A DNA stretch of 45,457 nucleotides from Microcaldota archaeon (GTDB taxonomy: Archaea; Micrarchaeota; Micrarchaeia; Anstonellales; J096). Position numbers and translations under genes: made by a program. Shown piece after piece: positions 1 to 45,457 of the stretch. The notes under the pieces are model-generated. The model ran no database searches and was not told the DNA's origin. It was given only the letters and a program-made list of their open reading frames with translations. The stretch is taken from contig JALWQW010000019.1 of NCBI GenBank assembly GCA_026982895.1, positions 80,500 through 125,956 on the forward strand, written 5' to 3'. Numbering within the stretch: the first letter of the stretch is position 1; the number at the start of each line of letters is the position of its first letter.

Positions 1-1370
1 AAGCCTTTTATCTCTTCTTCTATCCTTTTTTTCTCAACAATTGCCCTATCCAATACCCTCCTAATCCTCTTGGCCTTTTCCAAATTTTCAGTTATTTTCT
101 CAATTTCCTCTTTACTCCTCTCAATCTTTTTTTCATTCTCGTCGATGTCTTTTAGCCAAAAATCCACAACCTGCTTTATTTTTTCTCCGCCTAGTTCGGT
201 TCCACATGTAGGGCAGGTGCCGCTTTTCGCTTCGTTCAGTGTTTTAACTGCAGATTTTGCCTTTAAAATATGTTCCTTTAGACTGCTTATCAACGCTAAT
301 TTTTCGTCTCTTTTAGCTTCGTTCAATTCAATGATTTTATCTAGTTTTTCTTCTGAAACATTCTTTATCTTTTCTTCAATCTCTGTTAATCTATCCCTTA
401 ACTCTTTCTTCCGCTTCCTTTCCCTCTCCGCCATTTTCAAATCACTGCTTATTTTTACTAAACCTCTCTCTATGTCGTGCATTTTTTCTCTCATTGCCTT
501 TATTTTATCATCTAGCCAGCTCATTTTTTCCATTAGCTCTTTCCTTTCTTCACTGCTTATTTCCTTCCCTTCTAAAAATTCTTTCAGCTCTTTAATCTGC
601 CCCTCTAAACTCATCTTTTCTCTATTTAATTTATCCCATGTTTGCTCCTTCTTTGCCAACTCAATAACTTTTGTTTTTATGCTTTTGTATGCTGCCATCT
701 CTTCTTCAAGCTTTTTCTCGATTTCTTTCTTCTTCTCGCTGAGGCTTTTAATTTTCTCAGCTATCTCGTCTATTTGCTTTGAAATCTCAGAGGCGTCTTC
801 TCTGCTTACCCTTTCCTCCAAGACTTTCTTTTCTTTCTTCAATGTGTTTGCTACGGTTGTAGCTGTTTCATAAGTTTTTTGAATTAACTCTATGCCCATA
901 AGCTTGTCTATAGCTTCCTTTCTATCTTTTTGGCTTTCGCTTACAAGGGCTGTCAGTTCGTTTTGGGCAGCGTAAACTGCCTTTTTGAAAAGCTCCTTTG
1001 ACATGCCTATAATCTCCACAATCTCAGAAGTTACTTTTTTTGACCCCTCTACTTTTAACTTTCCATCAACATATAATTTTGCTAGCGTCGTCTTGCCTTT
1101 TGGAATAATTCTCTCTACCACTATTTTCTTGCCATTTAATTCTAACTCAACCCTTACTTCAGCTTTTTTCTCACCATATCTTATATAGTCGTCATTTGTT
1201 CCATTTTTATATGAGCTCATCATCTCTCCAAACAGTGCGAAGGATATCGCTTCTAAAACAGAACTTTTGCCGGAGCCCATGCTCCCTATAAATAAATTAG
1301 CTCCCTCTTCAAATACGAGTGTAGTATCTTCATGAGATGTCCAGTTCTTAAGCCTTACTTTCTTAATCAC
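1..1370 (-). CDS. rad50: Rad50-like SMC-family ATPase, N-terminal part (partial, runs off the window start)
   Basis: Not in the ORF track. Reverse-strand translation from GTG at 1370: VIKKVRLKNWTSHEDTTLVFEEGANLFIGSMGSGKSSVLEAISFALFGEMM... with Walker A (GSMGSGKSS), long coiled coil, and a zinc-hook CPTC (204-215 on minus). Confidence 0.88.
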   Translation of the reverse strand, partial: MIKKVRLKNWTSHEDTTLVFEEGANLFIGSMGSGKSSVLEAISFALFGEMMSSYKNGTNDDYIRYGEKKAEVRVELELNGKKIVVERIIPKGKTTLAKLYVDGKLKVEGSKKVTSEIVEIIGMSKELFKKAVYAAQNELTALVSESQKDRKEAIDKLMGIELIQKTYETATTVANTLKKEKKVLEERVSREDASEISKQIDEIAEKIKSLSEKKKEIEKKLEEEMAAYKSIKTKVIELAKKEQTWDKLNREKMSLEGQIKELKEFLEGKEISSEERKELMEKMSWLDDKIKAMREKMHDIERGLVKISSDLKMAERERKRKKELRDRLTEIEEKIKNVSEEKLDKIIELNEAKRDEKLALISSLKEHILKAKSAVKTLNEAKSGTCPTCGTELGGEKIKQVVDFWLKDIDENEKKIERSKEEIEKITENLEKAKRIRRVLDRAIVEKKRIEEEIKG

Positions 1371-1403
1371 AGTAAAAAATGAAGGGAAGGGGTTAAAAAA
1401 GTA

Positions 1404-2972
1404 TTATTGGTTGGCTAGTACTTTGTATGCCCTTTCACCATATTGCCCTATCAATAGGTTGTTTGTATTCTCTCTGTTAATTTCAGATAGTGCTTTCATA
1501 GCTTCATTGATTAAATCTTTTGTTCTTTTTATATCCCAAGTATCATAATTATAATACTTCTTCTCTTCTTGCAGTCTATTTTGAAGCCGCTTTATAATAA
1601 ATACTATATCATCAAGCATTCTTTTACCTATTTTTTCGTTTTCTGTGTATAGAGCTATATCTTTCTCCATCTTCAAGATAATTTTTATTATATCTTTATT
1701 TATTTCTCTGCTTGAAATGTTCTTCATTAGGATTTCGTGTAATCTTTTGTAAACTGAGGAATCAAATGGCATCTTTCCAAGTTCGCCAACCCCGTTAAGG
1801 TAATACTCGACCTTAGAAGGTTCATTCTCCATTAACCACACCATAAATTCTCTGGCAGCTTTGTAGTATAGCTCTTTTCTTTTACCACTAAGCTGAAATC
1901 CAGATTCGAAAAGCTCTCCTCCATAACCATAATACTTTTTATTTATGATCTTCAAATAATCTATTGTGGCTTTCATGATCTCTTCATCACTACTATCTCC
2001 ACCAAGTATGTTTATAAGGAATTTCTTTATCCTATCACTTTTTTTCATATTCGCATTATATTTATCATCAAGTACAAACTTAGTCACTATCATTTCTCTT
2101 ATTTCAGGAGTTTTTATGAATGCCTCTTTCAAGAGCTCTTTTTTCTCCTCTTCACTAATTGCCTTTTTTATTTTTTCAATGATACTCTTTAATATATTGT
2201 TGTCTTCATTTGTTTTCACTGTATTGTCTTTGAAAGGTAGAATATATGCTTCTTTTATGTAGCTATAAAGAAATTGATTTATCTCTTTTCCATAGATTTC
2301 GATTTTTGGATAGATCTCTTTCAATGTTAATAAGAATTTTATTTTTTCTCCTTTAGGAACTCTATCATCATTGATAGCATCCTCGATGCTTTTTGTATCT
2401 TTATTAAATATGAATTTACTGAAGTAATCTATTAAAATATCGCTTTTTGTATTTATAGCCACCTTTATAATCTCACTTGTTTTTTTGAATAATATCTTCT
2501 TTTTATTTTTGTCCAGCGTCTCATCGACTTTTACCCATTTATCTTTATATGTATCCCATACACCCATCTTTTTCTCCTCTTTTATCTCATTAATTATGGC
2601 TTTTACTATATTTTCGTTCTTTAGAAGATTATACAATTTTTCATTGATTTCTGAATCTATCTTTGTTTTTATTTTAATTGCTTCGCTTAATATCCATTGG
2701 ATCTCATAAGGCATCAGTTTTCCATCTTTCAAAAGTGGATCCTCCATGCATGCAGTCATTTCATTTAACATTTGGCTTCTTACATTTATCTTGTTGAAGC
2801 TTTTGTTAGCTGTTTCTAAGAGCTTCCTTTCATTATGTATCTTATTTTTTAATACTTTACATATGTCCTTTTTTGGAAGTTTCATTTTATTCTCTCTATT
2901 TGCATGGGCATTATTACTCGCTAACAACATAGCACTCATAATGAGCGCTGCTTTTCCAATTTTATTTACCAT
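1404..2972 (-). CDS. Predicted exported alpha-helical protein of unknown function (522 aa)
   Basis: Long ORF; N-terminal hydrophobic signal-like segment MVNKIGKAALIMSAMLLASNNAHA|N; charged helical remainder; no family recognised. Confidence 0.75.
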   Translation of the reverse strand: MVNKIGKAALIMSAMLLASNNAHANRENKMKLPKKDICKVLKNKIHNERKLLETANKSFNKINVRSQMLNEMTACMEDPLLKDGKLMPYEIQWILSEAIKIKTKIDSEINEKLYNLLKNENIVKAIINEIKEEKKMGVWDTYKDKWVKVDETLDKNKKKILFKKTSEIIKVAINTKSDILIDYFSKFIFNKDTKSIEDAINDDRVPKGEKIKFLLTLKEIYPKIEIYGKEINQFLYSYIKEAYILPFKDNTVKTNEDNNILKSIIEKIKKAISEEEKKELLKEAFIKTPEIREMIVTKFVLDDKYNANMKKSDRIKKFLINILGGDSSDEEIMKATIDYLKIINKKYYGYGGELFESGFQLSGKRKELYYKAAREFMVWLMENEPSKVEYYLNGVGELGKMPFDSSVYKRLHEILMKNISSREINKDIIKIILKMEKDIALYTENEKIGKRMLDDIVFIIKRLQNRLQEEKKYYNYDTWDIKRTKDLINEAMKALSEINRENTNNLLIGQYGERAYKVLANQ

Positions 2973-3034
2973 ACAGCAATATGTGGATAGAAAAGTTTAA
3001 AAAACTAATCTATAAACCACACATTATAACAATA

Positions 3035-3439
3035 CTATTCTCTCACAGGCTCGAACTTAAAGCCGTAGTGGATGAGTCCCTCTGGGTCTTCCTGCTGTAG
3101 TTTTCGGAACATGACTTTTACAGGCAGGCCTATTTTCATCTCTTCATCTCTTACATTTACTATTTGAGCCGTGAGACGCGTTCCCTCTTCTAACTCTATT
3201 ATTGCCATGTAATAAGGCACTTGTTCTTCCAAACCTGGTGGAGCGACGAAGACCTTTGTATATGATATAACTTTGCCCACACCTTTAAACTTGGCTGGAA
3301 CTATTTTGCCAGCTCTTCTGCATTTTGGGCATATAGCCCTTGGTGGAAAGTAGTAAGTGCCACAGTTTTCACATTTAGTCCCTTCTAGTCTATAACGGTG
3401 TGGAATCCTCCTCCAATTAAGTGGTAAGCTAATTCGCAT
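3035..3439 (-). CDS. DUF35-type Zn-ribbon/OB-fold protein (acyl-CoA associated)
   Basis: CENCGTYYFPPRAICPKC rubredoxin-like zinc ribbon followed by an OB-fold-like domain (GKVISYTKVFVAPPGLEEQVPYYMAIIELEEGTRLTAQI). Confidence 0.85.
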   Translation of the reverse strand: MRISLPLNWRRIPHRYRLEGTKCENCGTYYFPPRAICPKCRRAGKIVPAKFKGVGKVISYTKVFVAPPGLEEQVPYYMAIIELEEGTRLTAQIVNVRDEEMKIGLPVKVMFRKLQQEDPEGLIHYGFKFEPVRE

Positions 3440-3475
3440 ACCTGCCTATTGTGGAGAAAGGTTTTTAATAGTCCT

Positions 3476-4096
3476 TCAATGTCTTCCGCTGAATGTGGAA
3501 GTCAGAAGCTCATTTACATATCTCATAGCTTCGCGTAAGTCCGTTGGGAGGTCTTTTCCCAGCATCTTATAAGCTTCGCCGTATTTTTTAATCTGCTTCT
3601 CGTACCAGGCCTTGTCTTTCACAAGCAGCGCTTTATTTATCCATAAATCATAGCCGTTATCGAGTAAATCCGCAGCCTTAACTATCTCTGCTTTTTTATG
3701 CCCTACCAATTCCTTTATATACTGAGAATAATCGCTTTTCTTCGTTAGCGCATCGACTATATCTAAGACCTCTTTGCTGAAATATCTCATCAGATACTCT
3801 CGATTTAAGGGCGTATCCTCTATAACATCGTGTAGCAGCGCTCCTTCAATGTATGGTGAGCAATAACCTGCCTTAGCTAGGATTATAGCTACTCTTAGAG
3901 GGTGTACAATAAATTCGTGTTTTGTTTTCCTGAATTGTCCTCTATGCGCATCTTCACTTATCATAAGGGCTTGTTCTATTTCAGGCGTATAACATCCTCT
4001 ATTTTTTAACTCATTTATGAGGATAAGCTTCAATCCCTCTGCGTTTTCGTATACAGGCGCTAAGAATTCAGTAATCTCTTTGAAAAGCATAGCCAC
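3476..4096 (-). CDS. HD-domain phosphohydrolase resembling RelA/SpoT-type (MESH1/SAH-like) hydrolases
   Basis: Motifs HPLRVAIILA...GALLHDVIEDT...IVDALTKK...IVKAADLLDN resemble the SpoT hydrolase HD domain. Confidence 0.72.
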   Translation of the reverse strand: MAMLFKEITEFLAPVYENAEGLKLILINELKNRGCYTPEIEQALMISEDAHRGQFRKTKHEFIVHPLRVAIILAKAGYCSPYIEGALLHDVIEDTPLNREYLMRYFSKEVLDIVDALTKKSDYSQYIKELVGHKKAEIVKAADLLDNGYDLWINKALLVKDKAWYEKQIKKYGEAYKMLGKDLPTDLREAMRYVNELLTSTFSGRH

Positions 4097-4183
4097 GATT
4101 GACCAAATGTTCTTTTAAAGCTTGCTTTTGGCGATTGCGGTTTAACATATAACCTTTTTAACATATTCTCCCATAAGATTATC

Positions 4184-4837
4184 ATGCATTTAACAAAAAA
4201 ATCTGCTGCTAAGAAACCTGACAAACAAAAACCCGGAGCTCGTTTGTATCCCAATCATATCGCTTCTCTTCATACAATTCCTGAGATGTCATTAGAGCCA
4301 CATTCAAATAGAGGAATTATTGAAGGATACATGCGCGACACAACCACTACGCGCAAAATATTTGCCATTGTGTTCGATAACGGCGTCCTTTTCTTCACGC
4401 CCTATTATGGCAATGAGATCGCATTAGGCTTGCTATCAAAAGAATATACTCCTCTTCTTTCAAGATCTACTTTTACAAAGGATTTTGCCCTCATTTATCC
4501 ATTCACAGCTTATTATGCAAATGTTCTTCATTACGCTTTTCCTGATAAAGATATTATTACTGTGAGAACCTATGACTTCGAAGATAAAGAAGTTACTGAG
4601 GATAAATTTATCGTAGCAATTCTCAAAGGTGAATCCCCAAAACTTTTTTCCCTTACTGTCGATATGAATAGAATACACCTTGTGGGTGTTGAAATCTATG
4701 ATAACGATCAAATTGAATTCACGTTCTCGACATTAAAAGGTTTGAAGAAGATTCTCTGCACAATTCCTTCGGAAAGCATGGATATGTATAATGTATCTAG
4801 AAGCATAAACAAAACTCTCGAAGGTGTCCTATCCTAG
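4184..4837 (+). CDS. Hypothetical protein (217 aa) with basic N-terminus
   Basis: Complete ORF with TATA-like TTTTTAA at 4155-4161; no recognised domain. Confidence 0.65.
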   Translation: MHLTKKSAAKKPDKQKPGARLYPNHIASLHTIPEMSLEPHSNRGIIEGYMRDTTTTRKIFAIVFDNGVLFFTPYYGNEIALGLLSKEYTPLLSRSTFTKDFALIYPFTAYYANVLHYAFPDKDIITVRTYDFEDKEVTEDKFIVAILKGESPKLFSLTVDMNRIHLVGVEIYDNDQIEFTFSTLKGLKKILCTIPSESMDMYNVSRSINKTLEGVLS

Positions 4838-4850
4838 TGGAGGTTTAAGA

Positions 4851-5495
4851 ATGAAAATTGTTGATGAAGAAGTTAAATTTATCTTGCCTGGAAAGAGGGT
4901 GGAGCTTAAAGCTCAATTAAAGCCCCGATTTCAGTTTGACATTAAGAGGTCTGCGCCTCTTATTGACCTCACACTGCCTCACAATAAGAAGAAGTTTCCT
5001 TTCCTGGGTTTAGAAAGAGGTTGCTTTTTCCCATATCCCTATGGTGATGGCAGGATTAGCCTCTATGCATTTTCTTTTGGCAATTCGTCGCTTAAAGATT
5101 TTATTGGTCGTGGTATGACGGCAGAATCTCTATATCTGAAGCAATTAATCTTAAGCTTGTCGTCTCTTAAAATCGAGGCCTATTCGCTTGGTAAAGCAGA
5201 TGTTTTGCTTTTAGATTCTAGAGGTGTTTTAGAGGATGGAATACGGCAGGATTATCTTATTGTTGCTCTTATCAACAAGCATGGCGCCTTTTTCATAGAT
5301 GATTTTTTACTGGATACGCCGGATTATTCCCTCTTTAGTTGGATGGTTTCTCCTGATGGCATTCTAAAATTCATTGGCATGAATAGTGAGGGCTACTTTT
5401 CAAGTGATTGGTATAAATTACCTCTTGACACAAATAGCGATAAGCCGAGCAGCGAGTTGGGCGTCTTTCTTTGCCCTGAATCTGATCTAAGTTGA
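4851..5495 (+). CDS. Hypothetical protein (~214 aa), likely co-transcribed with 4184-4837
   Basis: ORF track begins at 4824, but ATG at 4851 (MKIVDEEVKFILPGKRVE) avoids the overlap and is a more likely start. Confidence 0.62.
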   Translation: MKIVDEEVKFILPGKRVELKAQLKPRFQFDIKRSAPLIDLTLPHNKKKFPFLGLERGCFFPYPYGDGRISLYAFSFGNSSLKDFIGRGMTAESLYLKQLILSLSSLKIEAYSLGKADVLLLDSRGVLEDGIRQDYLIVALINKHGAFFIDDFLLDTPDYSLFSWMVSPDGILKFIGMNSEGYFSSDWYKLPLDTNSDKPSSELGVFLCPESDLS

Positions 5496-5539
5496 GCTGT
5501 TAAGGATAATTTTTAAATCTTTCTCTTCCAAATGAGCTT

Positions 5540-6727
5540 ATGATATCTTTAAGCTTTTTGCCGTCGTTTCTCCAGGGAAGCGAGCAGCTGATTTTATTTG
5601 TTGGTGGATTTGTTTTGTTTTCCATATTAACGGACGCTATTATAACTTTCTTCATACTCGGTTTTAAGCATGTGGCTGATAGAACCAAGAACGATTTGGA
5701 CGACGACATAGTTAAGATAATGGATAAGCGCAAGAAGTATCTATCTATCCTTATTGGTGTGTTTGTGGCGGCTGAACTTGTTTATGGTAATATTGTTCTT
5801 TTAGGTATAACCCTATACAATTGGTTTGTGGTGTTTGTTCTCATATTGGTTGGCGTTATAAGCGCAGATCTTACGGATACACTTTTAAGCTTCTACATGC
5901 GGAAAATTGCACCTAAAACCAAGAGCCGTTTAGACGATGAAGTTTTGCCATTGGCTAAGAATATTATAAAAATAAGCATATATGTTCTTGTTTTCACCAT
6001 CGCTCTCAGTCAGCTTGGTATAGATATAGGTCCTATAATCGCAGGGTTGGGTATTGGAGGTCTGGCTATAGGTTTGGCTTTGCAGGACACTCTGGCTAAT
6101 CTCTTTGCTGGAATGCACATTATACTGGATAGGCCTATACGGGTTGGCGACTATGTGCAGATGGGCAGTTATGAAGGTAGCGTAAAAGAAATAGGCTGGC
6201 GTACGACGAAAATTCTGGCCCCTGGCAATAAAGAGATTATTGTGCCCAATAAAGAACTTGCCAATTCTGTTCTTATAAATTATCTCAAGCCGAATAAGCC
6301 GACAGGCCATGTTGTCACTTTTGGCGTCGCTTATGGTGTTGATGTCGAAAAGGTAAAGAATATCTTCTTAGATGTTTGTAAGCAGCTCAAAAAGGAGGGC
6401 TTGATAGAAGGTGGTGAGTGGATAAGACTTGATGAATTGGGGGACAGCTCCCTAAATTTTAAGGGCGGCTTCATGGTGCCTCAGTATACACAGCGTTTCG
6501 CCGCCCAGGGCCGCTTTTATGAGCTTCTCTACAATGAGCTCAATCAAGCTGGCATAGAGATACCTTATCCCACGCAGACGATATATTTGAAGATGGATGA
6601 GAATGAAAATCCCTTAAAAATGACTTTGGAAGATCACAGCAAACCTGCCGACAAAGTTGTTAAGAGAGTAAGGAAAGCTGCTAAAAAGGCACCTAAAAAG
6701 GCCGCTGGCAAAAAGAAGCGCCGCTGA
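5540..6727 (+). CDS. mscS: Small-conductance mechanosensitive channel (MscS family) with Lys/Ala-rich C-terminal tail
   Basis: GPIIAGLGIGGLAIGLALQDTLANLFAGMHIILDRPIRVGDYVQMGSYEGSVKEIGWRTTKI is the MscS pore/beta domain signature; tail KRVRKAAKKAPKKAAGKKKRR. Confidence 0.93.
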   Translation: MISLSFLPSFLQGSEQLILFVGGFVLFSILTDAIITFFILGFKHVADRTKNDLDDDIVKIMDKRKKYLSILIGVFVAAELVYGNIVLLGITLYNWFVVFVLILVGVISADLTDTLLSFYMRKIAPKTKSRLDDEVLPLAKNIIKISIYVLVFTIALSQLGIDIGPIIAGLGIGGLAIGLALQDTLANLFAGMHIILDRPIRVGDYVQMGSYEGSVKEIGWRTTKILAPGNKEIIVPNKELANSVLINYLKPNKPTGHVVTFGVAYGVDVEKVKNIFLDVCKQLKKEGLIEGGEWIRLDELGDSSLNFKGGFMVPQYTQRFAAQGRFYELLYNELNQAGIEIPYPTQTIYLKMDENENPLKMTLEDHSKPADKVVKRVRKAAKKAPKKAAGKKKRR

Positions 6728-6973
6728 GAGCTCCATCGAAAAAAAGCAGAGAAAGAGAATTTGTAATTGTAAGCTTTGAATAGGAGGGTAAGCGTTAGAA
6801 GCTAAATACTTGGATGGAAACTGATGAAAATAACGAGTGCAAAAGCTTTCATATCTGTCTTCTTCTAGAAGGTTTGAAGTATACTTATATTATTGAGCTC
6901 TAGCCGGCCGAAAGCATTTATAAGCTTATCGCACCTAAAAGAGCTACTCTTTTTAATTCTAAGAGGTGTATCT

Positions 6974-8869
6974 GTGGATATCTCAAAGATTCAAAGCAAA
7001 ATAAAGGAAGTGCTCGGTAGCGACCTTGTCGATGTTGAGTTATGGGGGTCTGTTATAGCAGTTTATGTTCGGGATTTATCTAAGTATTACAACGACCGTT
7101 CTTTTTTAAGGCAACTCGCTTCTGAGCTAAAGCGAAAGGTAGTTGTTAGGGCTATAAGGGATAAGCGCGCATCCCCAGAAAAAACCAGGGAATTAATAGA
7201 CAAGTTATGTGCTGAAGCTAAACTAACTAATGTATGGTTCAATGACGCCTTTGGCGAGGTTATCATTGAGGCATATAAACCAGGGCTTGTCATTGGTAAA
7301 GGTGGTGCAAATCTTCATGAAATAGCTTCTAATACTGGGTGGGTGCCTATCATAAAAAGAGCGCCTACGATGCCCTCTTTTACGGTTGAGGGTGTTAGGA
7401 AGAGCACAATAGCCCAAGCAGACCAGAGGAAGAAATTCCTTCAAAAGGTGGGTAAGGAGCTTTTGAAACCCACTCCCGACACGACATGGATACGGGCTGT
7501 TATGCTTGGAGCATTCAAGGAAGTGGGCCGCTCTGCCCTTCTCATACAAACAAAGCACAGCAAGATTTTACTCGATGCTGGTGTTCATACTGGTTTAAAC
7601 CCCATAACAGCAGATAAAGAGAGCCTCTATCCTTATGTCAATATGTTTAGCTTTCCAATTCAGGATTTGGATGCTGTTGTTATAAGCCATGCCCATATGG
7701 ATCATGTTGGCTTTTTGCCGTTTTTATTTGCCGCAGGTTACGACGGTCCTGTTTATATGACTCCACCTACTAGAGAGTTAATGGCTCTTTTGCAGCTAGA
7801 CTACTACAATCTCATGAATAAAGTCTATGGCACAGATGCTCCTTATACGAAGAAAGATATAAGCCATGAACTCAATAATGTTATACCTGTGCAGTATGGT
7901 GAGGTCGTCGATATAACTCCTGAGGTTAAGCTTACAATGTATAATGCTGGCCATATTCTCGGCAGCGCCATTACACACCTCCACATCGGTGAGGGAAAGC
8001 ACAATGTTATATATACAGGAGATTTCAAATTTGGTCCAACGAAGCTGCTAAACCCTGCACATGTTTCTTTCCCTAGAGCAGATAGCATATTCATGGAGTC
8101 TACCTATGGTGGGGCTAATAATATAACCCCCAACAGGCATGAATCGGATGAGAAGCTTCTCAATATTATTCTTGAAACAGTGCAGAATAAGGGGAAAGTG
8201 CTTATACCTGTCTTTGCCGTGGGAAGAAGCCAAGAAGTCTTACTAACAATAGAGGCTTTTGCTCGCGAATACAAAGATTGGAATATTCCTATTTATATAG
8301 ATGGAATGGTTTTGGAAGCTTCTGCTATACACACAGCTTATCCTGAGTATTTGAAGAGCAGTGTCCAGCGTCGCATCCTCAGCAACGACTCTCCTTTTGA
8401 GTTTGAGTATTTAAAGATAGCACACGGCGTTGATAAGCAGAGTATAACCGACGGCGAGCCTGCTGTTATATTAGCTCCATCTGGTATGCTAACAGGAGGG
8501 CCTTCTGTGGAATATCTAAAGCTGCTTGCCGAGGATGATAAAAGCACGCTTATCTTCGTTGGTTATCAGAGCGCCCTCTCTCTTGGTGCTAAAATTCAGC
8601 AGGGCGTTAGAGAATTTCAGATTCCCTCTGATGGGAAGCTGAAGCATTATCACATGAAGATGCGCGTTGAAACCGTCGAGGGCTTTTCAGGCCACAGCGA
8701 TAGGAGGCAGCTCTTGGCTTGGATAAAAAACCTCAATTCAAAGCCTCGTAGAGTATATACGATGCACGGTGATTTTGCGAGAACCGAAGAGTTAGCCCAG
8801 AAGATAAAGAAGAGCTTTGGCATTCACACAGAATCTCCGTGGAATTTGGAAGCTAGAAGGCTTAGGTAA
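6974..8869 (+). CDS. Archaeal beta-CASP ribonuclease aCPSF1 (KH + metallo-beta-lactamase)
   Basis: N-terminal KH region (VIGKGGANLHEIASNTGWVP), HxHxDH (SHAHMDHVGFLPFL), beta-CASP motifs (IFMESTYGG, PVFAVGRSQEVLL, GFSGHSDRRQL). GTG at 6974 preferred over the upstream TTG in the track. Confidence 0.95.
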   Translation: MDISKIQSKIKEVLGSDLVDVELWGSVIAVYVRDLSKYYNDRSFLRQLASELKRKVVVRAIRDKRASPEKTRELIDKLCAEAKLTNVWFNDAFGEVIIEAYKPGLVIGKGGANLHEIASNTGWVPIIKRAPTMPSFTVEGVRKSTIAQADQRKKFLQKVGKELLKPTPDTTWIRAVMLGAFKEVGRSALLIQTKHSKILLDAGVHTGLNPITADKESLYPYVNMFSFPIQDLDAVVISHAHMDHVGFLPFLFAAGYDGPVYMTPPTRELMALLQLDYYNLMNKVYGTDAPYTKKDISHELNNVIPVQYGEVVDITPEVKLTMYNAGHILGSAITHLHIGEGKHNVIYTGDFKFGPTKLLNPAHVSFPRADSIFMESTYGGANNITPNRHESDEKLLNIILETVQNKGKVLIPVFAVGRSQEVLLTIEAFAREYKDWNIPIYIDGMVLEASAIHTAYPEYLKSSVQRRILSNDSPFEFEYLKIAHGVDKQSITDGEPAVILAPSGMLTGGPSVEYLKLLAEDDKSTLIFVGYQSALSLGAKIQQGVREFQIPSDGKLKHYHMKMRVETVEGFSGHSDRRQLLAWIKNLNSKPRRVYTMHGDFARTEELAQKIKKSFGIHTESPWNLEARRLR

Positions 8870-8901
8870 AACCACTATTTCAGCACACCTTATATATTCT
8901 G

Positions 8902-9981
8902 CTAATGGGCGAAGAAGAATAGGATGCCTAAAACAGCATAGAGCATTACAAGGAGGAAGCCTTCAAACCAATTTACGAGCTTATCTTTGCTTATCTCATT
9001 CATCAGCAGCACAGAGCCTATGATGCTTACTATTTCTAGAGGTGTGAAGAGAAGTGTCATAGCCTGATTGAAGAACCAGCCGGCGAAGACCAAGAGAGGT
9101 GTGACGAAGAGTGCTACTTGCAAAGCGCTTCCAACTGATGCGGTTATCAACAAGTCTACTTTGTTTTTGAGGGCGAGATTGACTGCAAATAAGTGCTCAG
9201 CCACATTTCCAACTAAACCCACTATAACAACACCGACAAACAAGTCGTTGAGATTTAGATGGTGGGAGAAATCCTCAAGGACACTGACGAAATTCTCACT
9301 CGCTATAACTAATGCGAGGGAAGTCAATATGAGTATTCCAATGGCCATGGCTTTGCTTATGTGAGGTTTTTCTCTTTCTCCTTTGTCTATAAACCAATCT
9401 TTGTGGGTTATAAGGGAGAATACAAGGCTTGCTAAGTATATAACGAGCATGAGCCCAGCTACTAATAGAGAGATGCTTTCTATTCTATTTTCTTCATGGA
9501 ATATGGGTAGGAGAGAGGGAAATAAGAATAGGAGCATCGTTATCAGCAAGAGTGTGCTATTGATATCTGCCAGAGAAGAAGAGAGTTTTTGCTCTTTATA
9601 TTTAAATCCTGCTAACAAAATACCGCTACCGAAAACGAATAATGTATTTCCTATAATGGAACCTGTAAGCGATGCTTTGACAACCTCTGTTAAGCCTTCC
9701 TTTACAGCTAATATCGCTATAACCAACTCGGTTAAGTTGCCAAAGGTTGAACTTATCAAACCTCCAACGACGCTGCTGTAATGCCCTGCCAATTCTTCTG
9801 TGGATAAGCCGATATAATAAGCTAATGGTAGTATGGCTAATAATGATGCAGTGAATATTGCTATAGTGTTGCTTGTGAATATAGGTGTCAATAAGCCCGC
9901 CAAAATAATAAGTATGAAAATAATGTCCTTTTTGCCGAATATATCTTTTGTGCCTTTATTTTTCCTCGCCTTTTTGCGCAT
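8902..9981 (-). CDS. Ca2+/cation antiporter (CaCA / CAX-ChaA family)
   Basis: About 11 hydrophobic segments; duplicated motifs (GNLTELVIAILAVKEGLTEVVKASLTGSIIGNTLFV; GNVAEHLFAVNLALKNKVDLLITASVGSALQVALFVTPLLV). Start at 9981 avoids overlap with the divergent dtdA. Confidence 0.92.
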   Translation of the reverse strand: MRKKARKNKGTKDIFGKKDIIFILIILAGLLTPIFTSNTIAIFTASLLAILPLAYYIGLSTEELAGHYSSVVGGLISSTFGNLTELVIAILAVKEGLTEVVKASLTGSIIGNTLFVFGSGILLAGFKYKEQKLSSSLADINSTLLLITMLLFLFPSLLPIFHEENRIESISLLVAGLMLVIYLASLVFSLITHKDWFIDKGEREKPHISKAMAIGILILTSLALVIASENFVSVLEDFSHHLNLNDLFVGVVIVGLVGNVAEHLFAVNLALKNKVDLLITASVGSALQVALFVTPLLVFAGWFFNQAMTLLFTPLEIVSIIGSVLLMNEISKDKLVNWFEGFLLVMLYAVLGILFFFAH

Positions 9982-10032
9982 AGGTTTCCATTCATAAAAA
10001 ACATTTATAAGGCTTTTTCTTCTTATTCTGCT

Positions 10033-10791
10033 ATGCGTCTTCTTATTATTCATACAGATAAAGCGCCGAGCAGTTTAATGGCCAAATATGTCCGTGAATT
10101 TTTGGAGAGCGAGTCCTTGAATGGTATCCATGTTGATTGGCAGAAAGTTGAACACCAAGTTAAGTGGGAAGCAAAAGCCGATCAAATCCTCGTGCTTTCC
10201 CCTCATAAAAGCAAGGAAAACATTCCCCTGCTTTCTCTACATGTGCCTGGCAATCCTTGCGAGCATTGGGTTAGCGGCGACGACTATACACTTAACATCA
10301 CTAACCCTCTTTTCAATTACAGGCTTTTCCTCTCTGCTTATGAAGAAGTGGAGAAAGCCAATGTTGGCATTTCATTTTCATATGAGGTGGATCATCATGG
10401 CCCCACAATTCAAAGCCCTGTTGTGTTTTATGAGATAGGAAGCGATGAGAGCATGTGGAATAGGGAGGATTTGGCGGAACTAATGGCGAGGGCTTTTGTT
10501 AAGTCCTTAAAAAGCGATAAAAAACCGAGCAAAATCTTAGCTGGGTTTGGCGGAGGCCATTACGCGCCTAAATTTGTTAAAGCAACTGTCGAGAAGGGCT
10601 ATACATTTTCTCACATCCTCGCTAAGTATGCTATGGAGTGTGCTACTGACGATGTGATAGAGCAGGCGCTGACGAAGAGCACTCAGCCCATCGACGGCAT
10701 TGCCTTGGACTGGAAAGGTCTTAAGGGCGAGCAGAGGCAGCGATTAACAAAAATCGCAGAGGAGCTTTCTTTACCTGCCGAGCGCCTTTAG
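10033..10791 (+). CDS. dtdA: D-aminoacyl-tRNA deacylase (DtdA/GEK1 type)
   Basis: GNPCEHWVSGDDYTLNITNP, EVDHHGPTIQSPVVFYEIGS, GFGGGHYAPKFVKATVEKGYTFSHILAKYA. Confidence 0.92.
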   Translation: MRLLIIHTDKAPSSLMAKYVREFLESESLNGIHVDWQKVEHQVKWEAKADQILVLSPHKSKENIPLLSLHVPGNPCEHWVSGDDYTLNITNPLFNYRLFLSAYEEVEKANVGISFSYEVDHHGPTIQSPVVFYEIGSDESMWNREDLAELMARAFVKSLKSDKKPSKILAGFGGGHYAPKFVKATVEKGYTFSHILAKYAMECATDDVIEQALTKSTQPIDGIALDWKGLKGEQRQRLTKIAEELSLPAERL

Positions 10792-11439
10792 GATATTGCC
10801 TATAGTTGCACTGAATATATCCAATGCTTCTAGAGCGTATATTGGCACATAAGCGAAGGGTTTTTCAACCTCCTCATGAATCAAGCCGATTTCATGACTG
10901 TTTATGAGTTCTTTGGATTCTTCTCCCGATGGCAATTTAATGCTTAACTTAACACCATTTTTTATGAAGTCCTTTTTTACCATGACTTCATCCAATGTCT
11001 TCAACGCTATGTGTAGGTTTTCTTCATATATTGCACTGTTGTGATGTTCCTTTCCACTTGTCAATGACTTTTCTTTCCTTTTAATTATGAAATTCAAGAT
11101 TGGCTTTTCTTTAAAATAATAATCGCGCTTTTTGTCTATGAAGATGTGCTTGTAATAGGCCTGTTGAAAAGCATAAGCCGTCGATATAATGGTGCTGCCA
11201 ATGATTCGTTCTGCAAAGTCATTTATGTTGAGGAGCTCGTAATCGCCCTTCCACATGGGAATCCTATCTTCTCTCTCCACCATACTTCTAGCAGGTATCT
11301 CGCCACGAATGTACAATGTGAATGGTCCTCTTCCACTTATTTTATCCTCTAAGATTTCTAATGTTTTGAAATAATGCCCTCTAACATCATTGTCCTTTCT
11401 CCCAGGTAGGAGTTCTATACTTTTATGTTTGGGTAACAT
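10771..11439 (-). CDS. Hypothetical protein (222 aa)
   Basis: Complete ORF convergent with dtdA and overlapping its 3' end by 21 nt; no domain recognised. Confidence 0.65.
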   Translation of the reverse strand: MLPKHKSIELLPGRKDNDVRGHYFKTLEILEDKISGRGPFTLYIRGEIPARSMVEREDRIPMWKGDYELLNINDFAERIIGSTIISTAYAFQQAYYKHIFIDKKRDYYFKEKPILNFIIKRKEKSLTSGKEHHNSAIYEENLHIALKTLDEVMVKKDFIKNGVKLSIKLPSGEESKELINSHEIGLIHEEVEKPFAYVPIYALEALDIFSATIGNILKALGR

Positions 11440-11564
11440 AGCCCACGCTTCTGCGACATAGTGTTTAAAAATATTGTTTATGGCCCTGTTTCCTTTGGAT
11501 TAGGGAAGCGTCTAATCAAAGCTCTTTTTAATGTTTCTAACCTAAAAAACAATCAGGCGAGAAG

Positions 11565-12815
11565 ATGAGTGGGGAGCTGAAAGAAGGGAAGAAAGGAAAG
11601 CAAATGGAACAGCAGCAGCCAAAGGCTGAGGAGCCCTTAGAAGAAACACAAAAAGAAAAACGAGAGGGGTTGAAATTGAAGAGAGAAGCGGCTAAGCTAC
11701 TTGAAGAGGCTAAGGGAGATTGGAAGAAGTTGGGAGAGGCCCTCTATGCCATTTACAAGCAAGATAAGAAGAAAGCCTTCAAGCTCGTTGGCATTATCAG
11801 CCGCGACGAGAAATTAAAGAAAGGAGTAACACTACTTGAATTAGAGGGTAATAGGGCTTACTTCGAAGAGTGCCTAGCTCACTTGGAAATAAATAAGCTT
11901 AATAAGGCCTTAGATGGTGAAGAAATTGGGAAAGCTGTGTTGGGCTTAGCTGCCTTATCTGGCTTAAAAGAGGTAGAAAGTGAGGAGGATGTAAAGAAGG
12001 TTTTCGCTATCTTTGTGTTAAAGGATGCGGCAAGGAGTTATGTTTGGGATGACCGATATACAGCAGCTAAGCTTATAGGAGAGCTTGGCTTACAGAAGGA
12101 GTTTAAGGCTGAGTTGATGCTGTTGATGTTTGATGGAAGCGACAATCAGAAGTGGATATCTGAAAAGTGGTACAAATTAAGAGAGTTTGTAGAGGATGTG
12201 TGGAAGAAGGCTGGGTTAGAAGATGTAAAAGTAGAATATATGAAGATGACTGAAGAGGAGAAAGAGTTAGTTAGAGGGTTAGTAAGAGAAGCGATGGTGA
12301 ATATTGATGAGTCAATGCGAATAGCAGCGGCTAAGCTTATAGAGGAGTTAGAATTACAAAATGAATTTAAGCCAGAGTTGATGCTGCTCATATTTGATGA
12401 CCTGAATAGTGTGAGAGAAGCAGCTGAAGATGCGTGGAGAAAGGCAGGCTATAGTGATGTGAGGGCTGAGTATGAGGCAATGGGTGAAGAGGGAAAAGAA
12501 AAAATGAGGAAGAAGATAAGAGAATATGTGAGGAGAGGTAATCAGGAAAAAGCACTCAGGGCCATAAGAGGGCTAAGCTTGGAGGAGGAATTCTTAGACA
12601 TCCTATTGGAGCTCGCCTACAAGGAAGGCTCTGGTGTTAGGAACGTGGCAAGAAAAGCCCTTGCCTCTTGGGTCAAAGAGAAGCGGCAAGAGGTCGAAGA
12701 GAAAGCAGTCAAGATAAAAGAAGGCAAAGCCCACCTAACCAACCCCTTCTCCCTTAGCGAAGATGTTAAGCTAAGCGAGGAGTTAGCTGTAGCTATGTCC
12801 TTGCTCTGCTCATAG
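11565..12815 (+). CDS. HEAT-like helical-repeat protein (416 aa), paralogue of 35550-38414 and 38521-40827
   Basis: Repeats [YTAAKLIGELGLQKEFKAELMLLMFDG] and [RIAAAKLIEELELQNEFKPELMLLIFDD..VREAAEDAWRKAG]; C-terminus EGKAHLTNPFSLSEDVKLSEELAVAMSLLCS. Confidence 0.85.
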   Translation: MSGELKEGKKGKQMEQQQPKAEEPLEETQKEKREGLKLKREAAKLLEEAKGDWKKLGEALYAIYKQDKKKAFKLVGIISRDEKLKKGVTLLELEGNRAYFEECLAHLEINKLNKALDGEEIGKAVLGLAALSGLKEVESEEDVKKVFAIFVLKDAARSYVWDDRYTAAKLIGELGLQKEFKAELMLLMFDGSDNQKWISEKWYKLREFVEDVWKKAGLEDVKVEYMKMTEEEKELVRGLVREAMVNIDESMRIAAAKLIEELELQNEFKPELMLLIFDDLNSVREAAEDAWRKAGYSDVRAEYEAMGEEGKEKMRKKIREYVRRGNQEKALRAIRGLSLEEEFLDILLELAYKEGSGVRNVARKALASWVKEKRQEVEEKAVKIKEGKAHLTNPFSLSEDVKLSEELAVAMSLLCS

Positions 12816-12857
12816 CGGCTCAGCAAAGCATTTAAACGTTTGCAGCTTATCCTCTAT

Positions 12858-13715
12858 GTGCGTGTAAAAATCCTCGCTGCTGATTCCATGGGCGTGCGCA
12901 GCTTAGCTACACTTGTAGAGTGCGGCAGGGAAAAGCTCTTCATCGATCCAGGCGTCGCTTTAGCTCCCAATAGATATGGCTATGGTCCTCATCCTATAGA
13001 GATAGAGCTAATGGAGGAGTTATGGGCGAAGATAAGGCAAGCAGTGGAGAAGGTCGATGCAGTTATCATTAGCCATTACCACTACGACCATTACAATCCC
13101 GACGAAGTGGACATCTTCGAAGGCAAAACCCTCTACATAAAAGATCCAAAGCACAACATCAATAAAAGCCAAAGAGGGAGGGCCAAGCTTTTCCTCGAAG
13201 AGCTTCAAGGCATTAAAGATGTGGAGGTAAAGGTGGCTGAAGAGCAGCACTTCTCCATAGGTGAGATGGAAGTCGAAACATCTAAAGCCGTGCCTCACGG
13301 CCCATCTACTCGCTTGGGCTATGTCGTAGAAACCTTTGTAAAATGCGGCGAACATAGCTTCTTACACAGCAGCGATGTCGAAGGGCCAGCATTGGATGAG
13401 CAGCTAGTCTTTATTCTCGAGAAAAAGCCAGACATAGCAATGGTCGATGGCCCTTTAAGTTACATCATGCAGCGCTACGGCCACAACAACCTCGTCAGGG
13501 CCATAGAAAATTTGGGCAAGATCGTCGAACATAGCGAGCTTATCTACGAACACCACTTCCTCCGCGACCTTCGTTACAAGGAGAAGATAAGGCCTGTCGA
13601 AGAAAAGGCCAAGCGTTTAGGCAGAAAAGCCCAAACAGCAGCCGAATTCATGGGCAAGAAGACACGCGTCCTCGAGAACATAAGGAAACGACTATATGAG
13701 ACTTATCCTGTCTAA
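12858..13715 (+). CDS. UPF0282-family metallo-beta-lactamase fold protein
   Basis: VRVKILAADSMGVRSLATLVECGREKLFIDPGVALAPNRYGYGPHPIE and SHYHYDHYNPDE; GTG at 12858 preferred to the TTG at 12840. Confidence 0.85.
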   Translation: MRVKILAADSMGVRSLATLVECGREKLFIDPGVALAPNRYGYGPHPIEIELMEELWAKIRQAVEKVDAVIISHYHYDHYNPDEVDIFEGKTLYIKDPKHNINKSQRGRAKLFLEELQGIKDVEVKVAEEQHFSIGEMEVETSKAVPHGPSTRLGYVVETFVKCGEHSFLHSSDVEGPALDEQLVFILEKKPDIAMVDGPLSYIMQRYGHNNLVRAIENLGKIVEHSELIYEHHFLRDLRYKEKIRPVEEKAKRLGRKAQTAAEFMGKKTRVLENIRKRLYETYPV

Positions 13716-13737
13716 AAATTGGTGGAAACAAACAAAT

Positions 13738-15546
13738 TCAAGCCTTCTTTTTACTCTTTTTTTCTCCTTTTACCTTTACATATTGTTTCTGCGTATTCAG
13801 GGCTTCCAGGAACGTTTGACCTATTTTCTCTTCATTTTCTTTAAAGGTCTTCAATACATCGCTTAACAAGCCCTTTACTTCCTTCAAAACCTTTTCTTGC
13901 CCCTTGGGCTTTTCTGCAATCTCCAAGAGCTCTTCTTCTACATGTCGCGTCAGCTCTTCGCTTAAAATCTCAGGCACATATTCGGATAGTGCCCTAAACA
14001 CAGCCAACCCAAGCTCAGACACGCGTATAGCATGCCCATACTTTACGAAGTACCTCCTCATAAAGAGCGTAGCAACAATCATAGCCCTTGTAGCCTTTGT
14101 CCCCAAATTACGCTTCTCCAGCTCTTTGACCAACGACGCTTCTGTGTAGCGAGCAGGAGGTTTTGTTTTTCCCTCCTTCTTCTGCTTTTTGTCTACTTTT
14201 ACAAGCTCACCTTCCTCAAATTTGGCGAGTTTTTTCTCCTCTACATTGTAGAACAATTTTCCTATTGTCAGCCAGCCCTTTTCTTTAATTTCCTGCCCCT
14301 TAGCTATAAATTCCATGCCGTTTGTCTCTGCTGTTATGCTTAGCTGTTCCAATTTTGCGTGGTCCATGAAGCTGGCGAGGAAGCGCGTTACGACGAGCTT
14401 GTAGAGTTTTTTCTCGTCACCTTCCAAATTGCTTTTTGGCAGTAATCCTGTTGGATATATAGCGGGGTGAGCAGGGTCATCCTTTCTTCCTTGATTAGGC
14501 CAGAGCTTTGCCTTGCCCAATAACATATCGACGGCTTCTCTGTACTCTTCGCTAAGCTTCATCTTCGATATCTTTTCGATAATTTTTTTGTAGCCCACAG
14601 TGGGCGGTAATTTCTGAGAACTAGTTCTTGGATATGATATGAGCGATGCTTCATAAAGGGTCTGCGCCAATTTCAGCGTTTTACTTGGCGAGAATCTGAA
14701 TGCTTTATAGGCATCCATCTGCAAGGTGGTTAAATCGTATGGATAAGGCGCGTACAGCGTTTTCTCTTCACTCTTTATGGCTTTTATGCTTGCTTCCTTT
14801 CCTATATTTTTGTAGAGTTCTTCTGCCTTTTCCTTTTCGAATATATTCCCCTCTTTATATTCAAATTCGCTTCCTTTCAACCATATGAATAATCTCCAAA
14901 AGGGCTTTGGCACAAATGTCTGTATGTCGATTTCTCTGCTCGTGGCTAGAGCCAATGTTGGTCCCTGCACCCTACCTATACTCATAACCCTAAACTGTCC
15001 GCTTGCCTTTCTTAAACTGCTCATAAGAGCTCGGCTCAGGTTTATACCATAATACCAATCTATGATATGCCTCGTTTCTCCTGCAATGGCATTGCCATAA
15101 TCGAACTCCATCTTGTTCTCGAAGGCCTTTTTTAGTTCAGAGGGGGTTAAGGTTGAGAATTTCATACGGTGAAGGGGTTTATCCTTAAAGACAAAGCGCC
15201 ATATATTGTAGCCTATTAAACTTCCTTCATTATCGAAGTCTGTCGCTACTGTCACTTCATCCGCTTTTTTGGCATAGCTTTTGAAAGCGGCCAGATAATC
15301 TTTAGTATAATAGGATTTCTTGTCGACCTTTGCCGATTCTTCCCATCCAATATCAAATACAGGATAATCATATCCTTTCTCCTTACTTACCAATCTATAT
15401 ACATGGCCTACGGCAGGTATTACAATGTACTCATTGTTTAGATTGTATAGTGCTACTTTCCTATGGAATAGCTCTCGCTTTGCATTGCCTATCGCAGCGG
15501 CTATTTTGCCGGCAACCTTAGGCTTCTCTGCTATAATTACATGCAT
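13738..15546 (-). CDS. topA: DNA topoisomerase type IA
   Basis: Toprim region (VIIAEKPKVAGKIAAAIG; ATDFDNEGSLIGYNIWRF) and active-site region LISYPRTSSQKLPP. Confidence 0.94.
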   Translation of the reverse strand: MHVIIAEKPKVAGKIAAAIGNAKRELFHRKVALYNLNNEYIVIPAVGHVYRLVSKEKGYDYPVFDIGWEESAKVDKKSYYTKDYLAAFKSYAKKADEVTVATDFDNEGSLIGYNIWRFVFKDKPLHRMKFSTLTPSELKKAFENKMEFDYGNAIAGETRHIIDWYYGINLSRALMSSLRKASGQFRVMSIGRVQGPTLALATSREIDIQTFVPKPFWRLFIWLKGSEFEYKEGNIFEKEKAEELYKNIGKEASIKAIKSEEKTLYAPYPYDLTTLQMDAYKAFRFSPSKTLKLAQTLYEASLISYPRTSSQKLPPTVGYKKIIEKISKMKLSEEYREAVDMLLGKAKLWPNQGRKDDPAHPAIYPTGLLPKSNLEGDEKKLYKLVVTRFLASFMDHAKLEQLSITAETNGMEFIAKGQEIKEKGWLTIGKLFYNVEEKKLAKFEEGELVKVDKKQKKEGKTKPPARYTEASLVKELEKRNLGTKATRAMIVATLFMRRYFVKYGHAIRVSELGLAVFRALSEYVPEILSEELTRHVEEELLEIAEKPKGQEKVLKEVKGLLSDVLKTFKENEEKIGQTFLEALNTQKQYVKVKGEKKSKKKA

Positions 15547-16383
15547 CTAATCCACCTTCACTATAAGACGAGCTGAGCTGTTGCTTTTTATAATTATAAC
15601 ATCGTTTGGCTCTAAATAAGTATTTATAAGAGGGACTCTCCACATGCCGTAGCATTTACATGTATTGTTTTTCTCCAAGTTCTTCAATTCGCTCTTTGGG
15701 GCTATGTAAAGGATTGTATTTTTGTCGAGGCTTTCTATTTGGGCAAAGACCCTTCCATTCAAAGGCAGTTCGACGAAGCCGTAACCTCCATAGACGGGGA
15801 CATCTACTTCAAAGGTTTTGTTCAGATATATTGTCGTTATATAACAGGTTTTTTCTTCACAGGCGACGCCGACGCCCAATGTTTCATACATAGGACTAAG
15901 CATAGTTTTTCTATGTGGTGGGCTATCCAACCAGCCTTTTATTGCACTTCCGCTCAAGTTGTTTTCATCCTTCAGGTAAGCCAGATTTTCTCCCACAGCT
16001 CTATAAGAGATATTAGCGGCCTTCAATCTATCTTCAACATCTTCCCCTTGTGGAGAGTAATGGGAAAAGAATCCCTCCTTTAACATTCGTTCAGAGTATG
16101 CCCTCGCAACCGCACTCGCTCTTTCATCGTAGGCAAGCTCCCCTACATTGTGTGCTTTTCTTACCTCATTTACAGCGTCATATATTGATAATTCATCGTC
16201 GCTGGGCGTAAAGTTCTTGCTTCCCATGGCTGATGTGCTTCTGCCGATTATCTGTATGTTTGGTTTTTCCTCTAGACCTGCCGAGAGGTATTTTGAAAAA
16301 TCATTCATGCTTTTATCGACGCAACCGACTGTGAGAAGCAGGAAGCTAAATGTTATTACCAATAATACTCCGTGCCGCATCAT
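15547..16383 (-). CDS. CAP/SCP-domain secreted lipoprotein-like protein
   Basis: Signal + lipobox-like LLLTVGC; AVNEVRKAHNVGELAYDERASAVARAYSERMLKEGFFSHYSPQGEDVEDRLKAANISYRAVGENLAY. Confidence 0.88.
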   Translation of the reverse strand: MMRHGVLLVITFSFLLLTVGCVDKSMNDFSKYLSAGLEEKPNIQIIGRSTSAMGSKNFTPSDDELSIYDAVNEVRKAHNVGELAYDERASAVARAYSERMLKEGFFSHYSPQGEDVEDRLKAANISYRAVGENLAYLKDENNLSGSAIKGWLDSPPHRKTMLSPMYETLGVGVACEEKTCYITTIYLNKTFEVDVPVYGGYGFVELPLNGRVFAQIESLDKNTILYIAPKSELKNLEKNNTCKCYGMWRVPLINTYLEPNDVIIIKSNSSARLIVKVD

Positions 16384-16433
16384 AGCCCTGTATTGATTGT
16401 AGTGGTTTTAAAGGTTTGCTTTCAAATTAGGCC

Positions 16434-17300
16434 ATGGAAAAGCACATATATGCTCTTTACGAGTTGGCAGACCAAGCGCCGAGAGTCTTTGGCGTTAAGA
16501 CAGGCACCCGTCTAGATAATATGTTTTATGTCTATGAGCAGGATGAGAGCGGCAGGATTATGAAGCGCACCCTTGGCGGTATTCCATACCAGAGTATAAT
16601 GAACTTAGTTGGCTCGCCAGATACGGGCAAGAGCCTCTTTGCTATGCAATTTGCCCTCTATCAAGCTTCGTTGAATTATAAGATTGTTATTCTCACGACG
16701 GAAACGCCGGCCAAGTTTTTATACAATTCTATAAAGGAGCGTTCGTTAGTTTTAGGTAAGAATTTTGATGAGATAAGCAGGAATATTTACATAGTGGATG
16801 TGAGCGAGGATGATAAGCTCCGCACCAGCCCGCATGCTATTCTTGAGCTTATGAAGAATGCCATTGAAACCAGTGGCGCGACTATATCGCTCGTTGATTC
16901 TATAACAGGCCTCTATGAGCATAATGAATTAGATGCTAGGAAGGTTGTGCGCCGTTTTTACAACTTCCTCAAATCTAAGAAGCAGACGGGCTTTTTAATT
17001 TCTCAAAAGAGGCGAAGCCAAGAGTCTTCGACTGTAGAAGCAGCTGGCGGTTTGGGCGTAGCGCACATTGTTGATGGCAGCATTGTTTTAGATAAAAAGC
17101 TCGTCAGCACGAAGTACGAGGAGACTATTTACGGCGTTTCTTTGGGCTCTGTTATAAGGACGATTCGTATAGATGGATGCAGATTAGCAGGCCACGAACA
17201 ATCCACCCATATACTCAAAATAAACGATGCAGGCGTTGTCGATATCGGCGAAGAGCTCTCACTTCATATAAAGAAAAATAGAGAGAGGGCTATGCTCTGA
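16434..17300 (+). CDS. KaiC/RadA-like RecA-superfamily ATPase
   Basis: Walker A GSPDTGKS, ETPAKFLYNSIKERSLVLG, Walker B-like ATISLVDSITGLYEH. Confidence 0.87.
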   Translation: MEKHIYALYELADQAPRVFGVKTGTRLDNMFYVYEQDESGRIMKRTLGGIPYQSIMNLVGSPDTGKSLFAMQFALYQASLNYKIVILTTETPAKFLYNSIKERSLVLGKNFDEISRNIYIVDVSEDDKLRTSPHAILELMKNAIETSGATISLVDSITGLYEHNELDARKVVRRFYNFLKSKKQTGFLISQKRRSQESSTVEAAGGLGVAHIVDGSIVLDKKLVSTKYEETIYGVSLGSVIRTIRIDGCRLAGHEQSTHILKINDAGVVDIGEELSLHIKKNRERAML

Positions 17301-17308
17301 GGATAATT

Positions 17309-18316
17309 ATGTTTAAGGTTTCATATCCTAGACCTGTAGCTTCTGATGCCGTCGTGGTTAATCATGGAAAAATAGTCCTCGTTAAGAGAAAGCACAAGCC
17401 GTTCAAAGGTGATTGGGCCTTACCAGGAGGTATGGTTGAAAGGGAATCTGTCGAGGCGGCGCTTGTTAGGGAAGTTAGAGAGGAAACAGGTCTAGATGTT
17501 GAACCAATGTTTGTTACAGGCGTTTATTCCAATTTAAGCAGAGACCCTAGAAAGACCATAAGCATAACTTATCTTTGCCGATTGAAAGGTGGCACATTGA
17601 AAAGCAGCGACGAAACGAAGCCGAGATGGTTTCCAATAAGCGAAGCCCTTGCCCTTCCAAAGGCCTTTGACCACGATATTGTCCTCAGAGAGGCGTTGGG
17701 TAAATTGGTGCATTATTTTATAGACACGATGCTGATGGAAGGGTTGAAGCGCGATGCGCCTGTCCTCCATTTGAAAAGAGCTGGCGGCGCTTTTAGACGG
17801 CTTGTCTTTATAATGCTCTCTGCCCGCACAAAAGATGAAACCACTGAAAAAGCGGTCGATGCACTTTTCTCCAAATACAAAAGTCCTGATGCCATTGCCA
17901 AAGCCTCGCTGCGGGATTTGGAAAAGATACTCTATGGCGTTGGCTTCTACAAGGTGAAAGCAAAGCATTTGAAAGCCCTCTCTAAATTCGTTGCGCAGAA
18001 GGGTATTCCAAACAGCGAATATGAGTTGAAAAAATTGCCTGGCGTTGGTCCTAAAACTGCCAGGGTTTTTTTGGCTGAGCTTGGCCATTCTGTCGTTGGA
18101 GCGGATGTTCATGTTCATAGGATAAGCAATCGTATCGGTTTGGTGAAGACGAAGAATCCAAGAGAAACTGAGAAAGCATTATCATTTTTAACACCGTGGG
18201 AGCGCCGACATGTCAATTTGGCTATGGTCGCTTATGGCCAGACGCTATGTAAGCCTATAAAGCCCCTTTGCCATGAGTGCCCTATCCGCGACTTCTGTGC
18301 TTCTTTTAAAGGTTAG
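17309..18316 (+). CDS. Fused Nudix hydrolase - endonuclease III (HhH-GPD, [4Fe-4S])
   Basis: Nudix box GGMVERESVEAALVREVREETGL (fits GX5EX7REUXEEXGU), then LPGVGPKTARV HhH with Lys, ADVHVHRI Asp and C-x6-C-x2-C-x5-C cluster. Confidence 0.93.
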   Translation: MFKVSYPRPVASDAVVVNHGKIVLVKRKHKPFKGDWALPGGMVERESVEAALVREVREETGLDVEPMFVTGVYSNLSRDPRKTISITYLCRLKGGTLKSSDETKPRWFPISEALALPKAFDHDIVLREALGKLVHYFIDTMLMEGLKRDAPVLHLKRAGGAFRRLVFIMLSARTKDETTEKAVDALFSKYKSPDAIAKASLRDLEKILYGVGFYKVKAKHLKALSKFVAQKGIPNSEYELKKLPGVGPKTARVFLAELGHSVVGADVHVHRISNRIGLVKTKNPRETEKALSFLTPWERRHVNLAMVAYGQTLCKPIKPLCHECPIRDFCASFKG

Positions 18317-18330
18317 CCTTCTTATTTTTA

Positions 18331-18397
18331 TTAGTGATGAGTTTGGAGGAACCTGAGCTTCGCACGGGGCGGTGATGAGGTGACTTGACTCTGATGT
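18331..18397 (+). ncRNA. Candidate C/D box sRNA (2'-O-methylation guide)
   Basis: C box GTGATGA 18334-18340; 12-nt spacer GTTTGGAGGAAC; D' CTGA 18353-18356; C' GTGATGA 18372-18378; 12-nt spacer GGTGACTTGACT; D CTGA 18391-18394; lies in the intergenic gap between convergent genes. Confidence 0.77.
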
Positions 18398-18409
18398 TGT
18401 TTAAGTGTT

Positions 18410-19411
18410 TTATTCTTTGAACCGAAAATCTACAACCCATCTGCTTATTGTCGCAGAGTAGCTGCCGCATGCCTTTGCATAAAGGACTTCGATTTCTTTA
18501 CCGAGCTTTTTTATAGCAGCCTTTATTTTCTTTATGGCATCGTCTTCGCCGCTCGCAAAAACATATGCATGCACCATGGCGTGGTCTTTTGCTAGATAAT
18601 AAGCAACATCGAAGAATTCAACAACATCCTTTGGCAGGGGCATGATAATCCTATCTGCCCATTTCTCCCATTTCTCATCTTTTAAGAGGTTTCTAACATC
18701 CCCCTCTATTATTTTGACATTTTCAACATTGTTTAAGAGTGTATTCTTCTCAGCATATTTGCTCGCTATATCATTCAGTTCGACGCTTATAATCTTACAT
18801 GTGGGGCATTTTTTTCCTATTAATATGCTGTATGGGCCCACTCCTGCGAAGAGTACTGCAACATTCTCCTTTGGCTTTACAAGTGAGGCTATTCTTGCTC
18901 TTTCTGTGGATAGTCTTGGGCTGAAATAAACTTTATCGACATCTAAATTAAGCAGTATTCCATTCTCCTTGTGCGTTGTTTCTGTTTTGTCGTCGCCAGC
19001 TAGCAACTCACTTTTTCTCACTCTAAATTCGCCTTCGACAGCAGTGGCTTTTTTCCTAACGCTCTTTATCTGCTTATGGCATTTTAAGAATTTCTCCGCT
19101 TCCTTCTTCAATTCACCTTCCGAAAGATTTCTCGGGTCGACGATGGCTATGTCGCCGATTACATCCACAGCGAGCTTAGTTTTACAGTCATCTTTGCTCC
19201 TTTTAAAATTCATTTCTATTAAACCAAATTCTATTTCTTTGCCTTTCAGTTCGCTAGCAGCCCTATCCAAACTTTCACCAGGCATTACCGGAAAATAAAC
19301 ATAATCGACATCTCTCTCTATATTGTATCCTGTTATTAATGCTCCACTGTCCTTCAGTATTGCGTGTGCTTCTTCTGCCCATCTTCGCTTTACTTTGATT
19401 GCCAGCACCAC
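18410..19411 (-). CDS. trm5: tRNA (guanine37-N1)-methyltransferase Trm5-like
   Basis: VDKVYFSPRLSTERARI, VAVLFAGVGPYSILIGKK, VELNDIASKYAEKNTLLNNV, RIIMPLPKDVVEFFDVAYYLAK. Confidence 0.9.
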   Translation of the reverse strand: MVLAIKVKRRWAEEAHAILKDSGALITGYNIERDVDYVYFPVMPGESLDRAASELKGKEIEFGLIEMNFKRSKDDCKTKLAVDVIGDIAIVDPRNLSEGELKKEAEKFLKCHKQIKSVRKKATAVEGEFRVRKSELLAGDDKTETTHKENGILLNLDVDKVYFSPRLSTERARIASLVKPKENVAVLFAGVGPYSILIGKKCPTCKIISVELNDIASKYAEKNTLLNNVENVKIIEGDVRNLLKDEKWEKWADRIIMPLPKDVVEFFDVAYYLAKDHAMVHAYVFASGEDDAIKKIKAAIKKLGKEIEVLYAKACGSYSATISRWVVDFRFKE

Positions 19412-20800
19412 TTACCACTCCTTGGCGTTCTCCAAAAAGTCTATATCATTTGTGTAAAAGTCGCGAATATCCTCTCTGGCCAATAGGAGCATCAGAGGTC
19501 GTTCTAAACTTAAACCAAAGGCTAGGACAGGATATTCTGCACCGAGCGGCTCTACAACTTCTCTTCTAAATATTCCAGCTCCTCCGAGTTCAAGCCATTC
19601 CTTTTTAGGCTCAAACCATACTTCTATCTCTAGGCTTGGCTCTGTATATGGAAAGTAGCTGGGCCTGAATCTAACCTTTGGGAAGCCTATTTTGGCGTAA
19701 AAGGTTTTAAGTATGCCCAAAAGATGGCGGAAATTTACATTCTTGTCGGCTATAATGCCCTCGACTTGATGGAATTCTGCTAGGTGTCTATAATCTATGG
19801 CTTCATTCCTGAAAACCCTTCCTATGGCGAAAAATTTGCCTCTCTTATGCTTCCACAATGTTCTAGCAGACAGCACCGTTGTATGCGTTCTCAGTGCCAT
19901 TTTTCTAGCTTCTTCTTCCTTCCATTTATAATGCCAGCCCTTCTCATGCACCTCCTTTATTTTTTCCTTTAAATCTTCTGGAAATTTGCTCTCACTCCTC
20001 ATCGGCAGGAAGAAAGTATCAGCCAATTCCCTGCTGGGGTGGTCTTGGGGTTGGTATAAAGCGTCGAAATTCCAAAAGCTTTCCTCAACATAATTTCCAT
20101 ACATCTCCTTGAAGCCCATACTGAGAAATACCTGCCTTATTTTCTCAATGGCCTTGTTGATTGGATGTTCCACTCCTGATGGGTATGGCTTAATATCCTT
20201 TGGCTTCACCACATAACTCTTGAATTTAACCCCTTTCCACGAACCGTTTTCTAACATCTCCTTAGTCAGACGCTGGCCTTCTTCACTAAGCTCATATCTT
20301 CTTCCCTCTTCAGTTATTTTTGCATGCACCTTCAATATCTTCTTTTCCTTAACATAATTTCTCCTCAATAATTCCTTAACCTCTTCTTCATTTAACGCTT
20401 TTCCATCCTTCGCCTTTTTCAAAGCTGTTCTTAGCCAATAATTGCTCAAATCACCCTTTATTTTGAATGTGCCTTTATCAACTTCGGCTAAACCTTTTTC
20501 TTTAAGTTTCCCTACAAATCCTCTAAGCTCGTTGGGTATATCCCTCATGACTTTTCCATCGTATTCTCTGAGCATCTCCTCTGGGAGTTTTTCAAAAGCC
20601 TTTTCACCTTCTTCAGTAAGCTCATACTGTTTCTCTTTATTAGTCTCGAGCTCGACAAGCCCCTTTTCGCTCAGAAAGTAAAGGCTTCTATTAACACCAT
20701 CAGCGTTAATGCCTGTTTTGCTGACTAACTCTTCGCCGCTAGCCTCTCCAAGTTCCTTCAATGCTTTAAGAAGTTCTACTTCTGTTTTTGTTAGCTCCAT
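19412..20800 (-). CDS. pheS: Phenylalanyl-tRNA synthetase alpha subunit
   Basis: HPINKAIEKIRQVFLSMGFKEMYG, LRTHTTVLSARTL, RVFRNEAIDYRHLAEFHQVEG, LELGGAGIFRREVVEPLG, AFGLSLERPLML. ORF track starts at 20812; ATG at 20800 (MELTKTEVELLKAL) also plausible. Confidence 0.95.
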   Translation of the reverse strand: MELTKTEVELLKALKELGEASGEELVSKTGINADGVNRSLYFLSEKGLVELETNKEKQYELTEEGEKAFEKLPEEMLREYDGKVMRDIPNELRGFVGKLKEKGLAEVDKGTFKIKGDLSNYWLRTALKKAKDGKALNEEEVKELLRRNYVKEKKILKVHAKITEEGRRYELSEEGQRLTKEMLENGSWKGVKFKSYVVKPKDIKPYPSGVEHPINKAIEKIRQVFLSMGFKEMYGNYVEESFWNFDALYQPQDHPSRELADTFFLPMRSESKFPEDLKEKIKEVHEKGWHYKWKEEEARKMALRTHTTVLSARTLWKHKRGKFFAIGRVFRNEAIDYRHLAEFHQVEGIIADKNVNFRHLLGILKTFYAKIGFPKVRFRPSYFPYTEPSLEIEVWFEPKKEWLELGGAGIFRREVVEPLGAEYPVLAFGLSLERPLMLLLAREDIRDFYTNDIDFLENAKEW

Positions 20801-21587
20801 ATCTACCACCATGGAAGGTTGTTATTATATACAAATATGCTGCTCCTAAGAATATGGCGATACCCACCAAAAGTTGTCCATCACCCTCACTTAGCAGGTT
20901 GCTTACACTCGATATAAGCCTGCCAAAATATTGGCTTATCTCCTGAGGTATGCTCTCTTCTACCATAACTTTTAAACGAAAGGATACGAGTATGATGTCG
21001 TTCCAGTAAATCATATCAGCTTTTGTAGGCAGTTCTACTTTTTGCAAATTGTTTGGGAAAGGATTTACATCGACTATCTCACTTCCTTCTGGCAATACAA
21101 TCATGAGGACTTTATCTCTGTTCAATATAAGATTTCCATTTTTTGTCTTCGGGTAATTAAGCACATCTGGATTTAAGCTATAAACATAGACGCGGGGTTT
21201 AAGCATTTTCTTTTGAAAGAGCTCTTCACCTTTTGCTATATCATAACTTACCAATACATCTCCAACATATTTACCCGACAGAGTCGTTTTAACTGGTTGA
21301 GGATTTATCTCCACATTTTCTACATCTACTTTACTTGTATCTATATGTATTTTAACATCTGAGCTGTTTAATGCATGTGCCCATGCGCTGAAAGTGTTTA
21401 TCTCACCAGCTTTATTATAATTTACTACATCTACTTCATTGTCCATGCTGACAACATATTTCTCCTCTATGTTTATTGAACCATCTTCGTGAAGGTTTAT
21501 CTTCAATGTGTGGCTTTTGAGGTTCATGCCAGCAAATGTGAAGCCGACGAAGATAATGGCTAGCAGTAGGATTAACTGTGCCTTCAT
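20766..21587 (-). CDS. Predicted secreted, C-terminally membrane-anchored protein, unknown function (273 aa)
   Basis: N-terminal signal-like MKAQLILLLAIIFVGFTFA; C-terminal TM LLVGIAIFLGAAYLYIITTF with basic tail; overlaps the pheS start. Confidence 0.78.
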   Translation of the reverse strand: MKAQLILLLAIIFVGFTFAGMNLKSHTLKINLHEDGSINIEEKYVVSMDNEVDVVNYNKAGEINTFSAWAHALNSSDVKIHIDTSKVDVENVEINPQPVKTTLSGKYVGDVLVSYDIAKGEELFQKKMLKPRVYVYSLNPDVLNYPKTKNGNLILNRDKVLMIVLPEGSEIVDVNPFPNNLQKVELPTKADMIYWNDIILVSFRLKVMVEESIPQEISQYFGRLISSVSNLLSEGDGQLLVGIAIFLGAAYLYIITTFHGGRYGANKNRSRTS

Positions 21588-21779
21588 AAGCCCCTTTAAA
21601 GCCCAATCCTTTTTAATAGTATCTCTATAGCTACTACTTGATTACTATTTTAACCCATTTACATTGCTCTTTTCTTCATGATATTGTTTTGTTTTTTGTT
21701 CTTTTTTGTAAGCACAGCCCTATGTATTTAAAAGGATTACCGCCAAAGAAGAATGAAAATTTTTTGTAGTGTGATATGA

Positions 21780-22655
21780 ATGGCTAAAAAAGAGACTCTT
21801 TCGGATGAAAAGGCCGTTGAGGAGACGAAGGCTCTAGAAAATGCCGCTGCTGACGAAGCTGAGAAGGTTACCGAGGCGGCTAAGACGGAAGAGGTTAGTG
21901 AAGCAAAGAAGGCAAATTCGAAAAGCAATGAAGATGCTGTAAAGGAAAAGAAGGCTAAACGCAGCAAGAAGAAGGTAGAAGAGGGCAACGAAGAAAAATC
22001 AGACAAGGCAGTAGAGAAGAAAGGCAAAGATGAAGTTAAAGAAAGTGACGAGAGCAAAGAGAAGAAGAAAACAAAAGGCGCTGGGAAGAGCAAAGACGCT
22101 AAAAAAGCCAAGGAAAGCAAAAAGGCGGAGAAGCCTGAAAAGCCCAAAAATCCCATAGATGCGAAAATAGACGAGCTGAATGCTAAAAAACGCGAGCTCA
22201 TATATAAGGTTAAGAATGCCACGAAGCAGCTTAAATACAAGAAAATTGAGCTTGAAGCTCTTGTAAAGATATTGAAGGACTATGACGAGAGTAAAGTTCA
22301 GAAGCTGCAGAGGCGCTTAAAGAGCCTCGAATTTAAGATAGCTACGCGGGCTTTAAACAACAAAGCAGAGAGGGAGCTCGTTAAGCGCATTATGGTAATC
22401 GAGAAAGAGCTTGCTCAATTTAGGCCTATGATGAAGGCCAAGAAGAGACGCAAATTCTTGGAAGAAGATGTTTCCAAATTAGAAGAAGAAATTAAAGACC
22501 TCGAATCTAAATTAAAGGAAATCCGCGAGGAGTTAAGAGGTCTATTCAGGAAGAAGAAGACCGAAGAGATTGCCAAGAAGAGAGGTGTCTCTATAAGCGA
22601 TGAGCGTGAAGAGCTTGTAACGCTCGGCGACATCATCGTTATGGAAGAAGAGTAA
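21780..22655 (+). CDS. Lys/Glu/Ala-rich protein: low-complexity N-terminus plus coiled-coil C-terminus (291 aa)
   Basis: About 120 aa of K/E/A/S-rich sequence then long coiled coil (AKIDELNAKKRELIYKVKNATKQLKYKKIELEALVKIL...). Confidence 0.78.
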   Translation: MAKKETLSDEKAVEETKALENAAADEAEKVTEAAKTEEVSEAKKANSKSNEDAVKEKKAKRSKKKVEEGNEEKSDKAVEKKGKDEVKESDESKEKKKTKGAGKSKDAKKAKESKKAEKPEKPKNPIDAKIDELNAKKRELIYKVKNATKQLKYKKIELEALVKILKDYDESKVQKLQRRLKSLEFKIATRALNNKAERELVKRIMVIEKELAQFRPMMKAKKRRKFLEEDVSKLEEEIKDLESKLKEIREELRGLFRKKKTEEIAKKRGVSISDEREELVTLGDIIVMEEE

Positions 22656-22676
22656 TTTCCTTTTTTATATTTTATT

Positions 22677-22749
22677 AGCCCCGTCGTCTAGTGGCCAAGG
22701 ATGCCGGGTTCTGGCCCCGGTGACCCAGGTTCGAATCCTGGCGGGGCTA
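22677..22749 (+). tRNA. tRNA-Gln (anticodon CTG)
   Basis: AGCCCCG/CGGGGCT 7-bp acceptor; anticodon stem-loop CCGGG-TTCTGGC-CCCGG (CTG); T arm CCAGG-TTCGAAT-CCTGG; no encoded CCA. Confidence 0.93.
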
Positions 22750-22825
22750 TATTTTTCTTTTTACATTAAAATATTTTTCCAAACCGCTAATTTATCATGC
22801 TATTCTATGCTACCTAACATATAGC

Positions 22826-22834
22826 TTTATAAAA
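22826..22834 (+). promoter_or_regulatory. Archaeal TATA box for rpoH
   Basis: TTTATAAAA 24 nt upstream of the ATG at 22850. Confidence 0.6.
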
Positions 22835-22849
22835 CCTTCCCTTACATTA

Positions 22850-23137
22850 ATGGCAACGCCTCGAGGTGGGATTTTGGCAGTTAGGAAGAAGGAAACCAGC
22901 TTAGATATTGTTAATTATTTCTTAATACCGCCTGTTAGGGTTTTGTCCGACAAGGAGAAGAAAAAAGTTTTTGATAAATACGGTGTTGGCTCTGAGCATT
23001 TTCCAAAAATTTTGGAGTCGGACCCTCTTGCTAAAGCCCTCAAATTGAAAGTCGGAGATGTTATCGAAATAAAGAGGGATGACGGAACGGGCGAATACCT
23101 TGCTTATCGCGTCTGTGTTTCTTCTTCAGATGAGTGA
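22850..23137 (+). CDS. rpoH: DNA-directed RNA polymerase subunit H (Rpo5)
   Basis: NYFLIPPVRVLSDKEKKKVFDKYGVGSEHFPKILESDPLAKALKLKVGDVIEIKRDDGTGEYLAYRVCV; followed by rpoB. Confidence 0.95.
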   Translation: MATPRGGILAVRKKETSLDIVNYFLIPPVRVLSDKEKKKVFDKYGVGSEHFPKILESDPLAKALKLKVGDVIEIKRDDGTGEYLAYRVCVSSSDE

Positions 23138-23167
23138 TTTCCCACTCATGGTCATAGGTGAATATCT

Positions 23168-26100
23168 ATGGTAAAAGAACTTATATCTGCATATTTTAAA
23201 GAAAACTCTTTAGTGAAGCAGCACTTGGACTCCTACAACCGCTTTATTAACGAAGGGGTTCAGGATATCATTCGTCGTGTTGGGACGATAAAAACCAATG
23301 TGCCTGGCTTTGAAATCCGGTTAGGAAAGGCCCGCTTTGATATGCCCCGCTTTTATGAAATGCGTGGTGGTTATAGGCCTATACTCCCCTCAGAGGCGCG
23401 CATGAGAAATTTGACATACGCCAGCCCTCTCTTCTTGGAGATGATTCCTGTTTATAATGGCATTGAGAAGGCTATTTATAGCGAGGTCTTCATTGGCGAA
23501 GTGCCTGTGATGGTTAAGAGCGACCTTTGTTATCTAAGCAATATGAGCGAAGAAGAGCTTATAGACGCTGGTGAAGACCCTCTCGACCCCGGCGGCTATT
23601 TCATCGTGAATGGCAGCGAGCGTGTTCTTGTTAGCTTAGAAGACTTAATACCTAACAAAGTTGTAACCACGCCTGAAAAAGACACCACAGTTATAGCAAA
23701 AGTCTTCTCGACGAGGCACGGTTTTAGGGCTAGAACAGTCGTAAGAAGAGCCAAGGATGGAAGGTGGTATCTAGAATTCCCATCAACGCCGCCAAATGTT
23801 CCTCTCACAGTGGTTCTTCGTGTATTGGGCTTTAGGGAGGATTCTGACATTGAAGAGCTTTTCAATTTATCTCTCCTCGAGATTAAGAACGACTTAATAT
23901 ACAATAATGGTTTAGATACTAGTAAAGACGACCCTGTCGAATGGTTAAGTAAAAAGCTTTCTCCGTCTCAACCAAAAGAATTCCGCGACGATAGGATGTG
24001 GCATCTCATTGATGAATATCTTCTCCCCCACTTAGGTACAGACGAAGCCGCGAGAAAGAAAAAAGCTCTTTATCTCGCTAGAATGGCCGAAAGAACTACT
24101 CGTGTTTATCACAAGAAGCTCATACCCGACGATAGAGACCACTACGGCAATAAGCGCATGAAGATAGCCGGCGACTTAATGGAAGAGCTCTTCCGTTATG
24201 CCTTCAATTTCTTAACTCGTGATATTATCTATCAGGCGAGCAGGCTTAGTGTTAGAGGTAGAAAACTGCAGCCGCACACATTAGTAAGGCAAGATGCCCT
24301 TACAGACAGAATAATGTACGCCCTTGCTACAGGTAACTGGATTGCTGGGCAGACTGGTGTATCCCAGCTTCTCGATAGGGTGAGTTGGGCTTCGAGCCTA
24401 TCGCACAGGAGACGTGTTATCTCTCCGTTGAGTAGGAAGCATCCCCATTTCTTGGCTAGGGATTTGCATGGCACTCATTATGGTAAGCTTTGTCCCTCTG
24501 AAACACCAGAAGGTACGAGCACATCTCTTGTTAAAAACCTCTCGCTGATGGCTGAAATATCGACAGGAGCAGACCCAGAGCCTGTAAGACAGTTCCTTCT
24601 CAACTACGATTTCAAAGAAGAAGTTAAGGACATAAAGGAGTATTATGCAATATACTTAAATGGAGACTTCCTTGGCTTCCACAAAGACGGCGAATCTATA
24701 GCAAAAGCTCTTCGAGAAAAGCGACGAGCATCCGAAATAGATTATCAGGTTAATGTTTATGTAAATTATAAGACGCAGGAAGTCTTCGTCAATACGGATA
24801 GGGGCAGGGTAAGGAGACCTTACATAATTGTGGAGAATGGAAAGTCTAAGCTTACTCCCGAACTTTTAGATAGAGTTAAGCAGGGGAAGCTCACATGGAG
24901 GCATCTATTGAAGATAGGTGTTATAGAGTATCTCGACGCTGAAGAGGAAGAAAATACACTTATAGCGAAGAGTCCTGAAGATATAAAGGAAGATACGACT
25001 CATTTGGAATTGGAGCCTTCAACGATATTCGGCGTTGTTGCAGGCATCTTGCCTTTCAGCAACTACAACTCCAGTCCGAGGCTTACAATGGCTTCTAGCC
25101 AGCTTAAACAGAGTCTTGGCCTCTATGCAGCTAATTACAATCAGCGCTTTGATACTAAGTCATACATAATGTATTATCCTCAACAGCCTCTATCTCAAAC
25201 AGAAGTTTATAAGAGCCTTCATTTGGAGAGAAGGGCTGCTGGCCAAAACTTCGTCGTAGCAGTCACGACCTATCGTGGTTGGGGTATGGCGGATGGCGTC
25301 ATCATGAATAAGAACGCTATAGACAGAGGTCTTGGCAGGGCTATGATGTTCAAGACATATGAAACAGAAGAGGTGAGCTATCCTTCTAGACAAAAGGATA
25401 GTATTGAATTGCCATCTCCAAAAGTCGAAGGCTATCGTGGAGAAGAATATTACAAGCATTTGGATGTCGATGGCATCGTAGTGCCCGAGAGTGAAGTTTA
25501 TCCAAGAGATGTTTTGGTTGGAAAGGTTTCTCCACCTAGATTCCTTGAAGAGCTTAGCATATTCGGTATGGTCGAGGAGAAGAAGCGTGAAAACTCTCTA
25601 GTTGTTAAGCAGGGAGACCATGGAAAAGTCGATAGTGCAATGATAGCCGACGGACCAAACGGCAATAAAGTCGTTAAGGTTAGGTTGCGCTTGCCAAAAG
25701 TTCCTGAGATAGGCGATAAGTTCTCCAGCAGGCACGGGCAGAAGGGTGTCATCGGTTTAATCGTTCCGCAGGAAGATATGCCGTTTACAAAAGACGGCAT
25801 CGTTCCAGACCTTATAATTAATCCCCATGCAATACCTAGTCGTATGACTTCCGGCCATTTATTGGAGATGCTTGCTGGTAAGATGGGCTCTTTGAAAGGT
25901 GAGCTAATAGACGCAACACCATTTAGCAGCACCACACCTGAAGAAGTTATAGAGCAGCTCAAAGCACTTGGCTTCGATGAATATGGCGAAGAGGAGATGT
26001 ACGATGGTATTACCGGCGAAAAATTGAAGGTGAAGATATTTATAGGTGTTATATACTATCAGAGGCTCCACCACTTGGTTAGCAATAAAATGCACGCCAG

Positions 26101-26455
26101 GAGCAAAGGTCCTGTTCAGCTCTTAACTCTACAGCCAACAGAAGGTAGGAGTAGAGAGGGAGGTCTCCGTTTCGGTGAGATGGAGCGTGATACGCTTATA
26201 GGTTATGGCGCTTCCATGCTCATCCGGGAGCGTTTATTGGAGGAGAGTGACAAGAGCATACAGTATATTTGTAGGGACTGCGGCAGCTTCGGCTACATGG
26301 ATTATACAAAGGGTAGAGCTGTCTGCCAGCTTTGTGGCAGCACGAATGTAAAGCCCGTAGAGGCAGGTTATGCCTTCAAGCTTCTCTTCGAAGAGATAGA
26401 GAGCTTGGGTATATTCCCGCGCGTCATAATAGATAGGCGCGCCAATGATTTGTGA
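23168..26455 (+). CDS. rpoB: DNA-directed RNA polymerase subunit B (unsplit, 1095 aa)
   Basis: GGYFIVNGSERVLVSLEDL, LCPSETPEGTSTSLVKNLSLM, GDKFSSRHGQKGVIG, C-terminal Zn finger CRDCGSF...CQLCGS. Confidence 0.98.
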   Translation: MVKELISAYFKENSLVKQHLDSYNRFINEGVQDIIRRVGTIKTNVPGFEIRLGKARFDMPRFYEMRGGYRPILPSEARMRNLTYASPLFLEMIPVYNGIEKAIYSEVFIGEVPVMVKSDLCYLSNMSEEELIDAGEDPLDPGGYFIVNGSERVLVSLEDLIPNKVVTTPEKDTTVIAKVFSTRHGFRARTVVRRAKDGRWYLEFPSTPPNVPLTVVLRVLGFREDSDIEELFNLSLLEIKNDLIYNNGLDTSKDDPVEWLSKKLSPSQPKEFRDDRMWHLIDEYLLPHLGTDEAARKKKALYLARMAERTTRVYHKKLIPDDRDHYGNKRMKIAGDLMEELFRYAFNFLTRDIIYQASRLSVRGRKLQPHTLVRQDALTDRIMYALATGNWIAGQTGVSQLLDRVSWASSLSHRRRVISPLSRKHPHFLARDLHGTHYGKLCPSETPEGTSTSLVKNLSLMAEISTGADPEPVRQFLLNYDFKEEVKDIKEYYAIYLNGDFLGFHKDGESIAKALREKRRASEIDYQVNVYVNYKTQEVFVNTDRGRVRRPYIIVENGKSKLTPELLDRVKQGKLTWRHLLKIGVIEYLDAEEEENTLIAKSPEDIKEDTTHLELEPSTIFGVVAGILPFSNYNSSPRLTMASSQLKQSLGLYAANYNQRFDTKSYIMYYPQQPLSQTEVYKSLHLERRAAGQNFVVAVTTYRGWGMADGVIMNKNAIDRGLGRAMMFKTYETEEVSYPSRQKDSIELPSPKVEGYRGEEYYKHLDVDGIVVPESEVYPRDVLVGKVSPPRFLEELSIFGMVEEKKRENSLVVKQGDHGKVDSAMIADGPNGNKVVKVRLRLPKVPEIGDKFSSRHGQKGVIGLIVPQEDMPFTKDGIVPDLIINPHAIPSRMTSGHLLEMLAGKMGSLKGELIDATPFSSTTPEEVIEQLKALGFDEYGEEEMYDGITGEKLKVKIFIGVIYYQRLHHLVSNKMHARSKGPVQLLTLQPTEGRSREGGLRFGEMERDTLIGYGASMLIRERLLEESDKSIQYICRDCGSFGYMDYTKGRAVCQLCGSTNVKPVEAGYAFKLLFEEIESLGIFPRVIIDRRANDL

Positions 26456-26465
26456 GGTGGAAAAA

Positions 26466-29931
<3,466 letters not shown>

Positions 29932-29935
29932 TAGT

Positions 29936-30286
29936 ATGGCAGAAAAAGCTGGAAAAGCAGATAGTAAGCGCTTGGCTAGAAAGCGCCAGAAAAAGACGAA
30001 GGTTAGTGATATAGAGAAGAATCTCAGCTTGCTATTGGATACAGGAGAGGTTGTTTTGGGCAGTAGAGAAGGTATGAAGACACTCATGCTTGAAGAGGCT
30101 AAGGCAGTTGTCTATGCAGAGAACATTCCAGAGAATACAAAGCAGGACTTTTTGAAGTATGCCGAGATGGCGGGGATTAAAGCCATTGAATTCAAAGGCA
30201 GCTCTCTGAAATTGGGTAAGCTCTGCGGTAAGCTTTTCCCTGTAAGTGTTATTGTCGTTAAAGAGTTTGGCGAAGCTGAATTGTAG
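29936..30286 (+). CDS. rpl30e: Ribosomal protein L30e with basic N-terminal extension
   Basis: TGEVVLGSREGMKTLMLEEAKAVVYAENIPENTKQDFLKYAEMAGIKAIEFKGSSLKLGKLCGKLFPVSVIVV; located between rpoA2 and nusA. Confidence 0.94.
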   Translation: MAEKAGKADSKRLARKRQKKTKVSDIEKNLSLLLDTGEVVLGSREGMKTLMLEEAKAVVYAENIPENTKQDFLKYAEMAGIKAIEFKGSSLKLGKLCGKLFPVSVIVVKEFGEAEL

Positions 30287-30296
30287 AGGTAGGGAG

Positions 30297-30734
30297 ATGG
30301 CATCGTTAGAGTTGAGCTCTGAAATCATAGAGCTTTCCAATCTTTTTTCACGCATTACTGGTGTCGAAGCTGTTGATATTGTTGACATAGGCGACGCTGT
30401 TGCCTTCACTGTGCCAAAGAAGGATGTTGGTAGAGCTGTTGGGCAGAAAGGAAAATTTGTCGAGATATTGAGAAAGAAGTTGAACAAGGGTGTTTATGTC
30501 TTCGCCGACAGCGACTCATTGGAAGAGTTCGTTAAGAATCTTTTCAGCAATGTAAAAATCCTCGATGTTGATATAGTCAATATCATGGGGGAGCGCGTTA
30601 TAACCCTCCTTGTCTCTGAGAAGGATAAAGCGAAAGCTCTGGGGAAGAAAAAAGCCCATCTCCGCATAGCCAAGGAGCTTTTGGCGGATAAATTCAAAGC
30701 CTCCCTTAACTTAAAGACAAAGGTCATGGCTTGA
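30297..30734 (+). CDS. nusA: Archaeal NusA-like transcription factor (KH domains)
   Basis: VEAVDIVDIGDAVAFTVPKKDVGRAVGQKGKFVEILRKKLNKGVYVF; ATG at 30297 preferred; canonical position in rpo operon. Confidence 0.92.
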   Translation: MASLELSSEIIELSNLFSRITGVEAVDIVDIGDAVAFTVPKKDVGRAVGQKGKFVEILRKKLNKGVYVFADSDSLEEFVKNLFSNVKILDVDIVNIMGERVITLLVSEKDKAKALGKKKAHLRIAKELLADKFKASLNLKTKVMA

Positions 30735-30816
30735 TTTTTTACTAATTCATTGAATTTTATTATTGTGATTTTGTTAATAGATATCTTTTTAAACACTTTT
30801 GTCCATATATTATAAC

Positions 30817-31743
30817 ATGGCTAAATTTAAGATATATATCGCAGGTAGTGTGGGGGGAGGCACCCCAACAAAAACTAGGAACTTGCCCTCTTACTTATTA
30901 AATGACAAAATCCTTCTTGATGGTGGTGATGGTTTCACTTATCAACTTCGTAAAGGTGGAAAGAATCTTTCTAAAATTGAAACTATTTTTATATCTCACG
31001 AGCATCCTGACCATTGGGCAGGTATAATTGGTTATTTACAGGCTGTGGGTTTGAATAAAAGGCCACAACCTCTTAAAATTATAGGTCCTGAGGAGGTGTT
31101 GAATTTTTTAACAGCATCGATGAAGTTTATGGAGAATAGTATTAATCTTGAATTCATCCCATTAAAGGAAGATGGCCTAATTTACACTAATAAAGGATTA
31201 ACAATTACTGCGTTGAAGGTTCCTCATACAGATAATAGTTATGGTTTTCTCATAAAACAGGAAGGCGAGCGTAAATTTGATGGCAAAAAAGCGGCACAAT
31301 TAGGTGTGAAAGGCCCCATGTTTGGAGAGCTTAAAAAGAATGGTTTCGTGGAGACTGAACAGGGTGTTGTAAAAATAGATGATGTTTCTACTCTGGAGCC
31401 AGGGACTGCTATATTTTATACAGGTGATGTAGGGCCAGAAGTGTTTCGTGATAGCAAACTACTTACCAATCTTAAAAGCCAAGTAGATGCTCTTAACTTA
31501 CTTCTTGTTGATGGCACTTATTTGAAGGCAAAAGATAGAAAGAATCAATCTCATTTAACATTAGAAGAGGCAGTAAAGCTGGCAGAAGAACTTGAAGCTA
31601 TTAATGTTGTATTAACACATATCTCTAATCGTTATAATGATAATGATGTTGAAGAGGCTAACGTTGTATTAAGAGCTTTTGCAGATGAAAAAGGACTAAA
31701 TATGGCTGCTGTGGCTGAAGATGGGATGACAGTTGAAATATAA
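30817..31743 (+). CDS. MBL-fold hydrolase (RNase Z-like)
   Basis: FISHEHPDHWAGIIGYLQ (HxHxDH); PHTDNSYGFLI; IFYTGDVGP; LTHISNRYND. ATG at 30817 follows TATA TTTTTAAA 30786-30793. Confidence 0.83.
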   Translation: MAKFKIYIAGSVGGGTPTKTRNLPSYLLNDKILLDGGDGFTYQLRKGGKNLSKIETIFISHEHPDHWAGIIGYLQAVGLNKRPQPLKIIGPEEVLNFLTASMKFMENSINLEFIPLKEDGLIYTNKGLTITALKVPHTDNSYGFLIKQEGERKFDGKKAAQLGVKGPMFGELKKNGFVETEQGVVKIDDVSTLEPGTAIFYTGDVGPEVFRDSKLLTNLKSQVDALNLLLVDGTYLKAKDRKNQSHLTLEEAVKLAEELEAINVVLTHISNRYNDNDVEEANVVLRAFADEKGLNMAAVAEDGMTVEI

Positions 31744-31751
31744 CTAATTTT

Positions 31752-32819
31752 TTAACCTTCTATTTTTTCCACTCTTGTCTTATCTAGCAGAGGTTTTATC
31801 TTGGCAAAAGCGTCTTCGATTTCTTCTAATTTTGCCTCCTCTCTAACAACTTTGTCGATGCCGCAAAACTCCTTTTGCTTTTCTGATAGCTCGTAAGTTC
31901 CTATTTTCTTGCTTAGCGCTATAATCTCATCTTTGCTCATTCCTATAAGAGGTCTTAAGAAGAGGCCGTCGATGCTGTAATATATCTTGTAAAGAAGCCT
32001 CTGGCGCTGTGTGCTTGTCTGGTTTAGGCTGTCGCCCGTTATTACAGCCCTTTGCCCTGCATGCCTACTTCCCAAATAATAAATAGCCTTTTTCATAATT
32101 ATCTGCCTTATACCTTTAGCTGCGTTTTTGCTTATTGCTTCTATTAGTGGTTTTCCTTCAATATAATAAAAATTGCTTTCCATATGCCATGTATCTACTA
32201 ATCGTTTGTATATCTTGAAACTTTCATTGAGAACTTCTTTGTCAGGCGATATCATGAGGAAGTCAAGTTTTAAGCCTTTTCTTGCTGCTAACCACGCGGC
32301 AACAGGCGAATCAAAGCCTCCGCTGAATAGGACAAGACCTCTCCCATAGCTTCCATAGGGAAAGCCCCCTACTCCTTTCTTCTCTTCGCTTTTTAGATAT
32401 GCGAATATACTATCTTGCCTCATTTCTATCATGAGCGTGTCATCAGCGTTTTTAACGCCCATTTTGTATCCTGCATTTTCAAGCTTTTCAGCGATGCTCT
32501 TCATTAAATCAAGACTGTTTTCCTTAACTTTGTAGGCATTTGCTTTTTTTACTCTAATATGGTAAATTTTCTCTTTGGTTAAAAGTGGCTTTAACTCCTC
32601 GACGCTTAAATTCCTCAATTTCCTAGCTTTCACATACGATGAAATGCCGAAGATGTTGCTTAATTTATCTTCATCACTTTCAATGAGTATGCGCGCTTCG
32701 ATGTGCTTTATCTCGCTGCTTGGATAGACTTTTCTTATGCGCTCCATGAGCTTTTGCAAAAGCATTCCCCTTCTTATGCCGTGGAGAAAGAATTCTGAGA
32801 ACTTTACTAAATAAACCAT
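31752..32819 (-). CDS. thiI: tRNA 4-thiouridine synthetase ThiI-like (THUMP + PP-loop, no rhodanese domain)
   Basis: THUMP-type N-terminus; GRGLVLFSGGFDSPVAAWLAARKGLKLDFLMISPD PP-loop; ends after the PP-loop domain. Confidence 0.9.
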   Translation of the reverse strand: MVYLVKFSEFFLHGIRRGMLLQKLMERIRKVYPSSEIKHIEARILIESDEDKLSNIFGISSYVKARKLRNLSVEELKPLLTKEKIYHIRVKKANAYKVKENSLDLMKSIAEKLENAGYKMGVKNADDTLMIEMRQDSIFAYLKSEEKKGVGGFPYGSYGRGLVLFSGGFDSPVAAWLAARKGLKLDFLMISPDKEVLNESFKIYKRLVDTWHMESNFYYIEGKPLIEAISKNAAKGIRQIIMKKAIYYLGSRHAGQRAVITGDSLNQTSTQRQRLLYKIYYSIDGLFLRPLIGMSKDEIIALSKKIGTYELSEKQKEFCGIDKVVREEAKLEEIEDAFAKIKPLLDKTRVEKIEG

Positions 32820-32912
32820 GCTCTTTTCTTGCTGTGAAGGCATTTTAAATACATACCACTTTTTATGTTGGTTATAGGCACATTTTTAAATTCTCCTCTA
32901 TGAAATGGATGT

Positions 32913-35453
32913 ATGGCCAAGGAGCGCAAAGCATTCTATCTCTTGTCAAAGGCAGACATTTTGTCTCTGTTGAATACACATCCCGATAAGGGTTTAAGCT
33001 CTGCTGAAGCTAAGAGACGCCTCCGTAAGTATGGTGAGAATAAGTTGGGCGAGAAGGAAGAGGTCAGCCTTTTATCTGTCATTGCAGGCCAGTTTAGAAA
33101 TACAGTTCTCTGGTTGCTTATTTTAGCAGGCATTATAAGCCTTGTCTTGGGGCAGGATGTGGAGGCAATGGGAATATTCTTGGCAGTGTTCCTATCAGTT
33201 GTTTTTGGCACATACACAGAATACAAAGCTGATAAGAGTGTTGAGGAGCTTAATAAATTCATGGAGGAAAAAGCTCTTGTTGTGCGTGATGGTAAGACCC
33301 AATATATCTCTACAAAGGAAATCGTTCCAGGTGATTTGTTGCTCTTGCACGCTGGCCAGAAAGTGCCCTGTGATGCTTATATTATAGAGAGTAATGATTT
33401 GCATGTAGACGAATCTCTATTAACAGGAGAGAGCAAGGCTGTCAAAAAAGAAGCCAAAACGCTGAAGAAGAAAAATCTTCCATTGGCAGAGCAAAAGAAT
33501 ATGCTCTTTACAGGTACATATATCCTCAAAGGCAATGCTAAGGCTGTAGCTGTAAAGACAGGGAAGCATACTGTTATGGGTGAAATCAGCTCCTCTCTTT
33601 TGGAAGTCGAAGAAGAAGAAACTCAACTCTATAAGGATATAGATAGCTTAAGTAAAACAATTTCATTTGTAGCCGTTGTTATCATACTTCTATTCATGTT
33701 GGCGGGCTATATGAAGGGCTTAAATACAATTGAATTATTTTTGCTTGGCGTCACTTTGGCAGTAGCTGCTATACCAGAAGGGCTTACGACGGTTCTAACA
33801 ATTATTCTTGCCTTAACCACTCGTGAGATGGCTAAAAACAACGCCTTAGTCCGCCGCTTATCGACAGTCGATGCTCTTGGCAGAGTAGACATAGTCGCTA
33901 CGGATAAGACAGGCACGATAACTGCTGGCAAGGTTAAGCTTGTTTATGTGTGGTATAAGGGGAAGGAATATGAGCATTCATTTTCTCCTTTGAAAAAACT
34001 GTTTCCATCCATTCTTTTAACGACAGAAGCTAAGCATACTAACGACGGTTTTGTGGGCAATGAAGTTGATGTTGCTCTTCTGGAAGAGGCGTACAACCTA
34101 CATATATTCAAGCCTAAGGCGAAGATTAAAAAGTTTGAGCCGTTCTCTTCGGAAAGGAAATACTCAGCCGTTGAACTGGATGATGGGACTGTGTATATAA
34201 AGGGTGCGCCTGAAGTCCTTTTAGATAAAGCGACGCATATTCTTCATTCCAAGGAAGTTAAGCTTACTGAAAAGGATAAAAAATCCATTCATAAATTGAT
34301 AGAATCCCAAGCCAAAAAGCAGAGGCGGCTTCTATTCTTTGCCAAAGTCAAAGGCAAAAAATTCACTCTCTTGGCATTGCTTGCTTTTTCTGATCCGCCA
34401 AAAGAAGGTGTTAAGGAAACTATAAGCCTTCTTAACAATTCCAATATTGGTATTGTAATGCTTACAGGCGATAACGCTCTAACAGCACAGGCTATAGCTG
34501 ATGAAGTTGGTATAAAAGGCAAGGCTATTCAATGGCAGCAGTTGGAGCGTTTGGATAATGGCTCTCTTTATAAGGCAGTCATGCAGCACAAGATTATAGC
34601 CAGAGTTACGCCAACAGGTAAGCTTCGCATAGTCGATTCGCTAGTTACTCATGGCCATACCGTTGCTGTAACAGGCGATGGTGTTAATGATGCTCCTGCG
34701 TTGAAAAAAGCCCATGTCGGCGTTGTTATGGGGGAGAGTGGCACTACTGTTAGTAGGGAAGTGGCTGACATCGTTTTATTAGACGATAATTTTAGCACGC
34801 TTGTAAAAGCAATAGAGCTTGGCAGGAACACGCTTCTCAAAATTAAAAACTTCCTTCGCTTCCAATTAACTGCTAATTTTACTGCTATAAGCCTTATCTT
34901 CTATGGTTTCATAGACGCTGCCTCAGCTACATTGGCATTTACATTAACACCTCTTCAAATTTTGTGGGTTAATCTCATAATGGATGGCCCACCGGCTTTA
35001 GCTCAGGGGTTTGAGCCTATTAAGAGGGAGGTTATGAGTAAGTGGAACAAGCGTTTCAAGCTCATTGACAAGAATTTTATAGCAGTTGTTTTGCTTAGTG
35101 CTTTTTACATGGGTACTGTTTCTGCCCTTCTATTCTTCAAAGAGCTTCCTCTATATCAAAAAGCCTTGGCCATGAGCTTTAATTCCATTGTCTTCTTTCA
35201 GCTTTGGAACGCTCTCAATAGTAGGTCTATGAAGAGCCACTTTTATGAGAGGCTGCTTGAAAATAAGTTTTTGGTTTATACCCTTATCTTCATGTTTGCT
35301 CTTCAAGCTTTAATCATTTACACGCCGATAGGGCAAGAGTTCTTCGATATCGTTGCCCTTCCGCCAGCAGAGCTTCTATTGCTCCTTATAACAACCTCTT
35401 CCATCGTTGTTTTGGATGAGATAAGGAAAATGCTGAAGATTTGGGTGGATTGA
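32913..35453 (+). CDS. P-type cation-transporting ATPase (P2/Ca2+-type)
   Basis: VDESLLTGES, DIVATDKTGTITAG phosphorylation motif, VAVTGDGVNDAPALKKAHVGVVMG, LTPLQILWVNLIMDGPPALAQGFEP. Confidence 0.96.
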   Translation: MAKERKAFYLLSKADILSLLNTHPDKGLSSAEAKRRLRKYGENKLGEKEEVSLLSVIAGQFRNTVLWLLILAGIISLVLGQDVEAMGIFLAVFLSVVFGTYTEYKADKSVEELNKFMEEKALVVRDGKTQYISTKEIVPGDLLLLHAGQKVPCDAYIIESNDLHVDESLLTGESKAVKKEAKTLKKKNLPLAEQKNMLFTGTYILKGNAKAVAVKTGKHTVMGEISSSLLEVEEEETQLYKDIDSLSKTISFVAVVIILLFMLAGYMKGLNTIELFLLGVTLAVAAIPEGLTTVLTIILALTTREMAKNNALVRRLSTVDALGRVDIVATDKTGTITAGKVKLVYVWYKGKEYEHSFSPLKKLFPSILLTTEAKHTNDGFVGNEVDVALLEEAYNLHIFKPKAKIKKFEPFSSERKYSAVELDDGTVYIKGAPEVLLDKATHILHSKEVKLTEKDKKSIHKLIESQAKKQRRLLFFAKVKGKKFTLLALLAFSDPPKEGVKETISLLNNSNIGIVMLTGDNALTAQAIADEVGIKGKAIQWQQLERLDNGSLYKAVMQHKIIARVTPTGKLRIVDSLVTHGHTVAVTGDGVNDAPALKKAHVGVVMGESGTTVSREVADIVLLDDNFSTLVKAIELGRNTLLKIKNFLRFQLTANFTAISLIFYGFIDAASATLAFTLTPLQILWVNLIMDGPPALAQGFEPIKREVMSKWNKRFKLIDKNFIAVVLLSAFYMGTVSALLFFKELPLYQKALAMSFNSIVFFQLWNALNSRSMKSHFYERLLENKFLVYTLIFMFALQALIIYTPIGQEFFDIVALPPAELLLLLITTSSIVVLDEIRKMLKIWVD

Positions 35454-35549
35454 GTGTAGGAGGTTTGTGCAGGAGGTAATGCCGACATTTTGGTTCTAAC
35501 AGCCGTGCTTTTTTAAGCCTTTCAGCCCTTAAATAACTAGGCGAGAGAA

Positions 35550-38414
35550 ATGAGCAGCAAGGAAGAGCTGAAGGAGAAGGTGAAAGGAGTCATGAACAAT
35601 GCGTTAAGAAAGGGAGAGCGAAAACTTTCCGAGGTCATAGATGAGATGCGGTGGCCAGGAAAAGAAAATAAAGTTGTTAGAAAACTGATTAAAGTATTGA
35701 GGAAAGCAGAGGGCGATTTGGAGAAATTGGGTGAATTCCTCTATACCTTATACAAAGAGGATAGTGAGAAGGTATTCAGACTTATAGAGCTGATCAACGA
35801 GGATAGCAAGCTGAGGAAGTTAAGGAGTATCATGATAATGCAACATAAACCTAAAAAGAGGTACCTTCTAAAGTGGCTGAGCTTTCTAAAGGACGAGGGG
35901 TTCAACTTTTCATTAGATGAGAAAGAAACGGCTAAGGCGGTGTTGGGCTTAGCTGCTCTTTCTGGCTTAAATGAAATAAAAAACGAAGAGGATGTAAAGA
36001 AGGCTTTTGCTGTAGCTGTGTTGAGGGAAGCAGTGAGAAGAGATGAGTGGTTTATACGGGATTACGTGCCTGAACTTGCAGATAGGTTAGAGATAAGGGA
36101 AGAGCTTAAGCCTGAGTTGATGCTGTTAACGTTTGATGATTGGTTGTCTATAAGCAGAGAAGCTAAGGTGGCGTTAGAGAATATAGATTTTGGGATGTAC
36201 TTTGTGAATGACAGATATAAGAGTATGACTGAAGATGAGAAAGAAAGAGTAAAGGAGTTGGCAAGAGATGCAGCGAGAAGTGATAAAGAGGCGAGGCAAC
36301 ACGCAGCAGCCAAGCTTATGGATAAGGCAGGAATATGTGGATATTTTTTACCTGAGTTGACGCTGATGGCGTTTGATAGTGGAGGTAATGGGCGAGAAGT
36401 ATGCTCAATACTCCCAATACTAGCAGATAAAGCAGTTTATAAGAAAATGAATAAAAGAAGTAGGGAGTACCTTAAGAGATTAGTAAGAGAAACAATGATA
36501 CAAAAAGGCTGGAATAAGAGATATGCGGCAGTTCAGCTTATATGGGAGTTTGGTCTATACAAGGAGTTCAAGGCTGAGGTAATGCTACTGATGGTTGATC
36601 CTGTGGAGAAAGTAAGGCGATGTGCTAAACGGATCGTCGAGAATAGTATAGGCTCCAAAGAGGTTAGAACTATATATAAAGGAATAGATATTGTAGATAA
36701 GGATCGTGTTAAAGAGGTGATAAGGGAAGCGGTGAAGAGCGTTCATAGCGAGGTACGAGAAGCAGCGGCTAAGCTCATAGGGGAGCTAGGCCTGCAGGAG
36801 GAATTCAAAGCTGAGTTAACGCTGCTGAATTATGATGGAGATATCGACGTGAGCTTTGTCGCTGGAATAACATGGAAGAAGGGTGGTGTTGGTGATTTGA
36901 TAGCTGAGAAAGCTTTACACAAAGTGTATGACAACATGAGTGAAAAAGAAAAAAAGCAACTAAAGGAGCTGATAAGAGAAGCAGCGAGGAATGAAGATGA
37001 GAATAGAAGATATGCGGCGGCTAAGCTCATAGAGGAGCTAGGCCTCCAGGGGGAGTTGTTAGATGTTTTAATGAGTATGCTCTTTTACGATGCCAATAAC
37101 GTTATTGCTGCGGCAATGGAGGCCCTAAGTAAGTGGGATGAAGAGTTGAAGGAGAGAGGTAGCAGAGTAATGGATGAGCTGGATAAAAGGAAAGCAGGAT
37201 GGAGCAAAGAAATGAAAGAGGGGATAAAGGGGGCTACTAAAGGCTATCCATACGAGAGATACACTGCAGCTAAGCTCATAGGAGGACTGAGCCTGCAAGA
37301 GGAGTTCTTAGATGAGCTGGTGGAGCTGAGCTTCGATAAAGATAGAGATGTGGCTACAGCGGCAGCTGAAGCTTTAGGCAAGTGGGATAGGAAGCTGAGA
37401 AAGGAGAGCAGTAGTGTGCTCGCCGAGTTGGAGAAGAGGCGAAAAGGTTGGGCCAAGAAGTTTAGGGAAAAAATAAGGGAAGGAGTAAAGAGTGATAAAG
37501 AACATATGAGAGAAGCAGCAGCTAAGCTCATAGGTGAACTGAGCTTGCAGGAGGAGCTTAAGCCTGAGTTGATGCTGTTAACGTTCGATGATGCTGAGAC
37601 ATTACTTCATGAAAGATTTATAATGTGGGTCGCTTGGGATGCATGGAAGAAAGCTGGCTTAGGCGACGTAGAGGCAGAGTATGAAGTAATGAGCCGGGAG
37701 GAAAAAGAGCGCATAAAAGAGCTGATAAAAGAGGCGGCGAGGGGTGATGACTGTGGAAGGCGAAGAGGAGCAGCTGAACTCATAGGTGCGCTCAACTTAC
37801 TGCAGACAACAGAGTTTAAGATGGAATTGATACTACTGATGTTTGACAATGTTGAGAGAGTAAGAGGAAGGGCTGAATATGTATGGGAAGAAGCTAGGTT
37901 GGAAGACGTGAAAAAAATATATGCGAACATGAGCGAAGAGGAGAAAAAGCAACTAAAGGAGCTAATAAGAGATGCAGTGCAGAGTAATGTGGCAGGAAGA
38001 AACTATGCAGCAGCTAAGCTCATAGGTGAGTTAAGCCTACAAAAGGAATTTAAAGCTGAGTTGATGCTGCTGATATTTGATGGACATGAAGACGTAAGAA
38101 AAGCGGCTGAGGATGTATGGAAAAAGGCTAAGTTGGCTGATGTAAAAGGTGAATACAAAAAAATGAGTAAAGAGGATCGGGGAAAGATAAGTAAGCTCAT
38201 TCAAGAAGCATTAAGAAGCGAGACTTGGAGCCTAAACAGAGCAGGAAAAGAGCTCTTACAGGTCCTAGGGCTGAATGAGGATCTCCTCTATTTATGGGTA
38301 AGAATAGATGAAGTTAGAGAAGGCAAATTCTCATTGGATAATCCCTTTGCCCCTTCCACCCAAGCAAAGCTCATCGAAGAGCTGCTCTTGGCGATGGCAC
38401 TGCTCTGCTTATAG
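35550..38414 (+). CDS. Large HEAT-like helical-repeat protein (954 aa)
   Basis: Eight or more modules with core [AAAKLIGELxLQEEFKxELMLLxFD]; DNA cores at 36310, 36532, 36769, 37021, 37270, 37522, 37774, 38014; tail EGKFSLDNPFAPSTQAKLIEELLLAMALLCL. Confidence 0.88.
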   Translation: MSSKEELKEKVKGVMNNALRKGERKLSEVIDEMRWPGKENKVVRKLIKVLRKAEGDLEKLGEFLYTLYKEDSEKVFRLIELINEDSKLRKLRSIMIMQHKPKKRYLLKWLSFLKDEGFNFSLDEKETAKAVLGLAALSGLNEIKNEEDVKKAFAVAVLREAVRRDEWFIRDYVPELADRLEIREELKPELMLLTFDDWLSISREAKVALENIDFGMYFVNDRYKSMTEDEKERVKELARDAARSDKEARQHAAAKLMDKAGICGYFLPELTLMAFDSGGNGREVCSILPILADKAVYKKMNKRSREYLKRLVRETMIQKGWNKRYAAVQLIWEFGLYKEFKAEVMLLMVDPVEKVRRCAKRIVENSIGSKEVRTIYKGIDIVDKDRVKEVIREAVKSVHSEVREAAAKLIGELGLQEEFKAELTLLNYDGDIDVSFVAGITWKKGGVGDLIAEKALHKVYDNMSEKEKKQLKELIREAARNEDENRRYAAAKLIEELGLQGELLDVLMSMLFYDANNVIAAAMEALSKWDEELKERGSRVMDELDKRKAGWSKEMKEGIKGATKGYPYERYTAAKLIGGLSLQEEFLDELVELSFDKDRDVATAAAEALGKWDRKLRKESSSVLAELEKRRKGWAKKFREKIREGVKSDKEHMREAAAKLIGELSLQEELKPELMLLTFDDAETLLHERFIMWVAWDAWKKAGLGDVEAEYEVMSREEKERIKELIKEAARGDDCGRRRGAAELIGALNLLQTTEFKMELILLMFDNVERVRGRAEYVWEEARLEDVKKIYANMSEEEKKQLKELIRDAVQSNVAGRNYAAAKLIGELSLQKEFKAELMLLIFDGHEDVRKAAEDVWKKAKLADVKGEYKKMSKEDRGKISKLIQEALRSETWSLNRAGKELLQVLGLNEDLLYLWVRIDEVREGKFSLDNPFAPSTQAKLIEELLLAMALLCL
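36310..38200 (+). repeat. Degenerate in-frame tandem coding repeat, ~74-84 codon unit
   Basis: Recurring DNA core 'gcagctaagctcatagg.gag.t.agcctgcaggaggagtt'; spacings 222, 237, 252, 249, 252, 252, 240 nt. Confidence 0.8.
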
Positions 38415-38520
38415 GGGGCTTTTAAGTTAAGTATATAAATGAGGAATATGTGAGCTGTAAAATTAGCAAGACTCATCGCTTGGACTTTATTTTTAAATAT
38501 TTTGTGTTGAGATCTTTATT

Positions 38521-40827
38521 GTGAAGAAGTTATTTAATTCCTCTTCGTCAAAGAGAAAGGTTCCAAATAAACACACTCTCCCTCCTGCTGAGGAAAAAAA
38601 TAAGAGAGTGGAAAAGTGTGCCTTAAGATTGGTACGCCTATACAGAAGAAAAGGGGAGAATGAATTATACAAAGAGCTCCTCAAGTTGTATCATGTCGAT
38701 GAGAAAAAATATGTTATTGTGTGGAAAGCTGTGAAGGAAAAATTACTGGCTAAAGGAGAAAAAGATGTGATAAGGCATATAGAAAATAGGTTGGAAAAAC
38801 TTAACTCTTCCGATAAAGACAGCTTATTTGAACATCACTCTATTTCAAAGTTTGTGGAGTTTGAACGGAAAAAGAAACCTGCAAGCACAACGCCTAAAGG
38901 AATATTAACAAAACTCTCTGGTTGGATAAACACCCCTTTTCTGACCTTTAAGAAGGTATGGGATGTTGTAAAACACAAAACATCTGTTCTTTTATGGAAA
39001 GTGATTGGTGGTGAGAAAGTCTTCCAGCTCATGCTAGCAGCACTCTCTTCAAATGAATCAGAAGCTAGATCAGCCGTAGAAAAGTTGAAGAACAGGAATT
39101 TATTTATGTACTATCGTATTGCTGAGAGAGAAAGAAAGGATATTTTAATAGAAAAATTTAGAGAGCGTTTACTGAATCCCACATCAGTTATAATAAAAAT
39201 TCCTGTGGAGACGAAATACATTTATGGAAATCCAGGCTCTGCTAGTGGTCGAGGACTAGAGGTTCATCATCTTAAGAAAATCGAAGAAAAATGGGAGGAG
39301 TTCACTCCTGCACTGTGGCTTACATATCAGCTCGATTTATATGATGAGCTTTCATCACCTCTCTTCACTGCGGTTGCTAAAGGACAGATTGGAGCCTTTT
39401 GGGTTGTGGAGAAATGGAGAAAACTTCTGTTAAGAAGAGGACATGATCTAAAAGATAAGTTTAGGTATCTCTCTTCCCCAGAGCAGGCTCAGGTTAAGCA
39501 GGCTTTAAAGGAGGAGTTCGGGAAGGTTATTAGAGGAGCTATAGTGACAGATTATTCTTCATCTTATTCCTCCTATGATGCTTCTGAATTTCTGAGTCTG
39601 GTATCTTGGTTGGGTTTACAGAATGAATTAAAACCTGAGTTGATGGTGCTGAAGTTTAATGGTTATAACAAAGTGAGGGAATGGGCCGAGGATATATGGA
39701 AGGAAGCTGGCTTAGGGGATGTGAAGAAGGAATACGACGAGATGAAAGCAGAAGAAGAGGAGAGAGTAAAAGAGCTGATAAGGGAAGCAACGGAAGGCAC
39801 GTGGGGAGAGGCTTACGGTGCCATCAAACTTGTAGATGAACTGGGATTGCAAAACGAATTTTTGAATATATTAATAGAGTCGGTATTTGATGATACATGG
39901 ATAGAGTTTAGTGAACATTATGACTCTATACCTATTGCTGCGCTTGATAATATATGCAAATTGGACAAGAGGTTCAGGAAGAAAGGTATTTCTGTTTGGA
40001 AGAGATTAGAGGAACAAAGGAGGATAAATGGAAAAAACAAACTAGAGGTGTTGATAAAGGAGAGTGGAAAAAGCGACAATAATGCAAAGAGACTTATAAC
40101 CGTTCAAGTTATAGATAGGCTCCATCTGCAGAATGAGTTCAAGCATGAGTTAACGCTATTAATGTTTGATGGAGATAACAAAGTGAGAGAAACTGCCAGA
40201 GACACATGGAAGAATGCTAAGTTTGGTGACGTGAAGGCTGTATATGAGGCAATGGATAAAGAAGAGAAGGACCAACTAAAAGGATTGATAAAAGAGGCAG
40301 TGAAGAGTAATAGCTGGGAGAGGCGAGCGGCAGCAGTTAAGCTCATACATACATTGGGCTTGCAGGCGGAGTTCTTGGAGGAGTTAGTATGGTTAGCATT
40401 AGACGACAATATAGAAGTAGCTGGAGTAGCGGATGAGGCTCTTGACAAGTGGGATGAAGAACTTAAAAAGGGGGGATCCAGTATAAGGATCGAGTTAGAG
40501 AAGAAACGGAAACAGCTCCCTCTAGAAGTGAAGGAGAAGGTAAAAGAAGCAATAAAAAGTAATGAAGAGGAGAGGCGCACAACAATAATTAAGTTGATAG
40601 CGAAGCTGGAATTACAAAGAGAGCTTTTAGACATTTTAGTAGAGCTTGTTTTCGACAAGAATCCCGACGTTAGAAATGCAGCAAAAGAAATACTCGTTCC
40701 ATGGGCTAAAGAGATGCAGGAAAGACTTACGGAGGGCAAAGCCCGCTTAGCCAACCCCTTTGCCCCTTCCACGCAAGCAAAGCTCATCGAAGAGCTGCTC
40801 TTGGCGATGACAGTGCTCTGCTCATAG
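38521..40827 (+). CDS. HEAT-like helical-repeat protein (768 aa), GTG start
   Basis: Modules such as LGLQNELKPELMVLKFNGYNKVREWAEDIWKEAGLGDVKKEYDEM and LHLQNEFKHELTLLMFDGDNKVRETARDTWKNAKFGDVKAVYEAM; tail EGKARLANPFAPSTQAKLIEELLLAMTVLCS. Confidence 0.86.
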   Translation: MKKLFNSSSSKRKVPNKHTLPPAEEKNKRVEKCALRLVRLYRRKGENELYKELLKLYHVDEKKYVIVWKAVKEKLLAKGEKDVIRHIENRLEKLNSSDKDSLFEHHSISKFVEFERKKKPASTTPKGILTKLSGWINTPFLTFKKVWDVVKHKTSVLLWKVIGGEKVFQLMLAALSSNESEARSAVEKLKNRNLFMYYRIAERERKDILIEKFRERLLNPTSVIIKIPVETKYIYGNPGSASGRGLEVHHLKKIEEKWEEFTPALWLTYQLDLYDELSSPLFTAVAKGQIGAFWVVEKWRKLLLRRGHDLKDKFRYLSSPEQAQVKQALKEEFGKVIRGAIVTDYSSSYSSYDASEFLSLVSWLGLQNELKPELMVLKFNGYNKVREWAEDIWKEAGLGDVKKEYDEMKAEEEERVKELIREATEGTWGEAYGAIKLVDELGLQNEFLNILIESVFDDTWIEFSEHYDSIPIAALDNICKLDKRFRKKGISVWKRLEEQRRINGKNKLEVLIKESGKSDNNAKRLITVQVIDRLHLQNEFKHELTLLMFDGDNKVRETARDTWKNAKFGDVKAVYEAMDKEEKDQLKGLIKEAVKSNSWERRAAAVKLIHTLGLQAEFLEELVWLALDDNIEVAGVADEALDKWDEELKKGGSSIRIELEKKRKQLPLEVKEKVKEAIKSNEEERRTTIIKLIAKLELQRELLDILVELVFDKNPDVRNAAKEILVPWAKEMQERLTEGKARLANPFAPSTQAKLIEELLLAMTVLCS

Positions 40828-40861
40828 TGGCTTTTTAACCTTTCCTGATAAGGAGAGATTA

Positions 40862-41461
40862 ATGGTCGAAAGAAATTCATTGAGAAAAATCACAGACGTG
40901 CTTCCCGTTAAAGCAAGGGGCAATGTGTATTGGCCCGACGAAGATAGCAAATTCCTTCTCTCTGCTGTCCTCGATGAGAGAGGGCTTTTGCTGGACATGG
41001 GCTGCGGCTCGGGGTTCATAGCCATAAACTACGTGGCAAGTGGCGAGAATAAAAAGGCTGTATGCGTCGATATTGACGAAGAGGCTTTGGAGGTTGCTAA
41101 GGAGAACGCGGATGAATATGGCTTTTCTGACAGAGTATCTTTCATCCGCTCAGATTTATTCTCCAATGTTGATGGCAATTATGATGTAATAGCCTTTAAC
41201 CCTCCTTATTTGAGCTTAGATGTCGTGAACGAGATCTCGCGGGACAAAGCCATCCACGACGACGGTGTCATAGAGCGCTTCATACAAGAGGCTCCAAAAT
41301 ACCTTAATCCTAGCGGCGTTATTTTCCTAGTAACTTCAACGGACCACGAGAGGAGCGACGAGATTCACAGCCTTTTAGAGGGGCTCGGCTGGAAATCGCT
41401 GAAAAAAAGACCTATGGGCTACGGGGAAGACCTCATACTTTGGCAGTATAGAAAAGAATAG
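40862..41461 (+). CDS. HemK/Mtq2-like N5-glutamine methyltransferase
   Basis: SAM motif LLDMGCGSGFIAINYVA; catalytic FNPPYLSL (NPPY). Confidence 0.85.
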   Translation: MVERNSLRKITDVLPVKARGNVYWPDEDSKFLLSAVLDERGLLLDMGCGSGFIAINYVASGENKKAVCVDIDEEALEVAKENADEYGFSDRVSFIRSDLFSNVDGNYDVIAFNPPYLSLDVVNEISRDKAIHDDGVIERFIQEAPKYLNPSGVIFLVTSTDHERSDEIHSLLEGLGWKSLKKRPMGYGEDLILWQYRKE

Positions 41462-41491
41462 CTCTTTTAATCCTTCTGCCCAAAAATATGC

Positions 41492-42817
41492 ATGGCCGAT
41501 GAGGAGTTAGGGAAAAAGAAGAAGGGTTCTAAGAAAAGTGGTTCCTCTCTAAGCACGATATCCCAAGCTCCTTTAACCGACGAGGAGAAGCGCATTCTTG
41601 TGAGAGAGGCCAAGGCGTTTTTAAGAGAAGTCGGCGGCGATATGGAATACTTTGGCGATGAAATGGGCAAGCTTTTCAGGAAAGATCCTGAAAGGGCTGT
41701 TAAATTGATGTCCGCCCTTTCCCATATGCCGAGGCCAAAACAAGTGTTTAAGCTCATGCCTATGATGTCCTCGTCTTTTTTGGACACGCTAATGGCGGAA
41801 AAAGCCGATGCCATCTTCAAAGAGCCCCGAAATGATATACTCTTTGGATTGGCCTTTTTCTCTGGAAAGCCGATAACAAATGAAGAAGATATTCTTAAGG
41901 CTGCTGCCTATAAACTCGTCAGCGATATAATTAAGAGCAGGGTTGAAAACTTCAACATGGACATCGCCAACAAACAAGTGTTTGAGGCTGTGGCTAAGTT
42001 TAAACTCTTTGAATTTCTCCCGGCTATATTCAATCCCGACAATTATAACAATGGATTCATACCCCTCGATAATATGATTCTATTCGTTAACATGCCGAAG
42101 CAGGAGCTCACCGACCCTGAGTTGAGGAAGGAAATAGCGGAGGTGTTATCCAAAAATCTTAACAGCTCTTATTTATCCAATAAAATATTGGCAGTGGTTA
42201 TGGCCGAAAAGCTTAACCTTTCCTCGTCGATACCGCAGTTAAAAGATTTATCGTCTGAAAAAAGGCGGGCTCTACTCATAGAGTTGCTTGAAGCTAAGCT
42301 CTCCGGCAAAGAGCAGAAGCCAAAGACAGGTATCTTTGATCATGGTTTTGATAAAGTTACTGTGGCTGTTATTATTAAGGCTTTCAGTATGGAATCATTA
42401 TACCCATATATCCTCATGCTCCGTTTAGATAAAAGTGATATGATTGGGTCGCGTATTGATGACGTTTGGTTTGATCTTCTTAAAACCCTCAAAAAATCTT
42501 CCAAGGAAATCTTCAACGACTTCTCTGAGAAAGAAAAATCTGCCATCATGGACAAACTCCTCGAAGCTTCTTCATCGCCGCAAAAAGGCCTTGCCATGAG
42601 AGCTTTGGCTTTGATAGATGAATTAGGTATTGACCTATTCGCCGAGCGGAAGCTGTTGGAGAACTTCCTCAACAATCCCTCTCCTGAAGTTGTTAAAACA
42701 ACAGCCACTATGCTAAATAATAGCTTGCCAAAGGAGAAATCCATAAATCCTCTTTCATATGTCGATAAGCCACACCTCTTCACATCTCTTTTCCGCAGCT
42801 TGAGAGATTTGTGTTAG
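41492..42817 (+). CDS. Divergent helical-repeat paralogue (441 aa)
   Basis: N-terminal similarity to the 416/954-aa proteins (FGLAFFSGKPITNEEDILKAAAYKLV vs LGLAALSGLNEIKNEEDVKKAFAVAVL); C-terminus INPLSYVDKPHLFTSLFRSLRDLC. Confidence 0.75.
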   Translation: MADEELGKKKKGSKKSGSSLSTISQAPLTDEEKRILVREAKAFLREVGGDMEYFGDEMGKLFRKDPERAVKLMSALSHMPRPKQVFKLMPMMSSSFLDTLMAEKADAIFKEPRNDILFGLAFFSGKPITNEEDILKAAAYKLVSDIIKSRVENFNMDIANKQVFEAVAKFKLFEFLPAIFNPDNYNNGFIPLDNMILFVNMPKQELTDPELRKEIAEVLSKNLNSSYLSNKILAVVMAEKLNLSSSIPQLKDLSSEKRRALLIELLEAKLSGKEQKPKTGIFDHGFDKVTVAVIIKAFSMESLYPYILMLRLDKSDMIGSRIDDVWFDLLKTLKKSSKEIFNDFSEKEKSAIMDKLLEASSSPQKGLAMRALALIDELGIDLFAERKLLENFLNNPSPEVVKTTATMLNNSLPKEKSINPLSYVDKPHLFTSLFRSLRDLC

Positions 42818-42847
42818 CTTATTAAATCTTACACCCAAAAAATTAAG

Positions 42848-43432
42848 ATGGACCGCCTGCATGAGGCATACGATATTAAGGAGCACATAAAGAGTTCCAT
42901 GAAGCCCTTCTATAAGTCAAGAGGACATGTTGAAAAATCCCTTTACATGAGCGCTCCGCATATTTTCAATAAGATTTTTAAAGCAGCTGCGGATATTCAT
43001 ATAAATAGTTATTCCCTTGACACATTGATACGAAATACAATTAGGCGTATTGAATTCAAAGGCAGACATCCAATGAATAGGGCGTATGTTATATTTTCAG
43101 ATGTACCCCCAATAGAGCCTAAAATATATCTTTTTGATTATGGATTTAAGGCTATGAGAAATGTCGTCGTTGGTTTAGCTCTCCTTTCCCACGAGCTTTT
43201 TCATGTTTTCTATGGTTTGGAACGTGCTAGATGGGATATATCACCTAAAACTGCTTTTGAATATAGTATGGAGGAACTATCGGCTCTTCTCTTTGAGCGA
43301 GAAATTATAATGAAGTTTCCCAAGGCTCATATACATTCAGATAAACTTATAATATCTGCTTTGGAAGATGTCAATAAATTTATAGACCTCTACGCTCATC
43401 ACGATGAAAAGAGAATCATTGTGAAAATTTAA
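42848..43432 (+). CDS. Putative HExxH-type zinc metallopeptidase (194 aa)
   Basis: ALLSHELFHVFYG (HELFH) followed by candidate third ligand in EYSMEELSALLFERE. Confidence 0.55.
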   Translation: MDRLHEAYDIKEHIKSSMKPFYKSRGHVEKSLYMSAPHIFNKIFKAAADIHINSYSLDTLIRNTIRRIEFKGRHPMNRAYVIFSDVPPIEPKIYLFDYGFKAMRNVVVGLALLSHELFHVFYGLERARWDISPKTAFEYSMEELSALLFEREIIMKFPKAHIHSDKLIISALEDVNKFIDLYAHHDEKRIIVKI

Positions 43433-43436
43433 GCCC

Positions 43437-44165
43437 TTAAGCGAATAAATCATTTATTTTGTTTCTCAATTCAAGATATTTATGCTGCAGGTCTTCGAAC
43501 TCTTTCTCCTCTTCTTCGCTGAAACTGTTAAGCTGCCTTTTGGCATTTAGGAGCTGTATTTTTGATGAAACGACTTCCATCTCTTTAAGCAGTTTATTGA
43601 GCTCTTCTTTTTTGTAGCTTTTCATCCAATACAGCTTACTGTTGAAGGGATGAATTGCTGGCTCAAACGGTATAGAGCTTTTCAAGCCTTCCTCACTTTT
43701 TTCAACACCCACTTTCAATTTTATCAGCGGTTCGTGGAGAGCAAAGGCTTTTTCTTTATTTTCTTCATCTATAGCTTCAAGTAAATTCTCCGTGATTTTC
43801 CCGTTGTACAAGCTTTCTTTTATCTGCTCTTCTATATTAAGCTCTTCCCCTATTTTATACACTTTTACTAACGACGAAACCTCCACATAATTGTGTTGCA
43901 CGACAAAGGAGCACACGCGCATCTCTTCCTTGAATGCGCTGTTTCCCAGAGCTTTTTTCAGACTCTCTGTCTCCATAGCCCTTTCTAATTTTTCTAAACA
44001 TGGCTCCACATATTTGTGATGAGCAATTGTGTATTTCAGACTTGGCAACTCCACATCGGCGTTACTTCTATCACTTTCTTCTCCTTTCTGCCTTAAACTT
44101 TTCAGAAGCTTATTCCATGCAATTATGAATTCGGTCAAGTTCTTTGAGACATCTTCACCATCCAT
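43437..44165 (-). CDS. Hypothetical helical/coiled-coil protein (242 aa), overlapping the Lon-like gene upstream
   Basis: Complete ORF, 31-nt overlap with the 3' end of the 44135-45457 gene; coiled-coil C-terminus. Confidence 0.65.
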   Translation of the reverse strand: MDGEDVSKNLTEFIIAWNKLLKSLRQKGEESDRSNADVELPSLKYTIAHHKYVEPCLEKLERAMETESLKKALGNSAFKEEMRVCSFVVQHNYVEVSSLVKVYKIGEELNIEEQIKESLYNGKITENLLEAIDEENKEKAFALHEPLIKLKVGVEKSEEGLKSSIPFEPAIHPFNSKLYWMKSYKKEELNKLLKEMEVVSSKIQLLNAKRQLNSFSEEEEKEFEDLQHKYLELRNKINDLFA

Positions 44166-45457
44166 ACAATCATCCCCAATGCGAGCAAAATTATAATGGC
44201 AGAGATTGGTAAAAGGTCTTTATAAATAGCACCCTTATTTTTCTGAGTCATATTTTTCTCTTCAACAAAACTTCCTTCGTGTGCATCACTTATATTCTTC
44301 GGCGGTAAGCTCTCTACAAGTTTAGATAAATATTCCAAATTATTCGCCAGCCGCTCAATCGTGCTGTCTTCCTCACCATAAAAGTGTGCGTGGCTTCCAA
44401 AGACTTTTCCCCAATAGGTCGTGTAGTTTGTATAATTATAATATGAACTGCCGAGGTCTGCTTGAAGATATGCAGTGTAAAAAGCAGCTGTGCTATAATC
44501 GCCCTTTGCTGCGTTCTTTAAAGCTAATAAATAGAAGTCCTTGTCTTCATCCTCCAGTTTATCGAAGGACACATTGTATAATTGAGGCAAGAGCCATGTT
44601 TTCAACAATTCTTCATTAACCTCGCTGCCATTTAAATTGGAGGCTTTTGTGTATAATTCTTTACTGAAGACACACCATTCGTAGCTCTCAGCATAGTTGA
44701 AGAGTATGTATGTTTTATAAGCTAGCGTTGCACTCTCTACAGGCTTTGAGAACATGGCGTAAGCTCTGCCCATTCTAAAATTTGCAGCCGCCACATATTC
44801 GAAGTTATTCGTATTAGGAGTTATGTGCTGGCTAATTGCGCTTAAATTGGATAGGCATTCCTCTGCTCTTCTAGTGGTTTTGGCTTTGTTTATGTTTAGA
44901 TTGAACCCTTCTTCTAGGGCATCTCTCAATGCCATGAGCTCTGCATTAGCTAAGAAGAGTGTATTTGAGGCTGTGTATTTATATCCCATTGCAAATTCTT
45001 TTTCAGTTGTATTGTAGAGTTTGTTGTAAAATTTAAGAGCTTCTAATGGCAGTTTATCCTTTATTGCATTGAGGTCTTCCTTGTAAAGATTGCTGAGTTG
45101 TTTGTAACTGTCGTCTAAATCGTATAAATAAGGGGAGCTTTCATTTGGCAATTTATTGTCTATATTGAACAATCCACTTACATTTTCTTTGTATTCTCTG
45201 CCTTTTAGAATTCTCAGAGCTTCGTCTACACTTTTTACATAGTATATTGGGTAATCGCGATAAAATTCCTTTGCAAGAATATAATCATACCGTGAATTTA
45301 AGGGGATAATTAAACCCCTCTTTCTTGCTTTTATGGCCGCTTCTGCTTTTTCTAGCACGCCGCCGACGGGCAGAACGCTTCCATCAGGGCTTATAGCACC
45401 TGTAATTCCATAGTCATTTAACGGGAGGTTTTCATCGGAGAAGACGCTGTAAAAAGC
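44135..45457 (-). CDS. Lon-like (S16, COG1750-type) membrane-anchored protease, partial (runs off the window end)
   Basis: Reading frame open to the window end: AFYSVFSDENLPLNDYGITGAISPDGSVLPVGGVLEKAEAAIKARKRGLIIPLNSR (S16 signature with GGVxEK lysine); helical region; C-terminal TM ISAIIILLALGMIVWMV. Confidence 0.83.
   Translation of the reverse strand, partial: AFYSVFSDENLPLNDYGITGAISPDGSVLPVGGVLEKAEAAIKARKRGLIIPLNSRYDYILAKEFYRDYPIYYVKSVDEALRILKGREYKENVSGLFNIDNKLPNESSPYLYDLDDSYKQLSNLYKEDLNAIKDKLPLEALKFYNKLYNTTEKEFAMGYKYTASNTLFLANAELMALRDALEEGFNLNINKAKTTRRAEECLSNLSAISQHITPNTNNFEYVAAANFRMGRAYAMFSKPVESATLAYKTYILFNYAESYEWCVFSKELYTKASNLNGSEVNEELLKTWLLPQLYNVSFDKLEDEDKDFYLLALKNAAKGDYSTAAFYTAYLQADLGSSYYNYTNYTTYWGKVFGSHAHFYGEEDSTIERLANNLEYLSKLVESLPPKNISDAHEGSFVEEKNMTQKNKGAIYKDLLPISAIIILLALGMIVWMVKMSQRT

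Follow-up and report, generated by a model that had tools for sequence, protein, structure and literature searches.

Background

Dennis et al. (2015, PMC4644070) predicted that archaeal C/D box sRNAs direct methylation of 16S position 1395 (E. coli A1408) in Sulfolobus acidocaldarius and in Nanoarchaeum equitans, and the double-guide C/D sRNAs sR15 and sR17 of N. equitans have been proposed to serve as chaperones of 16S folding (PMC4644070). A site just 3' of the stop codon of an upstream gene is common for those archaeal C/D sRNAs that are processed from longer transcripts (PMC7994747). In a limited literature search we found no paper on C/D sRNAs of Micrarchaeota, nor any on a C/D sRNA directed against the anti-Shine-Dalgarno sequence.

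Here we analyse a C/D box locus in a stretch of 45,457 nucleotides (the window) from the genome of a micrarchaeon (G000; 1.01 Mb in 30 contigs), and extend the analysis to the rRNAs and tRNAs of the same genome and to related genomes.

Results

Architecture of the locus

The locus reads GTGATGA-GTTTGGAGGAAC-CTGA-GCTTCGCACGGGGCG-GTGATGA-GGTGACTTGACT-CTGA (18334-18394; 61 bases from C box to D box; Table 1). A first-pass annotation, made from the letters of the window, had placed it at 18331-18397, i.e. the core with 3 nt on either side, and its description of exact 12-nt spacers (GTGATGA-12-CTGA-15-GTGATGA-12-CTGA) is accurate. The intergenic gap, bounded by the stop of the Nudix-endonuclease III gene (18316) and by the point at which the Trm5 open reading frame ends on the minus strand (18410), measures 93 bp, and the C box begins 17 nt past the Nudix-endonuclease III stop codon. 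To judge by this position, the sRNA is probably processed from a Nudix-EndoIII read-through transcript. The ends of the mature RNA probably fall a few nt outside the core.

Table 1. Features of the sRNA locus and its flanking genes (window coordinates)
Feature	Position	Strand	Basis or remark
Nudix-endonuclease III fusion gene	17309..18316	+	Upstream of sRNA; ORF, Pfam
C/D box sRNA core, C box to D box	18334..18394	+	Motif scan, genome scan, conservation in relatives
C box GTGATGA (RUGAUGA)	18334..18340	+	Sequence
D' guide GTTTGGAGGAAC, 12 nt	18341..18352	+	Candidate target 16S 3' end CCUCCAAA, 8 bp
D' box CTGA	18353..18356	+	Sequence
D'-C' linker GCTTCGCACGGGGCG, 15 nt	18357..18371	+	5-bp hairpin fold GCUUC-GCAC-GGGGC
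C' box GTGATGA	18372..18378	+	Sequence
D guide GGTGACTTGACT, 12 nt	18379..18390	+	11 contiguous bp to own 16S CGTCAAGTCACC, h44; predicted N+5 = E. coli A1408
D box CTGA	18391..18394	+	Sequence
Trm5/TYW2-type tRNA methyltransferase gene	18410..19411	-	Convergent; ORF, Pfam

This is the only full C/D motif in the window when both strands are scanned, and a set of 200 dinucleotide-Markov copies yielded no such motif. Genome-wide (1.01 Mb), the C-D'-C' arrangement was found five times, against none for a reversed control pattern. No Rfam family reached its gathering score over the locus, in agreement with the earlier label of an unannotated RNA.

Other C/D sRNAs of the genome

The genome has genes for fibrillarin (E 3.8e-78) and for Nop5 (E 1.5e-53), and its scan revealed four additional C/D candidates. 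Two of these have 10-11 contiguous Watson-Crick pairs to tRNA-Trp or 23S rRNA, while the remaining two have weaker rRNA matches. One candidate (L002) carries a guide with 11 bp to 23S rRNA and another (L001) one with 10 bp to pre-tRNA-Trp, which suggests a working guide system in G000. The former (L002:1501-1554; G000:C14:2558-2611), in which the first guide makes the match, lies immediately 3' of the Nop5 gene. The latter (L001:1501-1560; G000:C3:38194-38253) is a standalone sRNA whose D guide pairs with the anticodon loop and the start of the intron (N+5 = C34), and whose D' guide forms 9 bp at the junction of the intron with exon 2 (N+5 = C39). These target sites correspond to those of the Haloferax tRNA-Trp intron guide (Cm34, Um39). 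In G000 they are guided by this separate gene, the tRNA-Trp intron being too short to hold the boxes. Predictions at tRNA-Trp C32, C34 and C39 are mentioned in PMC7668247.

The D guide and position A1408

The D guide forms 11 contiguous Watson-Crick pairs with CGTCAAGTCACC in helix 44 of the organism's own 16S rRNA (11 of 12 bases; -19.2 kcal/mol), the sole mismatch adjoining the D box, and 14 of 1000 shuffled D guides equalled this score anywhere in 16S and 23S rRNA. This is the target that had been predicted for the D guide, and the adenosine predicted to be methylated, opposite N+5, corresponds to E. coli A1408, as fixed by the context CACCGCCCGTCAAG. The E. coli numbering is consistent with that in PMC4644070. 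According to Yang et al. (2016; cited in PMC7089733), duplexes of 8-10 bp give high activity. An exact genome search for CCTCCAAAC was discarded as support, its counts being little higher than those of the reversed control and its matches unassigned to genes.

The pairing is computed from the two sequences, and from it we infer the modification: the sRNA very probably directs a methyl group onto A1408 of the 16S decoding centre. As in other members of the family, the C/D and C'/D' k-turn motifs would assemble with L7Ae, Nop5 and fibrillarin, the D guide would bind positions 1405-1415 (E. coli numbering) of the 16S rRNA while this is nascent, and guide position N+5 would face the A-site nucleotide A1408, whose ribose would thereby be set for 2'-O-methylation.

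Conservation and co-variation in relatives

The box-guide-box unit TGATGA-GGTGACTTGAC-N-CTGA, searched with up to 3 mismatches, is present in 28 of 58 relatives in addition to the source genome, against no match of the reversed-pattern control. It occurs across families of the order, and the named records that carry it are mostly Candidatus Micrarchaeota. A co-change of guide and target is found in G005, where the guide reads GATGACTTGACT (G to A) and the 16S rRNA CGTCAAGTCATC (T for C). In genus g3 the guide base next to the D box is a G paired with a C in the 16S rRNA, and ten pairs are followed by a mismatch at the far end of the guide. About half of the relatives are without the guide, judged on the spacings searched, other spacings being possible; since many of these keep the same 16S target, the guide seems absent rather than altered in them.

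Among the relatives the length of the D'-C' linker ranges from 3 to 61 nt, and many of the longer linkers fold as hairpins. One relative possesses tandem C'-guide-D units, 37 nt apart, with the same A1408 guide (L018:1501-1559; G040:C17:104723-104781). Synteny was rejected as support, since g3 is the only genus in which a Trm5-type gene again lies close to the sRNA, and it is arranged differently there. Bacterial pattern matches (L089, L097, L098) were likewise rejected, as no second C/D half lies nearby.

The first-pass reading of a C/D box guide sRNA proved correct, given the boxes, the spacers, the shuffled copies, the conservation and the 16S pairing. We are highly confident that the locus is a genuine standalone archaeal C/D box sRNA with A1408 as its predicted target, a confidence that covers both statements jointly and excludes the D' part.

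The D' guide and the 3' end of the 16S rRNA

The partner that had been predicted for the D' guide, GTTCCTCCAAAC, is absent from the rRNA and the 43 tRNA genes, where the guide has no exact target; a part of it, CCTCCAAA, matches at the 16S 3' end. The proposed search of rRNA and tRNA for both targets was thus successful for the D guide, in 16S, and failed for the D' guide. Similarly, by the criterion of Dennis et al. (PMC4644070), which asks for nine consecutive Watson-Crick pairs that include N+5, mature 16S, 23S and the 43 tRNAs hold no D' target.

The best plausible match, of 8 bp, is to CCUCCAAA at the 16S 3' end, which comprises the anti-Shine-Dalgarno region and adjacent As. Here the terminal ...ATCACCTCCAAAGG pairs with the guide part TTTGGAGG, leaving the three guide bases adjacent to the D' box unpaired, and matches of 8 bp are not uncommon across rRNA. 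Two of these three box-adjacent positions also pair with the 16S tail in G001. The tail was picked as candidate from genus g1, and the D' guides of G003 and G005 are different sequences; shuffled guides reached the tail pairing in fractions of 0.002 (G000), 0.01 (G001), 0.0015 (G003) and 0.0005 (G005). The D' guides of genus g1 and of two further genera of the family, g2 and g4, fit their own 16S tails better than shuffled guides, while in g3 no tail match above shuffled guides was found (fraction 0.52). Read from these pairings, the base opposite N+5 would not be the same in every lineage (C1536, C1533, U1532), and because of this variation we give tethering or chaperoning the same likelihood as methylation. 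The D' guide would most likely contact the 16S 3' end and either methylate C1536 or, as a chaperone during late 30S assembly, only hold the tail. That the D' partner is the 16S 3' end, and the guide not an orphan, we consider to have slightly less than an even chance on the sequences compared.

Another D' motif occurs in families f5, f7 and f11 (L019, L020, L023, L036 and other loci), where the D' guides share TACGAC adjoining the D' box, complementary to 16S GUCGUA over only 6-8 bp. We take this GUCGUA to lie at about E. coli 1494-1499, on the opposite strand of the decoding site. Position C32 of tRNA-Trp was rejected as a D' target, since a fit to the loop covers guide positions 1-8 but leaves the D'-box-adjacent bases unpaired.

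Alternatively, and with a probability somewhat short of one half, function is confined to the D guide (Am1408), and its D' counterpart is an orphan or aimed at 5S, SRP RNA, RNase P RNA or an mRNA. The lack of a nine-pair target in 16S, 23S and the tRNAs agrees with this, as does the D' guide being quite different in other genera, and orphan guides are common in archaea (PMC7994747). However, the first nine D' nucleotides (GTTTGGAGG) are identical in the three genomes of the genus (G000, G001, G002), where only the last three vary, and the advantage of the g1, g2 and g4 guides over shuffled guides on the 16S tail likewise argues against a single target.

The length of the 23S rRNA gene (L007:1501-5123), 3623 nt, points to an intron of ~680 nt, which G001, judged by length, seems to lack. 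A D' guide directed at this intron, at CTTCCTCCAAGA, would modify the precursor. No other D' match to the rRNA transcripts is as long (10 contiguous pairs, 9 Watson-Crick and 1 GU, at guide positions 2-11), but 626 of 1000 shuffled D' guides reach this score and the congener G001 keeps the guide core yet seems to be without the intron (23S match of only 2906 nt), which makes such a target improbable. Finally, a chance or decayed motif without an RNA product is hardly credible in view of the shuffled copies, the conservation across families and the co-variation with the 16S target.

Double guides in Altiarchaeota-related genomes

Two sRNAs related to Altiarchaeota (L099:1459-1510 and L210:1501-1553, minus strand) combine a guide to the A1408 region with one to the 16S 3' end, the GTGGCTTGA guide standing at D' and the CAAGGAGGTGATC guide at D. 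Against the 16S 3' end typical of archaea, the latter would form a duplex of 13-14 nt; the L099 genome yielded no 16S rRNA. One nt less separates the first guide of L210 from its box, so that the predicted site would become A1409. Of 15 genomes with GGAGGTGATC-CTGA in the Altiarchaeota neighbourhood, 13 carry it outside a C/D context and were discarded.

Discussion

These observations indicate that Micrarchaeota with reduced genomes keep RNA-guided ribose methylation, with A1408 as its predicted aim. A1408 is the base of the decoding site that is contacted by aminoglycosides. Only tentatively, and as a reading that we hold to be rather unlikely, do we suggest that one double-guide sRNA links A1408 in the A-site with the anti-Shine-Dalgarno tail of the 16S rRNA, a target pair seen in Micrarchaeota and, with the guides swapped, in Altiarchaeota. 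If so, the tail or its processing site could stay masked by the RNP for as long as helix 44 is unmodified, which would represent a checkpoint of 30S maturation. A D' guide holding the 16S tail would give archaea a simple route by which decoding-site modification is coupled to 3'-end maturation of the small subunit.

Among known RNAs, the covariance models that align with the locus are sR35 (RF01123; 22.0 bits, gathering score 60) and snoPyro_CD (RF00095; 20.1 bits, gathering score 45). In the covariance search that the first-pass annotation had suggested, both match the boxes and layout of the locus end to end at scores far below gathering, and their guides are unrelated to those of the sRNA described here. 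With the A1408 sRNAs of S. acidocaldarius and N. equitans, the latter like the source organism a small-genome DPANN archaeon, it shares the RNA class, the predicted target nucleotide and the N+5 rule; it belongs to another lineage, and the likeness drawn here is one of class and target. Like sR15 and sR17, it would place the two guides of one RNA on two sequence-distant 16S sites. However, in sR15 and sR17 the bridge joins one strand of helices 28 and 30 to the other, whereas the one proposed here would run from helix 44 to the 16S 3' end, with one of its two duplexes weak. The A1408-guide RNA is therefore of a well-known kind and new here in a Micrarchaeota genome, and mildly novel is the possible double guide from the decoding site to the 16S tail.

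Follow-up and report, generated by a model that had tools for sequence, protein, structure and literature searches.

Expanding HEAT-like repeat proteins of a Micrarchaeota lineage and their possible link to an AAA+/vWA remodelling machine

Gene Content of the Window

The window, the whole stretch of 45,457 nt analysed here, corresponds to C19:80500-125956 of a Candidatus Micrarchaeota MAG (G000; assembly of 1.01 Mb, 88% complete). Four open reading frames on its plus strand, encoding the proteins of 416, 954, 768 and 441 aa that an initial annotation had singled out as paralogues, were recovered at the same positions. Member 1 of this HEAT family (416 aa, 11565..12815; open reading frame, BLASTP, structural model and HMMs) carries an N-cap (11628..12041, G000:C19:92127-92540; N-cap profile, E=1.8e-49), about three repeat units and the C-terminal tail NPFSLSEDVKLSEELAVAMSLLCS-COOH (12711..12812; tail HMM). 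Member 2 (954 aa, 35550..38414; open reading frame, Pfam, BLASTP and HMMs) combines an N-cap (35655..36044; same profile, E=9.8e-47) with nine repeat units and the tail NPFAPSTQAKLIEELLLAMALLCL-COOH (38310..38411; tail HMM). Member 3 (768 aa, 38521..40827; identified by the same means as member 2) has a GTG start and consists of five repeat units and the tail NPFAPSTQAKLIEELLLAMTVLCS-COOH (40729..40824; tail HMM), with no detectable N-cap. Member 4 (441 aa, 41492..42817; BLASTP and HMMs) is divergent: its N-cap (41564..41941; N-cap profile) is significant at E=7.5e-17 by an HMM built without this member, no repeat units are detectable, and its C-terminus, ...NPLSYVDKPHLFTSLFRSLRDLC-COOH, is a divergent tail (42716..42814) that retains the terminal cysteine and is non-significant by a tail HMM built without member 4. 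The last three genes had been described as lying almost back to back. They do form a cluster, but a methyltransferase gene (199 aa, 40862-41461; PF05175, E=3e-23) separates the 768-aa from the 441-aa gene.

Architecture and Fold of the HEAT-Like Family

In BLASTP comparisons, the 416-aa protein matches the 954-aa protein at E=1e-43, the 768-aa protein at E=2e-43 and the 441-aa protein at E=7e-8, the last alignment being confined to the N-cap. As judged from sequence similarity, the kinship of the four window proteins is confirmed far beyond chance. The N-cap spans about 130 residues (GDWKKLGEALYxIYKxDKKKAF...VLGLAALSGLxEIxxEEDVKKAFA), and its earlier assignment to the 416- and 954-aa proteins, and more weakly to the 441-aa protein, was upheld by the profile values given above. 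The start of the members is rich in lysine and glutamate, and a PLEE motif is often present.

The repeats occur as two types of unit, the first of about 78 aa (FKAELMLLMFDG...VWKKAGLGDVKxEYxxM) and the second of 84 aa (FLDELxELAFD...ALGKWDKELRKKGSSVMxELEKRKKGW). Detectable units range from 0 to 9 per member, and the counts of 3, 9, 5 and 0 obtained with a unit HMM for the 416-, 954-, 768- and 441-aa proteins agree with the variable repeat number proposed earlier. The 954-aa protein exceeds the Pfam cut-off for HEAT_2/HEAT (PF13646/PF02985; 2e-13 and 3.5e-9), the 768-aa protein does so barely (PF02985, 2e-5), and no HEAT match was found in the Pfam search of the 441-aa protein. The claim of a shared repeat core consequently stands for the 416-, 954- and 768-aa proteins (BLASTP, unit HMM) but not for the 441-aa protein, which is a relative by virtue of its N-cap and not of its repeats, as it has no unit detectable by the HMM and a significant N-cap.

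Core members of the family end in a near-invariant 34-residue tail, NPFxxxxxxxLxEELLLAMxxLC[S/L]-COOH, which the initial annotation had overlooked. The cysteine is penultimate in most members, the last residue is variable, and the spacing from NPF is fixed in the 13 strong tails. An HMM built from these 13 tails scores them at E of about 1e-17 to 1e-22, while none of the others among 189 sampled proteins falls below 0.5; of the 189, 17 terminate in LC or LCx, and every one of these is a family member or candidate. Extending the tail to every divergent member was rejected, as an HMM excluding those members gave them no statistical support and they share only the terminal LC/LCx.

The AlphaFold model of the 416-aa protein (pLDDT 79, pTM 0.73) is an all-helical solenoid in which residues 1-25 are disordered and the position of the tail helix is of low confidence. 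Its closest PDB folds in Foldseek are HEAT/ARM proteins, namely the PP2A A subunit, alphaRep and importin, all at E>1e-3 and a TM of about 0.2. For this member, the structural comparison supports the helical-repeat assignment made earlier, with HEAT proteins as the best, albeit weak, matches. The family shares with HEAT scaffolds such as the PP2A A subunit and alphaRep the tandem helical hairpins; it differs from them in the weakness of these matches and in its own N-cap and Cys-ended tail. Searches of PADLOC and PHROGs yielded no meaningful match for the HEAT proteins, and NCBIfam matches to “DNA polymerase III chi,” “SspI,” and “MAD8” were far below cut-off and judged to reflect helix composition.

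Distribution and Tempo of Divergence

With the N-cap or a strong tail as marker, the source genome contains about ten family genes, comprising the four in the window and others on C30, C7, C17 (two), C21, and C3. Further candidates encode 1408 aa (C3) and 230 aa (C7), and decayed remnants lie at C3:74.4-74.7 kb, C7:21.8 kb, and C30:61.6 kb. A congener (G001) has about eight members and one candidate, and no family members were found in a third genome of the genus (G002). Among 99 phylum genomes searched with the 416-aa protein, none reaches E=1e-4 besides G000 and G001, and a scan of genome contigs with the same query gave no match. Copy counting with the N-cap profile across 301 Micrarchaeota genomes likewise confined the family to these two genomes, apart from a single marginal match (E=0.009), which bears out the earlier suggestion of lineage-specific, expanding HEAT-like paralogues with shared caps.

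Identities between G000 and G001 were taken from reciprocal best hits between loci. Sampled housekeeping proteins are 61-88% identical, as compared with 40-54% for expanded HEAT members and 39, 34, and 43% for the ATPase, the vWA protein and the 229-aa protein of the operon described below. For these operon proteins, the low identity may reflect either fast divergence or orthologous replacement, which look alike in such a comparison. One HEAT member, located beside the lysyl-tRNA synthetase gene, is syntenic and 82% identical, so fast evolution is not common to all members. HEAT genes of G001 retain DNA repeats of 234 and 252 bp (69-82% matches), and therefore appear to have undergone recent internal duplication; no such DNA repeats are retained in the window copies.

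An AAA+/vWA Operon Associated with HEAT Genes

Outside the window, on C7 of the source genome (locus L069), genes occur in the order 229-aa protein, 919-aa double AAA+ ATPase, 102-aa protein, 1304-aa vWA protein, tail remnant and 428-aa HEAT protein. On C23 of G001, the order on one strand is 755, 334, [227, 945, 108, 1330], 624, 325, 965, 705, where brackets enclose the core and the remaining genes form a HEAT cluster, so that the core has HEAT genes to its left and right, six in all and in the same orientation. The initial annotation recognized no catalytic domain, which holds for the four window proteins themselves, but an ATPase and an HExxH-vWA protein are thus encoded as candidate partners elsewhere in the genome.

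The ATPase has conserved Walker A/B motifs, with a Walker A in both halves (GPPGTGKT and GITQEGKT). This AAA_5-like protein matches PF00004 at 1e-9 in G000, and PF07728 at 0.0003-0.0095, which is below the PF07728 cut-off. Five vWA protein homologues from five genomes share an invariant HExxH, a downstream N-I-x-[ED]-D-x-R-x-D and a complete MIDAS (DxSxS, T, TD). The vWA fold is assigned from these motifs only, as the Pfam VWA model finds no match in the vWA protein of the HEAT-linked core and the model of the G002 homologue has a pLDDT of 36. For the 229-aa protein no significant Pfam match was obtained, the best being VMAP-M2 (PF19965) at E=0.18, below cut-off. Profile searches of the core proteins against the PDB returned nothing useful, and PADLOC gave only generic P-loop matches for the ATPase and no defence-system model. 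No relative turned up when viral contigs were scanned with the ATPase alignment, which gives no sign of a viral origin. The HEAT-linked core family is present in 5 of 301 phylum genomes, with ATPase matches including G001, G002, and G011. No copy of the N-cap or tail is fused to core proteins; both appear on dispersed genes, in the manner of constant adaptor modules.

Ankyrin and Other Paralogues beside AAA+/vWA Pairs

In two other genera (G005 and G011), the same core family is adjoined by ankyrin-repeat proteins instead of HEAT proteins, with a PF12796 match at the G011 locus. A second type of AAA+/vWA-HExxH pair was identified in 14 genomes and a third in the single-contig genome G248, and these, too, often lie among ankyrin or other tandem paralogues. 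About 35 ankyrin-like genes flank the pair on both sides in G248, ankyrin genes occur at the pairs of G033, G092, G097, G055, and G076, and eight tandem copies of a ~185-aa protein surround the pair in G223. Paralogues were found at 7 of 12 AAA+/vWA loci vs. 4 of 18 control loci (p=0.052) and ankyrin genes at 5 of 14 vs. 1 of 19, where controls are arbitrary contigs not matched for length and some core contigs are short; the enrichment of paralogues near such pairs is suggestive. Ankyrin genes are common in the phylum (140 of 301 genomes), so their proximity alone says little, and the HEAT linkage seen in two genomes carries more weight. Some ankyrin arrays exist without AAA+/vWA pairs, and some pairs without ankyrin arrays. 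When the HEAT-linked core was compared with the type-2, ankyrin-linked core by hhalign, only the HExxH segment aligned (24% probability), and homology of the whole proteins is accordingly not claimed.

Comparison with Known MoxR/vWA Systems

In MoxR/vWA machines, the client is bound via the MIDAS and remodelled by ATP (PMC7159879, PMC9976466). In CbbQO, client sensing involves the MIDAS of the vWA as well as a C-terminal client motif, in which the penultimate residue and the position are critical but the last residue can vary (PMC4660213). The CbbQO and NorQD activases resemble the Micrarchaeota loci in pairing an ATPase with a protein that has a C-terminal vWA (putative in the Micrarchaeota loci) and MIDAS (PMC4660213, PMC9976466), and CbbQO additionally in needing a motif at the client C-terminus that has a fixed position and in which the penultimate residue is critical (PMC4660213). 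Midasin (Rea1), acting with Rsa4, is similar in that its AAA modules are joined covalently and its vWA MIDAS detaches an adaptor from a complex (PMC4660213). CbbQO and NorQD differ in having one AAA module per subunit and a single dedicated client (rubisco or NO reductase) without a paralogue repertoire, and midasin in being one eukaryotic protein with six AAA modules fused to its vWA. The midasin adaptor is a UBL-WD40 protein, not a HEAT protein.

The MoxR-vWA ternary conflict systems place constant recruiting domains on dispersed partner genes (Kaur et al. 2020, PMC7159879). Shared with the present loci are the couple of AAA+ and (here putative) vWA, variable partners with what may here be constant recruiting modules, partner genes that are both operonic and dispersed, and HEAT and TPR repeats, which are listed there among effector-position domains (PMC7159879). 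The Micrarchaeota loci differ in that no VMAP, iSTAND, FtsH or beta-propeller third component was found (VMAP-M2 match of the 229-aa protein as above), in HEAT proteins that lack an enzymatic effector, and in their double-AAA ATPase and HExxH-vWA fusion; Micrarchaeota are not discussed in the sections considered (PMC7159879). In the open-licence literature, no paper was found on HEAT repeats in Micrarchaeota or DPANN, and what was accessible there on MoxR or ankyrin describes no such system.

Proposed Mechanism and Alternative Explanations

The fold is an ordinary one in an unusual system context. The initial suggestion of an undescribed system needs recasting, as the operons of G000 and G001 suggest that the family supplies the repeat arm to an AAA+/vWA machine resembling known MoxR-vWA systems. 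The chances are about even that the HEAT-like solenoids form the fast-evolving, variable recognition (or client) arm of such a MoxR-like remodelling machine. For the docking, proteolysis and function of these proteins, we infer the following scheme. The constant tail, with its penultimate cysteine and fixed length after NPF, would dock the HEAT protein onto the machine, possibly together with the N-cap; tail-dependent docking is proposed because the tail matches the CbbQO client pattern in its constant penultimate residue, free last residue and fixed position. The solenoid would bind diverse targets and set specificity, and the machine would use ATP hydrolysis to remodel or extract the resulting complex, which may also be a substrate for cleavage by the HExxH domain. 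A role of the tail cysteine as ligand of the HExxH metal is speculation. The HEAT arrays might then be exchangeable subunits, perhaps in biological conflict. That the family diverges rapidly, duplicates repeats internally, includes decayed copies and is missing from the third congener suggests that the partner it recognizes keeps changing, and the simplest such partner would be a virus or some other rival, whether genetic or cellular; this conflict role, based on tempo, turnover and analogy to MoxR-vWA conflict systems, is the least certain element. If the link holds, it would represent a receptor-repertoire system on an ATP-driven remodelling machine in which unrelated solenoid folds are swapped by lineage, and it predicts that docking depends on the tail and that the universal terminal cysteine has a role beside an HExxH protein. 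A broader generalization is tentative at best, namely that Micrarchaeota possess immune-like machines of an AAA+/vWA-metallopeptidase class, with expanding solenoid receptors (HEAT, ankyrin and others) that are docked by constant ends and determine the target range, and with the Cys tail as trigger or docking peptide.

Alternatively, the AAA+/vWA pair could be an assembly or maturation chaperone with the HEAT proteins as structural clients or scaffolds, in an ordinary cell function without conflict. Known MoxR/vWA pairs (NorQD, CbbQO, RavA-ViaA, midasin) serve mostly in maturation or remodelling (PMC9976466, PMC4660213, PMC7159879), and the conserved syntenic member beside the lysyl-tRNA synthetase would fit such a function. 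It is nonetheless rather unlikely, as the sampled housekeeping genes lag far behind core and expanded HEAT genes in divergence, copy number and repeats turn over, ankyrin replaces HEAT in relatives and the core family is limited to the five genomes.

An independent, lineage-specific scaffold expansion that lies near the AAA+/vWA genes by coincidence would account for the finding that only one of the ~10 members in G000 (plus a tail-only candidate) is adjacent to the core, all four window copies being far from it, and solenoid expansions such as ankyrin are common in the phylum. Such a coincidence is improbable in view of the six same-strand HEAT genes on both flanks of the G001 core, the HEAT gene directly after the vWA gene in G000 and the ankyrin neighbours of the same core family in two other genera.

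Micrarchaeota, which are reduced DPANN archaea, are regarded as host-dependent, and bacterial symbionts often use ankyrin and HEAT folds to manipulate their hosts. Even against this background, HEAT proteins exported or displayed as surface effectors in the contact of the DPANN symbiont with its host archaeon are the least probable explanation, given Lys/Glu-rich N-termini with no evident hydrophobic signal segment (judged by eye) and AAA+/vWA partners predicted to be cytosolic. The ten members in G000 together occupy about 17 kb, or 1.7% of the assembly, and genome-reduced DPANN archaea of ~1 Mb would not be expected to keep such a length of expanding repeat genes without a strong reason.

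Tandem paralogues beside AAA+/vWA pairs

In the single-contig genome G248, an AAA+/vWA pair is surrounded by an array of about 35 ankyrin-like genes in tandem, most of them overlapping (L150-L152, G248:C1:683000-740000), and these genes exhibit a common start, MWHKTPSKEELNAQLIEAAKAGDIENVKRL. In a further genome of the phylum, an AAA+/vWA-HExxH pair has on its flanks a tandem set of eight paralogues, each about 185 aa long, for which no fold was recognised (L191, G223:C4, 996-9636). A run of paralogues was also found beside an AAA+/vWA-type locus in G097 (L179, contig C26). As a short motif resembling DPFLxxLxxE is common to this run and ankyrin repeats occur in only some of the motif-sharing members, the sequences suggest a constant start combined with variable bodies. 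In the third congener, G002, the AAA+/vWA core (L085, contig C82) adjoins ribosomal-protein genes, and no repeat-protein neighbour is present on its 8.7-kb contig.

Neighbouring genes and further loci in the source genome

Thirty nucleotides downstream of the 441-aa HEAT gene, a 194-aa protein carrying an HExxH motif, HELFH, is encoded on the plus strand (window 42848-43432); a Pfam search returned no match, and G003 was the only one of 59 genomes searched to contain a relative. Two proteins of 242 and 407 aa are encoded downstream of the HEAT cluster on the minus strand (window 43437-45358), neither of which matched Pfam. Outside the window, a decayed HEAT member is located at G000:C3:74396-74718 (within locus L024), where an N-cap fragment interrupted by a stop and a tail fragment are retained and the repeats are gone. 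At another locus of the source genome (L148, G000:C27, 859-5990), adjacent genes encode a 769-aa McrB-like AAA protein, an McrC (PF10117, 4e-18) and a 510-aa ankyrin protein.
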